Part shown: piece after piece, positions 1 through 64,000 of the stretch
How positions within the stretch are numbered: the first letter of the stretch is position 1
How the letters are laid out: each line of letters opens with the position of its first letter
NCBI RefSeq assembly: GCF_000687935.1
Contig: NZ_JHZZ01000001.1
Coordinates: forward strand, 3,730,001-3,794,000
DNA: 64,000 bases
From: Polaribacter sp. Hel_I_88
GTDB taxonomy: Bacteria; Bacteroidota; Bacteroidia; Flavobacteriales; Flavobacteriaceae
Direction: 5' to 3'
Program-made: the position numbers and the translations under genes
The notes under the pieces: model-generated
Databases searched by the model: none
The model's input: only the letters and a program-made list of their open reading frames with translations
What the model was told of the DNA's origin: nothing

Positions 1-328
1 TGAAAATGTATCAATCTATTCCTATTAATGTATCATAAATTTTAATGTGTGGTTTCGAATTTTAACAATGAAACCACTAAAATTCATTTTAAAAAAGTTT
101 TTTAAAAAATAAATTTAAATATTATAAAAAAAACTTTTAGCAACAAACAAACATTCAACTAACTGATTTTTAGTGTTTTAATTTTTCATCTTCATACTTA
201 CTTGTAGTATTTATAGCATACAAACAACTTTTTTTTGCTTTTAATATCATTTTAATAAAACCAACCCTTAAGATTTCTCGTATATATTTTTGAAAACAAT
301 AATTATTAACTAAAATCAAATTAAAATT
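1..328. other. Upstream non-coding region with one small inverted repeat
   Basis: No gene was recognised here. The stretch is very AT-rich. It contains one clear inverted repeat, GTGGTTTC at 49-56 and GAAACCAC at 70-77, followed by an A/T-rich run, which may be the terminator of a gene outside the window. The remainder presumably carries the promoter of the following outer-membrane protein gene, but no convincing TAnnTTTG element was found close to its start. Confidence 0.5.
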
Positions 329-1210
329 ATGAAAATCAATTTAAAATTACTTGGAGGAATGCTTTTTATGCTTCCTTTAACAATGGCAGCTCAAAGTCCT
401 ATAAGTGGATTCATGAAAGCAAAAGGGGAAGGTAGTATAACAGTTACACAATCTAGAGAAGATTATAATGATGTTTTTTTAGTACCAAACAAAGTAAATT
501 CAGTTCCTGTATTTAATGAGGTAACTACAAAAAGTGTTTCATTGTATGCAGAATACGGTTTTTCTGACCGTTTAAATTTTGTAGTAAGTTTACCTTATAT
601 ACAAACAACAGGTGAAGCAACTCCTGCTACTTTAGCAAACAATGGCTTTGAAAATGAAAGAAGTGGATTTCAAGATGTAAGCATTTATGCTAAGTACAAA
701 ATTAAATCGTACGAAGTTATGAGTGGTAACTTAGACATTATTGGTGCTTTAGGTGTTGAAACGCCTTTAGGAAACTATAATGTAGATGAAGGTTTACAAT
801 CTATTATTGCTATTGGTAATCGCTCAACAGATATTACTGGACTTGCAATTGCTAATTACAAACACAACTCAGGAGTTTTTGCTATTGGTCAAGTGGGCTA
901 CAGCTTACGAAGCAATGAAGTACCAAACGCTCTTATTAGTCAGTTAAAAATAGGGTATGCAGCCTCAGTAATTTATGGTGATATTTATATTGCAAACCAA
1001 TTATCTGGATCTGATGGAGTAGACATTTTAGGTGAAGGTTTTACTGGATTTTTCCCTGCAACTCGTGTAAATTACACAAGAATTGGCGCTAATATGTTTG
1101 TACCAGTTGTTAAAGGATTTGGTTTAACAGCAGGAATAAACACCTACATATCAGGACGAAATTTAGGAGATTCTACAGGAGCCTATAGTGGACTTTCTTT
1201 CTCATTTTAA
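329..1210 (+). CDS. Outer-membrane beta-barrel protein (transporter-like)
   Basis: A 293-aa exported protein. Residues 1-21 form a typical signal peptide (MKINLKLLGG, a hydrophobic stretch, then cleavage after TMAAQ). The rest is rich in alternating hydrophobic/polar segments with Gly, Tyr and Asn, as in beta-strands, and ends in SFSF with a terminal Phe, the usual last-strand signature of outer-membrane barrels. The layout resembles the PF13557-type 'MetA-pathway of phenol degradation' outer-membrane proteins, but the substrate cannot be told. It lies 27 bp upstream of the FAS1 lipoprotein on the same strand, so the two are probably co-transcribed and both envelope-located. No catalytic motif is visible. 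Confidence 0.7.
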   Translation: MKINLKLLGGMLFMLPLTMAAQSPISGFMKAKGEGSITVTQSREDYNDVFLVPNKVNSVPVFNEVTTKSVSLYAEYGFSDRLNFVVSLPYIQTTGEATPATLANNGFENERSGFQDVSIYAKYKIKSYEVMSGNLDIIGALGVETPLGNYNVDEGLQSIIAIGNRSTDITGLAIANYKHNSGVFAIGQVGYSLRSNEVPNALISQLKIGYAASVIYGDIYIANQLSGSDGVDILGEGFTGFFPATRVNYTRIGANMFVPVVKGFGLTAGINTYISGRNLGDSTGAYSGLSFSF

Positions 1211-1237
1211 TCAAACATTAAACTAAAACAAATAATC

Positions 1238-2242
1238 ATGAAAAATATATATAAAAAATTCGGTATTGCACTTGCTTTTTCAAGTGTACTTTTAACTGCA
1301 ACTTCTTGCGAAACAACCTCTTCTTATGAAGATGAATTACCATCAATAGCAAATATTGCTGTATCAAATGACGCGTTTTCTACGCTAGAAGCAGCAGCTA
1401 TTAATGGTGGAGTTGCAGGAGTTTTAAGTAATAGTAATCCTAATGATGCATCAGGAGATTACACAGTATTTGCACCAAACAATAGTGCTTTTGCACGTTT
1501 AGGTTTAAACGAATCTACGTTAGGTGTTTTACAAACTCCTTTTTTAACAAATACTTTATTATACCATGTTTCTAACGGAAATTTAACTAGTTCAGCAATT
1601 ACTGCAAATGGAACTTCTGCATCTGCTTTAGGTGGATTAACTAGAAGATTTGTAAGTAGAGATGGATCACTTTTTATCAACGGATCTAAAATTATTGCTA
1701 CAGATATTACTGCAGAAAATGGAACTGTACATGTAATTGATAAAGTGATGATTGCAACTGGAGGTAATGTTGTAGAATCTGCAATTGCACTACAAACAGC
1801 TTCAGTATTTAAAACCCCAGAATTAAGTTATTTAGTAGAAGCTGTAGTTTTTGCTGGTTTAGCAGATGCTTTGAGCAATCCTGCTGCAAAATTTACAGTA
1901 TTTGCGCCAAATGATCAAGCTTTTATTGACCTAGGTGCAGCTTTAGGATTAACTTTTGATGAGCCTTCTGATGTTAGGATGATTGATAAAGATTTATTAA
2001 CTGCGGTTTTATTGAATCACGTATTTGCAGATACAAGTAAAGATAGCTTTACTTCTGAATTAAATGCAGGTTCTTATAATGCTTTAGGAGATGATAACAT
2101 TCAATTAGGAGCTTATAACAATGGTGTTTTAACTGTTAGTGGTTCAGGAAATGCAACTCCTGCAAACATGGTAATTCCAGATGTGCAAACTACAAATGGT
2201 ATTGTACACGTAATTGACCAAGTATTGTTACCTGTATTATAA
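1238..2242 (+). CDS. Fasciclin (FAS1) domain lipoprotein, two domains
   Basis: A 334-aa protein with a lipoprotein signal peptide ending in the lipobox TATSC (Cys24 would be lipidated). Two FAS1 repeats follow, at about residues 35-175 and 180-334. Each has the H1-type motif (TVFAPNNSAF and TVFAPNDQAF) and the closing H2-type motif (GTVHVIDKVM and GIVHVIDQVL). FAS1 domains mediate adhesion or carbohydrate/protein contacts at the cell surface. It follows the outer-membrane barrel gene by 27 bp and is followed by a strong terminator, so the two form a small envelope operon. The family assignment is firm; the ligand is unknown. Confidence 0.9.
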   Translation: MKNIYKKFGIALAFSSVLLTATSCETTSSYEDELPSIANIAVSNDAFSTLEAAAINGGVAGVLSNSNPNDASGDYTVFAPNNSAFARLGLNESTLGVLQTPFLTNTLLYHVSNGNLTSSAITANGTSASALGGLTRRFVSRDGSLFINGSKIIATDITAENGTVHVIDKVMIATGGNVVESAIALQTASVFKTPELSYLVEAVVFAGLADALSNPAAKFTVFAPNDQAFIDLGAALGLTFDEPSDVRMIDKDLLTAVLLNHVFADTSKDSFTSELNAGSYNALGDDNIQLGAYNNGVLTVSGSGNATPANMVIPDVQTTNGIVHVIDQVLLPVL

Positions 2243-2264
2243 AATTATATTTCGTATAATTTTT

Positions 2265-2299
2265 AAAGGCAACTGTTTAAAACAGTTGCCTTTTTTTCT
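2265..2299 (+). terminator. Rho-independent terminator after the FAS1 gene
   Basis: A 14-bp perfect inverted repeat, AAAGGCAACTGTTT at 2265-2278 and its complement at 2280-2293, is followed by a run of T. It lies 23 bp after the stop codon of the FAS1 lipoprotein. Confidence 0.85.
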
Positions 2300-2328
2300 T
2301 CAAACTTTTAGAGTCGTTTCAGCATAAA

Positions 2329-2363
2329 AAAAATCCACAAAAAAATAATTTCTGTGGATTTTT
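2329..2363 (-). terminator. Probable terminator for the leftward alpha-E/ATP-grasp genes
   Basis: The inverted repeat AAAAATCCACA (2329-2339) and TGTGGATTTTT (2353-2363) lies just beyond the stop codon of the leftward alpha-E gene. On the minus strand the hairpin ends in T-rich sequence. It could also act on the plus strand. Confidence 0.65.
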
Positions 2364-2383
2364 GTACGTTTAAATATTTTTAG

Positions 2384-3334
2384 TTAATAGAGACTAAAAT
2401 AATCTTTATCCATTTTTTCACCAACTAAAGACAAATCTTCAACTAATTTTTCTATACAAACCTTTAAATCTCCTTGCACATCTTCAATAGTTTTATATTG
2501 ATGATCATATTTCAATTTCCCGATTAAAAATGCTGCAGAATCTTTGTGTGGAATCTCTTCTTTTGATAAATATCCAATATAATAATGAATACTATTTAAA
2601 GAGTTCATAATAGAACGTGGACAAGTAGGATTTAGAATTAAAAAATCTAAAACAGTATGGCTTGTTGGCACTTTTCTATAAAATCTACGCATCATGTCAT
2701 AACTTTCTACACATTTTAATAAGGTAGTCCATTCATAACTGTTATTTACAGAAATATCTGAATTTACTTTTTCTACTAATGCATCATTATATTTAGAGTT
2801 TATAATACGAATTACTTGGTTTGCTCTTTCTATATAAATGCCTAACATAATAATAGCGTACACTTCATCATGTAGTAATGTTCCTCTTATTTTGGTTCTT
2901 AAAGAGGCTATATTTGCAGTTACCATTGTTGTAAAATCAAATAAACCATTTTTTACAAAAACATCTTTACTATAATTTTTTACAACTCTATTTAACGTGT
3001 TTATGGATTCGTACAATTCTGATGAAATTAAATCTCTTGCACCATTTGCATTTTGCTGTGCATTTTGAATTGATGACAAAATTGAGAATTGTTTATCCGG
3101 ATTTAATCCAATGTCATATAGAACTTTTTGTTCATCTAATTCTTTAACGTCTTTTAATTCCTCTTCATCAGCAACAAAAAGCATTGATCGTAAAACAAAT
3201 TGTCTTGATTGAGATAACTCGTTTGGAGCATCTAATGAAGAAAAATAATTTACATTCATATATCTTGCTATATGTTCTGAACGTTCTAAATAACGTCCCA
3301 TCCAAAATAAATTATTGGCTACTCTTGCTAACAT
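2384..3334 (-). CDS. Alpha-E domain protein (PF04168), stand-alone
   Basis: A 316-aa, almost wholly helical cytosolic protein. Its N-terminus (MLARVANNLFWMGRYLERSE) is the signature of the alpha-E family, including the conserved Glu-Arg pair of the 'ER motif' in GRYLER. Family knowledge: alpha-E proteins occur with circularly permuted ATP-grasp and transglutaminase-like proteins in predicted peptide-ligation/modification operons; their biochemical role is not established. It starts 9 bp after the ATP-grasp gene on the same strand, so the two are co-transcribed. In the fused paralogue at 8431 the Glu of the ER motif is replaced by Ala, so this copy is the better candidate for the active partner. 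Confidence 0.9.
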   Translation of the reverse strand: MLARVANNLFWMGRYLERSEHIARYMNVNYFSSLDAPNELSQSRQFVLRSMLFVADEEELKDVKELDEQKVLYDIGLNPDKQFSILSSIQNAQQNANGARDLISSELYESINTLNRVVKNYSKDVFVKNGLFDFTTMVTANIASLRTKIRGTLLHDEVYAIIMLGIYIERANQVIRIINSKYNDALVEKVNSDISVNNSYEWTTLLKCVESYDMMRRFYRKVPTSHTVLDFLILNPTCPRSIMNSLNSIHYYIGYLSKEEIPHKDSAAFLIGKLKYDHQYKTIEDVQGDLKVCIEKLVEDLSLVGEKMDKDYFSLY

Positions 3335-3343
3335 AAATTTGTT

Positions 3344-4810
3344 TTATTTTTTTAATACCCAAGTATCTTTAGACCCACCACCTTGGGATGAATTTACTAC
3401 TAAATTTCCTCTTTTTAATGCAACTCTTGTCAAACCACCTTTTAACACAAAATCTTTGTCCTTACCTAATAATGTAAACGTTCTTAAATCTACATGTCTT
3501 GGTTCAAAAGAATTTTCATCTTCTATATATGTGGCGTGAGTAGAAAGCGACATAATTGGCTGTGCAATATACTTTCTTGGGCTTGCTTTTATGGTTTCTT
3601 TTACTTTTTCTATTTCTTCTTTCGTTAATTTATTTCCGATTGAAATTCCATATCCACCAGATTCATCAACGGGTTTTACCACCAATTTATCTACATTTTC
3701 TAAGACATATTTTAATTCATCTGGTCTGCTACAATGATACGTATGTACGTTATTTAAAATGGGTTCTTCATCTAAATAATATTTTATTATTTGTGGCATA
3801 TACGTATAAATTGCCTTATCATCTGCAACCCCAGTTCCTGGTGCATTTACCAAGCAAACTTTACCTTTCATATAGCATTTAAACAATCCTGGCACACCTA
3901 ATAAGGAATCTTTATTAAATTCTAAAGGATCTATAAATAAATCATCTACTCTTCTATAAATTACATCTACTCTAACCAAACCTTTAATGGTTTTCATGTA
4001 CACAAAATCATTTTCTATAAACAAATCTCTACCCTCAACCAATTCCACTCCCATTTGTTTAGCTAAAAAAGAATGCTCATAATATGCTGAATTATAAACA
4101 CCTGGTGTTAAGACCACGCATTTAGGAATGTCTACTCCTTTTGGTTTTACAGACTCTATAATTTCAAGCAAATTTTGTCCATAATCAGAAACATTATAAG
4201 ATTGGTAATGATTAAAAACCCCAAATAAAGTTCTTTTTAAGGCTGCCCTATTCCCAACAACATAACTTACACCAGAAGGACAGCGAATATTATCTTCTAA
4301 AACATAATGATTCCCATCCGAATGTTTTATCAAATCTGTTCCAGAAACATGATTGTAAATTCCTCCAGGAGGATTAAAACCTTTCATCTGTTTTAAAAAA
4401 TTAACAGAAGAATCGATCAAATCTATAGGGACAATTTTATCTTTGATTATTTTTTGATCATGATATAAATCCCATAAAAAAAGATTTAAAGCTTTACTTC
4501 TTTGTAAAGCGCCTTTTTCGATTTTTTGCCATTCTTCATATCCAATTATTCTTGGAAACAAATCAAAAGGAAAAATCTTTTCTTTGGTTTCTTTATCTCC
4601 ATATACTTGAAATGTAATTCCTTGATTAAAAAACGCATCTTTTGCTTTGTCGTTAAGATTTGCAAAATCGTTCACAGAATACTCACTAAATAAGTTGAAA
4701 AGTGTTTCATACACTTCTCTTACTTCATTATTATCTGTAAAAATTTCATCATAAAAATTAGAATCATATTTGTAGGATGAAAAAATTGGTAAACTAGTTG
4801 GTGCTTTCAA
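3344..4810 (-). CDS. Circularly permuted type 2 ATP-grasp protein
   Basis: A 488-aa cytosolic protein of the CP_ATPgrasp families (PF04174/PF14403). Visible motifs are LEDNIRCPSG (171-180), RRVDD (286-290), the nucleotide-binding loop VVKPVDESGGYG (377-388), PRHVDLRTF (437-445) and SSQGGGSKDTWV (474-485). These enzymes are predicted to form amide/peptide bonds through acyl-phosphate intermediates; substrates are unknown. The start is a TTG codon at 4808-4810. No ATG lies near it, and the N-terminal residues fit the family (SNFYDEIF region). It is first in a leftward pair with the alpha-E gene and diverges across a 245-bp gap from the transglutaminase-DUF2126 gene. All glycines of the loop are intact, unlike the fused paralogue. 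Confidence 0.92.
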   Translation of the reverse strand: MKAPTSLPIFSSYKYDSNFYDEIFTDNNEVREVYETLFNLFSEYSVNDFANLNDKAKDAFFNQGITFQVYGDKETKEKIFPFDLFPRIIGYEEWQKIEKGALQRSKALNLFLWDLYHDQKIIKDKIVPIDLIDSSVNFLKQMKGFNPPGGIYNHVSGTDLIKHSDGNHYVLEDNIRCPSGVSYVVGNRAALKRTLFGVFNHYQSYNVSDYGQNLLEIIESVKPKGVDIPKCVVLTPGVYNSAYYEHSFLAKQMGVELVEGRDLFIENDFVYMKTIKGLVRVDVIYRRVDDLFIDPLEFNKDSLLGVPGLFKCYMKGKVCLVNAPGTGVADDKAIYTYMPQIIKYYLDEEPILNNVHTYHCSRPDELKYVLENVDKLVVKPVDESGGYGISIGNKLTKEEIEKVKETIKASPRKYIAQPIMSLSTHATYIEDENSFEPRHVDLRTFTLLGKDKDFVLKGGLTRVALKRGNLVVNSSQGGGSKDTWVLKK

Positions 4811-5055
4811 ATTGTGTACTTTTTTGTAAATTTAATAAAATAAATTATAAATATTAGTCTAAATTACTGAATTAAATTAAATAATTTACATCAAATCGCT
4901 AAAAAAACTAAATTTAATACACAAAAACTAAATTTTTATTAAAAATTCAATAATAAGCAATTAGTCGAATTTATTTTATGATATTTGTGTGTTAAATTGT
5001 ATTTGCTTCATTATTTTAACAGAAGCTTAAAACCAAATTACTAAAAGACGCATTT
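4811..5055. promoter_or_regulatory. Divergent intergenic region of the amidoligase locus
   Basis: This 245-bp, very AT-rich gap separates the leftward ATP-grasp/alpha-E pair from the rightward three-gene set and must carry both promoters. Leftward, TAAATTTA lies about 20 nt before the TTG start and matches TAnnTTTG at 7 of 8 positions. Rightward, no strict match was found; the closest sequences are ATATTTG and GTATTTG around 4980-5012. Shared regulation of the two arms is an inference from the arrangement. Confidence 0.5.
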
Positions 5056-8000
5056 ATGGCATTAAAAATTGTAATATCACACAAAACTAAATATAAATAC
5101 GATCGTGCTGTAAAGCTTTCTCCACATATCTTTAGGTTAAGACCTGCACCTCATAGTAGAACTCCAATAGAATCTTATTCATTAAAAATAAAGCCAGAAA
5201 ATCATTTTTTTAACTGGCAACAGGATCCTTTTGGAAATTATTTAGCAAGAGTGGTTTTTCCTGATAAAACAACAGAACTTTCCATTGATGTAGAAATAAT
5301 TGCAGATTTAAAAACTATTAATCCGTTTGATTTTTTCGTAGAAGAATCTGCAGAAGAATTTCCTTTTACCTATTCTGAAAACACAAAAAAAGAACTACTA
5401 CCTTATTTAGAAGTTACTGAAAAAGGTCCTTTATTAAAAGATTTTGTAGCGTCTTTAGATATGACTCCAAGAAAAACTATTTATTTCTTGATTGATATCA
5501 ATAGAAAAATATACGAATATTTAAGCTATAACATCAGAATGGAACCTGGTGTACAGAGTTGTGAACAAACTTTGAGTCAAAAAAATGGTTCTTGTAGAGA
5601 TTATGCTTGGCTTTTTGTGCAAGCTTTGCGTCATTTAGGTTTTGGTGCACGTTTTGTTTCTGGCTATTTAGTACAATTAAAATCCGATGAACAGTCTTTA
5701 GATGGTCCTTCTGGTCCTGCTGAAGATTTTACAGATTTACATGCTTGGGCAGAAGTGTATTTGCCAGGTGCTGGTTGGATTGGTTTTGACGCAACTTCTG
5801 GTTTATTAGCTGGAGAAGGTCATATTCCTTTAGCTTGTACTCCAACTTTTGAAAGTGCTGCTCCTGTTTTTGGTTTGTCTGATGTTTGTGAAACTGAATT
5901 TGAATTTGAAAATTCTGTAACCCGAATTTTAGAATCGCCAAGAGTTACAAAACCATACACACAAGAACAATGGAAAGCCATTGATAAATTAGGGAATAAA
6001 GTTGAAAAAGAGCTGCAAAAAAATGATGTTCGTTTAACAATGGGTGGAGAACCTACGTTTGTTTCTGTGGATGATATGGAAGGTGCAGAATGGAACACAG
6101 ATGCAGATGGAACACACAAAAGAACATTAGCAGCAGATTTATCCAAACGATTTTTAGATAAGTTTTCTGAAGGTGGATTTTTACATCATGCACAAGGAAA
6201 ATGGTATCCAGGAGAACCTCTTCCAAGATGGTCTATTGAACTAGTTTGGAGAAAAGATGGCAGAAAAATATGGTTCAACCATGATTTATTAGCTGCTTTA
6301 GGACCTAAAACTAAAATTCCTGACAATGCTGATGTTTTATTTTTAGAAAAATTAACGAGTTATTTAGGTGTTTCTTCAAAGCATATTATGCCTACTTATG
6401 AAGATGCATTTTTAATGATGTATGAAAAAGGAAACTTACCAATTGATTATAATCCAGCCGAAGATAAAGACAGTACTTTGGCTGAGAAAAAGATTGCAGA
6501 AATACTAGAAAAAGGAACTTCAAAATCTGTAGGTTATGTTTTACCTTTAAACAAAACTGAAAATAAATGGTTTAGTAGTGAGTGGACTTTTAGAAGAAAA
6601 CATATTTATTTAACACCAGGGAATTCGCCTGTTGGTTTGCGTTTGCCTTTAAATTCTTTAGAGCAAAAACCAGAACACGAAATGTTCCCCATTTACGAGC
6701 CTGATTTATTTTCTAAAAAGAAAAGATTACCAAGTTTTAGACAAGTAGCGTCTAAAAGATATGACGATTTTCAACAAAATGGTGTGCCAACAAATATGCC
6801 TAACTATTTTGTGAGAACAGCTATTTGCTCTGAAATTAGAGAGGATAAATTACATTTATTTTTACCACCTTTAGACAATGCTGAATTTTATCTAGATTTA
6901 TTAGCATCCATAGAAGCCACTGCTAAAGAATTAAACATTCCTGTAATTTTAGAAGGTTATGGAATTCCACATGATAACAGAATAGAGTCCATGAAAATTA
7001 CTCCAGATCCAGGAGTTATTGAAGTAAATGTGCATCCTTCTTTAGATTGGAATCAACTTAAAAACACCACTTTTACAATTTACGAAGAAGCAAAAAAATC
7101 GAGATTAGGTACAGAAAAATTTATGTTGGATGGCAAACATACTGGAACTGGAGGTGGAAATCATGTAACTTTAGGTGGAGTTTCGCCAAAAGATAGTCCG
7201 CTTTTGCGTAAACCAAGTTTGTTACGAAGTTTGTTAACTTTTTGGCAACATCATCCAGGATTATCGTATTTATTTTCGGGCTCTTTTATTGGTCCAACAA
7301 GTCAAGCTCCAAGAATTGATGAAGCAAGACATGATAGTTTGTACGAGTTAGAAATCGCTTTTAGCCAAATTCCAAAAGATGGTGAGGTTCCTTTTTGGTT
7401 AACTGACAGGTTATTTCGTCATTTATTAACAGATTTAACAGGAAACACGCACAGAGCAGAATTTTGTATCGATAAATTATATTCACCTGATTCATCAACA
7501 GGAAGATTGGGAATTTTAGAATTACGTGGTTTTGATATGCCACCTCATGCACAAATGAGTCTGGTACAAAACTTATTGGTAAGAACGTTGGTTTCTTGGT
7601 TTTGGAAAAAACCTTACGAACACAATTTAGTTAGATGGGGCACAGAATTACATGATAAATTCTTAATAGAACATTTTGTAAAAGAAGATCTTAATGACGT
7701 TGTAAATCAACTAAATAAAGCAGGTTATAAATTTAAATTAGATTGGTTTGATCCTTTTTTCGAATTTAGATTTCCTTTATATGGTATGGTTGATATCAAT
7801 AATATTCATTTAGAATTACGTGCAGGAATTGAACCTTGGAATGTTTTAGGTGAAGAGATGACAAGTGGTGGTACTGCAAGATATGTAGATTCTTCTTTAG
7901 AAAGACTGCAAGTAAAAGTATCCGATTTTAATACAGAAAGATATACCTTAACTTGTAATGGTGTAAAAGTACAATTAAAAAGTACAGGAACGCATGGAGA

Positions 8001-8424
8001 ATACGTTTCAGGAATTCGTTACAAAGCTTGGAATCCATACTCAGCTTTACACCCAACTATAAAAGAAGATACACCTTTAGTTTTTGATATTGTAGATAAT
8101 TGGAACAAACGTTCCATTGGTGGTTGTACTTATTTTGTAGCACATCCAGGAGGAAGATCTTATGACACCTACCCTGTAAATAGTAATGAAGCTGAATCTC
8201 GAAGAATTAATCGTTTTTGGGATTTTGGCCATACGCAAGGAGAAATTAAAACGAAAGAGGAAGCTAAAAAAGATAAAGAAAGACAAGAAAAAGAAGCACA
8301 GGAAAATGATAAAGGAATAACCAGAGGAATTAAAAAACAAGAAAGTTCTAAAAAATTCAATTTTAAGGAAATTCCTATAAACCCAGAATATCCAAATACC
8401 TTAGATTTGCGACTTAAAAAATAA
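5056..8424 (+). CDS. Transglutaminase-like / DUF2126 putative amidoligase fusion protein
   Basis: A 1122-aa cytosolic protein with no signal peptide. Residues 1-80 are the beta-rich bacterial transglutaminase N-terminal domain. The transglutaminase core follows with its triad visible: Cys180 (NGSCRD), His229 (DLHAWAE) and Asp245 (GFDATSG). From about 310 to 1060 comes DUF2126 (PF09899, annotated as a putative amidoligase of the glutamine-synthetase/GCS fold), with TMGGEPTF near 329-336, GTGGGNH near 697-703 and HRAEFCID from His799. The C-terminus (about 1065-1122) is a Lys/Glu-rich tail. It heads a rightward operon, with 6 bp to the ATP-grasp/alpha-E fusion. The size is normal for the family. 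The likely role is making or trimming amide-linked peptides; the substrate is unknown. Confidence 0.92.
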   Translation: MALKIVISHKTKYKYDRAVKLSPHIFRLRPAPHSRTPIESYSLKIKPENHFFNWQQDPFGNYLARVVFPDKTTELSIDVEIIADLKTINPFDFFVEESAEEFPFTYSENTKKELLPYLEVTEKGPLLKDFVASLDMTPRKTIYFLIDINRKIYEYLSYNIRMEPGVQSCEQTLSQKNGSCRDYAWLFVQALRHLGFGARFVSGYLVQLKSDEQSLDGPSGPAEDFTDLHAWAEVYLPGAGWIGFDATSGLLAGEGHIPLACTPTFESAAPVFGLSDVCETEFEFENSVTRILESPRVTKPYTQEQWKAIDKLGNKVEKELQKNDVRLTMGGEPTFVSVDDMEGAEWNTDADGTHKRTLAADLSKRFLDKFSEGGFLHHAQGKWYPGEPLPRWSIELVWRKDGRKIWFNHDLLAALGPKTKIPDNADVLFLEKLTSYLGVSSKHIMPTYEDAFLMMYEKGNLPIDYNPAEDKDSTLAEKKIAEILEKGTSKSVGYVLPLNKTENKWFSSEWTFRRKHIYLTPGNSPVGLRLPLNSLEQKPEHEMFPIYEPDLFSKKKRLPSFRQVASKRYDDFQQNGVPTNMPNYFVRTAICSEIREDKLHLFLPPLDNAEFYLDLLASIEATAKELNIPVILEGYGIPHDNRIESMKITPDPGVIEVNVHPSLDWNQLKNTTFTIYEEAKKSRLGTEKFMLDGKHTGTGGGNHVTLGGVSPKDSPLLRKPSLLRSLLTFWQHHPGLSYLFSGSFIGPTSQAPRIDEARHDSLYELEIAFSQIPKDGEVPFWLTDRLFRHLLTDLTGNTHRAEFCIDKLYSPDSSTGRLGILELRGFDMPPHAQMSLVQNLLVRTLVSWFWKKPYEHNLVRWGTELHDKFLIEHFVKEDLNDVVNQLNKAGYKFKLDWFDPFFEFRFPLYGMVDINNIHLELRAGIEPWNVLGEEMTSGGTARYVDSSLERLQVKVSDFNTERYTLTCNGVKVQLKSTGTHGEYVSGIRYKAWNPYSALHPTIKEDTPLVFDIVDNWNKRSIGGCTYFVAHPGGRSYDTYPVNSNEAESRRINRFWDFGHTQGEIKTKEEAKKDKERQEKEAQENDKGITRGIKKQESSKKFNFKEIPINPEYPNTLDLRLKK

Positions 8425-8430
8425 TTCGTC

Positions 8431-10995
8431 TTGATAAAAAAACCAGTTACATCTTTCTTTAAAGATTATTTTAAAGATTTTGAAAACTATGATGAAGTTT
8501 TAAAGTCTGATATGAAGATAAACCCTACTTGGGAAAAATTATTATCGAATTTTTCTAAATTGGGTATTAAAGAAATTACAAAAAGACAAGAAAATTTAGA
8601 TTGGTTATTGGCAGAAAATGGCGTAACCTATAATGTTTACAACGATCCCAAAGGGTTAAACAGACCTTGGAATTTAAATATAATTCCCTTTGTGATTGAT
8701 CACAAAGAATGGAAAACTTTAGAAAGAGGTTTGCAACAACGTGCACACGTTTTAGACTTGATTCTAAAAGATATTTATGGAAAAAGAGAATTGATAAAAA
8801 ATGGAATTATTCCTCATGAAATCATCTTTTCTCATCGAGGTTTTTTAAGACCTTGTGATCAAATACACTACAAAACAGCACAACAATTGTTAATGCATTC
8901 TGCAGATTTGGCAAGAGGTCCAGATGGACGAATGTGGGTTGTAAATGACAGGACTGAAGCACCCTCTGGAATTGGGTATGCTTTAGAAAATAGATTTTCT
9001 ACAAGAGAAGTTGTACCTGATTTTTTTAATGAAATTAATGTAAAACAACCTTTTGGTTTTTTTCAGGATTTTAATCAGCTCTTAATAAATGCTGCAGTAA
9101 ATAATAAAGAAAATCCGACGATTGTAATTTTAACACCAGGACCACATAATGAAACGTATTTTGAACATGCGTATTTATCTTCTTTTTTAGGGTATCCGCT
9201 AGTAAAAGGAAGCGATTTAGTTGTTAGAGATGAAAAAGTTTGGATCAAAACCTTAAAAGGATTAATTCAAGTGGATGTTATTTACAGACGTGTAGATGAT
9301 GCTTATGTAGATCCATTAGAATTAAAAGGAGATTCCTTTTTAGGCGTTGCTGGTTTGTTAAATGTTGTGAGACAGCAAAACGTAGCGATTATGAATCCTA
9401 TTGGAAGTGGTGTTTTAGAAAACCCAGGACTGATTCCGTTTATGAATTCTATTTGTAAATACTTCTTAAAAGAAGATTTACTGTTACCCCAAATTGCTTC
9501 TTGGTGGTGTGGACAAGAAAAAGAAAGAAAACATGTTTTAGAAAACATAAAAGATCTTGTTGTAAAACCTATTGATATTACCAACAGAGAGAATATTTAT
9601 TTCTGTGAATTTTTAAGTGATGTTGAAATAGCAGCTTTAAAAAAGCAAATTTTAGCAAAACCCTATCGTTTTGTGGCACAAGAAAAAATATCTTTTTCTA
9701 CAGCACCAAATCTTACCAAAGAACATTTAGAACCAAGAAAAGTTGTTTGTAGAACTTTTGCTATTGCTAAAAATGAAACTTATAGCATTATGCCTGGAGG
9801 TTTAGTTAGAGTTGCAGCAGAAAGAAAAGACATGAGAGTTTCCAATCAAAAAGGAGGCACAAGCAAAGATTTTTGGGTTACCAATAATCATAAAAAAATC
9901 AATAAAAAACTTCATAGATATCATTGGCATCACTCAACTTCTAACAATTTAACTGGTATTGAAAATTTACCAAGTAACACTGCTGAAAATTTATTTTGGT
10001 CTGGTAGATATTTAGCAAGAACGCTAATTACTGCAAGGTATATTAGAATGGTTTTAAACCAAATGAGCAATTCTGAATTTAATAAACGAGATTCAGATTC
10101 TGAAAGTTTACACATTTTATACAAATCAATAACACATTTAACATCTATTTTTCCTGGATTTACAGGTAAAAACGAAGAAAACGCATTAAAAGATCCTTTA
10201 AAGGAAATTGCTATTGTACTTTTTGATAAAACCAAAGTTGGTAGTTTAGCGCACGCACTTTCTTCTTTTAACAATTCTTATTATTCGTTAAGAAATTTAT
10301 GGTCTAAAGATATGTGGCGTGTTTATGATATGTTGCAAAAAATTTGGCGCGATTTTGAAGAAAAAGATCATCAAAATGAAAAAAAGATCATTAAATTATT
10401 AGATACTGTTATCACAAAATTAATTGCCTTTATTGGTTTAATTGAAGAAAGCATTTTAGTAGATCAAGGATTGTTGCTATATTTTATTGGTTTACAAATG
10501 GAGTTAGCAACCATGTGTATTGATAAATCTCGAGCACTTTTAGCAATTAGTTATGAGGAAGATGTAGAATATGAAATTTTAGAATCGTTATTAAATAGCC
10601 ACGAAAGTTTAAATATTTATAGATATAGTTTTAAATCTTATTTAAATGTAGAAAATGTAGTGAACCTTATTTTGTTAGATAAATCGTATTCAAGATCATT
10701 AAAATATCAATTAAACAGAATTAAAAGAGACGTATTTAAACTACCAAAAAGGAACGAAAATGCGTTGTTAACATCTGTACAAAAAGCAATTACAGAAGCT
10801 TGCGATTTAATTGAAAACGCAAAAGCAACAGGTTTAATTAAGGTTGATAAAAATGAGGTTACTAGAAAAAATCTAGAAAGTTTATTGGCTACTTTAAGTG
10901 ATAAAATTCATGATACTTCTATGTCTTTAACAGATATGTATTTTAATCATTCTGATGAACAAAAACAGTTAGTTGATCAAAACTACACACTTTAA
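8431..10995 (+). CDS. Circularly permuted ATP-grasp / alpha-E fusion protein (degenerate motifs)
   Basis: An 854-aa fusion with a CP ATP-grasp region at about 1-490 and an alpha-E region at about 511-840 (ENLFWSGRYLAR). The TTG start at 8431 is preferred because the residues between it and the first ATG (Met28) still resemble the family, and it lies 6 bp after the upstream stop. Compared with the stand-alone paralogue at 3344, NDR-TEAPSG replaces EDN-IRCPSG, RRVDD is kept, the glycine loop ESGGYG after VVKP (377-380) has become ITNREN, PRHVDLRTF has become PRKVVCRTF, and the alpha-E ER motif is GRYLAR instead of GRYLER. This suggests a non-catalytic or regulatory partner, although the fused subfamily may carry these changes generally. 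Confidence 0.88.
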   Translation: MIKKPVTSFFKDYFKDFENYDEVLKSDMKINPTWEKLLSNFSKLGIKEITKRQENLDWLLAENGVTYNVYNDPKGLNRPWNLNIIPFVIDHKEWKTLERGLQQRAHVLDLILKDIYGKRELIKNGIIPHEIIFSHRGFLRPCDQIHYKTAQQLLMHSADLARGPDGRMWVVNDRTEAPSGIGYALENRFSTREVVPDFFNEINVKQPFGFFQDFNQLLINAAVNNKENPTIVILTPGPHNETYFEHAYLSSFLGYPLVKGSDLVVRDEKVWIKTLKGLIQVDVIYRRVDDAYVDPLELKGDSFLGVAGLLNVVRQQNVAIMNPIGSGVLENPGLIPFMNSICKYFLKEDLLLPQIASWWCGQEKERKHVLENIKDLVVKPIDITNRENIYFCEFLSDVEIAALKKQILAKPYRFVAQEKISFSTAPNLTKEHLEPRKVVCRTFAIAKNETYSIMPGGLVRVAAERKDMRVSNQKGGTSKDFWVTNNHKKINKKLHRYHWHHSTSNNLTGIENLPSNTAENLFWSGRYLARTLITARYIRMVLNQMSNSEFNKRDSDSESLHILYKSITHLTSIFPGFTGKNEENALKDPLKEIAIVLFDKTKVGSLAHALSSFNNSYYSLRNLWSKDMWRVYDMLQKIWRDFEEKDHQNEKKIIKLLDTVITKLIAFIGLIEESILVDQGLLLYFIGLQMELATMCIDKSRALLAISYEEDVEYEILESLLNSHESLNIYRYSFKSYLNVENVVNLILLDKSYSRSLKYQLNRIKRDVFKLPKRNENALLTSVQKAITEACDLIENAKATGLIKVDKNEVTRKNLESLLATLSDKIHDTSMSLTDMYFNHSDEQKQLVDQNYTL

Positions 10996-10996
10996 A

Positions 10997-11890
10997 ATGA
11001 TTTTTTCAATTATACATACAACAAGTTATAAATACGACAATAATGTAACATATTGTCACAATTTAGCCATCTTAAAACCAAAAGATTTTATTGGTCAAAA
11101 ATTATTGAACTACGAATTAGAAATAACTCCAAAACCCAGTATTTTAAATGAAAATACAGATTTTTTTGGAAACGCCGTAACTCATTTTTCTATTGATAAA
11201 CAACATAAAGAACTTATTGTAACTGCTAAAAGTACAGTAGAACGCTCTTATGAAGTTCAAGAACTAAATGAAAATTTAAAAGGAGATAAACATATTACTT
11301 TAGAAAAAGCTCTTGAAAAACTAAGTACGTTTTCACCAGAAAACATAGATGCGAAACAGTTTTTATTAGATTCTGCCTTCATTAACAAAATATCGACTAC
11401 CATTAAAGAATATGCAGAAATTTCTTTTAAAAAAGAACGTTCAGTTTTTGAAGCTTCGAAAGAATTAATGAAACGTATTTTTACGGATTTTAAATTTGAT
11501 GCCCATTTTAGTACAATTGCAACTCCTATTGACGAAGTAATGAAAGAAAAAAAGGGTGTTTGCCAAGATTTTGCCCAAATTGCTATTGCTTGTATTCGAT
11601 CAATTGGTTTACCTGCCAGATACGTGAGTGGCTATATAGAAACTTTACCACCTCCTGGAAAAGAAAAATTAGTAGGAACAGATGCTTCTCATGCTTGGTT
11701 TTCTGTATTTATTCCCAATTTTGGTTGGGTAGATTTTGACCCCACAAACAATCAAGTTCCAAAAAACCAACATATTACAGTTGCATTTGGTAGAGATTAT
11801 TATGATGTACCACCATTAAAAGGTGTTATTTATGGTTCAGGAAATAGCATTATGAAAGTTTCTGTAGATATTAGACCTGCAAAAAACTAA
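10997..11890 (+). CDS. Transglutaminase family protein, stand-alone
   Basis: A 297-aa protein. The ATG at 10997, one base after the stop of the preceding gene, is preferred over an in-frame TTG at 10973, because MIFSIIHTTSYKYD is exactly where the family's N-terminal domain begins. Residues 1-90 are the bacterial transglutaminase N-terminal domain. The core has Cys189 (KGVCQDFA), His232 (DASHAWF) and Asp248 (WVDFDPT), a complete triad. Family members act as cysteine peptidases or amide-bond transferases. It is the last gene of the rightward arm of the amidoligase locus and is followed by a long terminator hairpin. It may process the product made by the ATP-grasp/DUF2126 proteins (inference). 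Confidence 0.93.
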   Translation: MIFSIIHTTSYKYDNNVTYCHNLAILKPKDFIGQKLLNYELEITPKPSILNENTDFFGNAVTHFSIDKQHKELIVTAKSTVERSYEVQELNENLKGDKHITLEKALEKLSTFSPENIDAKQFLLDSAFINKISTTIKEYAEISFKKERSVFEASKELMKRIFTDFKFDAHFSTIATPIDEVMKEKKGVCQDFAQIAIACIRSIGLPARYVSGYIETLPPPGKEKLVGTDASHAWFSVFIPNFGWVDFDPTNNQVPKNQHITVAFGRDYYDVPPLKGVIYGSGNSIMKVSVDIRPAKN

Positions 11891-11936
11891 AAAAATGCTT
11901 TGAAATTTTTAAAATATAAAATTTCAAAGCATTTTT
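11891..11936. terminator. Strong bidirectional terminator closing the amidoligase locus
   Basis: A perfect 19-bp inverted repeat (left arm 11891-11909, right arm 11918-11936, core ATGCTTTGAAAT) with an 8-nt loop, flanked by A and T runs. It lies directly after the transglutaminase stop and before the convergent 67-aa gene, so it can serve both strands. Confidence 0.9.
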
Positions 11937-11956
11937 CTTTTAAATAAAGCAACAAA

Positions 11957-12160
11957 TTAGCAGGCAATATGATATTTTACATTCTCTTTTATGTAACTCT
12001 CAATAGCTCCTTTACTTTTAAGTTGATCCATAATTGTGTACAAAGATAGTATCATAGAGATATTTTCTACTTTACTTAAAATTTGAAAACTTGTTAATGG
12101 ATTTTCTTTAATTACATCTAACACAGACAGTTGTTGTGCTGTTAAATTATTATTTTTCAT
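11957..12160 (-). CDS. Small winged-helix-like protein, duplicate copy A
   Basis: A 67-aa protein of unknown function. The pattern of helices (LTAQQLSVLDVI, SFQILSKV, ISMILSLYTIMDQLKSKG) followed by two short strands (AIESYIK, VKYHIAC) looks like a winged helix-turn-helix with the wing at the end, as in small MarR/BlaI-like regulators; this is a visual fold guess. It is about 54% identical (36 of 67 positions) to the 67-aa protein encoded 200 bp upstream at 12363, and is clearly a tandem duplicate. It has an ATG start, no signal peptide and no Cys cluster. It shares the terminator at 11891-11936 with the convergent amidoligase operon. Confidence 0.7.
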   Translation of the reverse strand: MKNNNLTAQQLSVLDVIKENPLTSFQILSKVENISMILSLYTIMDQLKSKGAIESYIKENVKYHIAC

Positions 12161-12284
12161 AGTATAATTTTTAGAAGTACAATATACTAATAATTATACA
12201 AACTATTAAAAAAAAACATAAAACGTTAATTTACAACTATATAATAATTTAAAAAACAACTACTTTAAAAATAGTAAAAGCATA

Positions 12285-12331
12285 AAAAAGTTGTTTAATT
12301 TACCTTTTTTATGTAAATCAAACAACTTTTT
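12285..12331 (-). terminator. Long hairpin downstream of the second 67-aa gene
   Basis: Arms of about 19 bp (AAAAAGTTGTTT at 12285-12296 continuing through ATTTAC, and the complement up to 12331) have a single mismatch and a T-rich loop. It lies 32 bp after the stop of the leftward gene at 12363 and most likely terminates it. Confidence 0.7.
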
Positions 12332-12362
12332 ATAAAAAACAAAATAAATTTAAAATTAGCTT

Positions 12363-12566
12363 TTAAGCAGCATAATGATATTTTCTATCTTGTTTCATGT
12401 AGCTTTTTAGCACACCTTTGGTACTAAGTTTGTCTATAATATTATACAAAGATAATATCATAGAAATACTTTCTACTTTTTTTAAAATTTCGAAACTTGT
12501 TAAATGCTCAGTTTTTACAGCATTTAGTACTGACTGCTCTTCAGCAGATAGGGTAGTTTGGATCAT
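12363..12566 (-). CDS. Small winged-helix-like protein, duplicate copy B
   Basis: A 67-aa paralogue of the protein at 11957 (about 54% identity, same length, no gaps). The shared core is LTSF-IL-KVE-ISMILSLY-I-D-L, with the C-terminal KYH-A also kept. The retained residues lie in the predicted recognition-helix region and the hydrophobic core, while surface residues differ, which suggests two genes kept under selection rather than a recent copy. It has an ATG start and its own downstream hairpin. The function is unknown; a DNA-binding role is only inferred from the helix-strand pattern. Confidence 0.7.
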   Translation of the reverse strand: MIQTTLSAEEQSVLNAVKTEHLTSFEILKKVESISMILSLYNIIDKLSTKGVLKSYMKQDRKYHYAA

Positions 12567-12764
12567 AGGGATATAATTTAGATAGTAAATATAGTCTTTT
12601 TTTTAAAAAACTAAAAAAAAACACCATAAATTTTAATAAAATTTTAACAATTTATTTTTGAATCTTATAAATCACAAAAAACAAGTGCTATAAATTAAAA
12701 ACCTATTACCAAAAAATTGATAAAAGAGAAGACTTTAAACCACAGTAGCAATTATTAAAATAAT

Positions 12765-13634
12765 TTATTTTTTGTTTTCAATAAGGTACATATCAGAATA
12801 TACTTTGGTAAAATGCGCTCCAAAAAATAAAATTAAACTCGAATAAGAAACCCAAAGCATAATTAAAATGATAGATCCAGCTGCTCCATAAGTAGAACCT
12901 GGATCCATTTCACTAAAATACCAAGCCATTAAATATTTACCAATTACAAATAAAATAGCTGTTAAAGCTGCACCAATTCTAACTGCTCGCCAACGAACAC
13001 TCTTTGTAGGCAGATATTTAAACATTGTTGCAAAAAGTACATAAATAAAGAAAATAGAAATTGTAAAATCAATTAAATAAACATACTCAAATAAACTTGC
13101 TGGCACAAAGGCTTCTATTCTGTTACTAAACGCACTTATAATTGACGTAAAAATAAAACTGATTAATAACAAAAATCCTATAATTAAAATAAATCCAAAG
13201 CTTTTTAATCTACTTAAAAGCATTTTAACAAAACCATTTGTAATTTCACTTTCTTTAATTTTCCAAATTTTATCAAAAGCAGCTTGAAGTTGGTAAAAAA
13301 CTCCTGTAGAACCATAAATTAAGGTTATAAAACCAATAATTGTGGTAAAAATAGAAACGGATTCATCTCCCCTATCCAACATCATTACTCTTATAGATTC
13401 TGCTGTTTGCACACCAACTGCAGCAGAAATTTCGTCTAACAATTCTCCTTGCACAATTTCTCTTCCCCAAACATTGCCTACTAAATTTAATATAATTACA
13501 ATTAAAGCAGGTAAAGACAATATTGCATAATAGGCAACAATTGCACTCAGCTCAAATGGATTGCTGTTAAACCAATTATTAGCTGTTTTTATAAAAAGTT
13601 GTGGTAAATCTTTAAGTTTAAATTTTAATGTCAA
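12765..13634 (-). CDS. YihY/virulence factor BrkB family membrane protein
   Basis: A 289-aa inner-membrane protein with about six hydrophobic segments and the family pattern near the N-terminus (NNWFNSNPFELSAIVAYYAI) followed by GSTGVFYQLQAAFDKIW. The C-terminus has SYGAAGS-like sequence (GSTYGAAGSII) and LFFGAHFTKVY, typical of the UPF0761/YihY family. The function is unresolved; a transport or envelope role is usual in annotations. The start is TTG at 13634: no upstream in-frame ATG exists and the first internal Met would remove the conserved N-terminus. The length is normal. It is transcribed leftward, 65 bp from the peroxiredoxin-like gene. Confidence 0.88.
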   Translation of the reverse strand: MTLKFKLKDLPQLFIKTANNWFNSNPFELSAIVAYYAILSLPALIVIILNLVGNVWGREIVQGELLDEISAAVGVQTAESIRVMMLDRGDESVSIFTTIIGFITLIYGSTGVFYQLQAAFDKIWKIKESEITNGFVKMLLSRLKSFGFILIIGFLLLISFIFTSIISAFSNRIEAFVPASLFEYVYLIDFTISIFFIYVLFATMFKYLPTKSVRWRAVRIGAALTAILFVIGKYLMAWYFSEMDPGSTYGAAGSIILIMLWVSYSSLILFFGAHFTKVYSDMYLIENKK

Positions 13635-13659
13635 GTTTTATAATGTTTAGATAAAAAAT

Positions 13660-13686
13660 AATCCAAAGCACTAATAACTTTGGGTT
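13660..13686 (-). terminator. Weak hairpin after the peroxiredoxin-like gene
   Basis: ATCCAAAG (13661-13668) pairs with CTTTGGGT (13678-13685) with one wobble/mismatch. It sits between the stop of the peroxiredoxin-like gene and the YihY start, with only a short T tract, so it is at best a partial terminator. Confidence 0.35.
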
Positions 13687-13699
13687 ATTTTATGATTTT

Positions 13700-14209
13700 T
13701 TAAGCTTCTCCTCTAGCAGGATAATCTTCTTTTAATATGTAATCAATTCCGTTTAAAACATCTTTAAACTCAGGTCTTCCAAAGGGCATAGATTGAATTG
13801 ACTCCCAATAAATTTTCCCTTTTTTATCAATCAAAAACAAACCAGGCTCTGTAAAATGTTTTGGCTCTTTATCACTAATCCCTTCAGATATAAACAAGCC
13901 CCACTTACGAGCTTCATCTATTGAAAAATCATAACCAACTGGAATCCCTTCAATTGCCCACTCTTTATACGTTTCTTTAGCAATTTCTTCTGTATTTGCG
14001 CTAATTGCAATTAAATTAACGCCTCTTTTTGTAAAATCTGGAATCTTAGTTTGTAATTCTTCCAGTTGCTTTTTACAAACTGGGCAGTGTTTACCTCTAT
14101 AAAATAAAATTAGTGTAAAATTTTCAGGATTTTGTTCTTGCAAATTCCACTGAGTATCGTTTACTAAATCAATGGTTAGTTCTGGTGCTTTATTTCTAGG
14201 TTTTATCAT
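13700..14209 (-). CDS. Peroxiredoxin-like / AhpC-TSA family thiol protein
   Basis: A 169-aa cytosolic thioredoxin-fold protein. FYRGKHCPVCKKQLEEL carries a CxxC pair (Cys42, Cys45) at the position of the peroxidatic Cys, and ISANTEE, PVGYDFSIDEARKWGL and PGLFLIDKKGKIYW are standard AhpC/TSA strands. The FYRG-x-x-CPxC form is typical of the peroxiredoxin-like group found next to flavin enzymes. It is encoded 11 bp downstream of an Old Yellow Enzyme gene on the same strand, so both probably belong to one redox/electrophile-stress unit. It likely reduces peroxides or acts as a thiol oxidoreductase. A signal peptide is absent. Confidence 0.85.
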   Translation of the reverse strand: MIKPRNKAPELTIDLVNDTQWNLQEQNPENFTLILFYRGKHCPVCKKQLEELQTKIPDFTKRGVNLIAISANTEEIAKETYKEWAIEGIPVGYDFSIDEARKWGLFISEGISDKEPKHFTEPGLFLIDKKGKIYWESIQSMPFGRPEFKDVLNGIDYILKEDYPARGEA

Positions 14210-14220
14210 CTTTTAAGTTT

Positions 14221-15339
14221 TTATGCGTTTTCTGTTGTGTTTACTTCTAGTTTTGGATAATCTGTATATCCCTTAGCTCCTGTTGTATAAAATGTATCTT
14301 GATTCCAATCTGCTAATTCTTGGTTTCTTTCAAAACGTTCTACCAAATCAGGATTTGACACATACAATTTTCCAAAGGCAACTAAATCTGCAAATCCGTC
14401 TTCAATTACTTTATTTCCTGAAGCTTCATCAAAACCAGCATTGATCATTAAAGTTCCATTATATAAAGGTCTAAAATGTGCTGCAATATTTTGAACAGCA
14501 AATTTTACATCAGAAACATCATTGAAAGGTTCAGATAAATGAACGTATGCTAAGTTGTAATCATTCAATTTTTTAATGATATACTCAAAAGTAGGAATCG
14601 TTTCTTCGTCCATTTCCATCCCAAAAATTCCATGTAATGAAGGGTTGAATCTTGCTCCGATTTTTTGCTCGTGTAAAACTTCTTTTATCGCATCTAAAGT
14701 TTCAAAAAAGAAACGTGCTCTATTTTCGATACTTCCTCCATATTCATCTGTTCGTTTGTTGGAAGTTTTGTTAAAAAATTGATGAAATAAATACCCATTT
14801 GAAGAATGGATTTCTACGCCATCAAAACCAGCATCCACAGCATTTTGTGCAGCATTTTTAAAATCAGCTATTGTTCTTTTAATATCTTCTTTCGTCATTT
14901 CTTTAGGCGTAACTGTTTCTTTTTGTCCTTGAGGTGTATAAACAGTCTGATTTGCATTTAAAGCAGAAGGCGCTAAAGGCAATTCTCCATTATGAAAATC
15001 GGGATGCGAAATTCGCCCAACATGCCAAAGCTGAATAAATATTTTTCCTCCTTCATTATGCACTCTTTTGGTAACTTTTTTCCAACCTTCTACTTGCTCT
15101 TTGCTATAAATACCTGCTGTGTTTATATAACCCACAGCTTCTTTTGAAACTTGTGATCCTTCTGTAATAATTAAACCTGCAGAAGCTCTTTGCTCATAAT
15201 ATAAGCCATGCAAATCGCTGATTGGCACATTGCCCTCATTATCTGCTCTACTTCTTGTCATAGGAGCCATGACAACTCTATTTTTTAAGGGTAAGCCATC
15301 AATATTATTAAAATTTTGTAATAAAAATTCTTTCCTCAT
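14221..15339 (-). CDS. Alkene reductase, Old Yellow Enzyme family
   Basis: A 372-aa FMN-dependent oxidoreductase (TIM barrel). Visible are the N-terminal VVMAPMTRSRA segment, the FMN-contact IQLWHVGRISHP, and the substrate-binding motif GVEIHSSNGYLFHQFF with His178, Asn181 and Tyr183 (the usual H-x-x-N and catalytic Tyr), then GGSIENRARF. Members reduce activated C=C bonds and nitro-compounds with NAD(P)H. The more usual EIHGANGY is EIHSSNGY here, but the catalytic residues are intact. The length is typical of NemA-like enzymes. It is followed 11 bp later by the peroxiredoxin-like gene, which suggests a detoxification operon. Confidence 0.93.
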   Translation of the reverse strand: MRKEFLLQNFNNIDGLPLKNRVVMAPMTRSRADNEGNVPISDLHGLYYEQRASAGLIITEGSQVSKEAVGYINTAGIYSKEQVEGWKKVTKRVHNEGGKIFIQLWHVGRISHPDFHNGELPLAPSALNANQTVYTPQGQKETVTPKEMTKEDIKRTIADFKNAAQNAVDAGFDGVEIHSSNGYLFHQFFNKTSNKRTDEYGGSIENRARFFFETLDAIKEVLHEQKIGARFNPSLHGIFGMEMDEETIPTFEYIIKKLNDYNLAYVHLSEPFNDVSDVKFAVQNIAAHFRPLYNGTLMINAGFDEASGNKVIEDGFADLVAFGKLYVSNPDLVERFERNQELADWNQDTFYTTGAKGYTDYPKLEVNTTENA

Positions 15340-15388
15340 TATATTCTCTTCTTTTTGTTATTATTCAAATTATTATTGATGAAAATCT

Positions 15389-15691
15389 TTAGTAGGTAGA
15401 TAGTTTTTCTTTTTTCTTAGTCAATTGTTTGTCCAAATCTTTTATAGATTCGTTAATAGAACTTATAAAATTATCGTGACTTGCTTCTGCAAAAATTCTA
15501 GGCCCAGGAACACTTACTCTAATATTACAAATCATTCCTGTTTTATCAGATGATGTGTTTTCTGTTTTAAAAAAAACATCTGCTCTTACTATCATTTGAA
15601 ATTTATCGTATAATTTTTCTAGCTTTTCTTTTGCGTATGCTTCTAATCTATCACTAGCTTCCACATCATGGTATTCGAAATTAATATTCAT
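15389..15691 (-). CDS. hpf: Ribosome hibernation-promoting factor (short HPF/RaiA)
   Basis: A 100-aa protein matching the short HPF/sigma-54 modulation family: MNINFEYHDVEASDRLEAYA at the start, the central strand block with IRVSVPGPRIFAEAS, and the lysine-rich helix DLDKQLTKKKEKL at the end. It binds the 30S subunit in the mRNA/tRNA channel and inactivates ribosomes in stationary phase. It lacks the C-terminal dimerisation domain of long HPF, as is common in Bacteroidota. It stands alone, leftward, between the EamA transporter and the Old Yellow Enzyme gene. Confidence 0.92.
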   Translation of the reverse strand: MNINFEYHDVEASDRLEAYAKEKLEKLYDKFQMIVRADVFFKTENTSSDKTGMICNIRVSVPGPRIFAEASHDNFISSINESIKDLDKQLTKKKEKLSTY

Positions 15692-15804
15692 AGTTGTATT
15701 ATTTTAAATTAATAGACTATAAAATTATTTATAAACAGTAATGTAAGTTTGCTGAAATGCAATTAAGTTGAACTCAATTGAATTGTTAACACCTTTTTAA
15801 GAGA

Positions 15805-16692
15805 TTATTTCCTTTTTCTTGAAGTGATAAAATAAACGCCCGTTAATAAAACACAAGAGGCAATAATTGATTGTGTTGTTAAGGTTTCTTCTAAAAAATA
15901 CCATCCCATAAACAAAGCAATTACAGGATTTACATAAGCAGATGTTGATACTTTTTCTGGAGACACATTTTTTAGTAGATAATTAAAAGCTGTAAATGCT
16001 GTAATACCTCCAAAAACTATTAATAAAACCATAGAAATTTGAACATTTGCGCTCCAATTTAAAGGTGAAAGCCAAACTTCATTAAAACTTAAACTTGCTA
16101 ATAGTAAAACAAAACCAGCCACCAACATTTGGTAACCTGTGGTAACCATAAAACTTTTTGGTAAATCTGCTTTGGATACAAATACGCTTCCATAACTCCA
16201 ACTTAACACGCAGGTTAGCATCATAAAAATACCTAACAAAGTTCCTTCAGAAGTTATTAATGCTTTTTGACTGACTAATAAATACATGCCAAACATTCCT
16301 AAAATTACACCAATTATCGATTTTCTCTGAAAAGGTTTTCTATCAATTAATCGTAATAAAAAGAGCACAAAAAGTGGTTGAGTAGATGCTATTAAAGCTC
16401 CAAAACCACTATCTACATAACGTAAAGCCCACACAAAAACTCCATTTCCATAAATCAAAAAAAAGAATGAAGCAATCATGGAATTTAAAAATTGCTTTTT
16501 AGATATTTTTAAAGGTTGTTTTAAAATAAACGCTAAGAATATCATTAAAATACCTGCAACAGAAAAACGAATAGAAGCTAAAAAAAAAGGCGACAATTCT
16601 GTAACTGCTACTTTATTAAATAAATATGTTGAACCCCAAATTACATAAATTGCAAAAAAAGAAATAGCAATAAGAAATTTAGAATTTTTCAT
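15805..16692 (-). CDS. EamA/DMT family transporter
   Basis: A 295-aa polytopic membrane protein with about ten hydrophobic segments in two repeats, beginning with FFAIYVIWGSTYLFNKVAV and with the second repeat ending in VNPVIALFMGWYFLEETLT, both hallmark EamA sequences (the E-x-x-T near the ninth helix). DMT proteins of this type export amino acids or metabolites; the substrate cannot be told. A basic tail (TSRKRK) follows the last helix, as expected. It is an isolated leftward gene, divergent from the LytTR regulator with a 126-bp gap. Confidence 0.9.
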   Translation of the reverse strand: MKNSKFLIAISFFAIYVIWGSTYLFNKVAVTELSPFFLASIRFSVAGILMIFLAFILKQPLKISKKQFLNSMIASFFFLIYGNGVFVWALRYVDSGFGALIASTQPLFVLFLLRLIDRKPFQRKSIIGVILGMFGMYLLVSQKALITSEGTLLGIFMMLTCVLSWSYGSVFVSKADLPKSFMVTTGYQMLVAGFVLLLASLSFNEVWLSPLNWSANVQISMVLLIVFGGITAFTAFNYLLKNVSPEKVSTSAYVNPVIALFMGWYFLEETLTTQSIIASCVLLTGVYFITSRKRK

Positions 16693-16771
16693 ATGTATTA
16701 AATTTAGAATTCAAAAATACTACTATTAAGCATCTCATAAATTTTTATAATACAAAAAGTGTTTAAATGTT

Positions 16772-16779
16772 TATATTTG
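16772..16779 (+). promoter_or_regulatory. -7 promoter element TATATTTG for the LytTR gene
   Basis: An exact match to the Bacteroidota -7 consensus TAnnTTTG, 40 nt before the start of the LytTR gene. No good -33 TTTG/TTG lies at the expected distance. Confidence 0.6.
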
Positions 16780-16818
16780 AGAATCAAAAAGAAAAATTCA
16801 ATCTTAAACAAAAAATAA

Positions 16819-17616
16819 TTGCATAAAAAATACCCTTTTGATCCTTCCATAAAACATCATATTATTATTGCAATTGGTTTAGCAATTTGGATTTTCGTTT
16901 TTTTATACTTTACAGAACCTTTAGATGTAAATCAATTATATGATGATGAAAAACTACTCTTTTTAGCTGGTTATGGTATTATTGGTGGCTGTTGTTATTT
17001 GTTGTTTTTGCCACTTCAATATATAATGCTGCATAAAAATGATAAAAGTTGGACGATTTTAAGCGAACTACTTTTTATAGGACTATTTTGTGTTTTTGCT
17101 ATTACCATTTCTAGATTGTATTATTTATACATAATTATGGCGAATGAAGTAAATCCTTATGGTTTATGGTATATGCTTAAAAGTATTTTTTTACCTGCAA
17201 TTGCCACCATTTTACCAATTATTATTTTTGGGCGATTTGCTTTTGGCAAATACAAAACCAAACAAATTGAAGCGAAGAAAATAGAAATTAAAGGTGAAGG
17301 AAATTATGAAGGCTTGCGTTTGTTTTTAAATGATATAATATCAATTCAATCTTCAGATAATTATGTAGAAGTTTTTTATGTGGTTGGCAAAGACTTGAAA
17401 AAGACTTTAATTAGAAATAAATTGTCTGTTATTGCAGATGAATTTCCTTTACTTTTAAGAACACATCGTTCTTATTTAATTAATCCCTATCACTTTTTAC
17501 AATGGAAAACAGAAAATAGCAAACTGTTTGTGTTGTTATTTCACCACATAAAAGTGCCAGTTTCTAGAACCTATCAAAAAGAGGTAAAAGCAGCTTTGAA
17601 TTCTACCACAGAATAA
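16819..17616 (+). CDS. LytTR-type DNA-binding protein with N-terminal membrane domain
   Basis: A 265-aa protein. Residues 1-145 contain four hydrophobic segments (for example IIIAIGLAIWIFVFLYF). Residues 155-265 form a LytTR DNA-binding domain with SIQSSDNYVEVFY and LLLRTHRSYLINP, the typical H-R-S-x-L-x-N motif. Such membrane-bound LytTR proteins act as one-component sensors/regulators in flavobacteria. The start is TTG at 16819, directly after an in-frame stop codon; no ATG is available before the first membrane segment. A TATATTTG element sits 40 nt upstream. The targets are unknown; the neighbouring downstream exported protein is a candidate only because of its position. Confidence 0.9.
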   Translation: MHKKYPFDPSIKHHIIIAIGLAIWIFVFLYFTEPLDVNQLYDDEKLLFLAGYGIIGGCCYLLFLPLQYIMLHKNDKSWTILSELLFIGLFCVFAITISRLYYLYIIMANEVNPYGLWYMLKSIFLPAIATILPIIIFGRFAFGKYKTKQIEAKKIEIKGEGNYEGLRLFLNDIISIQSSDNYVEVFYVVGKDLKKTLIRNKLSVIADEFPLLLRTHRSYLINPYHFLQWKTENSKLFVLLFHHIKVPVSRTYQKEVKAALNSTTE

Positions 17617-17669
17617 GTGCATTTCGCCCCAAACACCTATATATAATGACTTTATTGATTTTTACTTTC

Positions 17670-17677
17670 TAATTTTG
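17670..17677 (+). promoter_or_regulatory. -7 promoter element TAATTTTG
   Basis: Matches TAnnTTTG exactly and lies 33 nt before the start of the exported protein at 17710. Confidence 0.55.
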
Positions 17678-17709
17678 TCTCAGAAAGTTTAATCAATAAA
17701 AACATCATT

Positions 17710-18657
17710 ATGAAAACTCAAATCACTTTAATTAGCATTTTATTTTTATCAATCTTTAATTTGTTAGCGCAAAAACAACAACAAGAAGTTTTAATTGTAG
17801 GCACCATGCACACTGTGCCAAAAATTGTAAAAAAAAGTTACAAACCCATGTTGCGTTTTGCTAAAAAATACAATCCTGAAGCAATTTTTGTAGAATCGCC
17901 AATGGCAAATGACACTATTTCTTGGGAATATTTAAAAGAAGGTTGGTCTAAAAATTATCAGCGATTTTATAAATTATCTGATTCTTTGCAGAAAAACTTT
18001 AATTTTAATCAAACTAAATTTAATATTTTATCAACCAAAAATTTAAAAGATTTAAATGCTGATGAAATTAACTATCTAATTAATAGTTATGGCTACAAAA
18101 GAGATAATGGAAATTATGAGCTTTTATCATACATAAAAAAATACGGAATTGGTGGCGCTAAAAAACCAACAAGACACGAAGATGGAGATTTAACATACAA
18201 ATTGTCCATCAACCAAAATTTGAAAGTTACCAATATGGATGATCAACAAACAAATGATTTATACCATAATGGATGGACAAAATGTAACAAAGAAGGTTCT
18301 AAAAATGGTAGTAATGCCATTGGTTCTGAGATCAACAGAAAACAATGTAATGCTGCTAAAATTCCTGCGATTTTAAGGAAATTAGGAAAACACACTAATA
18401 AAAGAGCATCTTTAGAAGGGTTGCATACAATGAGTTCATTCAGTTATGTTACAGAAGATACTGAAGGTTGTTTGGAAGGTAGAAAATATTGGAATGAACG
18501 AAATATGAGAATGGCTAAAAATATTGCAAGTCAGGTTTTAGAGTCTGGCAAAACAAAAAATATTGTTATGGTTGGTGCAGCTCACGTAATTGGTATAGAA
18601 AAGGAATTAAAAACAAATTATCCTACTTTAAAAGTAATCTTAATGAACGAGTATTAA
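17710..18657 (+). CDS. Exported protein, possibly DUF5694/TraB-like
   Basis: A 315-aa protein with a cleavable signal peptide (hydrophobic 7-18, LLAQ). The mature part starts with EVLIVGTMHTVPK and ends with KNIVMVGAAHVIGIEKEL; this pairing of an N-terminal GT-x-H and a C-terminal GAAH is how TraB/TIKI-like and DUF5694 proteins begin and end, and also has NPEAIFVESP as the second strand. Those families include putative metal-dependent peptidases, but no function can be claimed here. It has its own TAATTTTG promoter element and a terminator hairpin at 18683-18709, so it is a single-gene unit. Confidence 0.6.
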   Translation: MKTQITLISILFLSIFNLLAQKQQQEVLIVGTMHTVPKIVKKSYKPMLRFAKKYNPEAIFVESPMANDTISWEYLKEGWSKNYQRFYKLSDSLQKNFNFNQTKFNILSTKNLKDLNADEINYLINSYGYKRDNGNYELLSYIKKYGIGGAKKPTRHEDGDLTYKLSINQNLKVTNMDDQQTNDLYHNGWTKCNKEGSKNGSNAIGSEINRKQCNAAKIPAILRKLGKHTNKRASLEGLHTMSSFSYVTEDTEGCLEGRKYWNERNMRMAKNIASQVLESGKTKNIVMVGAAHVIGIEKELKTNYPTLKVILMNEY

Positions 18658-18682
18658 ACTTTCTAAAATACTTTCCATTAAA

Positions 18683-18709
18683 AAACCTTCACGAATTTCG
18701 TGAAGGTTT
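18683..18709. terminator. Hairpin terminator between convergent genes
   Basis: A perfect inverted repeat (AAACCTTCACGAA at 18683-18695 and its complement at 18697-18709) lies between the exported protein and the convergent 46-aa gene. A and T tracts on both sides allow it to act in both directions. Confidence 0.8.
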
Positions 18710-18730
18710 GTATTTCATAAACAATTAAAT

Positions 18731-18871
18731 TTATTGATCTTTTTTCTTATCAGTAATTGTTTCTTTATCTAAACTAAAGTCTTTATTCTCTTTTAAATTT
18801 GGTGATGGATTTGTTGGATCGTTTTGTGTTTTTGATCTGTCAAATTTTTTATTGTCTTTTATAATTCCCAT
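18731..18871 (-). CDS. Small charged protein, 46 aa
   Basis: A short leftward reading frame, ATG at 18869-18871 and TAA at 18731-18733, encoding 46 residues (MGIIKDNKKFDRSK..., ending DKKKDQ). It is rich in Lys, Asp and Asn with a PTNPSPN segment and no hydrophobic core, so it is probably disordered. It resembles in composition the charged small proteins encoded just downstream on the other strand at 19210 and 19496, and lies beside a shared terminator. No homologue is recognised. Its reality rests on the clean frame, the terminator placement and the similar neighbours. Confidence 0.45.
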   Translation of the reverse strand: MGIIKDNKKFDRSKTQNDPTNPSPNLKENKDFSLDKETITDKKKDQ

Positions 18872-19051
18872 AATATTTTGTTTTTAAATTTTCTATAAAA
18901 CTAAAAAATACTTTTAAAACAACTAGTTAAAGACTTGTTAACAAATAAATTACATTGTTAAAATAGTTTATGAGTTAACATTTACATCTTTTAAGACAAC
19001 AACATTTTTAGTTATTTTATAATTTCGGAACTCAACTAAAAAACTGAACAA

Positions 19052-19207
19052 ATGTCAATATTAACTATAATTTTAAGTGTCTTATTACCTCCAATAGCTG
19101 TGTTTTTAAAACATGGTTTAGGAACTCAATTTTTATTGAGTATTTTATTAACCATTTTAGGTTGGTTGCCAAGAGTTGTACATGCACTTTATGTAAACAG
19201 TAAATAA
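19052..19207 (+). CDS. YqaE/Pmp3 family small membrane protein
   Basis: A 51-aa protein (MSILTIILSVLLPPIAVFL at the start) with two hydrophobic helices. LPPIAVFLKHGLGTQFLLSI followed by ILLTILGWLPRVVHALYV is the exact Pmp3/UPF0057 pattern. Homologues in yeast and plants affect membrane potential under salt and cold stress; bacterial ones are mostly stress-induced. It is followed after 2 bp by a 94-aa charged protein and then a 51-aa charged protein, apparently one three-gene transcript ending at the hairpin 19663-19693. It is too short for most length cut-offs and easily missed. Confidence 0.9.
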   Translation: MSILTIILSVLLPPIAVFLKHGLGTQFLLSILLTILGWLPRVVHALYVNSK

Positions 19208-19209
19208 TT

Positions 19210-19494
19210 ATGAAGGAAAATACAAAAAAATACAATTCGGACATTACAAAAGAAGATTTACAAGCTTTAGGAGATAAAGCTGGAAATTTAAGAAATGATA
19301 ATGGAGAAGATGAACTTTTAAAAAACAAAGTTACGAATGATTTCTCTGGAAAAGACTTAGATGTTCCTGGTAGGAAAGCTCGAAAAGAAGTGACTAAAAA
19401 AACTCTTAAAGACGAAGAAAATCAATTATATAGTATTGGAAGCGATGATAATGAGAATTTAGAAATTGATACTATTAACCATAAAGACAAATAA
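19210..19494 (+). CDS. Small hydrophilic protein with DVPGR motif, 94 aa
   Basis: A 94-aa, strongly charged protein with no hydrophobic segment, predicted to be largely disordered. It contains KEDLQALGDKAGNLRNDNG and a central DLDVPGRKARKE. Small flavobacterial proteins with a similar DVPGR segment are common among hypothetical proteins; no function is established. It starts 2 bp after the Pmp3-like gene and its stop is one base before the next ATG, so all three genes are translationally linked. The composition (Lys/Glu/Asp/Asn) resembles hydrophilin-like stress proteins, which is only an inference. Confidence 0.7.
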   Translation: MKENTKKYNSDITKEDLQALGDKAGNLRNDNGEDELLKNKVTNDFSGKDLDVPGRKARKEVTKKTLKDEENQLYSIGSDDNENLEIDTINHKDK

Positions 19495-19495
19495 A

Positions 19496-19651
19496 ATGGA
19501 TTTGGATAATAAAGAAAAGAAAATAAAAATAAAAAAGAAAAATGCCGATGAAATTCTGGCAATTAATCATGATGCAGATGGCAATCACATTTCTAATGTT
19601 AGATCTGGAATAACTTATATTCCTGAGAAAAATGGAAAAAAAAGTAAATAA
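19496..19651 (+). CDS. Small charged protein, 51 aa
   Basis: A 51-aa protein starting at the ATG one base after the preceding stop (TAAAATG). A longer in-frame TTG start at 19466 is rejected because it would overlap the upstream gene. The sequence begins MDLDNKEKKIKIKKKNADEI and ends with a basic tail. AINHDADGNHISNVRSGITY suggests a short beta-hairpin. It has no recognised family. It is the last member of the Pmp3-like micro-operon, with a terminator hairpin 12 bp downstream. Confidence 0.6.
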   Translation: MDLDNKEKKIKIKKKNADEILAINHDADGNHISNVRSGITYIPEKNGKKSK

Positions 19652-19662
19652 ACTAATAATTT

Positions 19663-19693
19663 AAACCTCACAAATAATTAATTTGTGAGGTTT
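19663..19693. terminator. Bidirectional terminator after the small-protein operon
   Basis: A perfect 13-bp inverted repeat (AAACCTCACAAAT at 19663-19675 and its complement at 19681-19693) with loop AATTA, followed by T-rich sequence. It is shared by the convergent YiaAB-domain gene. Confidence 0.85.
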
Positions 19694-19716
19694 TGGTTTA
19701 TAAAACCATTATCAAA

Positions 19717-20199
19717 CTAACTCTCTTCTTTATTTTTAGTGTTGATAAAATCAATATCTCTTGTGTTTTTTTGAACGGTAATTGCACCAAAAAGACTCAA
19801 TAAAAAGGAAATTCCATAGAAACCTTTTTCACTCAAAGCCAAATCTGCATTTCTTAAACCGATGATTAATAAAAGTATCGAGGCTATTGCAACCACCCAA
19901 CTTATTCCATAATACATATCACTTACTTTTAAGTTTTCAGCCTTATCTCTAACTGCTTTTTGGAGGGAAATAACTGCATAAATGCCCATTAAAAGTATGG
20001 CAAAATAATAGCCTTTTTCATTTAATTCCATGCTTGCATTCCACAAACCAATACAATAAGAAAGCAACCCAATAATTACAATTCCCCAAGTTGCACCAAT
20101 ATATGCTGCTGTTGGTTTTTGGTCGTTTTCATTTTTAAATGTACTTTTTTTCTGTTTTTTAGTTTCTTCGTTTGACGAAACATTTGTTTGATAATTCAT
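19717..20199 (-). CDS. YiaA/YiaB-type membrane protein
   Basis: A 160-aa protein with a charged N-terminal 30 residues and then two copies of a two-helix unit: a first pair around IGATWGIVIIGLLSYCIGLWNAS and a second around GISWVVAIASILLLIIGLRNA. Each unit continues with the matching phrase L-x-EKGYYFAI or L-SEKGFYGI and ends QK-x-x-RD. This internal repeat is the YiaAB (PF05360) pattern. The role is unknown; it is an inner-membrane protein. It is transcribed leftward, convergent with the Pmp3-like operon. Confidence 0.85.
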   Translation of the reverse strand: MNYQTNVSSNEETKKQKKSTFKNENDQKPTAAYIGATWGIVIIGLLSYCIGLWNASMELNEKGYYFAILLMGIYAVISLQKAVRDKAENLKVSDMYYGISWVVAIASILLLIIGLRNADLALSEKGFYGISFLLSLFGAITVQKNTRDIDFINTKNKEES

Positions 20200-20350
20200 A
20201 ATTTTTAGTTTAATAATTATGATACAAATTTGCGACAGTTTTAAAGTTCTGTAAATCCTACTTTTACAAATTACTGACGACTTAATTATAAATAAAAAGT
20301 ATATTAAATTTATAATTCAGTATATTTATAAACTATTTACTGACGATATA

Positions 20351-21847
20351 ATGATAAACTTAAATGAGGTTTTAAAAACTTTAAATGATGATAAACAACA
20401 AGAATTTATCAATTATTTAGATAAAAAGAATAAAAGAAAAGACGCTAAAAATATTCAATTAGTAAAATTATTGTTGATTGATAAGTATTCTTCTCAAGAA
20501 ATATCAGAAAAAATCTATGGCAAACAAAACAAAGTGGCTTTGCATGCTTTAAGAAAGCGTTTGTTTCAATCTTTAATCGATTTTACTGCAAATACCTGCA
20601 TTAAAGAAGAAAACTCTTTAGATGTAAAATTGATAAAATATATTATTGCTGCCAGAAGTTTTCTTCAAAAAGAGCAAATTGAAGTCGGTTATCAAATTTT
20701 AGACAAAGCCAAAATTATAGCTACTGAATATCAATTATTTTCGATTTTAAATGAAATTTATCATACTAAAATACAATATGTGCATCAGTATAAAACTTTA
20801 AATTTAGAGGAAACGATTTGTAATTTTAAAGAAAATCAGCAACAATTAATACAAGAAGACAATTTAAATATTGCCTATGCTAACATCAGAAAATCGCTAA
20901 ATGAATATCAACAAAAGAAAACAATAATTGACATTAAAAAGCTCATTGAAAACACTCTGAAAACTCAAAACATTTCAGATTTAAGTTTACTGTCTTTCAA
21001 ATCATTATATCAGCTTTTACAAATAACCACAATTTCTTCTTCACAAAAATTCGATTATTATAACCTAACAAGTTTCGCTACTGAAACATATAAAATTGTT
21101 GAAAATCATACATCTAAAAACAAGCAACTATATTATCATATCGAAATTCTATATTTAATTTCTAACATATTTTTCAGAAACAAAAAGTTCCATCAATCTT
21201 TAAAATATTTACAATTGATGAATTTTTACATGAACGAAAACAAGCAAAAATATTTGAAAGACTTTTCCTCAAAACACGATTTATTACTTGCCTTAAATTA
21301 TAATTATATAGAAAAACAGGAAGAAGCAATTCAACTTTTAGAGAATTCTATCAACAAAAAAAGCAGCAACGTTATTCAGAATTTAGATATTTATTTAACT
21401 TTAATTGTATGTTATTTTCAGCATAAAAATTTAACAAAAGCACAAAATTTATTGTCTAAATTATATCATACAGATAAATGGTATCTCGAAAAAGCAGGTT
21501 TGGTTTGGACAATTAAAAAGAATTTAATTGATATTTTATTACAAATAGATTCTGGACATATAAATCTAGTTGAATCTCGTTTAAAAAGCTTCAAAAGAAA
21601 CTATTTTAAACACTTAAAAGATATACATCAAGAAAATGTAATTGCCTATTTAAAACTGGTAGAAATCTATTATAAAAATCCGGAAAAAGCAAGTTCTAAA
21701 GAGTTTTATAACAGAGTAGAAACATCATTTAATTTTATTGACAACAAAAAAGAAGACATTTTTATGATGAGTTTCTTTGCTTGGTTAAAAGCAAAAATGA
21801 CTAAACAAGATGTTTATTTGGTTACTTTAGAGTTGATAAATAGTTAA
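20351..21847 (+). CDS. Helical-repeat protein of unknown function, 498 aa
   Basis: A 498-aa, cytosolic, Lys-rich all-helical protein with no signal peptide. Residues 1-80 (LNDDKQQEFINYLDKKNKRK and LIDKYSSQEISEKIYG) look like a small helical domain with a helix-turn-helix flavour; the rest has repeated helix pairs of 35-40 residues (for example YYHIEILYLISNIFFRNKKF and YIEKQEEAIQLLENSI), which resemble degenerate TPRs. No family is recognised. Upstream, a 10-bp direct repeat TTACTGACGA (20271 and 20337) brackets the likely promoter. The downstream exported protein has its own promoter element, so co-transcription is uncertain. Confidence 0.65.
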   Translation: MINLNEVLKTLNDDKQQEFINYLDKKNKRKDAKNIQLVKLLLIDKYSSQEISEKIYGKQNKVALHALRKRLFQSLIDFTANTCIKEENSLDVKLIKYIIAARSFLQKEQIEVGYQILDKAKIIATEYQLFSILNEIYHTKIQYVHQYKTLNLEETICNFKENQQQLIQEDNLNIAYANIRKSLNEYQQKKTIIDIKKLIENTLKTQNISDLSLLSFKSLYQLLQITTISSSQKFDYYNLTSFATETYKIVENHTSKNKQLYYHIEILYLISNIFFRNKKFHQSLKYLQLMNFYMNENKQKYLKDFSSKHDLLLALNYNYIEKQEEAIQLLENSINKKSSNVIQNLDIYLTLIVCYFQHKNLTKAQNLLSKLYHTDKWYLEKAGLVWTIKKNLIDILLQIDSGHINLVESRLKSFKRNYFKHLKDIHQENVIAYLKLVEIYYKNPEKASSKEFYNRVETSFNFIDNKKEDIFMMSFFAWLKAKMTKQDVYLVTLELINS

Positions 21848-21893
21848 CTTTAGCTTTGCGTTTTAATTAATTAATCTATTAATAAAAATATTT

Positions 21894-21901
21894 TATCTTT
21901 G
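21894..21901 (+). promoter_or_regulatory. -7 promoter element TATCTTTG
   Basis: An exact TAnnTTTG match 47 nt before the start of the carboxypeptidase-regulatory-domain gene; a second match, TAGCTTTG, lies at 21851-21858. Confidence 0.6.
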
Positions 21902-21948
21902 GTTTCATTGCTTTGATTAAAAGAATATTTACCCTCTTATAAAAAATT

Positions 21949-23631
21949 ATGCTAATTAAATTTAACGAATACAAACAAATCCTAAAATTATTTTTTTTCT
22001 TTTTTTGTGTTTCACATACAATTTGGGCTAGCTCTGAGACTAATAAAAAGCATATTTTAAATTTTAATCAAAGTAAACAATCAACCTATATTAAGGGAAA
22101 AATTTTAGATGCAAAAACAAAAAAACCGATTGCTTTTACTACAATCATATTAAAAAAAAGTAGTTTAGGTTATTACGCAAGTGAAGAAGGAGATTTTAGT
22201 ATTAGAAACTCCGAGAAAAATGAGTCAGATGTACTTTTAATTTCTTCTATTGGCTATATAAGTAAATCTATTTTGTTTAGTACGTTAAAAAAAAGCGGAA
22301 TTAATTACATCTATTTAGAAGAAGCAAATGAAAAGCTAAATGGGATTACTATTACTTCGAAAAGAAAAAGAAAAGTACGTAGGAAAAATTTAATCCGAGA
22401 AGCGATTAGGAAAATTCCAGATAATTATCCTGTTCAACCTTTTACGCATGTTTCATATTATAGAGAATATTTAAAAAGAAACGAAGAATATTCAAATTTA
22501 AATGAGGCCATTATTCAAACCATAGATACAGGATTTAATACCGCTTATAATTACAATAAATTTAGACTTTTAGACTATAAGAAAAATAAAGATTTCCCAA
22601 GAGAAACATTTATTCCAGATAAATACGACAGTGTTTGGCAAACTCCTGATTATCAGCAGCCAAATAAATATATTCCATATGGTAAAATTCCTAACCAAGG
22701 TGGAAACGAGTTTTTTATACTCTTGGCTCACGATCCAATTAGAAATTACGACACAAATTCTTTTGCTTTTATTTATAAATTTTCTAGAGATTTTTTAAGA
22801 AATCACTCTTTTGATAAACCAGTTAAAGTATATCAAGATAATATACTTCTATATAAAGTTAATTACAATAGTCGTAAGGTTATTATAGATAGAGGAACAC
22901 TTTTAAATGCTAAGAATGATGCACCAGATTTTAAATCACATTATGTTTTAGATTCATCTGGTGAAGTTAAAACGGACGCTGTTCTTATTGACGGTGAAAT
23001 TTTTATAAATCCAAAAGATTTTACGATTCATAAAATTAAATACAAAGGTGTTTTAGAATCTACAAAAAAGAAAATTTATGAATTATCATTAGAATATGGA
23101 TATTCAGATCAAACTAAAAATCAAATGAAATTGAAATATATTTCGTTTAATAATGAATTTTTTACAATTGATCAAAATGACGAAGATTACTTTAAAGAAA
23201 CGACTATAGATCAACCAAAAATATATAATAGGCGCGAAATATTAGTTCGAACAAACGCCATAATAGATGAAAAAACTGCCACCAGTAAATCTCATTATGA
23301 TTTTTTTCAAAATGATAAAAAGTTAAAAATTGATAAAGTTGAAATTGAAGGTAAAAATATTAGAATCCTTTTTTCAAAACCATATGACATGGATATTAGG
23401 TTAACTTTTTGGATTAGAAATATAAGAGATATACAAGGAAGAGTTATAAATGAAAGGAAAGTTGTTCGTTTTTATCAATATCGAGAGCTATTTGTTCAAG
23501 AGTATAATGAGAAATTATTGTTTGATGAAAAATGTTACATGATAGATTCACCCTTGCACAAAAACTGTATATCTACAACTAACAACATCTATAAATACTT
23601 TATGAATAGCCCTCTAAAAAAAGATAATTAA
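21949..23631 (+). CDS. Carboxypeptidase-like regulatory domain protein (exported)
   Basis: A 560-aa envelope protein. The N-terminus has a hydrophobic signal (LKLFFFFFCVSHTIWA). Residues about 44-120 form a CarboxypepD_reg-like beta-sandwich (YIKGKILDAKTKKPIAFTTI, SEEGDFSI, ISSIGYISKSI), the domain also found at the N-terminus of TonB-dependent receptors. The remainder (about 140-560) is beta-rich, with REAIRKIPDNYP near its start, a pattern common in Bacteroidota proteins of this type that lack a TonB-dependent barrel. The function is unknown. It follows the helical-repeat gene by 101 bp, with its own TATCTTTG element. It is unlikely to be an outer-membrane receptor because no plug or barrel is seen. 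Confidence 0.75.
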   Translation: MLIKFNEYKQILKLFFFFFCVSHTIWASSETNKKHILNFNQSKQSTYIKGKILDAKTKKPIAFTTIILKKSSLGYYASEEGDFSIRNSEKNESDVLLISSIGYISKSILFSTLKKSGINYIYLEEANEKLNGITITSKRKRKVRRKNLIREAIRKIPDNYPVQPFTHVSYYREYLKRNEEYSNLNEAIIQTIDTGFNTAYNYNKFRLLDYKKNKDFPRETFIPDKYDSVWQTPDYQQPNKYIPYGKIPNQGGNEFFILLAHDPIRNYDTNSFAFIYKFSRDFLRNHSFDKPVKVYQDNILLYKVNYNSRKVIIDRGTLLNAKNDAPDFKSHYVLDSSGEVKTDAVLIDGEIFINPKDFTIHKIKYKGVLESTKKKIYELSLEYGYSDQTKNQMKLKYISFNNEFFTIDQNDEDYFKETTIDQPKIYNRREILVRTNAIIDEKTATSKSHYDFFQNDKKLKIDKVEIEGKNIRILFSKPYDMDIRLTFWIRNIRDIQGRVINERKVVRFYQYRELFVQEYNEKLLFDEKCYMIDSPLHKNCISTTNNIYKYFMNSPLKKDN

Positions 23632-23702
23632 CTTTTATAAAATTAATTCGTTTTTCAGATTTATTTCAAAATTATGATCCCTTCTTGAATAATATCTTTT
23701 AA

Positions 23703-24332
23703 CTACTTTTGTCTCTTCACTAATTCAGCTTCAATATCTTTTAAGGTAAAACCTTTTGCTTGTAACAACATTAAATAATGAAATAACAAATCTGCAGATT
23801 CGTATAAAAACAATTCATCATTGTTATCCATAGCTTCAATAACGGTTTCTACAGCTTCCTCTCCTACTTTCTGCGCAATTTTATTGATGCCTTTATCAAA
23901 CAAACTTGCTACATAAGATTTTTGAGTTTCTTTATTGGCAACTCTTTCTGCTATCACATTTTCTAAAGTCGATAAAAACCCAAAATTAGAATTGTTTTCT
24001 TCAGCCCAACAAGTATCAGTTCCTTTATGGCAAGTTGGCCCTTTAGGATTTACGGAAATTAATAAAGTATCATTGTCACAATCTAGTTTTATATCCACTA
24101 AATTCAACACATTGCCACTTTCTTCGCCTTTGGTCCACAAACGTTTTTTTGTTCTACTAAAAAAAGTCACCAACTTGGTTTCATTCGTTTTTAAAAAGGC
24201 TTCTTCATTCATGTAACCCAACATCAACACATTTTTTGTGGTGGCATCTTGAATGATTGCTGGCACTAAAGCCCCTTTTAATTTCCCCAATGGGGAAAAA
24301 AGTAGACTCTTTTCAATATCTATAAAACTCAT
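23703..24332 (-). CDS. hisIE: Bifunctional phosphoribosyl-AMP cyclohydrolase / phosphoribosyl-ATP pyrophosphatase
   Basis: A 209-aa enzyme for steps 2 and 3 of histidine biosynthesis. The HisI domain (about 20-110) has VLMLGYMNEEAF, the metal-binding Asp cluster at 84-88 (LDCDND) and zinc cysteines Cys101 and Cys108 (GPTCHKGTDTCW). The HisE domain (about 113-209) has the MazG-like GEEAVETVIEAM. It is last in the his operon. Oddity: the N-terminus carries FSPLGKLKGA just before the family start (LVPAIIQDA). The DNA there (24271-24305) is a copy of the palindromic repeat that also lies between other his genes, so the repeat seems to be translated as an in-frame insertion. Confidence 0.96.
   Translation of the reverse strand: MSFIDIEKSLLFSPLGKLKGALVPAIIQDATTKNVLMLGYMNEEAFLKTNETKLVTFFSRTKKRLWTKGEESGNVLNLVDIKLDCDNDTLLISVNPKGPTCHKGTDTCWAEENNSNFGFLSTLENVIAERVANKETQKSYVASLFDKGINKIAQKVGEEAVETVIEAMDNNDELFLYESADLLFHYLMLLQAKGFTLKDIEAELVKRQK
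24271..24305. repeat. Palindromic repeat inside the 5' end of hisIE
   Basis: GCCCCTTTTAATTTCCCC followed by AATGGGGAAAAA: a diverged copy of the his-region palindrome, in the same orientation as the hisH copy and read in the same frame (SPLGKLKGA). Confidence 0.8.
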
Positions 24333-24346
24333 TATTTTTTATTTTA

Positions 24347-24393
24347 TGTCAGTTCGAGTGATTTCGATTTTTCATCGAAATTGTATCGAGAAC
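24347..24393. repeat. 47-bp intergenic repeat, copy 1
   Basis: A 47-bp element starting TGTCAGTTCGAGTGATTTCG with an internal hairpin (TTTCGAT/ATCGAAA). It lies between hisIE and hisF. A copy differing at one position is at 25321-25367. Confidence 0.9.
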
Positions 24394-24452
24394 CGTTAAT
24401 TACTAATTTACTCTCTTTTTTACTTTGACAATTACTAAAAGTAAAAATTGTA

Positions 24453-25208
24453 TTATAAACGTATTTCAATATTATTTTTTTTCAATTCCTTTTTCAAATC
24501 CAAAATCGGGATTTCCCCAAAATGAAAAACACTTGCTGCTAGAGCTGCATCCGATTTTCCATCCACAAAAGTATCAATAAAATGTTGCACAGTTCCTGCT
24601 CCTCCAGAAGCTATAATTGGAATGTTTAATTCTGTTGATAATTTTGCTAAAGCCTCGTTTGCAAAACCTGCTTTTGTGCCATCATTATTCATAGAAGTAA
24701 ACAAAATTTCTCCTGCTCCGCGTTTTTCAACTTCTTTTGCCCAATCAAATAAATTAAGTTCTGTTGGGATGGTTCCTCCAGCTAAATGCACAAACCATTC
24801 TCCATCAATTTGTTTAGCATCAATAGCAACCACCACACATTGACTCCCAAATTTATCTGCCAATTCGTTTACTAATTCTGGTCTTTTTACTGCTGATGAA
24901 TTGATAGAAACCTTATCTGCTCCACATTTTAAAAGTAAATCTACATCTTCAACAGACGATATTCCTCCACCAACTGTAAATGGAATATTTACTTGTTCAG
25001 CAACTTTCAAAACCATTTCACGCATAGTTTTTCTACCTTCTAACGTTGCAGAAATATCTAAAAAAACCAATTCATCTGCTCCTAAATCTGCATATTGTTT
25101 TGCTAAAACCACAGGATCTCCAGCATCAATTAAATTCACGAAATTAACACCTTTTACAGTTCTTCCGTTTTTAATATCTAAACAAGGTATTATTCTTTTT
25201 GTTAACAT
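24453..25208 (-). CDS. hisF: Imidazole glycerol phosphate synthase subunit HisF
   Basis: A 251-aa TIM-barrel cyclase subunit that uses ammonia delivered by HisH to convert PRFAR to IGP and AICAR. The catalytic aspartates Asp11 ([10 protein letters not shown]) and Asp130 (VVVAIDAKQ) are present, as are the phosphate-binding GGGISS and ASGGAGT loops. The length is normal. It lies in the his operon between hisA and hisIE; gaps of 193 bp and 120 bp on either side are filled by repeats. Confidence 0.97.
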
Positions 25209-25209
25209 A

Positions 25210-25270
25210 AGCCCATTCTAACCTTCCCATTTCGACTGCGCTCAATGCAGGCTTGGGAAGGAACTAATTC
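25210..25270. repeat. Palindromic his-region repeat, copy interrupted by a second element
   Basis: This has the family's ends (GCCCATTCTAACCTTCCC on the left, GGGAAGGAACT on the right), but its centre holds TTCGACTGCGCTCAATGC, which itself resembles the element found inside pyrD at 34911. It lies between hisF and hisA and looks like a repeat inserted in a repeat. Confidence 0.8.
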
Positions 25271-25320
25271 GTTAATATTTATATAATTATGAGTATTATT
25301 TTAAATATAATTATCCATAA

Positions 25321-25367
25321 TGTCAGTTCGAGTGATTTCGATTTTTCATCGAAAATGTATCGAGAAC
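25321..25367. repeat. 47-bp intergenic repeat, copy 2
   Basis: Differs at one of 47 positions from the copy at 24347-24393, in the same orientation. It lies in the hisF-hisA gap, about 50 bp from the composite palindromic repeat. Confidence 0.9.
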
Positions 25368-25401
25368 TTTTTTATAATTCAGAGGTAAATCAAAATAACA
25401 T

Positions 25402-26139
25402 TTAGTTATTTAAGATAAACTCTTCCAATTGTTTCAAGCTAATTTTATTTTCATAAATCGCTTTTCCAATAATTACGCCTTCACAACCATTTTTTGCTAA
25501 TTTTGGCAATTCATCAAAGGTTGAAATTCCTCCAGAAGCAATTAGTTTTATATTTTTTACTTCGGATAAAATCTGTTGATATATCTCAAAACTTGGGCCT
25601 TGTAACATACCATCTTTAGAAATATCTGTACAAATTATATATTGAATTCCCTTTTGCTGATAATCTGCAATAAATGGAATTAACTCTAAAGAACTTTCTT
25701 CTTGCCAACCATTTGTAGCAATTTTTCCTCCTGAATTATCTGGATAAAAATCGGCTCCTAAAATTATTTTTTGGGATCCATATTTTTCAATCCAGCCTTC
25801 AAAAACTGCTGCATTTTTTACAGCAATACTTCCTCCTGTAATTTGGTTTGCGCCAGAATTAAAAGCAATTTCTAAATCTTTATCAGACTTTAAGCCACCA
25901 CCAAAATCAATTTTTAAATTGGTTTTAGTTGCAATTTGCTCTAAAACTTTATAGTTGATAATTTGACTAGCTTTAGCCCCATCTAAATCTACAACATGCA
26001 AATATTCAATTCCTGCTGCCTCAAATTCTTTGGCAACTTCTAACGGATTTTCGTTATATATTTTTTTGGTATTGTAATCTCCTTTTGTTAGACGAACACA
26101 TTTTCCGTCGATGATGTCTATTGCTGGTATAATTCTCAA
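25402..26139 (-). CDS. hisA: ProFAR isomerase HisA
   Basis: A 245-aa phosphoribosylformimino-AICAR-P isomerase, (beta-alpha)8 barrel. Catalytic Asp8 ([10 protein letters not shown]) and Asp at 130 (ILGADF), then [13 protein letters not shown] and IASGGIS are all present. It converts ProFAR to PRFAR, the substrate of HisF/HisH. It starts 27 bp after hisH on the minus strand, the shortest gap in this operon. The length and motifs are standard. Confidence 0.97.
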
Positions 26140-26166
26140 AATAGTTGTTAGTTTTTAGTCGTTAGT

Positions 26167-26817
26167 TTATAGTTCCAAAAAATTCTTCAGAATCTGCTCT
26201 CCTGCTTTGGATGATTTCTCTGGATGAAATTGAACTCCATAAAAATTATCTTTTTGCAATGCTGACGCATATTCTATTTCATAATCTGTGGTTGCAATCA
26301 TTTCAGCACATTTTTCGGCATAAAAACTATGTACCAAATACATAAATTCTTTATCTTTTATTCCTTTAAATAAGTCCGATTTTAAGTTAGAAATTACATT
26401 CCAACCCATTTGCGGAACTTTTACATTTTTAGAAAACTTTTTAACTTCAACATTAAAAATACCTAATCCTTTTGTATTCCCTTCTTCAGACGAATTACAC
26501 ATCAATTGCATTCCTAAACAAATACCTAAAACTGGCTGTGTTAAAGTCGGAATTACTGTATCCAAACCACTTTCTTGCAACATTTTCATGGCAGAACTTG
26601 CTTCTCCAACTCCAGGGAAAATAACTTTATCAGCGGATTTTATTTCATCGATATTATTTGACAGAACAGCATCAATTCCCAATCTTTTAAAAGCAAACTG
26701 AATACTTTTTATATTTCCTGCTCCGTAATTAATTATTACAACAGAAGCCCCATCTAACTTCCCCAAAGGGGAAGAACTCTCACTCGTACTTTTATTTTTT
26801 AGGATTTCTTTTTTCAT
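26167..26817 (-). CDS. hisH: Imidazole glycerol phosphate synthase glutaminase subunit HisH
   Basis: A 216-aa class I glutamine amidotransferase that supplies ammonia to HisF. The triad is Cys100 (LGICLGMQ), His198 and Glu200 (VQFHPEK). Family members normally start right at VVIINYGAGN, but here about 25 residues precede it, including SSSPLGKLDGA. No start codon exists at the normal position, so the upstream ATG must be used. The DNA for the extension (26747-26786) is the palindromic repeat seen elsewhere in this operon, and its peptide parallels the one in HisIE. The glutaminase domain itself is intact, so the enzyme is probably functional. Confidence 0.96.
   Translation of the reverse strand: MKKEILKNKSTSESSSPLGKLDGASVVIINYGAGNIKSIQFAFKRLGIDAVLSNNIDEIKSADKVIFPGVGEASSAMKMLQESGLDTVIPTLTQPVLGICLGMQLMCNSSEEGNTKGLGIFNVEVKKFSKNVKVPQMGWNVISNLKSDLFKGIKDKEFMYLVHSFYAEKCAEMIATTDYEIEYASALQKDNFYGVQFHPEKSSKAGEQILKNFLEL
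26747..26786. repeat. Palindromic repeat inside the 5' end of hisH
   Basis: A 40-bp element beginning GCCCCATCTAACTTCCCC, with the palindrome TTCCCC/GGGGAA at the centre. It is the best-preserved copy of the family also found at 24271-24305, 25210-25270, 26846-26882 (opposite orientation) and 28019-28060. It is read in frame as SPLGKLDGA on the minus strand. Confidence 0.85.
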
Positions 26818-26845
26818 TTTTTTAAATTATAAACTTGCTAACACA

Positions 26846-26882
26846 AGAGTGTTTCTTCCCTTGAGGAAGATTAAGATGGGCT
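26846..26882. repeat. Palindromic his-region repeat, inverted copy between hisH and hisB
   Basis: AGAGTGTTTCTTCCC, then TTGAGGAAGATTAAGATGGG: the same elements as the other copies but in reverse orientation. It reaches the stop codon of hisB. Confidence 0.75.
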
Positions 26883-28017
26883 ACAACATTCCCTTTGTTG
26901 ATGGCAAAAACATTTTATTTGCATCTCTTTTTACAGCCATTTTCATAGCTTTTGCAAATGCTTTAAAAATTCCTTCTATTTTATGATGCTCATTTGTGCC
27001 TTCTGCTTTGATATTCAAATTGCATTTTGCGCCATCAGTAAACGATTTAAATAAATGATAAAACATTTCTGTTGGCATATCTCCTATTTTTTCTCGTTTG
27101 AATTCTGCATCCCATTCCAACCAATTTCTACCTCCAAAATCAACAGCAACTTGTGCTAAACAATCGTCCATTGGTAAGCAAAAACCATAACGTTCAATAC
27201 CTAATTTATTTCCTAAAGCTTTGTTGAACAATTCTCCAAAAGCAATCATTGTATCTTCGATTGTGTGATGTTCATCAACTTCTAAATCACCATCAACTTT
27301 TATGGTTAAATCCATATTTCCATGTCTCCCAATTTGATCTAACATGTGATCGAAAAAATGCAACCCTGTAGAAATATCATTTTTTCCTGAACCATCTAAA
27401 TTTAATTTGATGTAAATTTTGGTTTCGTTTGTATTTCTTGTGATGTCTACAACTCTATCTTTCAACTTTAAAAATTGATAGATTTCTGACCAATCAGTAG
27501 AAGTTAAAGCAATACAATCTATGATTTCTTGTTTCGAAGTTTCAATTTCGTCAGCACCTAAATCTGGATTTTCTGACAGAAAAATTCCTTTTGCTCCTAG
27601 GTTTTTAGCCAATTCCATGTCTGTAATTCTATCACCTAAAACAAACGAATTTTCTAAATCATAGTCTTCAGAAAAATATTTTGTTAGCAAACCTGTTCTT
27701 GGTTTTCTGGTTTCTGCATTTTCATGAGGAAACGTCTTATCAATATGAACATCAGCAAAAACAACACCTTCTTTTTCGAAAGCAGTCATTACCTTATTTT
27801 GTGCTGGCCAAAAAGTATCTTCAGGAAAAGAATCAGTTCCCAAACCATCTTGATTGGTAACCATCACCAATTCGTAATCCAATTCAGTAGCAATTTTTGC
27901 CATGTATTGAAACACTTTTGGATAATATTCTAACTTTTCTAAACTATCTAATTGATAATCTACAGGTGGTTCTAAAACCAACGTTCCATCTCTATCTATA
28001 AATAAAACTTTTTTCAT
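26881..28017 (-). CDS. hisB: Bifunctional histidinol-phosphatase / imidazoleglycerol-phosphate dehydratase
   Basis: A 378-aa fusion. The N-terminal HAD phosphatase (1-165) has the nucleophile motif FIDRDGTL (Asp8, Asp10) and later [12 protein letters not shown]. The C-terminal IGP dehydratase (about 185-378) has LNLDGSG, the metal-binding FFDHMLDQ and DEHHTIED, and a second HH-x-x-E (NEHHKIEG). It catalyses steps 6 and 8 of the pathway. The fused form is known from Enterobacteria and Bacteroidota. It lies between hisC and hisH; repeats flank it on both sides. Confidence 0.97.
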
Positions 28018-28018
28018 A

Positions 28019-28060
28019 AGCCCATCCTAACCTTCCCAAAGGGAAGGAACTCTCACTCGA
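28019..28060. repeat. Palindromic his-region repeat between hisB and hisC
   Basis: GCCCATCCTAACCTTCCC, then AAAGGGAAGGAACTCTCACTCG: a well-preserved member of the family, starting right at the hisB start codon, i.e. in the 5' untranslated region of hisB. Confidence 0.85.
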
Positions 28061-28097
28061 ATTTGTGAGAATTTATTTATTTTATTAATTAATAATT

Positions 28098-28174
28098 TTG
28101 TCATTTCGAAATGAGCCTTTTTGGCGATTGAGAAATCTCATAATCATAAGATTTCTAATTTTATTTAGAATGAC
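28098..28174. repeat. Intergenic repeat with GTCATTTCG and GAGAAATCTCATAA
   Basis: TTGTCATTTCG at the left, GAGAAATCTCATAA in the middle and AGAATGACA at the right. The same word pair recurs at 55680-55764 near ribH. It lies in the hisB-hisC gap. Confidence 0.65.
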
Positions 28175-28185
28175 ATTTTAAACAA

Positions 28186-29244
28186 CTATAAACTATTTAA
28201 TGTTTTGATCAATCTTTCGTTCTCCAAATTCGTTCCCACAGTAAATCGTAAACAATTTTCACATAAAGGTTGAGTTGTTCTATTTCTGATTACAATACCT
28301 TTTGCAATTAATTGATTATACCTTTTAGTAGCATCATCAACTTTTACCAAAACAAAATTACAATCTGTTGGATAAATTTTTGTGATAAAAGAAATTTCTT
28401 TTAACTGATGAACTAAAGAAGTTCTTTCTTTTATAATTTCAGCAACTTCATTTTCAACTTCATCCATTTTTAATAAACGTTCCACAGCTTTTTGTTGCGT
28501 TAATTCGTTTACATTATATGGTGGTTTTATGTTGTTTAAAATTGCAATAATTTCTTGTGATGCATAACAAACTCCCAATCGAATTCCTGCTAAACCATAT
28601 GCTTTTGATAAGGTTTGAGTGATGATTAAATTTGGAAATTCCTCTAATTTTTCTAACCAACTTTTCTCTTCTGAAAAATCAATATACGCTTCATCTATAA
28701 CAACCAAGCCTTTAAACTTCAACAATAACTCCTCAACTATATCAACAGAAAAACTATTTCCTGATGGATTATTGGGCGAACATAAAAACAATATTTTAGT
28801 GTGATCATCAACATTTTCTAAAATTTGAGCAACTTTTGGCTGAAAATCTTCCGTTAATAAAACTTCTTTATTTTGGATATTGTTGATGTTTGCCAAAACC
28901 GAATACATTCCATACGTTGGTGGTAATGTAATGATATTGTCTTCTTTTGGTTCACAAAAAGCTCTAAAAATTAAATCTAACACTTCATCACTTCCATTTC
29001 CTAAAAGAATGTTTTTCTTGTGGATGTTTTTAATTCCTGACAACAATTCTTTTACGGAATTTTGTTGCGGATCTGGATAACGATTTACACCATTTTCAAA
29101 GGGATTTTCATTGGCATCCAAAAAAATCATATCGTCAGAAGTGGCATCTTTATACTCATCTCTTGCTGATGAATATGGTTTTAGAGATTTGATATTTTCT
29201 CTAACTAAATTGTTGATGTTAAAATTTGTTTTCATTTGTTTCAT
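28186..29244 (-). CDS. hisC: Histidinol-phosphate aminotransferase
   Basis: A 352-aa PLP-dependent class I/II aminotransferase. The PLP lysine is Lys214 (TLSKAYGLAG). Other motifs are DANENPFE near the N-terminus, LGNGSDEV, CSPNNPSGN, DEAYIDF and the C-terminal Arg of RFTVG. It catalyses step 7, imidazole-acetol phosphate to histidinol phosphate, with glutamate. The start may be the first ATG or the one three codons later (MKQ-MKTNF); both are compatible. It is followed upstream by a repeat-filled gap to hisD. Confidence 0.96.
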   Translation of the reverse strand: MKQMKTNFNINNLVRENIKSLKPYSSARDEYKDATSDDMIFLDANENPFENGVNRYPDPQQNSVKELLSGIKNIHKKNILLGNGSDEVLDLIFRAFCEPKEDNIITLPPTYGMYSVLANINNIQNKEVLLTEDFQPKVAQILENVDDHTKILFLCSPNNPSGNSFSVDIVEELLLKFKGLVVIDEAYIDFSEEKSWLEKLEEFPNLIITQTLSKAYGLAGIRLGVCYASQEIIAILNNIKPPYNVNELTQQKAVERLLKMDEVENEVAEIIKERTSLVHQLKEISFITKIYPTDCNFVLVKVDDATKRYNQLIAKGIVIRNRTTQPLCENCLRFTVGTNLENERLIKTLNSL

Positions 29245-29281
29245 ACTGAATTTACATCAGCATATTATTGTTTATTTCCAA

Positions 29282-29313
29282 TCCCTCAAAGGGTTTAAAA
29301 CCCTTTGAGGGTA
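29282..29313. repeat. Inverted repeat between hisC and hisD
   Basis: ATCCCTCAAAGGGTTTAAAA followed by its complement (CCCTTTGAGGG). A strong hairpin in the operon's interior; it lacks a clear T tract on the minus strand. Confidence 0.65.
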
Positions 29314-29365
29314 TACTTTTATTATAAATCGTTTAACTTTAGGTACTGAAACAAGTTAAACACGA

Positions 29366-30649
29366 TTACTTTAAGGTTTCTAACCTTAAAGTAACCGCAT
29401 TTTTATGTGCTTGTAAACCTTCTGCTTCTGCCATTAATTCTATAGATTTCCCAATTGTTTGAATACCTTCTTTTGATATTTTTTGAAATGTAATACTTTT
29501 CAAAAAACTATCTAAATTTACGCCTGAATATGCTTTTGTAAATCCGTTTGTTGGCAATGTGTGATTGGTTCCTGATGCATAATCTCCTGCACTTTCTGGT
29601 GTATAATTACCAATAAAAACAGAACCTGCGTTTGCAATATTATCTACATAATAATCATTGTTATTTGTACAAACTATAAAATGTTCTGGACCATATTCGT
29701 TGATTAAATCTAACGCAATTTCATCTGTTTCAACAAATATTGATTTTGAATTGGCAATTGCTTTTTGTGCAATTTCTACTCTTGGCAGGTCTAAAATTTG
29801 TTTGTTAATTTCGGCTTCTACAGCTGTAATTAGTTTTTTTGATGTTGATACCAAAATAACTTGACTGTCAATGCCATGTTCTGCTTGGCTCAATAAATCT
29901 GAAGCTACAAAGCTTGCATTTGCAGCATTGTCTGCAACTACTAATAATTCACTTGGTCCTGCAGGCATATCAATGGCAACTCCAAATTTGGTCGCCAATT
30001 GTTTTGCAACTGTTACATATTGATTTCCTGGTCCAAATATTTTATAGACTTGTGGAATTGATTCTGTTCCAAAAGTTAATCCAGCAATTGCTTGAATTCC
30101 GCCAACTTTTATAATTTTAGTAACACCACAAAGTTTTGCTGCAAATAAAATTGCTGGATGAATTTTTCCTTTCTTGTTTGGTGGCGAACACAATACAATT
30201 TCTTTACAACCTGCAATTTGTGCAGGAATTGCCAACATTAAAACCGTTGAAAAAAGTGGTGCTGTTCCTCCAGGAATGTACAAACCAACTTTTTGAATCG
30301 GTCTTTTTTCTTGCCAACACTCAACTCCATTTGTGGTTTCTACAAAAACCTTATCCGTTTTTTGTGCGTTATGAAAAACAGTAATATTTTCATTTGCTAA
30401 AATAATTGCTTCTTTCAATTCGTTTGAAACTGCAGCAATAGCTTCTTCAATTTCAGCTTCTGAAACTACATTATTTTCTAAAGATACTCCATCAAATAAT
30501 TGCGTGTATTTCTGCACAGCTTTGTCTCCTTCTTTTTTTACTTCCGTAAAAATTTCAGTAACTGTTTGCTCAATATCATCAACTGTTTTTGTGGGTCTTT
30601 GTAAAATTTGAGACCAAGTTGATTTTGCTGGATTTATAATTGTTTTCAT
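29366..30649 (-). CDS. hisD: Histidinol dehydrogenase
   Basis: A 427-aa zinc/NAD enzyme catalysing the last two oxidations, histidinol to histidine. Signatures seen are GGTAPLFSTVLM, VDxxAGPSEL (IDMPAGPSELLVVAD), SQAEHGIDSQ (zinc-ligand Gln-x-x-His), EYGPEHFIV and the C-terminal ASGTNHTLPT. The length is standard. The start ATG at 30649 is followed by a normal family N-terminus. It is second in the operon, 358 bp after hisG; that gap is repeat-filled. Confidence 0.97.
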   Translation of the reverse strand: MKTIINPAKSTWSQILQRPTKTVDDIEQTVTEIFTEVKKEGDKAVQKYTQLFDGVSLENNVVSEAEIEEAIAAVSNELKEAIILANENITVFHNAQKTDKVFVETTNGVECWQEKRPIQKVGLYIPGGTAPLFSTVLMLAIPAQIAGCKEIVLCSPPNKKGKIHPAILFAAKLCGVTKIIKVGGIQAIAGLTFGTESIPQVYKIFGPGNQYVTVAKQLATKFGVAIDMPAGPSELLVVADNAANASFVASDLLSQAEHGIDSQVILVSTSKKLITAVEAEINKQILDLPRVEIAQKAIANSKSIFVETDEIALDLINEYGPEHFIVCTNNNDYYVDNIANAGSVFIGNYTPESAGDYASGTNHTLPTNGFTKAYSGVNLDSFLKSITFQKISKEGIQTIGKSIELMAEAEGLQAHKNAVTLRLETLK

Positions 30650-31007
30650 CTTTTTTATTTCTCCTGCAAGGTATTAAAGACCTTGTAATTATTTTAGATT
30701 TTTGATGTATACCTACAAGGTTTTAAAAACCTTGCAGAAGTCGCTATTCATTTTAAGAGGCGAGATTTGGTATAAACTAGCCATTTGCGTTAGGGATTGA
30801 AGCCTTTCGTCAAGCTCAAGACAAGCATTTGTTTGAGCTCTTTTTTCTTTTTCAGAAAAAAAGCGAGTGCTGAAAGCCCGTTAAAACGCCCAAAAAAATA
30901 TACTTTTTATTTTGAAATCAATTAGATTTCAATGTACATTTTAAATTATTTTGAACAGATCCTGAAACAAGTTCAGGATTTTATAATTTTTGAACGTTGT
31001 TCAAAAA
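30650..31007. repeat. 358-bp repeat-filled gap between hisD and hisG
   Basis: No gene is seen. It holds (i) two facing copies of a TGCAAGGT...ACCTTG hairpin, at about 30664-30690 and 30711-30740; (ii) a block from GCGTTAGGGATTGAAG (about 30786) to CCCGTTAAAACGCCC (about 30890), whose ends are inverted (GCGTT/AACGC), resembling a widespread flavobacterial intergenic element; and (iii) GATCCTGAAACAAGTTCAGG at 30958-30979, a hairpin related to the TTCTGAA pair before the LysE gene. It is unusually long for an operon gap. Confidence 0.7.
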
Positions 31008-31865
31008 CTATAAAACCATATTTTCAATAGGACACACTAAAATTCCTTGTGCACCATTGGCTTTTAGCTCATCAATAACATCCCAAAATTTATCTTTATC
31101 GATTACTGAGTGAATTGAGCTCCAACCTTTTTCTGCCAAAGGCAACACAGTTGGACTTTTCATTCCTGGTAAAATATCGATGATTTTTTCTACCTTATCA
31201 TTTGGTGCGTTTAACAATACATATTTAGATGATTTTCCTTTTAAAACCGACTGAATTCTAAACTGAATTTTCTCTAAAATGGCTTTGTTTTCTTCGGATA
31301 TTTTAGGCGAAACTGCCAAAACTGCTTCCGATTTAAACAACACCTCAATTTCTTTTAATCCGTTTTTAAACAAGGTACTTCCACTAGAAACGATATCGCA
31401 AATTCCATCTGCCAAGCCAATATTTGGGGCAATTTCCACAGAACCGTTAATAATGTGTAATTGCGCATCAATATTGTATTTTTTCAGGTATTTTTTTACG
31501 GTTTCTGGATACGAAGTTGCGATTCTTTTACCTGCTAAATCTTTTAATGAATTGGCTGTTGACTCTTTTGGAACCGCGATTGAAACCTTGCATTTCGAAA
31601 ATCCTAAACGCTCTACAAAATCGATATCTGTTCCTTTTTCAATTAAAACATTTTCGCCAATAATGGCTGCATCTACTACTCCATCTCGTAAATATTGAGG
31701 AATATCGCCATTTCTTAAATAGAAAACTTCTACTGGAAAATTTCTTGCGGATGCTTTTAATTGATCGATTCCATTATCGATAGAAATACCTATGTCTTTT
31801 AAGATTCCCATTGAATCTTCATTTAGTCTTCCTGATTTTTGTACTGCAATTCTTAAATTACTCAT
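31008..31865 (-). CDS. hisG: ATP phosphoribosyltransferase, long form
   Basis: A 285-aa enzyme that starts histidine synthesis from ATP and PRPP. The catalytic domain has MSNLRIAVQKSGRLNEDS, NGDIPQYLRDGVVDAAIIGEN and the PRPP-loop DIVSSGSTLFKNGL. The C-terminal ~75 residues (SPTVLPLAEKGWSSIHSV and onward) are the ACT-like regulatory domain of the long HisG form, so no HisZ is needed and feedback by histidine is expected. It is the first structural gene of the leftward operon, preceded by a His-rich leader peptide and terminator. Confidence 0.97.
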   Translation of the reverse strand: MSNLRIAVQKSGRLNEDSMGILKDIGISIDNGIDQLKASARNFPVEVFYLRNGDIPQYLRDGVVDAAIIGENVLIEKGTDIDFVERLGFSKCKVSIAVPKESTANSLKDLAGKRIATSYPETVKKYLKKYNIDAQLHIINGSVEIAPNIGLADGICDIVSSGSTLFKNGLKEIEVLFKSEAVLAVSPKISEENKAILEKIQFRIQSVLKGKSSKYVLLNAPNDKVEKIIDILPGMKSPTVLPLAEKGWSSIHSVIDKDKFWDVIDELKANGAQGILVCPIENMVL

Positions 31866-31947
31866 TATATTATTTAATAAATTACTAATTCCTTTATTTG
31901 ATCCTGATAATCATCAGGATTATTCTTATTGCTTTTTTTTAAAAGCA

Positions 31948-31987
31948 TTAAAAATAAAAAACCTGTTTGATTTGCTCAAACAGGTTT
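31948..31987 (-). terminator. Attenuator terminator of the his operon
   Basis: On the minus strand a 12-bp perfect stem (AAACCTGTTTGA with TCAAACAGGTTT, loop GCAAA) is followed by TTTTTATTTTT. It sits between the His-rich leader peptide and hisG. This is the arrangement of a transcription attenuator. A competing antiterminator stem was not clearly identified by eye. Confidence 0.85.
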
Positions 31988-32017
31988 ATAAATATCTTGA
32001 CTTTATTCAATACATTT

Positions 32018-32074
32018 TTAAATCGCTTGATGGCAATTGTAAAAATGATGATGATGATTTTGAATAAATTTCAT
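32018..32074 (-). CDS. hisL: His-operon leader peptide, 18 aa
   Basis: A minus-strand frame from ATG (32072-32074) to TAA (32018-32020) encodes MKFIQNHHHHFYNCHQAI: five of 18 residues are histidine, four of them consecutive (CAT codons). It lies 31 nt before a strong terminator and about 150 nt before hisG. This is the classical design of ribosome-mediated attenuation: histidine shortage stalls the ribosome on the His codons and prevents the terminator from forming. A TTTGGAAT (about 32118-32125) and a GATATTTG (32092-32099) form a poor but possible promoter just upstream. Flavobacterial his leaders may not be captured by enterobacterial leader models. Confidence 0.85.
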   Translation of the reverse strand: MKFIQNHHHHFYNCHQAI

Positions 32075-32296
32075 GTCTTTTTTTAATTATACAAATATCC
32101 AAATTTTATTTTGATTATTCCAAATGATGAACCTAAAAATTTTGTTAAACTGAAATATTTATCAAAATTTGAGTTTTTGTTTAATTTTTATTGTTCGTAA
32201 AATAGAAAGAGTGTTTTTCCTGTTGATTATTTGGTAAGAAAACTCGAACTTAGCTGAGTCTCGATATAACGAATTAAAACTTGATATATACGTTAA

Positions 32297-32305
32297 GTTG
32301 GCAAA
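32297..32305 (+). repeat. Cassette left core GTTGGCAAA
   Basis: It lies 12 nt before the ATG of the 129-aa gene and is the exact inverted complement of TTTGCCAAC (32716-32724) just after that gene. It is preceded by TATATACG, a remnant of the attC-like half-site. Confidence 0.7.
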
Positions 32306-32317
32306 CATTTACAAAAA

Positions 32318-32707
32318 ATGAGAATACGATACAAAAAGAAACAAGTAAATCTGAATTTATATTTAGGCATAATATGGTTTGCGAATGGAATTGTGCAAAC
32401 TGTATTTAATGAAAACTCAAGTTGGTTTGACTATTTCTGGTTTTTATTGTCAGGAACTTATTTGATAATTTACTTTTATCAGAAAAAGGAAAAATATCTG
32501 ACTGTTGAAAACGGAATTATAAAGCAGAATTGGCCTTTAGGAAAGAAAATGAAACTTAATGAAATAAAACGAATTAAGCATTTTGCTGGAGAGTATATTC
32601 TTAAATCGGAATTAAAGAAAATGAAAATCAATATTAGTTTAATAGAAGAAGAATCTTTGTCTGAATTAAAATCGGAATTGAAAAAACTAAATGTTGAGTG
32701 GAATTAA
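32318..32707 (+). CDS. Small membrane protein with PH-like domain, in cassette-like unit
   Basis: A 129-aa protein with two hydrophobic segments in the first half (LYLGIIWFANGIVQTVF and FWFLLSGTYLIIYFY) and a basic, beta-strand-rich C-terminal half (EKYLTVENGIIKQNWPLGKK, KRIKHFAGEYILKSE, KINISLIEEESL). This order resembles bacterial PH-domain (bPH_2-like) membrane proteins. The function is unknown. It is bracketed by the inverted cores GTTGGCAAA and TTTGCCAAC and followed by a 136-bp attC-like site that matches one at 51.7 kb, so it looks like a mobile cassette inserted between the his leader and ttcA. It carries no promoter of its own that can be seen. Confidence 0.6.
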   Translation: MRIRYKKKQVNLNLYLGIIWFANGIVQTVFNENSSWFDYFWFLLSGTYLIIYFYQKKEKYLTVENGIIKQNWPLGKKMKLNEIKRIKHFAGEYILKSELKKMKINISLIEEESLSELKSELKKLNVEWN

Positions 32708-32715
32708 AAAAAAGA

Positions 32716-32851
32716 TTTGCCAACACCATATATAATTTATTGCTGGCTTCTTACCTACTTACGAAAATCCTATCGGATTTTCTATGTCAGTAATTATTTA
32801 TTAAATTAGTTGCTTAAACCACGCAACAAACCATATATAAACACGTTAGCG
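32716..32851 (+). repeat. attC-like imperfect inverted repeat, site A
   Basis: It begins TTTGCCAACACCATATATAA and ends ATATATAAACACGTTAGC. Arms pair as GCCAAC/GTTAGC, then ATATATAA against its complement, TTGCT.../...GCAAC, with unequal bulges, and a tip GAAAATCC-TATC-GGATTTTC. It is nearly identical over its left two thirds to the site at 51706-51840. This architecture is like integron attC, but the core is GTTGGC/GTTAGC rather than GTTRRRY. Confidence 0.75.
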
Positions 32852-32959
32852 AACCTATACAAAAACTAAAATCCAAGCAACAACCTAAACCAATTTTAAC
32901 TAAAAACCAGTTAACTTATTTTCTTTTATTTTTTCTGAAATTATAGTTCTAAAAACTAC

Positions 32960-32967
32960 TATTTTTG
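32960..32967 (+). promoter_or_regulatory. -7 promoter element TATTTTTG for ttcA
   Basis: A TAnnTTTG match ending 5 nt before the ttcA ATG. The transcript would have a leader of only a few bases or be leaderless. Confidence 0.55.
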
Positions 32968-32972
32968 CATCC

Positions 32973-33770
32973 ATGAAAGAAGTAAAACAAGTTACTAAAA
33001 AATTGCAGAAAGCAGTTGCAGAAGCTATTCAACAATTCACCATGATTGCTGAAGGTGATAAAATAATGGTGTGTTTATCTGGAGGAAAAGATAGTTACAC
33101 CTTGTTAGATATGTTGCTGTATTTTCAAAAAGTGGCACCAATTTCTTTCGATTTAATTGCTGTAAATCTCGATCAAAAACAACCAGGTTTTCCTGAGGAA
33201 GTTTTACCAACCTATTTAACAAACTTACAAGTCGATTATAAAATTATAGAGAAAAACACCTATAAAATTGTGATGGACAAAACTCCTGAAGGTAAAACTA
33301 CTTGCAGTTTGTGTTCGCGTTTGCGAAGAGGAACTTTGTATGAAGCTGCCAAAGATTTGGGTTGTAACAAACTTGCTTTAGGACATCATAGAAATGATAT
33401 TTTAGAAACCTTTTTCTTGAACTTCTTTTTTTCTGGGAAACTAGAAACCATGCCTCCAAAATTTAAAAATGATGCTGGAGATTTAGAAGTTTTAAGACCT
33501 TTGGCTTTTTGTAAAGAAAGTGATATTGAGGAATATTCAGATTTTAAAGACTTCCCAATAATTCCTTGTAATTTGTGTGGTTCTCAAGAAAATTTGCAAC
33601 GTCAGAATGTAAAACAACTGATTGCTGATTGGGAAAAAGAGTTCCCAAATAGAAACGCAATTATGATGAATGCTTTGCAGAATGTTTCTCCTTCGCATTT
33701 ATTAGACACCAAATTGTATGATTTTGAAAATTTAGAAAGTAAGATTGCTGATGAAGTTTTGATCAATTAA
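32973..33770 (+). CDS. ttcA: tRNA 2-thiocytidine biosynthesis protein TtcA
   Basis: A 265-aa PP-loop ATPase that thiolates C32 of tRNAs. The PP-loop SGGKDS is at 36-41, the paired cysteines Cys111 and Cys114 ([10 protein letters not shown]) and further Cys199/Cys202 (IPCNLC) are present, as is [10 protein letters not shown]. TtcA binds an Fe-S cluster through three conserved cysteines. A TATTTTTG promoter element ends 5 nt before the ATG. It is a single gene, convergent with the LysE gene. The length is typical; the family is firm. Confidence 0.93.
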
Positions 33771-33794
33771 TTTTTTTGTTATAAAAACAAGAAT

Positions 33795-34409
33795 TTATAT
33801 CAAAATTAGAACAGCAATCACCACAAAAACAACAATTTGCATCCATTTTAAATAGACACCAATTTTATTATTTTCTTTAATTTGTTCTGAAATGGTACCC
33901 GCTAAAATGGCTATTGCAGAAAAAATAATGAGTGAGACTGCCATGAATATCAATCCCAACACATAAAATTGAAGGATTGTTGACATTTTATCAGAAAACA
34001 AAAATCCAGGAAATAACGCTAAAAAGAAAATAGAAACTTTTGGGTTTAAAACATTCATAATAAACCCTTGTTTGAATAATTGTGTCGTCGTTTTCTTTGC
34101 TACATTATCATTTGAAAGTATAATGTTTGCATCCGATTTATAAACTTTGTATGCTAAATACAATAAGTAAATTGCGCCAAATAGTTTAATCGCAAAAAAT
34201 AAATTTTCTGAGTTTTTTATAATCGCTGAAACTCCAAATGCTAGTAAAGTAGTGTGCACTAAACAACCTGAAATCAGCCCAAAAACGGTTGCTAAACCAA
34301 ACTTTTTACCATTTACAATACTTTGTGTCAACACGAAAATATTATCTGGTCCTGGAGACAATGCTAAAAGAGATGTTGCAAGTGCAAAAGAAAATAAGGT
34401 TTCTAACAT
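33795..34409 (-). CDS. LysE family amino-acid/metabolite exporter
   Basis: A 204-aa inner-membrane protein with six hydrophobic helices, starting at the ATG of MLETLFSFALATSLLALSPGPDN. A longer frame from TTG (34439) is rejected because LysE proteins begin at this point. SPGPDNIFVLTQSI and the helix-3/4 region (AIYLLYLAYKVYKS), and NPKVSIFFLALFPGF are hallmark LysE/RhtB segments. It exports amino acids or related compounds. Its upstream gap to pyrD contains a pair of TTCTGAA repeats. Confidence 0.9.
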   Translation of the reverse strand: MLETLFSFALATSLLALSPGPDNIFVLTQSIVNGKKFGLATVFGLISGCLVHTTLLAFGVSAIIKNSENLFFAIKLFGAIYLLYLAYKVYKSDANIILSNDNVAKKTTTQLFKQGFIMNVLNPKVSIFFLALFPGFLFSDKMSTILQFYVLGLIFMAVSLIIFSAIAILAGTISEQIKENNKIGVYLKWMQIVVFVVIAVLILI

Positions 34410-34449
34410 GTGGACGAAATTAGTCTTTTTCCAAAACAAAACTGAGTGA

Positions 34450-34514
34450 GATTCTGAAACGAGTTCAGAGTGACAAAACTAGGTTAGATTCTGAAATAAA
34501 TTCAGAATGACAAA
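34450..34514. repeat. Tandem hairpin repeat (TTCTGAA/TTCAGA) before the LysE gene
   Basis: Two copies of a 28-bp element, 34450-34477 and 34487-34514, each GATTCTGAAA...TTCAGA-TGACAAA with an internal hairpin. Related copies lie at 30958-30979 in the his operon. Confidence 0.8.
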
Positions 34515-34516
34515 TT

Positions 34517-35566
34517 TTACAAATTCTTTAAAACAGCTTTATTTATTCTTTTTACCAAACTTGGGCCTTCATAAATAAAACCTGTATAAATCTGTACCAA
34601 ATCTGCTCCTGCCTTGATTTTTTCTAAAGCATCTTGTTCAGAATGGATACCTCCTACTCCAATAATCGGAAAAGATTTGTTTGAATTGTCTGCCAAATAT
34701 TGAATCACTTTTGTACTCTGATTTTTGATTGGCTGACCACTTACTCCTCCATTTCCAATTTCTTGCAAACGTTCTTTTGAGGCTTTTAAATTATCTCTAC
34801 TGGTGGATGTGTTGGATGCAATCACACCATCAATCTTAGTTTCTGCAACCAATTCTATAATTTCATCTAATTGTTGGTTATTTAAATCTGGAGCAATTTT
34901 TAATAAAATAGGTCTCGACTGCGCTCGACCTGACATAGAAAGTTCTGTATTTAATTTTTGGCAAGCAGAAATCAACTCTATCAAATAATCTTTGTCATTT
35001 AATTTTGCATGACTTCCCACATTTGGGCAGCTAACATTTAGCACAAAATAATCTACATAAGGATGCAAACCTTCAAAACATTCTAAATAATCTGCTGTAT
35101 AATTTTCTGGTAATGTTTGGGTATTTTTACCAATATTTCCACCAATTATTACATTGCCTTTGTTCTTTTTTAATTGCTGAATGGCAACTTCCAAACCTTC
35201 GTTGTTAAAGCCCATTCTATTGATAATTCCTTGATCGTCTTTTAAACGGAATAATCTTTTTTTAGGATTCCCAACTTGCCCTTTTGGGGTTACTGTACCT
35301 ATTTCTATAAAACCAAAACCGAAATTTGCCAATTCGTTATACAAAACAGCATTTTTATCAAATCCAGCAGCCAAACCCACAGGATTTTTAAACGTTAAAC
35401 CAAATAAAGTTCGTTCTAATTTTTTATCATTTACTTGATACAAACTTCTAAAAAATCCTGACATAAACGGAATTTTACACAAAAAGCGTATCAACGAAAA
35501 AGTAAAATAATGTACTTTTTCTGGATCAAAAAGAAAAAAAACGGGTCTTATCAGTAGTTTGTACAT
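34517..35566 (-). CDS. pyrD: Dihydroorotate dehydrogenase (quinone), class 2
   Basis: A 349-aa membrane-associated flavoenzyme of pyrimidine synthesis. [67 protein letters not shown] and IIGVGGI are the class 2 motifs; the N-terminal helix extension ([19 protein letters not shown]) is typical. Oddity: just before ILLKIAPDL the sequence MSGRAQSRP is encoded by a G/C-richer element at 34911-34936 (CTCGACTGCGCTCG) that looks like a repeat. It is the last of three close leftward genes with the TPR lipoprotein and pheT. Confidence 0.96.
34911..34936. repeat. Short repeat element inside pyrD
   Basis: GGTCTCGACTGCGCTCGACC with TGACA beyond; it is related to TTCGACTGCGCTCAATGC in the hisF-hisA gap and is much richer in G/C than the surrounding sequence. 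It contains the palindrome GGTC/GACC and is translated in frame. Confidence 0.65.
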
Positions 35567-35571
35567 AGGTA

Positions 35572-36714
35572 TTATTTTGAAAACCAGTTTTTAAATTCTT
35601 TCGTTTTTATAAATGCTGGCGCAAATTCAGATAAATTAAACTTTAATTCTTCTTTATCAATCTCAAATTTGTTCACGTATAATTCTAAAATTTCAATAAC
35701 TTTTTCAGTATTATTTGTCTCCAAGTAAATACCTAAAGCACTGTCATAAGCATCTATAAAATCTGGATATTCAAGATTTATAATGGCATACTTCCCTAAA
35801 GCATTTTCATAGTCTTTTTCGAAATAATAAATATTACCTTTTATATAATTTAAAAATGGGTCTCCTCCTAAAAGTTCGTCTAGTTTATCAATCGATTTTA
35901 TAGCCTTATCAAATTCTTTTTTATAAATTAAACCATCCAAAGAAACTAAATATAAACTAGGATCATTTGGGAATCTTTTTTCATAATCTTTAATGGCTTT
36001 ATAATACAAATCTTCAGATAAATTGAAGGTTAGCATGATATTTACCAATTGAAATGCCTTTGTAACTTTTGAAGAATTACTAATGGATTTGTAAACTTTA
36101 TGCGCTTCTTTAAATTTACCAGCTGCATTTAACTCTTTAACTTCAATCAGTTTTAGAGCATCTTGATACACTGTAATTTCTGTTAAATCTTTAGTTAAAA
36201 CGTTCGATTTATCTAAAATAGATTTATAATAGGTTCTATAGGTATCACTCAAATATTCACCAGACATATAAATGTACATATCTACGATTTTGAGCTCGCC
36301 ATTTATTTCTTTCACTAAATAATCATGATAATTTAAACCTTCTCCATAAAGCCTAAAAAGCAAATGAAAATTGTTTTTTTCATCTTCATAAGCTCTTATA
36401 AATTCATAGGAACCTCCTTCGCTTTTTTGTGCAACCAGCATTTCACCAAAGTTGAAATTTCTGGAAAAACCCATAAAAAACCCCGCGTTAAATTCATGCA
36501 CTTCTTTATCAGCAGATTTTAAAAGAAAAATATCCGCAAAAGCTTTTACATCATAAAGCTCATTCATTGCAGGTATATCATCTCTATCTGACTTGTTTTG
36601 AAGACTAAAACCTAAATTCGTTACATCTTCTAAAGTAATTTTCGTTTTTTCTTTTTCTTTAACACAAGAAAAACTGATTGCTATAAAAAGAAAGTAAGTA
36701 ATTTTTTTTATCAT
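35572..36714 (-). CDS. TPR-containing lipoprotein of unknown function
   Basis: A 380-aa protein with a lipoprotein signal ([17 protein letters not shown]; Cys17 would be lipidated). After a mixed alpha/beta N-terminal half (about 20-180, with [18 protein letters not shown]), the C-terminal half (about 185-370) holds helix pairs like TPRs ([51 protein letters not shown]). It lies between pheT (3 bp upstream) and pyrD (5 bp downstream) on the same strand, so it is firmly in an operon with two housekeeping genes. No family is recognised. Confidence 0.75.
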
Positions 36715-36717
36715 ATT

Positions 36718-39144
36718 TTATCTTAAAACAGCTTCTAAATTTTTCTCAAAACTTTGTTGTAATTTTTGCATCACTTTATCTATCTGATTATCTTCTAGAG
36801 TTTTAGAATCATCTTGCAACACAAAGCTTACTGCATACGATTTTTTACCTTCTGGTAATTTATCACCTTCATACACATCAAATAAATCTACTTCTTTTAA
36901 AATATTTTTTTCTGATTGAAAAGCCATATTGTAAATCTCTTTAAACTGAGTTTTAGCATCTAATAGCAAAGCTAAATCTCTTTTAACAGATGGAAATTTA
37001 GAAATCTCAGAAACTTTTAACTGTTTTTTACTTGCTAATTTTAGAATATTATCCCAATTAAAATCTGCAAATAATACTTCTTGCTTAATTCCGAATTCTT
37101 TTAATATCGATTTTCTTACAACCCCAAACTCAGCTACTTTAATTTTTCCTAAACTTAAAGTAATTCCTTCAGAAAATACATCGTTTTTAGTTGGCGACGT
37201 TTTAAAATTACTAATTCCTAATCTTTCTAAAACTGATGCTATAATTCCTTTTACATAAAAGAAATCTGAAGTTGCTGATTTGCTATTCCAAGTATCTTTT
37301 GTTCTGTTTCCAGTTACAAATAATGTTAAGTGTTTATCTTCTTGATATTTGCTATTATAGTTATGGTATGTTTTACCAAATTCATAAAACTTTAACGAGT
37401 TATTTCTTCTATTTAAATTGTAAGAAACAGACTCTAAACCACTAAATAACAAAGACTGACGCATTACATCTAAATCGTTACTCAAAGGGTTTAACATGGC
37501 AACATTTGCTTCTTCATTTATATTTTCTGACAATTTTGTATAATCAGATTTTGTTAAAGAATTCGCCATGGTTTCATTAAAACCTAAAGCACTTAATTGA
37601 TCTGCAATAATGTTTTCAATTTTAGTTTCTTTGTTAGAATCAAAAGAAATTGACGTGTTTAACTTGTGAGAAAACTCAATATTATTGTAGCCATATACTC
37701 GTAAAATTTCCTCAATAATATCAGCTTCTCTTTGCACATCTGTTCTATAAGATGGAATTGTTAAGCCTAAACCACCTTCAGTTTCGCTATTAATTTTAAT
37801 TTCTAAAGAAGCTAAGATATTTTTAATTTTCTCTTTCGGAATTTCTTGTCCTATTAATCTGTATGCATTTTGATAAGAGAAAAACACTTGAAAATCTTCC
37901 ACTTTTACTGGGTAAAAATCAGAAATATCAGATGCTAATTTTCCACCTGCATATTCTTCAATTAACAATGCTGCTCTTTTTAAAGCATACTCTGTCATAT
38001 TAATATCAATTCCTCTTTCAAATCTAAAAGAAGCATCCGTATTTAAAGCGTGTCTTTTTGCTGTTTTCCTGATAGAAACAGGGTTAAAATAAGCACTTTC
38101 TAAAAATATTGATGTGGTATGTTCTGTAACTCCAGATTGTAAACCTCCAAAAACACCTCCTAAACAAAGTGGATTTTCATCAGCATCACAAATCATAATA
38201 TCATCAGCAGAAAGTGTTCTTTCAATTCCATCTAAAGTTACAAATTTGGTTCCCTCTTTTAAAGTTTTCACTTTAATTTTAGTTCCCTTAATTTTCTGAA
38301 CGTCAAAAGCATGTAAAGGCTGCCCAAGCTCATGCAACACATAATTTGTAATATCTACAATATTATTTTTGGGTGCAATTCCGATTGCTTTTAAATGATT
38401 CTGAATAAATTCTGGTGAATCTTTTACTGTAATATCTGTAATTGTAATTCCACAATAACGAGGTACCAATTCTTTATCTTCCACTTCCACATCAAAACGA
38501 AAAGTTCTTTCATCTACGTGAAAATTACTAACAGAAGGCGAAATTAATTCCTTCTGAACATCTTTTTGCATTAAACCTGCTCTTAAATCTCTAGCAACTC
38601 CATAATGACTCATGGCATCAGATCTGTTGGGTGTTAAACCAATTTCAAAAACATAGTCTGTTTTGATGTTAAAAACATCCGAAGCTAAAGTTCCTTCTTT
38701 TAATTTTTCATCTAAAACTAGAATTCCATCATGATCACTTCCTAGACCTAATTCGTCTTCAGCGCAAATCATCCCATGACTTTCTTCGCCTCTAATTTTC
38801 CCTTTTTTTATTTTGAAACCTTCCCCTTTGTCATCGTACAACATGGTTCCAATAGTAGCAACAGGTACTTTTTGCCCAGCAGCAACATTAGGTGCTCCAC
38901 AAACAATTTGTACAGGTTTTCCATCTCCTAAATCTACAGTAGTTATTTTTAATCTGTCTGCATTTGGATGCTGCACACAGGTTAAAACTTTACCAACAAC
39001 AATGCCTTTTAAGCTTCCTTTTATAGATTCTTTGGTTTCAATTCCTTCTACCTCCAAACCTAAATCAGTTAACAACTCCCCTGTTTTAGTTGCATCCCAG
39101 TCAATTTTTACAAATTGTTGTAACCAATTATAAGATATTTTCAT
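36718..39144 (-). CDS. pheT: Phenylalanine-tRNA ligase beta subunit
   Basis: An 808-aa subunit that charges tRNA-Phe together with PheS (not in the window). The N-terminus MKISYNWLQQFVKIDW, the EMAP/OB-fold tRNA-binding domain (VGKVLTCVQHPNADRLKITTVD), B3/B4 with editing elements (SDAMSHYGVARDLRA), B5 and the ferredoxin-like anticodon-binding domain (SKFPSVKRDLALLLD, KSYAVSFVLQDD) occur in the usual order. The full length is present. It is the first gene of the leftward pheT-TPR lipoprotein-pyrD unit and is divergent from the TlpA-like gene with a 109-bp gap. Confidence 0.97.
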   Translation of the reverse strand: MKISYNWLQQFVKIDWDATKTGELLTDLGLEVEGIETKESIKGSLKGIVVGKVLTCVQHPNADRLKITTVDLGDGKPVQIVCGAPNVAAGQKVPVATIGTMLYDDKGEGFKIKKGKIRGEESHGMICAEDELGLGSDHDGILVLDEKLKEGTLASDVFNIKTDYVFEIGLTPNRSDAMSHYGVARDLRAGLMQKDVQKELISPSVSNFHVDERTFRFDVEVEDKELVPRYCGITITDITVKDSPEFIQNHLKAIGIAPKNNIVDITNYVLHELGQPLHAFDVQKIKGTKIKVKTLKEGTKFVTLDGIERTLSADDIMICDADENPLCLGGVFGGLQSGVTEHTTSIFLESAYFNPVSIRKTAKRHALNTDASFRFERGIDINMTEYALKRAALLIEEYAGGKLASDISDFYPVKVEDFQVFFSYQNAYRLIGQEIPKEKIKNILASLEIKINSETEGGLGLTIPSYRTDVQREADIIEEILRVYGYNNIEFSHKLNTSISFDSNKETKIENIIADQLSALGFNETMANSLTKSDYTKLSENINEEANVAMLNPLSNDLDVMRQSLLFSGLESVSYNLNRRNNSLKFYEFGKTYHNYNSKYQEDKHLTLFVTGNRTKDTWNSKSATSDFFYVKGIIASVLERLGISNFKTSPTKNDVFSEGITLSLGKIKVAEFGVVRKSILKEFGIKQEVLFADFNWDNILKLASKKQLKVSEISKFPSVKRDLALLLDAKTQFKEIYNMAFQSEKNILKEVDLFDVYEGDKLPEGKKSYAVSFVLQDDSKTLEDNQIDKVMQKLQQSFEKNLEAVLR

Positions 39145-39223
39145 GTTTTTTCTTCAAATTTTTCAGCGGCTAAATTAACCAATTTTAAGGGTTTTATTAA
39201 ATATTGATGTAAGTATTTTATTG

Positions 39224-39231
39224 TAAATTTG
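39224..39231 (+). promoter_or_regulatory. -7 promoter element TAAATTTG
   Basis: A TAnnTTTG match 22 nt before the start of the TlpA-like lipoprotein gene. Confidence 0.6.
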
Positions 39232-39253
39232 AGCTTTATTTTAAATATTATCG

Positions 39254-40468
39254 ATGCGTTTTTTATTATTGACTCTCAGTTTTTTACTTTTTATTTCTTG
39301 TGATACAGAAACTACTAAAACTTTAGATTCTGGCACATACAGAGCCGTTTTACAAGTTCAAGACAACCAAGAATTGCCCTTTATTTTTGAAGTTAAAAAC
39401 GATTCTCTCTTCACTATTTTTAATGCTGATGAAATTATTACTGTTGATGAAGTTACGTATAAGAATGATTCTATAGTGATTCAAACACCCGTTTTTGAAG
39501 GATACATCATTGCAAAAATCGAAGAAAACTCCTTAAAAGGTAATTTTATAAAACCAAGTTTAGATCAGATTGTGCCATTTAAAGCGACTAAAAGTAACAA
39601 TCGGTTTTCATCTAAAAAAGAGGCAGCTATAAATGTTTCTGGAAACTGGGAAACCATTTTTAGTGCAGATCATAAAGTTGACACTTATCTTGCGAAAGGA
39701 ATTTTTACACAAAAAGATAATAAAGTTACAGGAACTTTTAGAACCACAACTGGCGATTACAGATATTTGGAAGGTATTGTTGATGGCGATTCTTTAAAGC
39801 TTTCTACTTTTGATGGTTCTCACGCATTCTTATTTACAGCAAAAGCAACAGATTCTACTTTAAATGGATATTTTTATTCTGGCAATCATTGGAAAGAACC
39901 TTTTACAGCAAAACTAAATAATGAGTACGAATTGCCTAATGAAGAGAATTTAACATACATTAAAAAAGGTTACGAATATTTTGATTTTTCTTTTCCTGAT
40001 ACAAGAGGAAGAGTGGTTTCTTTGAGTGATCCTGAATTTAATGATAAAGTGATTATTTTACAAATTATGGGAACTTGGTGCCCAAATTGTTTGGATGAAA
40101 GCAAGTTTTTGGTCAATTATGTAAAGGAAAATCCAAATAAAAATTTGCAAATTATTGCATTGGCGTTTGAAGAAGCAAAAACAAGAGAAATTGCTTATGA
40201 GAGAATTAAGCGTTTTAAAAACCGAATAGGAATTGAATATCCTGTATTGTTAGCGCAATTTGGTAATTTGGCGAATAAAACTTTAGCACAACAAAAATTA
40301 CCAATGTTAAATCATATCATTTCTTATCCAACAACCATTTTTATGGATAAATCAGGTAAGGTTAGGAAAATTCACACTGGTTTTAATGGCCCAGCAACTG
40401 GCGAAAAATATACAGAATTCACAAAAGAATTTGAGGTTTTTGTTGACGAATTGCTGAATGAAGATTAA
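39254..40468 (+). CDS. TlpA-like thioredoxin lipoprotein
   Basis: A 404-aa envelope protein. A lipoprotein signal ends LLFISC (Cys16). Residues about 20-215 are a beta-rich domain typical of Bacteroidota TlpA-like lipoproteins, with NVSGNWETIF in its second half. Residues about 235-404 form the thioredoxin fold with the redox motif GTWCPNC (Cys276, Cys279) and the cis-Pro region ISYPTTIFMD. It likely reduces or isomerises disulfides in the periplasm or at the outer membrane. A TAAATTTG element lies upstream. It is a single gene followed by a repeat-rich gap. Confidence 0.9.
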   Translation: MRFLLLTLSFLLFISCDTETTKTLDSGTYRAVLQVQDNQELPFIFEVKNDSLFTIFNADEIITVDEVTYKNDSIVIQTPVFEGYIIAKIEENSLKGNFIKPSLDQIVPFKATKSNNRFSSKKEAAINVSGNWETIFSADHKVDTYLAKGIFTQKDNKVTGTFRTTTGDYRYLEGIVDGDSLKLSTFDGSHAFLFTAKATDSTLNGYFYSGNHWKEPFTAKLNNEYELPNEENLTYIKKGYEYFDFSFPDTRGRVVSLSDPEFNDKVIILQIMGTWCPNCLDESKFLVNYVKENPNKNLQIIALAFEEAKTREIAYERIKRFKNRIGIEYPVLLAQFGNLANKTLAQQKLPMLNHIISYPTTIFMDKSGKVRKIHTGFNGPATGEKYTEFTKEFEVFVDELLNED

Positions 40469-40999
40469 TTTCTTTGCCACGAATTCTTGAATTTTTTTCT
40501 CGGTAAAATGTCGCTCCTAAGGAGCTAAATAATTTTTGATAAATTAAAAGTCAATCAGATACAAATTAAAAAAAAAATTTGAAAATGTCACTTTTTAATT
40601 CGTGAATTCGTGACATTTTTTTTAAAATTTTGATTGATAAAACTCTAAAAAATCTTACTCAATAAACAAATATTTTATATATCGCCTTTCTAAGGCTTAG
40701 CGTAATTTTAAATTATTTTTTATTATTAATATTTCATCCCTATGGGATTTTCAGCTCTGTAAGAGCTAAATGTTAATAAAAAATTTACAAAAACATTTTT
40801 AAGCTCCTTAGGAGCGAAATTTAATAAGATAACAGTAATACTTAATCATAAATAAATTCAAATAAAATTTAAAAACTTCAACTTTTTTAATTCGTGAATT
40901 CGTGGCATTTTTTTTAAAAATTTCTATTGATATCATTTAAAAAACTATATAAATTCGAAGCAAATAAAACTTAATTCGATTTATCAAATTCAAAATAAA
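40469..40999. repeat. Gap made of nested inverted and direct repeats
   Basis: There is no gene in about 530 bp. Outer pair: CCACGAATTC (about 40482-40491) faces GAATTCGTGG (about 40898-40907). Inner pair: TCGCTCCTAAGGAGCTAA (40511) and its inverted copy AGCTCCTTAGGAGCGAA (40802). A direct repeat TTAATTCGTGAATTCGTG occurs at about 40596 and 40887. Between them is a third hairpin, CAGCTCTGTAAGAGCTAA (about 40752). The arrangement looks like several short mobile elements nested in each other. Confidence 0.75.
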
Positions 41000-41007
41000 T
41001 ATCTTTG
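41000..41007 (+). promoter_or_regulatory. -7 promoter element TATCTTTG
   Basis: A TAnnTTTG match 17 nt before the ATG of the sulfatase gene; it supports the ATG at 41025 over the TTG at 41016. Confidence 0.6.
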
Positions 41008-41024
41008 CTTTTTAATTGAAAATA

Positions 41025-43028
41025 ATGCTCCAAAAAATTCCCAATTACATAAAATACATTTTTAGCAATTTCATTTTGTTAATTGTTTTTAATTTCATTT
41101 TTAGAATCCTCTTTTACTCCTTTTTTGCAGAATTAGAAACTGCAACTTCCACCGAAATTCAAAAAGCATTTTGGCTAGGTTTGCGTTTCGATATAAAATT
41201 AGCTTCGATTGTTCTTTTTCCATTAGCACTTTTAGTTTTAATTTTCAATAGACGTTTTTTTAGCAATTCATTTTATAAAAAATTCGCAACTTTTTATTTG
41301 ATTCTTGCCTACATTATTTTAACCATATTTTACTTAATCGATTTTGGTTATTATGATTATTTATCTATTAGATTAGATGCTGCTTCGCTTCGTTTTTTGG
41401 AAGATTTAAAAATATCTACACAAGTTTTATTTGAAAGTTATCCTGTTTTTAAAGGTTTACTCGGGTTTTTAATTCTCGGTTTTGTAATTTATAAACTTTC
41501 TCGATTTTTATATGTCAAATTTAAAAATCATCAAATTAATCGCTCTAAAAAAGTAAAAACCGTATATTTTATAGTTACTTTTTTATTGTTGTCTTTTAGT
41601 ATTTACAATAGTTTTTCTCATTATCCTTTAAGATGGAGTGAAGCTTTTTTCTCTAAAAATAGCAAAGTAAATCAATTTGCATTAAATCCTGTTTTATACT
41701 TTTTCGATAGCTTTAAATTTAGAAGTGAAGGTGTTAATATGGCCGAATTCAAAAAATATTACCCTGTAATTGCCGAACATTTAGGGTTACCAAAAGATTC
41801 TGTTTCCTTTGAAAGAAAAGTAGTTTTTGAAGATTCTTTAAAAACAAAACCAAACGTTGTTTTTGTGATGTTAGAATCTGTGGGCGTAAAACCTTTAAGT
41901 TACTATGGAAACCCAATCAACAGTTCACCAAAAATAGATTCTTTAATTCCTAAAAGTTTAAATTTCTCTAATTTTTTCGTGCATAAATCAGGAACTGCAG
42001 CCAGCGTTTTTGCGAGTGTTACTGGGTTGCCAGATATAGATGACGTAAACACAGCTTCTAGAAACCCGATGATTATAGATCAGCGTATTTTATTTGATCA
42101 ATTTGAAGGTTATGAAAAATTGTACTTTTTAGGAGGAAGTGCAAATTGGGCAAACATCCGTGGAATTTTTCAAGCAAACATAAAAGGTTTAAAAATCTTT
42201 GAAGAAGGTAGTTATGAAACTGAAAACAGAGCTGATGTTTGGGGAATTGATGATTACGAATTGTTTAAAGAATCTGATAAGGAGTTGCAAAAATTGCATC
42301 AACAAAACAAACCATTTGTAGCGTATATTCAAACTGCCAGTAACCACATTCCATTTACAGTTCCTGATCAAAAAGAAAGTTTTACTCCGCTTGCTGAAAC
42401 CGATATTTCTGACGATTTATTAGAAAAATCTGGTTTTAAATCGGTTGCTCAATTAAATGCCATGCGTTATATAGATTTTAATATTGGTCGTTTTTTAGAA
42501 AGAGCAAAAACTGCTGGGTATTATGAAAATACTGTGTTTGTATTTTTTGGCGATCATAACACAATGATGAACAGAAATCATCAATATACAAATGAGCACG
42601 ATTTAAACATCAACCTACAACACGCACTTTTCTTTGTACATGCTCCAAAATTTGTAGAATCAAAAGAAATTACTAAAAATGCAAAATTAATTGATTTATT
42701 TCCAACAGTAATGAGTTTGATAAAAATGGATTATACCAATTACACTTTAGGAAGCAATCTTTTGGATAGTTCTAGCACAAGAAAACCTTCTTCTTTTGTG
42801 TATCTTAAAATGAATGGAGAACCTACTGTTGGCCTACTACAAGACAGTTTGTATTATTCCAAAACTAACATCAGCAAAACAAAAGGTTTGTATAATTTAA
42901 ATGCTGAAAATTTGATAGATTTAAAAGCAGAATATCCAAAGAAAGCATTAGAAATGGATAGCCTTTTAAATGCGTATTATCACGCAACTAAATATTTATA
43001 TTTCAATAATAAAAAGTTAGAGAAATAA
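41025..43028 (+). CDS. LTA synthase-like sulfatase (membrane phosphoglycerol/phosphoethanolamine transferase type)
   Basis: A 667-aa protein with five membrane helices in the first ~190 residues, followed by an alkaline-phosphatase-fold domain of the sulfatase family. The nucleophile Thr is in HKSGTAASVFASVTG, and later FFGDHNTMM provides metal ligands; VFVMLESVGVKPL is the usual start of the catalytic domain. Family members (LtaS, OpgB-like, EptA-like) transfer phospho-head groups to surface glycans; in a Gram-negative bacterium the target may be a lipid A or periplasmic glucan. The start at ATG 41025 is chosen over the TTG three codons upstream. The 3' end overlaps the convergent PAP2 gene by 12 bp. 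Confidence 0.88.
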   Translation: MLQKIPNYIKYIFSNFILLIVFNFIFRILFYSFFAELETATSTEIQKAFWLGLRFDIKLASIVLFPLALLVLIFNRRFFSNSFYKKFATFYLILAYIILTIFYLIDFGYYDYLSIRLDAASLRFLEDLKISTQVLFESYPVFKGLLGFLILGFVIYKLSRFLYVKFKNHQINRSKKVKTVYFIVTFLLLSFSIYNSFSHYPLRWSEAFFSKNSKVNQFALNPVLYFFDSFKFRSEGVNMAEFKKYYPVIAEHLGLPKDSVSFERKVVFEDSLKTKPNVVFVMLESVGVKPLSYYGNPINSSPKIDSLIPKSLNFSNFFVHKSGTAASVFASVTGLPDIDDVNTASRNPMIIDQRILFDQFEGYEKLYFLGGSANWANIRGIFQANIKGLKIFEEGSYETENRADVWGIDDYELFKESDKELQKLHQQNKPFVAYIQTASNHIPFTVPDQKESFTPLAETDISDDLLEKSGFKSVAQLNAMRYIDFNIGRFLERAKTAGYYENTVFVFFGDHNTMMNRNHQYTNEHDLNINLQHALFFVHAPKFVESKEITKNAKLIDLFPTVMSLIKMDYTNYTLGSNLLDSSSTRKPSSFVYLKMNGEPTVGLLQDSLYYSKTNISKTKGLYNLNAENLIDLKAEYPKKALEMDSLLNAYYHATKYLYFNNKKLEK

Positions 43029-43589
43029 TTTTTTATCGAGTTTTTTAAAGAAGAAATAATAGATATTAGCCAATAAAATTCCGGTTAAAATTCCGACAAA
43101 AACATCCGAAGGAAAATGAACTCCTAAATACAACCTACTGTACGCAAAAAATAGTGGGAAAATTAAAATAAAGTAAATCTGCTTATATCTTTCTCTCAAT
43201 AAAAAGATTGTAAATAAAGAGAAAAAAGTGGATGTTGTTGCATGTCCAGACATAAAACTATGACTCTGTGGATTCGTAAACTCTCTTAAAGAAGTTCGCA
43301 GAGAATTCATAATTTCTGGATCGTTATTGGGTCTTAATCTAAAGGTGTTATCTTTTATAAAAACGGTTAATTGGTCTGAAATTGTAACCAATAAAATCAT
43401 GGCTAAAATCATAACTCCACCACGTTTCCAACCAAATGTTTTTACAACTAATATTAAAATAAAAAGGAACAATGGAGCCCAGTAAAATTGGTTTGTAATT
43501 CCCAACCAAAATGAGTCCCATTGTTCACTTCCTAAATTGTTTAAGAAAACGGATAGTTCTTTGTCTTTTTGTATAATTGAATCGAACAA
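43017..43589 (-). CDS. PAP2 family phosphatase
   Basis: A 190-aa membrane protein with about five helices and the three PAP2 motifs: KDNTFRLRPN (K-x6-R-P), SHSFMSGHATT (P-S-G-H with Met for Pro) and YSRLYLGVHFPSDVFVG (S-R-x5-H-x3-D). It acts as a lipid phosphatase, for example on undecaprenyl pyrophosphate or phosphatidic acid. It overlaps the end of the sulfatase gene by 12 bp in convergent fashion and lies 1 bp after the cyclophilin/FKBP gene on the same strand. The catalytic residues are intact. Confidence 0.93.
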   Translation of the reverse strand: MFDSIIQKDKELSVFLNNLGSEQWDSFWLGITNQFYWAPLFLFILILVVKTFGWKRGGVMILAMILLVTISDQLTVFIKDNTFRLRPNNDPEIMNSLRTSLREFTNPQSHSFMSGHATTSTFFSLFTIFLLRERYKQIYFILIFPLFFAYSRLYLGVHFPSDVFVGILTGILLANIYYFFFKKLDKKLFL

Positions 43590-43590
43590 A

Positions 43591-44748
43591 TTATTTTCCT
43601 ATTTCTAAAATTTCTATTTCAAAAACCAAATCTGACTTTGCAGGAAATGGTCCGTATTTTGCTTCACCAAAGCCAATGTAATAAGGTACGAATAAGCGCG
43701 CTTTTTCACCAACTCTCATATTTATAACACCTTCCTTAAAACCAGTAATCATTGGTTTTTCTGCATCATCTAACTGAAACACAAATGGCTGACCACCATC
43801 TTTTGTAGATTGAATTTGAGTACCATCTGCAGTGTACAAAGTAAAATGAGATTTTACAGGCTTGTTGGTTGCTATTTTTTTTCCTGTAGGATTTTCCTTT
43901 AACATTAAAATACCTAAACCAGAGGTTGTTTTTGTTGCTTTTTCTTCATCCATTTTGGCAAAAAAATCAGCTTTATTTTCTAAATATTTAGCATATCTAG
44001 CTGCTTCTGCTGTGGCTTCTTGCTCTTTTCTTGTTTTCTTATTTTCAGCATATAAAGCCATCTCATTATCAAAAACTTCGCCTGCTTTATAAGAATCAGC
44101 TTTATCACCAATTCTTATAATATTAATAGTGAAAATTGTATCGAACTGAACAATATCATTTAAAACAACATTTCTTAAAGAATCTATGGCATTTTTAAGT
44201 TTTGTATCGTCTTTAATGTTCTTTTTTAAAGTAGCTAATTGAGTGGAGTTTACAATAGTTTTTCCAAAAACGGAATGTTTACCATCTAAATGTGGAATTT
44301 CTCTATGCGTTATAAAAAACTGACTCCCATTAGATTCTGGACCTCCATTTGCCATGGATAGCATTCCAGCATCATCATGTTTATACAATAAAGCACCATT
44401 TTCATCTTTAGGAAACTCGTCTCCAAAACGATAACCAGCAGTTCCTCTTCCAGTTTCTGTAGGATCTCCAGCTTGCACAATAAAGTTGTTGACAACTCTA
44501 TGAAAACGAATGCCATCGTAAAACTTTTTCCCTTTTAAAGAATCAGTAACATTATTATTAGTGCCTTCTGCTAGAGAAACAAAATTAGCAACAGTCATTG
44601 GCACATCATCTGCATATAACTCTAAAAATATGTCACCTTTGTTCGTTTGTATTTCTGCATACAAGCCATCTTCTAAACTTTTATATTTAGAAGATTGGCA
44701 AGCTGTTATAGTTAAAAAAACAACAAATATATAAGCTATATTTCTCAT
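43591..44748 (-). CDS. Cyclophilin-FKBP fusion peptidyl-prolyl isomerase lipoprotein
   Basis: A 385-aa lipoprotein (lipobox TITAC, Cys17). Residues about 30-215 are a cyclophilin domain (GDIFLELYADDVPMTVANFV, FHRVVNNFIVQAGDPTGTG-type motif, NGSQFFIT). Residues about 285-385 are an FKBP domain (TLYTADGTQI, KPMITGFKEGVINMRVGEK, ARLFVPYYIGFGEA). Two unrelated PPIase folds are thus joined in one chain. It probably folds outer-membrane or secreted proteins. It is immediately followed by a second FKBP gene in the operon (1-bp spacing) and preceded by GldI and NrnA upstream. Confidence 0.93.
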   Translation of the reverse strand: MRNIAYIFVVFLTITACQSSKYKSLEDGLYAEIQTNKGDIFLELYADDVPMTVANFVSLAEGTNNNVTDSLKGKKFYDGIRFHRVVNNFIVQAGDPTETGRGTAGYRFGDEFPKDENGALLYKHDDAGMLSMANGGPESNGSQFFITHREIPHLDGKHSVFGKTIVNSTQLATLKKNIKDDTKLKNAIDSLRNVVLNDIVQFDTIFTINIIRIGDKADSYKAGEVFDNEMALYAENKKTRKEQEATAEAARYAKYLENKADFFAKMDEEKATKTTSGLGILMLKENPTGKKIATNKPVKSHFTLYTADGTQIQSTKDGGQPFVFQLDDAEKPMITGFKEGVINMRVGEKARLFVPYYIGFGEAKYGPFPAKSDLVFEIEILEIGK

Positions 44749-45477
44749 TTATTGTTCTAAAATATCTAAAATCTCTACATCAAAAATTAAGGTAGAAAAA
44801 GGTAAGATTAAAGCACCTCTTTGTTGAGCTCCGTAAGCAATTTCTTGAGGAATAAAAAATCTGTATTTAGCACCTTCATTCATCAATAATAAACCTTCTG
44901 TAAAACCAGGAATAAATTGATTTGGACTTGCTTCATAAGGCTCATTTCTATCTACAGAGCTATCAAAAACTTCTCCATTTATGGTAGTTCCATGATAATG
45001 TAATTTAATTTTAGAAGTAGCTACTGGCTTTTCTCCTGTACCTTCTTCTAAAACCATATATTGTAATCCACTATCTGTAGTCATTACATTTTCTTTCACT
45101 TTATTTTCAGCTAAAAAATCTTCACCAGCTTTTTTATTATCACCAAACTTTACTTCTGCATCTTTGGCTGCTTTTTCTTGTTGTTCTTTCATTTTTTCAG
45201 CTTGTTGCTTTTGAAAAAATGAAGCCAAAAAAGCATTTAAGTCTTCTTGAGCAATCAACATATTTGTTGAATCCATTCCATTTCTATACCCTTGTAAAAA
45301 TAAATCGGTATTTGCTTTTTCAAAATTAGCTTTTACTTTAACAGCCATATCCATCCCTAAAGCATAACTTGCAGAATCTATTTCAGTTTCTAAAGACTTT
45401 GCGTCTGGTTTTTGATTTCCACAAGAAACCATCATTGTTAAAACTGCTACAATTGCTAAACTTTTTAATACTCTCAT
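44749..45477 (-). CDS. FKBP-type peptidyl-prolyl isomerase lipoprotein
   Basis: A 242-aa lipoprotein (lipobox MMVSC, Cys19) with an N-terminal helical dimerisation region (about 30-120, DSASYALGMDMAVK and the Lys/Glu-rich helix around 95-115) and a C-terminal FKBP domain (GLQYMVLEEGTGEKP, GEVFDSSVDR, FIPGFTEGLLLMNEGAK, FIPQEIAYGAQ, FDVEILDIL). This is the Mip/FkpA layout. It acts in the periplasm as a dimeric foldase. It sits within a run of three PPIase genes. Confidence 0.95.
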   Translation of the reverse strand: MRVLKSLAIVAVLTMMVSCGNQKPDAKSLETEIDSASYALGMDMAVKVKANFEKANTDLFLQGYRNGMDSTNMLIAQEDLNAFLASFFQKQQAEKMKEQQEKAAKDAEVKFGDNKKAGEDFLAENKVKENVMTTDSGLQYMVLEEGTGEKPVATSKIKLHYHGTTINGEVFDSSVDRNEPYEASPNQFIPGFTEGLLLMNEGAKYRFFIPQEIAYGAQQRGALILPFSTLIFDVEILDILEQ

Positions 45478-45486
45478 TTTTCTATT

Positions 45487-46017
45487 TTATTTAATGTTTA
45501 TTAATGTTACTGTACTTTTTATTGATTGGTTTATTCCAATTTTATTGTTATCTCCTGTAATGCCAAAAGCACTATAAGAAGGAATGACAAAGGTAATAGT
45601 TTCTCCTATTTTCATCAACTTTATTCCTTTTTGTAAAGCAGAAATAAAATCTTCTTCATCTACTCTATAATTTTTTACTCCTAATGCATCTTTACTATAA
45701 ATTATGCTGTCATTTAAAGCTGTAATATTGTATTCTAAAACAACCTCATTTCCTTTTTCTGGAGTTGGTAAATCTTCTTCAATTTTATGAATGTATGTGT
45801 ACCAAAAACCATTTGAAGACTGCAAATACACATTTGTACTATCGTTTTCTATCAAACTTAGAATTTTTTCATCTTCCAATTTATTTAAAATTTTATTTTG
45901 TTTCATGGTTTCAAAATAAAAAGTAGTCGATGGTTTTGGGTTGATAGGTTTTCTAGGTGTTACTTTAGAACAAGAAACACACAAGATTATCAATAAAAAT
46001 AAAAAACTATATTTCAT
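45487..46017 (-). CDS. gldI: Gliding motility-associated PPIase lipoprotein GldI
   Basis: A 176-aa lipoprotein (lipobox LCVSC, Cys16) with an FKBP domain in residues about 85-176 (LEYNITALNDSIIYSK, ISALQKGIKLMKIGETITFV, IPSYSAFG). Its size and lipoprotein nature fit GldI, an FKBP-type protein required for gliding in Flavobacterium. The second half is a shortened FKBP in which some active-site residues differ. Its ATG lies inside the 3' end of nrnA (11-bp overlap), as in other flavobacteria, which suggests translational coupling. Whether this strain glides cannot be judged from the window. Confidence 0.8.
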   Translation of the reverse strand: MKYSFLFLLIILCVSCSKVTPRKPINPKPSTTFYFETMKQNKILNKLEDEKILSLIENDSTNVYLQSSNGFWYTYIHKIEEDLPTPEKGNEVVLEYNITALNDSIIYSKDALGVKNYRVDEEDFISALQKGIKLMKIGETITFVIPSYSAFGITGDNNKIGINQSIKSTVTLINIK

Positions 46018-47035
46018 AAGAATTTTCTAATGCTGATTGATATTGCTCTAATAATCCTGAAAATTTAGTGACAGTTTCTGTCATTGACATATTCGATTTT
46101 CCACCAGCAGCGTTATCATGTCCTCCACCTTCAAAATGATTTCTTGCAAACTGATTTACCGAAAATTTTCCTTTAGATCTAAAAGATATTTTAACAAGAT
46201 TTTGCTCACTATCTTCAATAAAAATAGCAGCAAAAACAATTCCTTTTAAAGAAAGTGCATAATTTACAACACCTTCTGTATCTCCTTTTTGAAAATCAAA
46301 ACGTTTTTTTTCTTCGTCTGTTAAAGTGATGTATGCTGTTTTATAGGCTGGTAAAATTTGCAAGTTACTCAGTGCTTTTCCTAACAATAACAATCTATTA
46401 TAAGAATTTGCATCATATACATTATTATGTATACGATCGTTTTCTGCTCCTTTATCAATTAAGTCAGCAATAATTCTGTGCGTTTTACTTGTGGTAGATC
46501 TAAATCTGAAAGAACCAGTATCTGTCATAATACCTGTATACAAGCAAGTTGCAATAGCAGCATCAATTAAATCTACATCATTATTCATTTCTATAAATTG
46601 ATACACCATTTGGCAAGTAGAACAAATTTCGGTATCAGAATACATATAGGTTACATCATCTGGTTGTTGATGATGATCGATCATTGCAAAATCATTTGGA
46701 TATTTCTCCAACGTATTTTGCATGTCATACCCTACTCTATGCAACGTATTAAAGTCTAAAAGAAAGATAATGTCTGAATTGCTAATCGCTTTTTGCGACT
46801 GTTTGTTTTGCCAGTCAAATCTGTAAACTGTTTCAGAACCTGGCAGCCAATGTAAAAAATCTGGATATTCATTTGGCATTACAACAGTTGCTGAATGCCC
46901 TTTTTTATCCAAATAATGTTTTAAGGCTAAAGTAGACCCTACAGCATCTCCATCTGGGTTTCTATGCCCAATGATTACAATATTTTTAGGTTTTTCTAAA
47001 AACCTTTTTAAATCTTCAAATCCTTTTAAAATCAT
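46007..47035 (-). CDS. nrnA: Bifunctional oligoribonuclease / PAP phosphatase (NrnA-type DHH protein)
   Basis: A 342-aa DHH/DHHA1 phosphoesterase. The motifs are IGHRNPDGDAVGS, LLDFNT, the DHH signature IDHHQQPDD, and the DHHA1 GGGHDNAAGG. It degrades nano-RNA and pAp. It is the first gene of the leftward nrnA-gldI-FKBP-cyclophilin/FKBP-PAP2 unit and is divergent from ndk with a 112-bp gap. The length and motifs are canonical. Confidence 0.94.
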   Translation of the reverse strand: MILKGFEDLKRFLEKPKNIVIIGHRNPDGDAVGSTLALKHYLDKKGHSATVVMPNEYPDFLHWLPGSETVYRFDWQNKQSQKAISNSDIIFLLDFNTLHRVGYDMQNTLEKYPNDFAMIDHHQQPDDVTYMYSDTEICSTCQMVYQFIEMNNDVDLIDAAIATCLYTGIMTDTGSFRFRSTTSKTHRIIADLIDKGAENDRIHNNVYDANSYNRLLLLGKALSNLQILPAYKTAYITLTDEEKKRFDFQKGDTEGVVNYALSLKGIVFAAIFIEDSEQNLVKISFRSKGKFSVNQFARNHFEGGGHDNAAGGKSNMSMTETVTKFSGLLEQYQSALENSYEI

Positions 47036-47071
47036 AAGATGCGAATATACAATTTAATTAAAAATTTTATG

Positions 47072-47079
47072 TAATTTTG
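47072..47079 (+). promoter_or_regulatory. -7 promoter element TAATTTTG for ndk
   Basis: A TAnnTTTG match 68 nt before ndk. The spacer upstream shows no good -33 box. Confidence 0.6.
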
Positions 47080-47147
47080 CACCCGTTTTTATGATATGTT
47101 TAAATGTCGTAAATTTAATATAAAAGCTTAACTAAAAGTAAAGAAAA

Positions 47148-47567
47148 ATGGCAACAAATAGAACATTTACAATGCTAAAACCAGATGCTGTAGAAAACGG
47201 ACATACTGGAGCAATCTTAGAAAAAATGAATGCTGCAGGGTTTAGAATTGTAGCGTTAAAGAAAACTCAAATGACCAAAGCAGATGCAGAAACTTTTTAT
47301 GCAGTGCATAATGAGCGTCCGTTTTTTGGTGAGTTAGTAGAGTTTATGACAAGAGGACCAATTGTAGCTGCAATTTTAGAAAAAGAAAATGCAGTAGAAG
47401 ATTTTAGAACCTTAATTGGTGCTACAAATCCTGCTGATGCTGCAGAAGGTACTATCAGAAAATTATACGCAACTTCTATGGGAGAAAATGCTGTACATGG
47501 TTCTGATTCTGACGAAAATGCAGAAATTGAAGGAAACTTTCATTTTTCTGGAAGAGAGCAGTTTTAA
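47148..47567 (+). CDS. ndk: Nucleoside-diphosphate kinase
   Basis: A 139-aa enzyme that balances NTP pools through a phospho-His. The active His is His117 in [10 protein letters not shown], and [25 protein letters not shown] and GTIRKLYA are standard. The length is as expected. It has a TAATTTTG promoter element upstream and a terminator downstream, so it is a single-gene unit. Confidence 0.98.
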
Positions 47568-47591
47568 GACTCAATTCTTCTAAAAATTTAT

Positions 47592-47625
47592 AAAACTCGT
47601 AACTTTATTGTTGCGAGTTTTTTTA
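47592..47625 (+). terminator. Terminator after ndk
   Basis: AAAACTCGTAAC (47592-47603) pairs with GTTGCGAGTTTT (47610-47621) with one G-U wobble and is followed by T residues. Confidence 0.85.
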
Positions 47626-47642
47626 TGCAATATAATTTTAGA

Positions 47643-47650
47643 TATCTTTG
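47643..47650 (+). promoter_or_regulatory. -7 promoter element TATCTTTG
   Basis: A TAnnTTTG match 15 nt before the ATG at 47666. It includes the alternative TTG start at 47648, which is therefore not translated. Confidence 0.65.
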
Positions 47651-47665
47651 ATAAAATTCAAATTA

Positions 47666-48970
47666 ATGAAACATTTCCTTATACTTTTCTTCTCATCGCT
47701 TTTATTTTTTAATTGTGATAAAACACCTGAAGCTCAGCAAAAAATTATCAATACAGATATTAAAAATTTCTGGAAAGCTTACGACCATATTTTGGCTGTA
47801 AATGATAGCACTTTGCAACTTAAATATTTAGAAGAATACTTTTTAGACAAAGCTACAGAAGGCCAACAAGGAATGATAAGAGCCAGAAACTATGCCCCTA
47901 AAGAATACTTGAACGCCATTAAAAGCTATCCTAGATTTTGGAATTCTATAAGAAAAAACACTTTAAATACAGCACAATTTGATGTGCAAATAAGAGCTGG
48001 AATTGAAAATTTGAAAGAATTATATCCTGATTTAAAACCTGCAACCATTTATTATACGATGGGTGTTTTTAGATCTCCAGGAACTGGTTTTAACGACTTG
48101 GCTTTAATTGGTTCTGAGTTTGCTTTGGGTGATAAATATACTGTTACAGAGGAGTTTCCTGAAAACCTGAACTATGTTAAGAATTATTATACTATAAATC
48201 CGCCAGCATTTCTAGATTTTTTGAATATTCACGAATATGTGCACACACAACAAAACCCAGCTTTAGACAATACCTTATCGCAAAGTTTATATGAGGGAAT
48301 TGCAGATTTTATTGCCACAAACGTAACCAACAAAAAACCTCCTTTTAAATATCATAACTTCGGATTAAAAAATGAAGCTAAACTAAAAACAGCTTTTGAA
48401 AACGAACTGTTTAACATCCGAAAAATGGGTGATTGGATGTGGAACGAAAACAATCAATTTAAAACAAGAGATTTAATTTATTTTATAGGCGCAAGAATTG
48501 CAGAAGCCAATTTTAACAAAGCTTCTGATAAAAATGCAGCGATTAAAGAAATGATTGAATTGGATTATAATAATGATACTGAGATTGAGGAATATGTAAA
48601 TAGTTCAGGTTATTTCTCTAAAACTTTAAAAGATTTAGAACAACAATTTGAAGAAAGCAGACCCACTGTAACAGCGATCAATCAGTTTGAAAATGGAAGC
48701 CAAAATGTGCCTGCTGCTTTAACTGAAATTACACTTTCTTTCTCTGAAAAAATGGATAGCAATATAAAATCGACTGGTTTTGGAACCTTAGGCAAAAATG
48801 GTTTTCCTGAAGTTTCAAGCATCGATTTTGCAGAAGATGGACTTTCTATTACCTATAAAGTAAGCTTAAAACCGAATAAAAGATACCAAATTTTATTAGA
48901 AAATGGCTACAGAACAGAAAATGAAATCCCTTTACAACCTTTTTTAATTGATTTTAAAACTGGGAAATAG
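47666..48970 (+). CDS. Lipoprotein with predicted zinc-metalloprotease motif and Ig-like C-terminus
   Basis: A 434-aa protein starting at ATG 47666 (MKHFLILFFSSLLFFNC, lipobox with Cys17). The central domain has HEYVH (His189-His193) and a downstream EGIADF with Glu210, a gluzincin-like HExxH plus Glu arrangement, as in DUF2268-type putative proteases. The last ~100 residues (SRPTVTAINQFENGSQNVPA, ITLSFSEKMDSN) look like a Big_5/SbsA Ig-like domain. It is therefore an envelope metalloprotease candidate. No close family is recognised. The upstream TATCTTTG promoter fixes the start. It is followed by the accessory cassette island. Confidence 0.7.
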   Translation: MKHFLILFFSSLLFFNCDKTPEAQQKIINTDIKNFWKAYDHILAVNDSTLQLKYLEEYFLDKATEGQQGMIRARNYAPKEYLNAIKSYPRFWNSIRKNTLNTAQFDVQIRAGIENLKELYPDLKPATIYYTMGVFRSPGTGFNDLALIGSEFALGDKYTVTEEFPENLNYVKNYYTINPPAFLDFLNIHEYVHTQQNPALDNTLSQSLYEGIADFIATNVTNKKPPFKYHNFGLKNEAKLKTAFENELFNIRKMGDWMWNENNQFKTRDLIYFIGARIAEANFNKASDKNAAIKEMIELDYNNDTEIEEYVNSSGYFSKTLKDLEQQFEESRPTVTAINQFENGSQNVPAALTEITLSFSEKMDSNIKSTGFGTLGKNGFPEVSSIDFAEDGLSITYKVSLKPNKRYQILLENGYRTENEIPLQPFLIDFKTGK

Positions 48971-49109
48971 TTTAGTTTGTTTTTCACATCATTAAAACGT
49001 ACATTTAAAATTATTTATATTAATTATCTTTAAATTGATAACAGTAACTAAAAATATTTTATCACGTTAAATTTACGGGATATGTGTAATAAAAGTTACT
49101 ATATAACGA

Positions 49110-49119
49110 GTTATGTGGC
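49110..49119 (+). repeat. Cassette left core GTTATGTGGC
   Basis: It is the exact inverted complement of GCCACATAAC (50737-50746) at the other end of the same gene. It is preceded by ACTATATAACGA, part of an attC-like half-site. Confidence 0.7.
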
Positions 49120-49134
49120 ATTTGAACAAAAACT

Positions 49135-50745
49135 ATGAAAATAACATTACCAACTAAAAAGGGAAATCCAAATACTAACCCTGAAATTGAATTTGAACAA
49201 ATTGTAGTCATTGGTGCAAACGGTTCAGGAAAGACAAGATTTGGTTCAAATATTGAAGAAAGATATAATAACAAAACACACAGAATATCAGCTCAAAAAT
49301 CTTTATCACTACCCAATTATGTTGGTACCAAATCTAAAGAAGTTGCTTATTCCGAATTCAGATATGGAGGTTGGAATGCAGACAATCCAGAATGGAACCG
49401 AAATCACGGTTGGAAAAACCAACGATGGAGTAATAATTTAAATACATCTTTATTAAATGATTACGATAAGCTTATGGTTCTATTACATACCGAAGAATAT
49501 GAGCAATCGTTACTTTATAAGGAAACTGGAGGTGTAAAACCAAACACTAAACTTGATAGAATTCAATCAATTTTTGAAGCTGTCCTACCTCATAGGAAAA
49601 TCATAAAAAAAGCTGGTGTAATAGAAACTTATCCAACAAACGGACAAATATCAGATGCTTATAACGCTTCCGAAATGAGTGACGGAGAAAGAGTAATTTT
49701 TTATATGGTTGGAGAAGTAATATGTTCAATAGAAAATGCCATTATCGTAATAGACGAACCCGAAATGCATATTCACAAGTCTTTAATTAAAAAATTATTT
49801 GATTTAATTGAAAACGAAAGACAAGATTGCGTATTTGTTTATTTAACACACGATATAGATTTTGCTTTTACAAGACAAAATGCTACTAAAATTTGGGCAA
49901 AATCCTACGAAGGAAATTCTATTTGGGATTATGAATTATTAGACGAGAATATGCCTATTCCAGAACAACTATACTTGGATGTTTTGGGAAGTAGAAAACC
50001 CGTAATTTTTATCGAAGGTGACCAAAGTAGTATTGATTATCAGTTATATGAGCAAGTTTTTTATGAAAACACACTAAAACCATTAGGAAGCTGTGACAAA
50101 GTAATACAAACAGTTAAGGCATTTAACGAACAAAATAGTTTTCATCATATTGAATCTAATGGTATTATTGACAGAGATAGACGGCAAAACGATGATATTA
50201 TTAGATTAAATTCTAAACAAGTTTGGGTACTTGACGTTGCAGAAGCGGAAAACCTACTCTTGATTGAAACAGTTGTCAAATCAATAGCATCACATATGGG
50301 AGAAAATCCTGTACAAGTTTTTGACCAAGTAAAACAAAACGTAATAGATTTTTTTTCATCTCAAATAGAAAATCAGATTCTTATCCATTTTCAAGAACAA
50401 TTGAGACGAGAGATGATTAATGCTTCGAGTTTCAGTAAAAAAGAAATAGGCACTGTAATAACTGAAATTGACACATCTTACTCAAATATTGACAAGCAAA
50501 ATATTTTTGATAAAATCAAGACCGAATTTGAGGAAATTTTAAATAATTCGGATTATGAAGGTATACTACGAGTATTCAACCTTAAAAATGCAATCATTCC
50601 TGAATCAAAAGTCTGTTCTTTAATTAAATTAAACAATAGAGAATCATATTTGAAATTGGTTATTACACTACTAAAAAAACGTAATACAATAAGTGAGGAA
50701 ATAGCAAATGATATTGAAAGTAAAATAATAAAAAACGCCACATAA
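49135..50745 (+). CDS. AAA ATPase fused to DUF4435/TOPRIM-like domain (PARIS-like candidate)
   Basis: A 536-aa protein. The ATPase half (1-270) has Walker A GANGSGKT (27-34), the ABC-type signature SDGER (182-186), Walker B IVIDEPE (Asp207, Glu208) and the H-loop LTHD. The second half (about 285-400) has FIEGD (Glu294), GIIDRDRR (Asp346, Asp348) and AEAENLL (Glu372), the acidic pattern of DUF4435/TOPRIM. AriA (AAA15 ATPase) and AriB (DUF4435) of the PARIS anti-phage system have these two activities, sometimes fused; 536 aa is short for a full fusion, so this is a relative at most. The stop codon lies inside the attC-like core, and the unit is bracketed by GTTATGTGGC and its complement. Confidence 0.7.
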   Translation: MKITLPTKKGNPNTNPEIEFEQIVVIGANGSGKTRFGSNIEERYNNKTHRISAQKSLSLPNYVGTKSKEVAYSEFRYGGWNADNPEWNRNHGWKNQRWSNNLNTSLLNDYDKLMVLLHTEEYEQSLLYKETGGVKPNTKLDRIQSIFEAVLPHRKIIKKAGVIETYPTNGQISDAYNASEMSDGERVIFYMVGEVICSIENAIIVIDEPEMHIHKSLIKKLFDLIENERQDCVFVYLTHDIDFAFTRQNATKIWAKSYEGNSIWDYELLDENMPIPEQLYLDVLGSRKPVIFIEGDQSSIDYQLYEQVFYENTLKPLGSCDKVIQTVKAFNEQNSFHHIESNGIIDRDRRQNDDIIRLNSKQVWVLDVAEAENLLLIETVVKSIASHMGENPVQVFDQVKQNVIDFFSSQIENQILIHFQEQLRREMINASSFSKKEIGTVITEIDTSYSNIDKQNIFDKIKTEFEEILNNSDYEGILRVFNLKNAIIPESKVCSLIKLNNRESYLKLVITLLKKRNTISEEIANDIESKIIKNAT

Positions 50746-50873
50746 CACCGTATATAAGCTATGGCTTGGTCTGTCCATATTTGGAAAATCTACGGATTTC
50801 CCAAAGTTAGTTTATATTTGGAGAGGTCTGTGCCAAAACACGCCACAGCTCATATACAAACACGTTGGCACAA
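50737..50873 (+). repeat. attC-like imperfect inverted repeat, site B
   Basis: It runs from GCCACATAACACCGTATATA to CATATACAAACACGTTGGCA. Arms pair as AACACCGTATATAAGCT with AGCTCATATACAAACACGTT, then GGC and CTGT/ACAG blocks with an extra CGTGTT bulge on one side, and a tip GGAAAATC-TACG-GATTTCC. The right end is the left core (GTTGGCACAA) of the next cassette. Confidence 0.78.
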
Positions 50874-50875
50874 AT

Positions 50876-51700
50876 ATGAAAAAACAATTCCTGATAATAA
50901 TTACTTTATTAATTTCAACTTTTACCTTTGCTTGTAGTTGTGAAATTCCAAAACCAATTCTTGAATTTAAATCAGCCGACTATGTTTTTAAGGGAAAAGT
51001 CGTATCTAAAGTTTATGCAATCGATTCTTTAAATTATACAGTAACATTTGAGGTTTTTGAACACTATAAAAAGGGGAAAAAACCAAAAAGGTTGGAATTT
51101 ACTTTTTCATCTGAAGGAGAATATACAGGAGAATTTACATCTTGTGACTGGCACGTAAACAAAAATGAAAAATGGCTTGTTTATGCCTACTATTCGAATA
51201 AGAAACTAACTTTTAGTTATTATTGTTCAAACTCTAAACGAATAGATAATTGGAATATTTCAAAAAATGAACAACGAATTTTAGATTACGGAAATTCATT
51301 TAAGTTAGAAAATTACATTTATCAATTTGAAAGCGGATTTAATATTACAAAGCCAATTGCAAATATTGATTCTATTTTTAAAAACGGGAAAATTAAGAAT
51401 TATACAAATCCATACACTTGGCTAGAATTATTTATAGATAAAAAAGGAAATCTTAATTTTGTTACAGCAGGTTTGAATTATGAGTTTAAAGCTGATTCAA
51501 TTTATAACTTGAAGACAGAGTTTAAAATAAAATTAAAAAAGCAAGTGACTGAATTCGAAAAAGATGCAATGGAATTAATAAGAAAAATGCCAAAATGGGA
51601 AATAAAAAGGCATATAAAAAGTAATATTCCTGTATCACAAATTTGTCATTTAATAATTCAATTTGACAAAGAAAAAAAAGAATGGAGTTACGAATTATAA
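50876..51700 (+). CDS. Exported protein with NTR/TIMP-like N-terminal CxC, in cassette-like unit
   Basis: A 274-aa protein with a signal peptide (MKKQFLIIITLLISTFTFA) followed directly by CSCEIPKP, the Cys-x-Cys start of NTR/TIMP-like domains, and SADYVFKGKVVSKVY, the first strand of that fold. Cysteines later in the chain (SCDWH, YCSNS) could form disulfides. The C-terminal ~80 residues (YTWLELFIDKKGNLNFV, MELIRKMPKWEI) resemble the TonB-C-like tail of many Bacteroidota envelope proteins. The function is unknown. It is bracketed by GTTGGCACAA (50864-50873) and TTGTGCCAAC (51706-51715), which are exact inverted complements. Confidence 0.65.
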   Translation: MKKQFLIIITLLISTFTFACSCEIPKPILEFKSADYVFKGKVVSKVYAIDSLNYTVTFEVFEHYKKGKKPKRLEFTFSSEGEYTGEFTSCDWHVNKNEKWLVYAYYSNKKLTFSYYCSNSKRIDNWNISKNEQRILDYGNSFKLENYIYQFESGFNITKPIANIDSIFKNGKIKNYTNPYTWLELFIDKKGNLNFVTAGLNYEFKADSIYNLKTEFKIKLKKQVTEFEKDAMELIRKMPKWEIKRHIKSNIPVSQICHLIIQFDKEKKEWSYEL

Positions 51701-51705
51701 AATAC

Positions 51706-51840
51706 TTGTGCCAACACCATATATAATTTATTGCTAGCTTTTTGCTTACTTACGAAAATCCTCGCGTATTTTCTTTGTCCTTAATTATTTAGTAAATTTA
51801 TTGCTAAACCACGCAACTAACCTTGCACAAAACCGCTAGC
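51706..51840 (+). repeat. attC-like imperfect inverted repeat, site C
   Basis: It begins TTGTGCCAACACCATATATA, has a tip GAAAATCC-TCGC-GTATTTTC and a right arm ACCACGCAACTAACC, ending CCGCTAGC. It closely matches site A at 32716 over the left arm and tip, but the right end has diverged. Confidence 0.75.
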
Positions 51841-51848
51841 AAATATTT

Positions 51849-52586
51849 ATGAAAAAAACGATTATAATAATTATAATTATTCTAGGGAATTTTATTTCTT
51901 TTAAATCATATTCTCAAAATACTAGTTATATAATAACTTCGTCAAATGATACAATTAACATAAGTAGATTTGATATTTTGAACAGAAGTATAAAAGTGAA
52001 AATTAATAAAAAGAAAAAAAAATATAATTATAAAGATATAATTGCAATATATGACTTTAAGAAAAAAATGTTTCTTGAAAAAATAACTCCAAAAAATGTA
52101 GAGTATAAAGACTCTTATGGAGAAACCTTCTTTGCTGAAAGACTAACAAATGGAAAAATATTGATTTACAAATATTTAACAAATAGATCTCACTCTCATC
52201 TATCAGCTCCTAACGCTGAAAAAAAAATAAATTATATTGAAGGAAATAATCCAAAAGGGAGTAATATTACTGTTCCATTTGTAAAAAGAGGTAATACTGA
52301 CAGATTTGGACGTAGCTCATCTATTGGAAAAACCTATTCTTCTGGAAGTAGTAGAAGTTTTTTTTCTTATTATATAGGAATTAAAGGTTTTAAACAAAAA
52401 TTACTATGCTATAATGAGATACAGATGACAAAAAATACACACAAAATATTAAACTCATATTTAAAAGATAACAATATTATACGTTTGGCACTTGAAGACC
52501 TTTTCTTTTCTGAAGAAGAAGTTAAAGAAAGTTCAATAATTGAATTAGTTAATAAATATAATGAACAGATGCCAAAAAGGAAATAA
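51849..52586 (+). CDS. Exported protein of unknown function, in cassette-like unit
   Basis: A 245-aa protein with a clear signal peptide (MKKTIIIIIIILGNFISF, SYSQ cleavage). The mature part is Lys/Ser-rich, with a low-complexity KINKKKKKYNYKDI segment, a Ser-rich region (GRSSSIGKTYSSGSSRSFFS) and no recognised domain. The last ~60 residues look helical. It begins 9 nt after the CGCTAGC core of site C and ends next to AGCCAAC at 52591-52597, so it is the third cassette of the array; its left and right cores agree only partly. Its base composition is a little more AT-rich than the neighbours. Confidence 0.6.
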   Translation: MKKTIIIIIIILGNFISFKSYSQNTSYIITSSNDTINISRFDILNRSIKVKINKKKKKYNYKDIIAIYDFKKKMFLEKITPKNVEYKDSYGETFFAERLTNGKILIYKYLTNRSHSHLSAPNAEKKINYIEGNNPKGSNITVPFVKRGNTDRFGRSSSIGKTYSSGSSRSFFSYYIGIKGFKQKLLCYNEIQMTKNTHKILNSYLKDNNIIRLALEDLFFSEEEVKESSIIELVNKYNEQMPKRK

Positions 52587-52683
52587 CATTAGCCAACATC
52601 CCAATATGATAAATAAAAATTCTAAGAATAAGATTTATAAATTCTTAAAAATTTGAGAACATTTTTAATTTTTTCTATCATTT
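52587..52683 (+). repeat. Truncated right end of the cassette array
   Basis: AGCCAACATCCCAATATGAT (52591) starts like an attC-like left arm but the inverted half is missing. This probably marks the junction of the array with the core genome. Confidence 0.5.
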
Positions 52684-52980
52684 TTACACCAGCATCAGTT
52701 TACCAATAACTTCTTCTCCTAATTCTTCGTTCATCATTTTTATAATTTTTTCTTTTCCATAACTTAACTCTTCTCTTAAAACAGAAGATTTTAACTGAAT
52801 AATTAGCGTTTTATTATTCAACCTAACAGAAGTTGTGTGTGTTGCTACTCCTGGTCCCATCATTTTAAACCAAGTTTCTTCTACCTTAATTTTTTGCATC
52901 CCTTTACTCAAGTTATTTTCCTTGATAAAGTTTTTCATTAAATCTTCTATCGAAAAAGAATCGTTTTCTCTTTTTGCCAT
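52684..52980 (-). CDS. DUF721 domain protein (DciA-like)
   Basis: A 98-aa protein with the DUF721 pattern (VEETWFKMMGPGVATHTTSV, NNKTLIIQLKSSVLREEL, KIIKMMNEELG). DUF721 proteins include DciA, which helps load the replicative helicase in bacteria lacking DnaC. The gene is next to recF, a conserved neighbourhood in Bacteroidota. It is transcribed leftward, downstream of recF, separated by a 108-bp repeat-rich gap. Confidence 0.9.
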   Translation of the reverse strand: MAKRENDSFSIEDLMKNFIKENNLSKGMQKIKVEETWFKMMGPGVATHTTSVRLNNKTLIIQLKSSVLREELSYGKEKIIKMMNEELGEEVIGKLMLV

Positions 52981-52990
52981 ACTTTGGGTT

Positions 52991-53090
52991 TTAAGGTTTA
53001 AAGTTTAAAGTTTAAAGTTTAAAAATATTGATTTTCAATTCAAAACTCTGAACTCTGAACTCTGAACTCTGAACTCTGAACTCTGAACTT
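52991..53090. repeat. Two tandem heptamer repeat tracts before recF's end
   Basis: About four copies of a 7-bp AAGTTTA-type unit (52993-53022) are followed, after 20 bp, by six exact copies of AACTCTG (53044-53085) plus a partial seventh. They fill the gap between recF and the DUF721 gene. A shorter relative of the AACTCTG tract is at 55085-55117. Confidence 0.9.
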
Positions 53091-54168
53091 AAAGCTTAAA
53101 AATCTGATATTCTTTAGTTCCTTGTTTTAAAATATTTTCAGTTCTATCTGCATGTGTATCTGTAATAAAAATCTGTCCAAACTCATCATTATTTACCAAA
53201 TCAATAATTTGCGAAACTCTATTTTCATCTAACTTATCAAAAATATCATCTAATAATAAAATAGGTAAAACATTTGATTGTTGTTTGATAAACTCGAACT
53301 GCGCCAATTTTAACGCTATTAAATACGATTTTTGCTGACCTTGAGAACCAAACTTTTTAATAGGATATTCGCCAATCTCAAAACTTAAATCGTCTTTATG
53401 AATTCCTGAAGTGGTGTATTGTAGAATTTTATCTTTTTCTAGTGATTTTTTCAGTAAATCTGTCATTTCAAAATCATGCAACTGACTTTTATAGTTTAAG
53501 TTCACTTGTTCTTTATCACCAGAAATTATTTGATATTTTTCATTAAAAATCGGTATAAATTGTTCTAAAAAATCTTTCCTAACCTTATAAATACGAGTTC
53601 CATATTCAGAAAGTTGTTCATTATATACACTCAAATTTAAAGCATCAAAAGTTCGATTGGCTGCAAAATATTTTAACAATGCATTTCTTTGAGAAAGTAC
53701 TTTGCTGTAAGAAATTAAATCTTGTAAATACGTTTTATTTTGTTGAGAAATTACACCATCAATAAATTTTCTTCTGGTATCACTGCCTTCTGTAACCAAA
53801 TCTCTATCTGCTGGAGAAATGATCACCAAAGGAAACTGACCAATATGTTCTGAAAACTTACTATAGGCTTTGTCATTTCTCTTTAAAACTTTCTTCTGAC
53901 CTTTTTTTAAACTGCAAACAATTTTTTCATTTCTATCATTTAAAAGATAATCTCCTTCAATCATAAAAAAACTTTCTCCATGCTTTATATTCTGAATTGC
54001 GACAGCATTAAAGTAACTTTTTGTAAAAGAAAGGTAATAAATGGCATCTAAAACATTGGTTTTACCAACACCATTAAACCCAACAAAACAATTTATTTTC
54101 TCTTGAAAATCAAACGTTTGCAAGGCAATATTTTTAAAATTAACTACTGAAATTTTTTGTAAATACAT
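53089..54168 (-). CDS. recF: DNA replication and repair protein RecF
   Basis: A 359-aa SMC-like ATPase that loads RecA at gaps. Walker A is [13 protein letters not shown] (31-43), the QREPL-type start ([14 protein letters not shown]) is standard, signature [10 protein letters not shown] is near 280, and Walker B is [12 protein letters not shown]. The length is standard. The 3' end reaches into the heptamer-repeat tract. Divergent to the TPR gene (115-bp gap). Confidence 0.96.
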
Positions 54169-54251
54169 GAATTTAAAACAAGATTGAAAATGAATTGCAA
54201 ATTATTGAAAATTTAGCGAATTATAGGCTTTTAAAATCCAATTAAAAAAAC

Positions 54252-54259
54252 TATTTTTG
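54252..54259 (+). promoter_or_regulatory. -7 promoter element TATTTTTG
   Basis: A TAnnTTTG match 24 nt before the ATG at 54284; it overlaps the earlier in-frame start at 54257, which is therefore rejected. Confidence 0.6.
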
Positions 54260-54283
54260 TCGCCACTAATTTTTAAGGAAATA

Positions 54284-55051
54284 ATGGCAACATACAAGAA
54301 AAAATACAAACCAGAAGGTAAAAAAGAAGAACAAACTGCACAAGAAATGGAAAGCACAACAGCTGAGGTTTTTAACACTTTAGATGAAACTGCTTCTAAA
54401 TCTGAACAATGGATTGAGAAAAACAGTAAAGTTTTATTTGGTAGTTTGGTAGCAATTGTTTTGGTTTTTGTAGGCTATTTAGCATATAATAATTTTGTTG
54501 TTGAACCTAATGAATTAGAAGCTTCTAACGAATTGGCGTTTCCAAGAAAATATTTTGATGAAGCTGCAACTGCTGGTTCAGGTATCGATTCTTTATTAAC
54601 GTTAGGTTTAGAAGGTGCAGATGGTAGATATGGTTTTTTAGATATTGCAGATGTTTATAGTGGAACTGATGCAGGAAACTTAGCAAATTATTACGCTGGT
54701 GTTTCTTACTTACAAATGAAAAACTACGAAAAAGCAATTGAATATTTAGAAAAATTTAATTCTGACGACGAAATGTTAGGTCCAGTTTCTTTAGGTGCTA
54801 TTGGTGATGCTTTTTCTGACATCAATCAACAAGAGGATGCTTTAGAATACTATGAGAAAGCAGCAAATAAAAAAACAAACGAATTTACGACACCATTATT
54901 TTTATACAAAGCAGGACAAACTGCAATGCTATTAGAAAAATATGGTAAAGCAGAAGAATTATTCTCGAAGATAAAAGAAAACTACCCAACATCTGACCAA
55001 GGTAAAGATGTGGAGAAATTTATCAACGCAGCAAAATATGCTAAAAAATAA
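54284..55051 (+). CDS. TPR protein with N-terminal membrane anchor (YfgM-like)
   Basis: A 255-aa protein starting at ATG 54284 (AAGGAAATAATG gives a fair ribosome-binding site). A charged N-terminus (MATYKKKYKPEGKKEE) is followed by one membrane helix (about 46-66, VLFGSLVAIVLVFVGYLAY) and TPRs in the rest (ANYYAGVSYLQMKNYEKAIE, ALEYYEKAANKK, LFLYKAGQTAMLLEKYGKAE). The layout matches YfgM/BamD-like periplasmic TPR proteins that assist envelope protein biogenesis. The next gene is ribH, 72 bp downstream after repeats. Confidence 0.88.
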   Translation: MATYKKKYKPEGKKEEQTAQEMESTTAEVFNTLDETASKSEQWIEKNSKVLFGSLVAIVLVFVGYLAYNNFVVEPNELEASNELAFPRKYFDEAATAGSGIDSLLTLGLEGADGRYGFLDIADVYSGTDAGNLANYYAGVSYLQMKNYEKAIEYLEKFNSDDEMLGPVSLGAIGDAFSDINQQEDALEYYEKAANKKTNEFTTPLFLYKAGQTAMLLEKYGKAEELFSKIKENYPTSDQGKDVEKFINAAKYAKK

Positions 55052-55056
55052 ATTAT

Positions 55057-55117
55057 GAGTTAAGAGTTATGAATTAAGAGTAAAAACTCTGAACTCTGTG
55101 CTCTAAACTCTGAACTT
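55057..55117. repeat. AACTCTG-type repeats before ribH
   Basis: GAGTTAAGAGTTATGAATTAAGAG is followed by facing AACTCTG units (55085-55117). It is a shorter relative of the tract at 53044. Confidence 0.7.
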
Positions 55118-55123
55118 GAATAT

Positions 55124-55630
55124 ATGGCAACAACAGATTTATCTTATTACGATAAAGCAACAATCCCAAATGCGAAGTTTTTTCGATTTGGGATTGTTGT
55201 TTCAGAATGGAATCCTGAAATTACACAAAACCTAAAAAAAGGCGCAATTGAGACTTTGTTAGATTGTGGAGCAACCAAAGAAAACATTATTTCTTGGGAT
55301 GTTCCTGGAAGTTTTGAATTGGTTTACGGTTGTAAAAAAATGATTCAATCTCAAAAACTAGATGCAATTATTGCGATTGGCAATGTAATTCAAGGGGAAA
55401 CAAAACATTTCGATTTTGTTTGTGAAGGTGTTACACAAGGCATCATCGATTTAAATGTTAAGTTTGATGTTCCCGTAATTTTCTGTGTTTTAACAGACAA
55501 TACAAAACAGCAATCTTTAGACAGATCTGGAGGAAGTTTAGGTAACAAAGGCATTGAATGTGCTGTTGCAGCCGTTAAAATGGCAGCTATTAAAAACTTA
55601 GATAGATCTTCTGGAAGTGTTGGTTTTTAA
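55124..55630 (+). CDS. ribH: 6,7-dimethyl-8-ribityllumazine synthase
   Basis: A 168-aa enzyme for the penultimate step of riboflavin synthesis. SEWNPEIT, DVPGSFELVYG, IAIGNVIQGETKHFDFV (catalytic His) and VLTDNTKQQSLDRSGG are the standard motifs. It assembles into capsids or pentamers. The length is normal for Bacteroidota. It has the same strand as the TPR protein upstream; downstream is a 287-bp repeat-containing gap. Confidence 0.97.
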   Translation: MATTDLSYYDKATIPNAKFFRFGIVVSEWNPEITQNLKKGAIETLLDCGATKENIISWDVPGSFELVYGCKKMIQSQKLDAIIAIGNVIQGETKHFDFVCEGVTQGIIDLNVKFDVPVIFCVLTDNTKQQSLDRSGGSLGNKGIECAVAAVKMAAIKNLDRSSGSVGF

Positions 55631-55917
55631 GGTAAAGAAAACCTAAAAAAACACCAAGAAAAATAATATTGAGTTAATTTGTCATTTCGCCTTTAGGAGA
55701 AATCTCATAAATCTCTCAATTTTGTGTTCGCTATTTTATGTGATTTCTCCTTCGTCGAAAAGACAAAACTGAAAGTGAAATAGATTAAGGAACATTGTAT
55801 TTTTAAGAATACTTTTAACATCATTTCTTGATGTATTCCTTTTATTTATTTAATTTTGAGTTCAGAAATTTTGGTCTGAATTTTGATTGATACCTAGTCT
55901 AATTTAAAATTAATATT
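55631..55917. repeat. Gap with a GTCATTTCG/GAGAAATCTCATAA repeat
   Basis: No gene. At 55680-55764 TTGTCATTTCGCC, GAGAAATCTCATAA and GTGATTTCTCCTTCGTCG form a repeat with a hairpin (GGAGAAAT with ATTTCTCC), related to 28098-28174. The remainder is plain AT-rich sequence and presumably contains the promoter for the next gene. Confidence 0.65.
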
Positions 55918-56214
55918 ATGTTTGGAAATGCTTTTAAAACAAGATCATACAATGTTTTTGATTATAAACCTAGGTACTATAATGAGAGAAAAGAAAGAAT
56001 TAAAAAGCTTGAAGAAAAATACGCTAAAAATAGAGCGTTAGGAATTGATGAAAATTTATCTCGTGTAGATTTTTCACCTAACAATTTAAGAAAAGCTTGG
56101 AAAAGAAGTAAATCTCCAATATCTAATCGTAAATCAACATTAAGACTAGCTGTAATTATCACAATTCTTGTAGGTATTGCTGCTTATATTTTAGACTTTC
56201 ATACATTATTTTAA
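55918..56214 (+). CDS. Small membrane-anchored protein upstream of mutL
   Basis: A 98-aa protein with a long charged N-terminal part (KERIKKLEEKYAKNRALG) and one C-terminal membrane helix (LRLAVIITILVGIAAYIL). The sequence FDYKPRYYNERKER is shared by many flavobacterial hypothetical proteins encoded next to mutL, as I recall it; no function is known. Its stop codon overlaps the mutL start (the last base, 56214, is the A of ATG), so the two genes are translationally coupled. Confidence 0.75.
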   Translation: MFGNAFKTRSYNVFDYKPRYYNERKERIKKLEEKYAKNRALGIDENLSRVDFSPNNLRKAWKRSKSPISNRKSTLRLAVIITILVGIAAYILDFHTLF

Positions 56215-58028
56215 TGTCAGATATTATTCAACTTTTACCAGACCATGTAGCCAACCAAATTGCTGCTGGAGAAGTCGTGCAAAGACCAGCTTCTGTGGTA
56301 AAGGAATTGTTAGAAAACGCTATTGATGCTGGTGCCACAAGTATAAAACTGCTTTTAAAAGACGCAGGTAAAACTTTAATTCAAGTTATTGATGATGGCA
56401 AAGGAATGAGTGCCACAGATGCTAGAATGTGTTTTGAAAGGCATGCAACTTCAAAAATTAAAAAAGCAGAAGATTTATTTAATTTATGCACCAAAGGTTT
56501 TCGAGGCGAAGCTTTAGCATCGATTGCAGCAATTGCGCATGTTGAATTAAAAACCAAACAAGAAAACGAAGAATTAGGAACTTGCCTAAAAATTGAAGGT
56601 AGTAAAGTAATTTCGCAAGATTTTATTTCTACTTCTCCAGGTGCAAGTATTGCTGTAAAAAACTTATTTTACAACATTCCTGCTCGTAGAAATTTCCTAA
56701 AGTCAGACACTGTAGAAACCAGACATATTATAGACGAATTTCAAAGAGTTGCTTTGGCACATCCTGCAATTTCGTTTTTAATGCACCACAATAACAACGA
56801 AGTTTATCATTTAAAAGAAGGCAATTTAAGACAGCGAATTGTAGCTGTTTTCGGCGCTAAAATGAATGAAAAACTAGTTCCCATAAACGAACAAACTGAT
56901 ATTTTAACCATTCAAGGTTTTGTGGCAAAACCAGAGTTTTCAAAGAGAAAAAGAGGTGAACAATTCTTTTTTGTGAATGATAGATTTATAAAAAGTTCGT
57001 ATTTAAATCATGCAGTTGCCAATGCTTTTGATGGTTTGCTGGAACATGGTTCACATCCCTCCTATTTTTTGTATTTAGAGGTGCCTGCAAGTTCAATCGA
57101 TATCAATATTCATCCTACAAAAACAGAAATTAAGTTTGATAATGAAAAGGCCTTATATGCCATGCTAAGAGCGACTGTAAAACACAGTTTAGGGCAATAC
57201 AATGTTGCTCCTGTTTTAGATTTTAACAGAGATGCTAATTTAGATACTTCTTATCATCAAACTAAAAATATTGTAAAGGGTTCCACACCAAAAATTACAG
57301 TGGATCCGGATTTTAATCCTTTTAAAGAAGCTAAACAAAAAGAAATTACATTTCCATACAAAAGAGAACAAAACACGCAAAGTTGGGAATCATTATATAC
57401 TTCTGTTGCTATTACTGATGAAGAAAAGCAAGAGGAGTTATTTAATCATCAGCAGGAAATAAAAACACAAAAAACGTTTCAAATTCAGCGTAAATATGTG
57501 TTGAGTTTGATAAAATCTGGTGTGGTTTTAATCAACCAATCTTTGGCTCATCAACGTATTTTGTATGAAGAATTTTTAGAAAGCATTACTGTAAAAGAAG
57601 CGAATAGTCAGCAATTATTATTTCCTGTAAAAATATCTTTTTCATCACAAGAAATAGAAATGATTTACACCATTAAAACCGAATTAGAGAATGCTGGTTT
57701 TTCTTTTGATGAATTTACAAAAGACAGTGTTACCATCAAAGGAATTCCTGTTTCTGTTACCGAAAGTAAAATCACTATTATTTTAGAAGAGTTACTAAAT
57801 GATATAAATTTAGAAGTACCAGACAGCAGTTTTAGTCATTTTGATGTGATGGCTAAATCTTTTGCAAAAACATTATCTATAAAAACAGGAACGCAACTTT
57901 CTGAAAAAGAGCAAGAAAGCTTGGTAAATAATTTGTTTTCTTGTAAAGAACCTACTATTTCTCCTTTTGGAAAATCAACATTTAAAACGTTGACGTTAAA
58001 CGAAATAGACACTATTTTTAATCGCTAA
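56214..58028 (+). CDS. mutL: DNA mismatch repair protein MutL
   Basis: A 604-aa GHKL ATPase. The N-terminal motifs (ELLENAIDAGAT, IDDGKGMS, TKGFRGEALASI, PGASIAVKNLFYNIPARRNF) are complete. The C-terminal endonuclease motif DQHA-x2-E-x4-E is replaced by NQSLAHQRILYE (Asn441, Ser443, Gln447 at the D, H and E positions), so the metal-dependent nicking activity is doubtful. The region about 330-430 is a low-conservation linker. It follows the small membrane protein with a 1-bp overlap and is 2 bp before the first rhomboid gene, making a four-gene operon. Confidence 0.96.
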   Translation: MSDIIQLLPDHVANQIAAGEVVQRPASVVKELLENAIDAGATSIKLLLKDAGKTLIQVIDDGKGMSATDARMCFERHATSKIKKAEDLFNLCTKGFRGEALASIAAIAHVELKTKQENEELGTCLKIEGSKVISQDFISTSPGASIAVKNLFYNIPARRNFLKSDTVETRHIIDEFQRVALAHPAISFLMHHNNNEVYHLKEGNLRQRIVAVFGAKMNEKLVPINEQTDILTIQGFVAKPEFSKRKRGEQFFFVNDRFIKSSYLNHAVANAFDGLLEHGSHPSYFLYLEVPASSIDINIHPTKTEIKFDNEKALYAMLRATVKHSLGQYNVAPVLDFNRDANLDTSYHQTKNIVKGSTPKITVDPDFNPFKEAKQKEITFPYKREQNTQSWESLYTSVAITDEEKQEELFNHQQEIKTQKTFQIQRKYVLSLIKSGVVLINQSLAHQRILYEEFLESITVKEANSQQLLFPVKISFSSQEIEMIYTIKTELENAGFSFDEFTKDSVTIKGIPVSVTESKITIILEELLNDINLEVPDSSFSHFDVMAKSFAKTLSIKTGTQLSEKEQESLVNNLFSCKEPTISPFGKSTFKTLTLNEIDTIFNR

Positions 58029-58030
58029 AA

Positions 58031-58741
58031 ATGAATAATAAACTAACAGGTGTCATAAAACATCTTATCATTATAAACGTAATTGTATTTCTTGTTCCGC
58101 AATTATTACAATTAGATTTAACCAATATGTTGGCACTGCATTTTCCAGAAAATGAAAATTTTGGTTTTTGGCAATATGTAACGCACATGTTTATGCACGG
58201 AAGTTTTCCACACATTTTATTTAACATGTATGGTTTGTGGGCTTTTGGAACTCCTTTAGAACAAATGTGGGGAAAAAATAAATTTATATTTTTCTACTTT
58301 TCTGCTGGAATTGGAGCTGGACTTATTTATACTTTAGTTAATTATTATCAGTTTAATAGTGCATTTGAAAAACTATTGGAATTAGGCTCAACAAAATCAG
58401 AAATAATGGAGCTAATGAATCCTACTTTAGTTTATCAAAATGAATATTTACAAACAGTAAATTCATTATACACAACTCCAGCAGTTGGAGCATCTGGAGC
58501 AGTGTATGGAGTTTTAGTGGCTTTTGGTTTGTATTTTAAAGATGCAAAATTAGCATTGATATTTTTCCCAGTGCCAATTGCCGCAAAATATTTTATTCCT
58601 GTAATGATTTTAGGTGATTTATTCTTTGGAATGACAAAATATTCTGTGGGTAATATTGCACACTTTGCGCATATTGGAGGTGCACTTATTGGTTTTATCA
58701 TCGCTTATTATTGGAAAAGAAATCATTTTAAATCGATATAA
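58031..58741 (+). CDS. Rhomboid family intramembrane serine protease (first copy)
   Basis: A 236-aa polytopic protease. HGSFPHILFNMYGLWAFG, the catalytic Ser155 in GASGAVYG and His214 in HFAHIGGALIGF are present, with six membrane helices. A ~30-residue insertion (FNSAFEKLLELGSTKSEI region) lies between helices 3 and 4, longer than usual. It cleaves membrane proteins within the bilayer. It is between mutL and a second rhomboid gene (no gap). Confidence 0.93.
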   Translation: MNNKLTGVIKHLIIINVIVFLVPQLLQLDLTNMLALHFPENENFGFWQYVTHMFMHGSFPHILFNMYGLWAFGTPLEQMWGKNKFIFFYFSAGIGAGLIYTLVNYYQFNSAFEKLLELGSTKSEIMELMNPTLVYQNEYLQTVNSLYTTPAVGASGAVYGVLVAFGLYFKDAKLALIFFPVPIAAKYFIPVMILGDLFFGMTKYSVGNIAHFAHIGGALIGFIIAYYWKRNHFKSI

Positions 58742-59593
58742 ATGAGTTTTGTAGACGACATAAAAAGAAGATATATTTCTGGAAATATAGTTGAAAAACT
58801 AATCATTATAAATATTGCTGTTTTTATTTTAGCTTTGTTAATGAGCGTATTTTCTGGTCTTTATAATAACGAAGCTAGTTTTATTACTACGTGGTTTTCT
58901 TTAGACGATGATTACAGCTCTCTCTTTACAAAACCTTGGTCTATAGTTTCTTACGGATTTTTACATGCAGGTTTTATTCATATCTTATTCAATTTAATTG
59001 CTTTATATTTTATTGGGAATCTCTTTTTAGAATATTTTACACAGAAACAATTATTAAGTTTTTATTTAATTGGTACTTTTTTTGGAGGCGTTTTATACCT
59101 GGTAAGTCAAAATTATTTTCCGCTTTTTGAAGGAAGAAATTCTTATTTAGTAGGAGCTTCTGCAGGAGTTTCTGCGATTTTTATAGGTATTGCAACTTAC
59201 ATTCCAAATTATCAACTTAAAATACGTTTTATAGGTTTTGTAAAATTGTGGCATTTAGCTGCAATTTGGATTGGCTTGGATATTATTGGTTTAGTTGGCA
59301 CAAATGCAGGTGGAAGTTTCGCACATTTAGGAGGCGCTTTATTCGGTTTTTTATATGTTCGAAAAGCAAGTAATAAAGATATTAAACTATTTGACACTCT
59401 TGGAAATCTATTTAAAAAGAAAGAAAAACCTTTAAAAACGGTTTACAAATCGAAAGAAAAAAAGCAAAAAACTTCAAATACAAATTTAAATCAACAACAA
59501 ATTGATGCAATTTTGGATAAGATTAGCAAATCTGGTTATGACACATTAACAGCATCAGAAAAAGAATTTTTATTTAAACAAGGCAAAAAATAG
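58742..59593 (+). CDS. Rhomboid family intramembrane serine protease (second copy)
   Basis: A 283-aa protease with HAGFIHILFNLIALYFIG, the catalytic Ser140 (VGASAGVSA, Ala in place of Gly after Ser) and His195 (SFAHLGGALFGF). After the last helix it carries a cytosolic Lys-rich tail (about 205-283; KEKPLKTVYKSKEKKQ) that ends with a small helical segment (QIDAILDKISKSGYDTLTAS), a frequent C-terminal motif in Bacteroidota rhomboids. It directly abuts the previous gene (ATG follows its stop). The two rhomboids differ in length and insertions, so they are old paralogues. Confidence 0.93.
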   Translation: MSFVDDIKRRYISGNIVEKLIIINIAVFILALLMSVFSGLYNNEASFITTWFSLDDDYSSLFTKPWSIVSYGFLHAGFIHILFNLIALYFIGNLFLEYFTQKQLLSFYLIGTFFGGVLYLVSQNYFPLFEGRNSYLVGASAGVSAIFIGIATYIPNYQLKIRFIGFVKLWHLAAIWIGLDIIGLVGTNAGGSFAHLGGALFGFLYVRKASNKDIKLFDTLGNLFKKKEKPLKTVYKSKEKKQKTSNTNLNQQQIDAILDKISKSGYDTLTASEKEFLFKQGKK

Positions 59594-59615
59594 TTCCTAA
59601 CCAACTTCCCCAACT

Positions 59616-60626
59616 GTGAAAAAGTTATCATTTATAAATAAAATTATTTATATTCTTAATTCGTTGTTCGCAACGTTTTTATTGTTGTCTTATCTTTTGC
59701 CTTTTGTATCTCCAAACACAATGCCGAGTTTTGCAATTCTGAGTTTGTTAGTGCCTATTTTAATCTGTGTTAATATAATTTTTTTAGTGTATTGGCTCAT
59801 CAACCTAAAAAAACAGTTGCTTTTATCAACTATAATTTTAGTGATTGGTTGGTTTTTTACACCTCCATTTTATAAACTTACAGAAAATACATCGTCTTTA
59901 AATGATGATTTAAAAGTGATGACCTATAATGTAAGAATGTTTAACCATTGGAAATGGATTGATGATGAAACTATCCCTAAAAAAATTAATGCTTTTATTG
60001 AAGATAAATCACCTGATATTTTATTATTTCAAGAATACTACAGTTTAGAGAAACAACAGTTTTCATATCCTTACAAATACATAAAAACAAAAAACGAAAA
60101 TGCAAAAATTGGCTTGGCTATTTACTCTAAATTTCCAATAATAAATTCAGGTTCTTTACAGTTAGAAAACACATCAAACAATATTATTTTTGCAGATATT
60201 CTCAAGAAAAAAGATACTATTAGAGTTTACAACTTGCACTTACAATCTTTACAATTAAGACCTGATGAAGAAAATTTTGGAGAAGCAGATTCAGAAAAAT
60301 TACTAGCAAGATTAAGAGATGGTTTTAAACAACAAGCTTTACAAACTGAAGTTTTTTTAGCGCATGAAAAAGGTTGGAAAGGTAAAAAAATTGTTGCTGG
60401 CGATTTCAATAACACTTCTTATTCTTGGGTGTATAATCAAATTTCAGAAGATAAAAAAGATGCTTTTATTGAAGCTGGTAAAGGATTTGGAAAAACATTT
60501 AATTATTGGTTTCCTATGAGGATCGATTTTATTTTAACGGATGAAAATGCAATCATTAATACATTCCATTCTTTTTCAGAAAAAAATTCAGACCACTTTC
60601 CTATTCTTGCTAAAATAAATTGGTAA
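59616..60626 (+). CDS. Endonuclease/exonuclease/phosphatase family protein, membrane-anchored
   Basis: A 336-aa protein with three N-terminal membrane helices (about 8-85) followed by an EEP domain: VMTYNVRMFNHW, LLFQEYYSL, VYNLHLQS, VAGDFNNTSYS and NSDHFPILAKI are the metal- and phosphate-binding motifs. The start is GTG at 59616, the only start ahead of the first helix. EEP proteins cleave phosphodiester or phosphate groups of nucleic acids, lipids or other small molecules. It is the last gene of the mutL-rhomboid-rhomboid cluster, 22 bp after the second rhomboid. Confidence 0.88.
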   Translation: MKKLSFINKIIYILNSLFATFLLLSYLLPFVSPNTMPSFAILSLLVPILICVNIIFLVYWLINLKKQLLLSTIILVIGWFFTPPFYKLTENTSSLNDDLKVMTYNVRMFNHWKWIDDETIPKKINAFIEDKSPDILLFQEYYSLEKQQFSYPYKYIKTKNENAKIGLAIYSKFPIINSGSLQLENTSNNIIFADILKKKDTIRVYNLHLQSLQLRPDEENFGEADSEKLLARLRDGFKQQALQTEVFLAHEKGWKGKKIVAGDFNNTSYSWVYNQISEDKKDAFIEAGKGFGKTFNYWFPMRIDFILTDENAIINTFHSFSEKNSDHFPILAKINW

Positions 60627-60652
60627 ACTCCAAATAACTAAGCTTATAATAA

Positions 60653-61834
60653 CTATTTATAACTTCTTTTCTTCATTAATGCTTGACTTTTACTTTCTAT
60701 GGTAGATTTTAATAAGCTAGCCAAATAATAAAAAGGCTTTTTAAAATTCGCAAATCGTAATGAATAATGACTAAATTTTAATAATTTATGAAATTCATTT
60801 TTTATTTCTTCCTCATAATTCCTTAGAAAATTTTCACTAAAATTATTTTGAAGTAAACACTTTTCTATATTTTTTGCAGCAATAATTCCAGACATCATTC
60901 CTGTACCAATACCTTCTTTGTAAAACGCATTAGACAAACCTGCTGCATCTCCTACCAACAAATAACGATCTCCCACAATTTTTTGAGTACCAAAATGAAA
61001 CGGAATCGTCCAACCTCGCCAAGAACCAACTTTGGTTGCTCCTAAAAATTTATCCTTTACTTTATTATGGGTTTTTATAATATGTTCTATCTCTTCAACT
61101 AAATTGATTTGATGCTTTTTAATTTGATCAGACCTACCACCTAAACTTACGTTAACATGACCATCAGCCAATGGAAAAACATAAAAAAATAAGAGAACAT
61201 TTTTATAAATTAACCTGACTTCTGCATCGTTTTTTAATGGTAAATTTTTAACATCTTTAAAATATGCACAAACAAACGTGGACATTAATTTACTGTTTGG
61301 CTTATTTTTCGCTAATTTTCTAGCCACAATAGATTGTGCTCCATCTGCACCAACAATAACCTTCGATAAAATTTCCTTTCCATTTTTTAGCGTAAGAAAA
61401 ACACCATTTTCTCTATTTTCGATTGTTTTAACAGCACTTCCGAAATTTTTGTGAGCATACTTTTCAGACAAATGATTCACTAAAAAATCATCAAAATCGA
61501 TTCTTTTAGCATAAGAAATCACCATATTTCTATCGTTACTTTCTTTAAAATTCACTCGGAAATTATCTGCTATATGTAACTGAATATTCTTGCTATGTAT
61601 AAATTTAGGATTTTTTAAAAAGTTTTGAAATAAATTTCCACCTAAAAGCTCCATAGACTTATAGGCGTATAAAATTAAGCCATCACCACAAGTTTTATCT
61701 CTTGGAAATACTGCTTTGTCAATAATATAATGATGAATTTTTAAATTGGACAACATCATAGATGTTGCAGCACCTGCAGGACCTGCTCCAATAATACACA
61801 CAGCTGTTTTTTCAATAGTTTGCATAGTCATCAC
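60653..61834 (-). CDS. FAD-dependent oxidoreductase, geranylgeranyl reductase-like
   Basis: A 393-aa flavoprotein. The N-terminal dinucleotide-binding loop CIIGAGPAGAATSMML, the second motif VIVGADGAQS and the FAD-binding YLLVGDAAGLSN are present, with RDKTCGDGL near the start as in the geranylgeranyl-reductase/RubR family. Such proteins reduce isoprenoid or related double bonds or hydroxylate aromatics. The substrate is unknown. The start may be any of the first three Met (MMTMQ). It is last in a leftward run with the monooxygenase-domain and GNAT genes. Confidence 0.85.
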   Translation of the reverse strand: MMTMQTIEKTAVCIIGAGPAGAATSMMLSNLKIHHYIIDKAVFPRDKTCGDGLILYAYKSMELLGGNLFQNFLKNPKFIHSKNIQLHIADNFRVNFKESNDRNMVISYAKRIDFDDFLVNHLSEKYAHKNFGSAVKTIENRENGVFLTLKNGKEILSKVIVGADGAQSIVARKLAKNKPNSKLMSTFVCAYFKDVKNLPLKNDAEVRLIYKNVLLFFYVFPLADGHVNVSLGGRSDQIKKHQINLVEEIEHIIKTHNKVKDKFLGATKVGSWRGWTIPFHFGTQKIVGDRYLLVGDAAGLSNAFYKEGIGTGMMSGIIAAKNIEKCLLQNNFSENFLRNYEEEIKNEFHKLLKFSHYSLRFANFKKPFYYLASLLKSTIESKSQALMKKRSYK

Positions 61835-61854
61835 AAATATATAAAAGAAAAATT

Positions 61855-62178
61855 CTAAATCTTCTTTTCAAATCCATATTCAAGTTCAACTTTACAAATA
61901 CGCAATTGGTATTTTTTATACCATTTTTCTCTACCTAAGTTTCTAATTTCTGTATGTTCAATATTATTTTTCCAGGCAGTAATATCCTCTAAAGATTGCC
62001 AATAAGAAACTGTAATCCCTAACTCACTTCTTGCAGATTCAATTCCTAAAAATCCTTTTTGAAGTTTTGCTAAAGCTTCCATTCTTTTGGCTGTTTCTCT
62101 ATAGTTTTCTTGATTATCAGTCAGTATTGTGGTAAAAATAACAGCATAATAGGGCGTTTTTAAATTATCAACAATCAT
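61855..62178 (-). CDS. Antibiotic biosynthesis monooxygenase (ABM)-like protein
   Basis: A 107-aa small protein of the ferredoxin-like ABM fold: YYAVIFTTIL at the start, FLGIESARSELGITVSYW and SLEDITAWKNNIEH in the centre, typical of the ABM family that acts on aromatic or heme-like substrates or as a stress protein. It overlaps the GNAT gene by 4 bp (ATGA-type stop/start), so it is translationally coupled, and the FAD oxidoreductase starts 20 bp after it. Confidence 0.85.
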   Translation of the reverse strand: MIVDNLKTPYYAVIFTTILTDNQENYRETAKRMEALAKLQKGFLGIESARSELGITVSYWQSLEDITAWKNNIEHTEIRNLGREKWYKKYQLRICKVELEYGFEKKI

Positions 62179-62672
62179 AATTCTAATTCGTATTTTGTTT
62201 CTAGTAATTGTAAACCTTCACTTATAAATTTCTTGACAATTTTAAAGTCTAATTTTTCTAAAATCTTGACAGAAGCTTTATTTTCATCAACAACATAGCC
62301 CACTAACTTTTTAAATTTTAATTGTTTACAATATGCAATAGTTCCTTTGCAAACCTCAAAACCATAGCCATTTCCCCAATATTTTTCTAAAAATCGATAC
62401 CCTATTTCATCATCAATTCCATCTTTTACCAAGGCTAAAGTGCCTATAAATTTTTTATCGGATTTTCTTTCAATAGCATAAATCCAAAAATCGTTATAAG
62501 TTTTTTGGTATCGTTCTATTAAATCTAACAACTCTATTTTATTTTCAGAAAGATTTTTAACTTCTCCAGTTGCATATTTTAAAACATTTTGATTACTTTC
62601 TAGCTGATGAAAAGGTGCTAAATCGTCTAAAATCAGTTTTCTAATAAGTAGTCTTTCCGTCTCAAAAATCAT
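62175..62672 (-). CDS. GNAT family N-acetyltransferase (RimJ-like)
   Basis: A 165-aa protein with the FETERLLIRKLILDDLAPF start, IGTLALVKDGIDDEIGYRFLEKYWGNGYGFEV (acetyl-CoA loop with GNGYG) and VVDENKASVKILEKLDF, typical of the RimJ/RimL group that acetylates protein N-termini or other amines. It is the first gene of a leftward three-gene unit. Divergent from mtaB with a 127-bp gap. Confidence 0.92.
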   Translation of the reverse strand: MIFETERLLIRKLILDDLAPFHQLESNQNVLKYATGEVKNLSENKIELLDLIERYQKTYNDFWIYAIERKSDKKFIGTLALVKDGIDDEIGYRFLEKYWGNGYGFEVCKGTIAYCKQLKFKKLVGYVVDENKASVKILEKLDFKIVKKFISEGLQLLETKYELEL

Positions 62673-62683
62673 GAATAATGTTG

Positions 62684-62691
62684 TAAATTTG
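62684..62691 (+). promoter_or_regulatory. -7 promoter element TAAATTTG for mtaB
   Basis: A TAnnTTTG match about 108 nt before the mtaB ATG. The long leader to the ATG at 62800 shows no clear structured element. Confidence 0.5.
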
Positions 62692-62799
62692 CGGAATCAA
62701 AATATTATTTCAGTAAGTCTAAAGTTTTTATAAAAAATTTAAAAACTAAAACGAATTAATAGAATTATAAAACCTCGATGATCGAGTAAAAGTACAAGA

Positions 62800-64000
62800 A
62801 TGATTGCAGATAAAAAAGTAGCTTTTTATACATTAGGTTGCAAATTAAACTTTTCTGAAACCTCTACAATAGCACGTAATTTTGTAAACGAAGGTTTTGA
62901 ACGTGTTGATTTTAATGAGGAAGCAGATATTTACGTAATAAATACCTGTTCTGTTACAGATAATGCTGACAAACGTTTTAAAGCCATTGTAAAAAATGCC
63001 TTAAAGAAAAACGACGAAGCTTTTTTAATTGCTGTAGGTTGTTATGCACAATTAAAACCTGAAGAATTAGCGGCTGTTGATGGTGTAGATTTGGTTTTAG
63101 GTGCTACTGAAAAATTTAATGTTACTTCTTACATTAACGATTTAACTAAAAATAACGTTGGTGAAGTGCATTCTTGTGAAATTGGTGATGCCGATTTTTA
63201 TGTAGGTTCTTATTCTATTGGCGATAGAACTCGTGCCTTTTTAAAAGTACAAGATGGTTGTGATTATAAATGTACGTATTGCACAATTCCTTTAGCTCGT
63301 GGAATTTCTAGAAGCGATACTTTAGAAAATGTGATTGAAAATGCCAAGGAAATAGCATCCAAAGGAATTAAAGAAATTGTTTTGACAGGTGTGAATATTG
63401 GCGATTATGGAAAAGGTGAATTTGGCAATAAAAAACACCAACATACTTTTTTAGATTTGGTAAAAAAACTAGATACTGTAAATGATATTCATCGTTTGCG
63501 AATTTCATCAATAGAACCTAATTTACTAAAGGATGAAACGATTGAATTTGTTTCTGAATCTGAAACTTTTGTGCCTCATTTTCATATTCCTTTACAGTCT
63601 GGAAGTGATGCCTTGCTTAAGAAAATGAAACGCAGATATTTGCGTAAAACCTATACCAATAGAGTTGCAAGAATTAAAGAAGTAATGCCAAATGCTTGTA
63701 TTGGTGTTGATATTATTGTTGGTTTTCCTGGTGAAACAGATGAATTATTTTTAGAAACCTACAATTATCTAAACGAATTAGATATTTCTTATTTACACGT
63801 GTTTACCTATTCTGAAAGACCCAATACTGAAGCTGTAAATTTAGGTGGTGTCGTTCCTAAAAAAACACGTGCAAAACGTAGTAAAATGCTGCGTGGTTTA
63901 TCAGCTAAAAAAAGACGTTCTTTTTATGAAAGTCAATTAGGGAATTCCTTGACTGTTTTATTCGAAAATGAGAATAAAGAAGGGTACATCAATGGATTTA
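62800..64000 (+). CDS. mtaB: tRNA (t6A37) methylthiotransferase MtaB, 3' end outside the window
   Basis: At least 400 residues of a radical-SAM enzyme that converts t6A37 to ms2t6A37. The N-terminal domain has three cluster cysteines (YTLGCKLNFSE, INTCSVTDNADK, VGCYAQLKPEE). The radical-SAM motif CDYKCTYC-TIPLARG gives the C-x3-C-x2-C cluster, followed by GVNIGDYG, SSIEPNLL and FPGETDE. The start is ATG 62800. The C-terminal TRAM-like domain begins near the end of the window, and the frame is open at position 64000, so the gene is cut by the window edge rather than truncated in the genome. Confidence 0.95.
   Translation, partial: MIADKKVAFYTLGCKLNFSETSTIARNFVNEGFERVDFNEEADIYVINTCSVTDNADKRFKAIVKNALKKNDEAFLIAVGCYAQLKPEELAAVDGVDLVLGATEKFNVTSYINDLTKNNVGEVHSCEIGDADFYVGSYSIGDRTRAFLKVQDGCDYKCTYCTIPLARGISRSDTLENVIENAKEIASKGIKEIVLTGVNIGDYGKGEFGNKKHQHTFLDLVKKLDTVNDIHRLRISSIEPNLLKDETIEFVSESETFVPHFHIPLQSGSDALLKKMKRRYLRKTYTNRVARIKEVMPNACIGVDIIVGFPGETDELFLETYNYLNELDISYLHVFTYSERPNTEAVNLGGVVPKKTRAKRSKMLRGLSAKKRRSFYESQLGNSLTVLFENENKEGYINGF

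Follow-up and report, generated by a model that had tools for sequence, protein, structure and literature searches.

Gene cassettes in Polaribacter sp. Hel_I_88 that probably belong to an integron-like capture system with its own recombinase

The window, a 64,000-nucleotide stretch of the Polaribacter sp. Hel_I_88 chromosome (NZ_JHZZ01000001.1, positions 3,730,001 to 3,794,000), carries three successive genes that the original prediction, made from the sequence alone, had described as an array of cassettes separated by attC-like sites. These genes, and a further single cassette, are given below in window positions.

32297-32847, + strand: further single cassette, start GTT-GGCAAAC (identified by covariance model R1 and a matching start at 32297)
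32318-32707, + strand: gene of the single cassette, an open reading frame of 129 aa
32722-32847, + strand: attC-like site of the single cassette (R1 125.5 bits, E 1.9e-22)
49079-49109, + strand: secondary attI-like sequence GATATGTGTAATAAAAGTTACTATATAACGA, immediately 5' of cassette 1
49110-50743, + strand: cassette 1, start GTT-ATGTGGC, end GCCACAT-AAC, own bracket 7/7
49135-50745, + strand: cassette 1 gene, fused AriAB-like (PARIS defence) ATPase and DUF4435 (PADLOC, Pfam)
50744-50866, + strand: attC-like site of cassette 1, site B (R1 99.5 bits, E 4e-17; not an independent score, as sites B and C are both part of the R1 training set)
50864-51712, + strand: cassette 2, start GTT-GGCACAA, end TTGTGCC-AAC, own bracket 7/7
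50876-51700, + strand: cassette 2 gene, 274-aa protein with a signal-like segment at the N-terminus
51713-51837, + strand: attC-like site of cassette 2, site C (R1 104.2 bits, E 4e-18; likewise not independent)
51835-52594, + strand: cassette 3, degenerate bracket, 5/7
51849-52586, + strand: cassette 3 gene, 245-aa protein of unassigned family
52595-52620, + strand: left remnant (AAC...) of the last attC-like site, right half missing (sequence)

The cassette 1 gene, whose stop codon falls within the AAC end, encodes a protein that matches AriAB in PADLOC (1.5e-130 over 2-531) and AAA_21 and DUF4435 in Pfam; by these matches it is a putative PARIS (AriAB) gene, in which the AriA ATPase is fused to the AriB DUF4435 nuclease. 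A Pfam search with the cassette 2 protein gave no match, and its gene has a DNA relative (73%) at C1:2971384-2971850 of the same chromosome. An Rfam scan of the window at the gathering threshold likewise returned zero matches. The covariance model relates sites B and C to 33 further sites in the genome; site C has GCT at its right end, not GTT.

GTT-N7 opens each cassette, and AAC, preceded by the cassette's own N7 in reverse complement, closes it. The four copies of the core that had been reported in the window are present (GTTATGTGGC at 49110 and GCCACATAAC at 50737; GTTGGCACAA at 50864 and TTGTGCCAAC at 51706), with both pairs matching at 7/7, and the third pair does match only partly (5/7 by eye; GCT-AGCAAAT at 51835 and ATTAGCC-AAC at 52588-52597). 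The proposed core GTTGGC/GCCAAC, however, is not general: GTTGGC is one cassette-specific version of GTT-N7, and the invariant part of the core is GTT/AAC only, with mostly G or A after GTT.

The cassettes of the window are an off-array satellite of a main array of 38 cassettes that spans 46 kb at 0.85 Mb of the same chromosome, where the site family clusters at 849-895 kb. The array that had been predicted is therefore real, and part of a system far larger than the window. The main array consists of mostly single-gene cassettes in the same orientation, as in IntI-type integrons, and the longest open reading frame lies on the array strand in 36 of the 38. The own-bracket rule holds here at 196 of 224 positions, as compared to 86 on average after permutation (sd 8.4; at most 117 in 10,000), and with at least 5/7 in all 38 cassettes; in 20 other genera, 907 of 987 positions match versus 369 after permutation (sd 17). 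Chance brackets are thus ruled out in both sets, and the rule additionally foretold divergent sites that the first search had missed. Besides the window's PARIS gene, the cassette cargo includes a CBASS cyclase, also an anti-phage gene, and a Cass2-family gene.

The system is widespread in marine Flavobacteriaceae. In a sample of one genome per genus, a search of the kind proposed with the original prediction found sites in 176 of 199 Flavobacteriaceae genomes, and the family is thus not limited to this genome; it also reaches other classes of Bacteroidota. The layout of the main array recurs in 19 of the 20 other genera read. In the open-access papers searched, no earlier description of the system was found; one may exist elsewhere.

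Comparison with close relatives indicates that cassettes are exchanged between conserved flanks. The flanks are common to these genomes (85-91% identity) and almost none of the cassettes are. For instance, the main arrays of this genome and of its closest relative, G443, have one cassette in common, and at the window locus the same flanks enclose, in G443, another single cassette, preceded by an attI-like sequence of the same type; homology between the two restarts at 52671, past the remnant of the last site. Whole units thus differ between the two genomes at this locus, in line with the check that had been suggested. Cassette 34 of the main array has a copy at 2.92 Mb that runs from GTT to GTT with 100% identity over 558 bp, and cassettes 5 and 33, which lie in different contexts, share 815 bp at full identity. 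The precise cassette mobility of IntI-type integrons is in this way suggested by genome comparison. A vertically kept gene order is ruled out, as almost every relative has a different junction next to DUF721/recF.

The window contains no integrase gene, as had been observed; a tyrosine recombinase gene lies elsewhere on the chromosome, at C1:847723-848886, and heads the main array. The array begins 27 nt past this gene, at an attI-like sequence that ends ATATAACGA↓GTT (main attI end, C1:848905-848916), the same end as in the secondary attI-like copies. Homology with G443 stops exactly at 848916, the GTT of attI, and G443 has ATATAACCA↓GTT at this position, followed by a cassette. An attI-like site (ATATAACnA↓GTT) is found 26-50 nt past the recombinase gene in most genomes, and would be the cassette entry point beside the recombinase gene that is typical of IntI-type integrons. 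The secondary attI-like sequence is present in five copies in this genome and nine in G443, and a cassette directly follows all five copies here. A co-occurring tyrosine recombinase, which the original prediction had proposed to look for, is present in 124 of the 176 genomes with sites versus 1 of the 23 without (p 6e-10), and in 20 other genera the sites are, without exception (171 of 171), downstream of its gene and co-oriented with it. The remaining 52 of 176 genomes have no recombinase match at 1e-40, possibly as a result of assembly gaps or integrase-less arrays.

It is very unlikely that the arrays change by ordinary homologous recombination between repeated sites, with the recombinase as an unrelated neighbour. 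The sites are repeats with enough similarity for recombination, and duplicated cassettes do exist, but the linkage and orientation of the recombinase, the breakpoint at attI, the own-bracket rule and a strand bias encoded by wobble pairs would all be left unexplained. This bias is apparent from computed folding, in which the sites form hairpins. The mismatches of the top-strand stem are almost all A.C, which on the bottom strand correspond to G.T wobbles; at two fixed stem positions they occur in 33/34 and 34/34 of the genome's own sites, and in 143 and 123 of 167 sites in the 20 other genera. The consensus energy is -19.0 kcal/mol for the bottom and -8.8 kcal/mol for the top strand, with conserved G.U pairs, and site B in its circular form folds as DNA at -30.7 and -23.8 kcal/mol, respectively. 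Given this wobble pattern, the folded bottom strand appears to be under selection, and by computation the sites would share the attC hairpin with a preferred bottom strand of IntI-type integrons.

Even less likely is an integron of the classical IntI type, or a CALIN on which a true IntI from another place in the genome acts. The layout and the attC-like folding are integron-like, and true IntI occurs in 70 of 247 Bacteroidota genomes; at 1e-60, however, there is none in this genome, nor in any of the approximately 27 genomes of that sample that carry the site family of the window. The array recombinase scores 211.6 bits against the TIGR02249 (IntI, NCBIfam) cut-off of 265, the IntI additional (I2) domain is absent from 20/20 aligned array recombinases, and the spacing of the insert region is 65 in 16/16 of those measured versus 107 in 10 IntI. 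Additionally, GTTRRRY is found at 8% of the 38 main-array cassette starts. A classical integron in the strict sense is rejected on the insert, the cut-off and the core. The system works like an integron and yet lacks two features that define those of the IntI type, namely the I2 insert with its score and the GTTRRRY core. Least likely of all are transposon-like units with the N7 arms as terminal inverted repeats and a transposase in trans (compare MITEs and REP elements), since the inverted repeats around each gene and the off-array copies are outweighed by arms that differ wholly between units, the 171/171 orientation relative to one tyrosine recombinase, insertion beside a fixed attI, and GTT-to-GTT boundaries without obvious target duplications.

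Therefore, the three genes are best explained as cassettes that form a small block outside the main array of an integron-like, chromosomal system for gene capture, which has its own recombinase (probability about 0.85), on the basis of the site family, the own-bracket rule, polarity, recombinase linkage, the wobble pattern, exact GTT-to-GTT copies and turnover. As judged from these sequence patterns, recombination would proceed as follows. The array recombinase, which has no IntI additional domain, is most likely the enzyme, and would join the folded bottom single strand of an attC-like hairpin to a double-stranded attI-like site. Its main target would be ATATAACnA↓GTT after its own gene, with dispersed attI-like sites, such as 49079-49109, as occasional targets. 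Each cassette would comprise a single gene, without a promoter, and the attC after it. With strand exchange probably within GTT, a cassette would bring along both its GTT-N7 start and its N7'-AAC end, and only in the excised circle would these two pair.

The recombinase has an invariant catalytic R-K-HxxR-H-Y. In a phylogenetic tree, the array recombinases and IntI fall on one side and Xer on the other (branch support 99/96); the tree supports no single order among IntI, the recombinases of family f23 (another class) and those of Flavobacteriaceae. The system is thus distinct from class 1-3 integrons, as had been proposed, but is a relative of integrons and not an unrelated invention. XerA, XerC and XerD are similar to the array recombinase in the size of the catalytic-core domain, the catalytic residues and the absence of the insert; they differ in their side of the branch and in having no attC array. 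A recombinase structure predicted from eight sequences (moderate quality, pLDDT 69) is closest in fold to XerA and next to IntI. The N-terminal domain may be HARP-like and may help in hairpin recognition: its top fold match is SMARCAL1 HARP (4o66, E 0.07, probability 0.91), and Pfam HARP matches 3/20 members, at best with 7.3e-5, below the curated cut-off. Related recombinases are present on plasmids and phages.

Sedentary chromosomal integrons likewise have co-oriented single-gene cassettes, a platform beside a tyrosine recombinase, folded bottom-strand attC, a G↓TT/AAC crossover triplet, duplicated and shuffled cassettes, and cargo of defence and Cass2-family genes. In contrast, the recombinase here is without the additional domain and below the IntI cut-off, the core is GTT-N7 with a cassette-specific and self-complementary N7 rather than GTTRRRY, the strand asymmetry of the stem comes from G.T wobbles, and attI-like sites are dispersed. 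The recombinase gene is also co-oriented with the array in Flavobacteriaceae, whereas divergence is usual, although not universal, in integrons; it is divergent in the related f23 arrays.

The prevailing view is that integron integrases became able to recombine single strands by acquiring the I2 helix, but its deletion kills IntI1 and direct proof of this role is thus missing (PMC7790495). A natural system with apparently folded bottom-strand sites and an insert-less enzyme makes the question directly testable. We tentatively propose, at slightly less than even odds, that folded single-stranded attC hairpins are recombined without I2 by a branch of the integron integrases, sister or basal, for which G.T wobbles encode the active strand and, in Flavobacteriaceae, a HARP-like structured-DNA-binding domain at the N-terminus is used instead. 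If so, the single-strand reaction is older than the insert to which its origin is credited, or can do without it, and the integrons that are most widespread in marine Bacteroidota have gone unnoticed. Flavobacteriaceae also have a large reservoir of cassettes with anti-phage genes, and the search models used here can be applied to find the system elsewhere.

An integron survey reported none in Flavobacteriaceae, and in Bacteroidetes In0 elements and one Salinibacter integron (PMC9024848). The "integron-like" tyrosine recombinase subgroup of Smyshlyaev et al. 2021 (PMC8138268) is, in the part of that paper considered here, not tied to arrays of attC-like sites or to attI in Flavobacteriaceae. 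The CALIN of Polaribacter phage P12002L was published as an ordinary integron CALIN; at one of its sites, attC2, IntI1 gave recombinants with the bottom strand and none with the top strand (PMC9892861). In this CALIN, R1 matches lie in the methyltransferase-gene stretch, and the own-bracket rule can be recognised by eye.

The three window genes at 49110-52600 were originally predicted to be separated by attC-like sites, with each gene bracketed by its own inverted core, and a sequence check found the four exact core copies at the positions given. The two intergenic sites of this block are 123-125 bp long and belong to a family with many members in this genome, clustered at 0.85-0.90 Mb. The main array located there comprises 38 cassettes from 848914 to 895161, every one on the same strand, and the window block is a three-cassette satellite of it. 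The window holds a further single cassette:

32297-32847, a 129-aa gene with its attC-like site

This cassette lies apart from the three-cassette block and has no secondary attI-like element in front. Tandem 7-mer runs (GAACTCT, AAAGTTT) are also present at window positions 53000-53090 and 55060-55116, beside DUF721/recF and downstream.

The first bases of each cassette are GTT-N7-A; at its other end stand the reverse complement of that N7 and then AAC. Within individual cassettes of the main array, 196 of 224 N7 positions agree (86 when permuted), and neighbours facing each other across a site show no N7 match. In gaps where this own-bracket rule first failed, it predicted extra sites, and divergent sites were present at the predicted places. 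Across the arrays read from 20 other genera, the agreement is 907 of 987 N7 positions. Of the 38 main-array cassette starts, 8% fit GTTRRRY. Such bracketing is expected if cassettes are inserted as circles, in which case the start and end of a cassette would be the halves of one attC, cut within GTT at insertion.

The sites fold better on the bottom strand (-19.0 versus -8.8 kcal/mol on the top strand; RNAalifold, 34 sites), because A.C mismatches at fixed stem positions become G.T wobbles there. At two such positions A.C is found in 33/34 and 34/34 of the genome's own sites; among 167 sites from other genera the counts are 143 and 123. Very few G.T mismatches occur on the top strand. The eighth base after GTT behaves like the stem positions (A.C in 129/156 cassettes). 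In the circular form, the mean fold is -26.8 kcal/mol for the bottom strand versus -21.1 for the top (z -5.4 versus -3.8). The folding preference and the A.C/G.T pattern suggest that the recombination substrate is the single-stranded bottom strand, as it is for classical attC.

A gene for a 387-aa tyrosine recombinase lies directly upstream of the main array, whose first cassette begins 27 nt past the recombinase stop, right after TTTATATAACGA. Among the strains that share this layout are Polaribacter sp. Hel1_85, P. marinus, P. filamentus, P. glomeratus and Tenacibaculum aquimarinum. Among 20 loci read from other genera, one of them a contig end without sites, every one of the 171 sites detected by the covariance model lies downstream of the recombinase gene, in the same orientation. 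At most of these loci the array start, as deduced from the first site, falls at a conserved ATATAACnA|GTT; L034 and L035 have diverged. In another class of Bacteroidota (family f23), a related, shorter recombinase is divergent from its array, which is the classical layout; in f8 it is co-oriented. AT-rich repeats (TATACTACTATATTTATCAATATATACTAC, TATACTAGTATATTG) 5' of the recombinase gene (L009:17300-17420) are possible operator or recombinase-binding sites.

The array recombinase keeps the catalytic residues R, K, HxxR, H and Y and has no IntI insert. In a 68-sequence tree, array recombinases, their relatives and IntI fall on one side of a branch supported at 99/96 and XerA, XerC and XerD on the other; with few outgroups and relatives chosen by similarity, the tree supports no branching order inside the IntI/array group. 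Residues 1-80 form a small predicted domain (pLDDT 90). In a fold comparison it comes closest to the substrate-recognition (HARP) domain of SMARCAL1 (E 0.07, prob 0.91), with XPB next, and the Pfam HARP match is below threshold, so that a HARP-like domain is only suggested.

The sites extend well beyond this genome, being present in 176 of 199 Flavobacteriaceae genomes, and in 55 of 247 Bacteroidota-wide at 1e-5. The recombinase occurs in 125 of the 199, and by cross-count of the two lists it is in 124/176 genomes with sites versus 1/23 without (Fisher p 6e-10, uncorrected for kinship).

Comparison with the closest relative, G443, indicates turnover. The main-array flanks are 85-91% identical, homology on the left stops with the final base of the attI GTT (848916), and between the flanks the two genomes have a single cassette type in common (1 copy in Hel_I_88, 6 in G443). 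At the window locus, G443 has a different cassette between the same flanks after TATATAATAA|GTT; by reading, it carries a thioredoxin-like gene. Within Hel_I_88, cassettes 5 and 33, which have different neighbours, match perfectly over 815 bp, and cassette 34 is identical from GTT to GTT (558 bp) to a copy 2 Mb off, behind a secondary attI-like site. Such sites (GATATRYGTAATAAAAGTTATTATATAACGA or a near match) occur at 5 places in Hel_I_88 and 9 in G443, all 14 followed by GTT-N7, one with GCT. Each of the five in Hel_I_88 stands at the start of a cassette. For part of the G443 sites, no distal cassette end could be located in the sequence read. They look like integrase-less satellite platforms. 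In the 16-kb G443 main array (L118), a short cassette (434 bp plus its site) without a clear ORF is present in six copies, one of which occupies the attI position.

The system works like an integron, probably via the same folded-strand route, but differs from IntI-type integrons in two tested membership features. It bears on the origin of single-strand recombination. For Bacteroidetes proper, IntegronFinder 2.0 reported nothing beyond In0 elements and one integron, in Salinibacter (PMC9024848), and a tyrosine recombinase survey describes the insert as incompletely conserved in enzymes of the integron-like group (PMC8138268). The open-access papers searched contained no account of the chromosomal system, of its recombinase or of its attI.

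Cassette products include a fused AriAB (PARIS) protein (window cassette 1), a CBASS cyclase (array cassette 17), and a Cass2-family protein (array cassette 24), the family being named after integron cassettes. Further cassettes encode a TonB receptor and redox enzymes, along with many proteins of unknown kind.

Polaribacter phage P12002L (L191) carries family sites and bracketed methyltransferase genes (14503-14624, 30009-32924) and is a possible vehicle for cassettes. Its sites, published as a CALIN, fit the own-bracket rule by eye, and IntI1 recombined one site of this phage using its bottom strand. Additionally, plasmids CP116298 and CP116296 of the fish-associated Tenacibaculum finnmarkense have attC-like sites 95% and 84% identical to a Hel_I_88 array site.

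An insertion sequence that is IS3-like by reading and encodes orfA (152 aa) and orfB (257 aa) lies ~15-20 nt inside the cassette start, past the attC GTT, in several genera:

L012:885-2207, and again after 5161
L015
L034:14142-15584
L029, two copies
L127

Its orientation is constant at every occurrence, and it seems to target attC-like sites. Two near-identical transposase-bearing insertions (L014:7735-9303 and 10314-11882, at 2.92 Mb) also lie within attC-like sites, the left half of the site being left as CAACAAA|CACACC.
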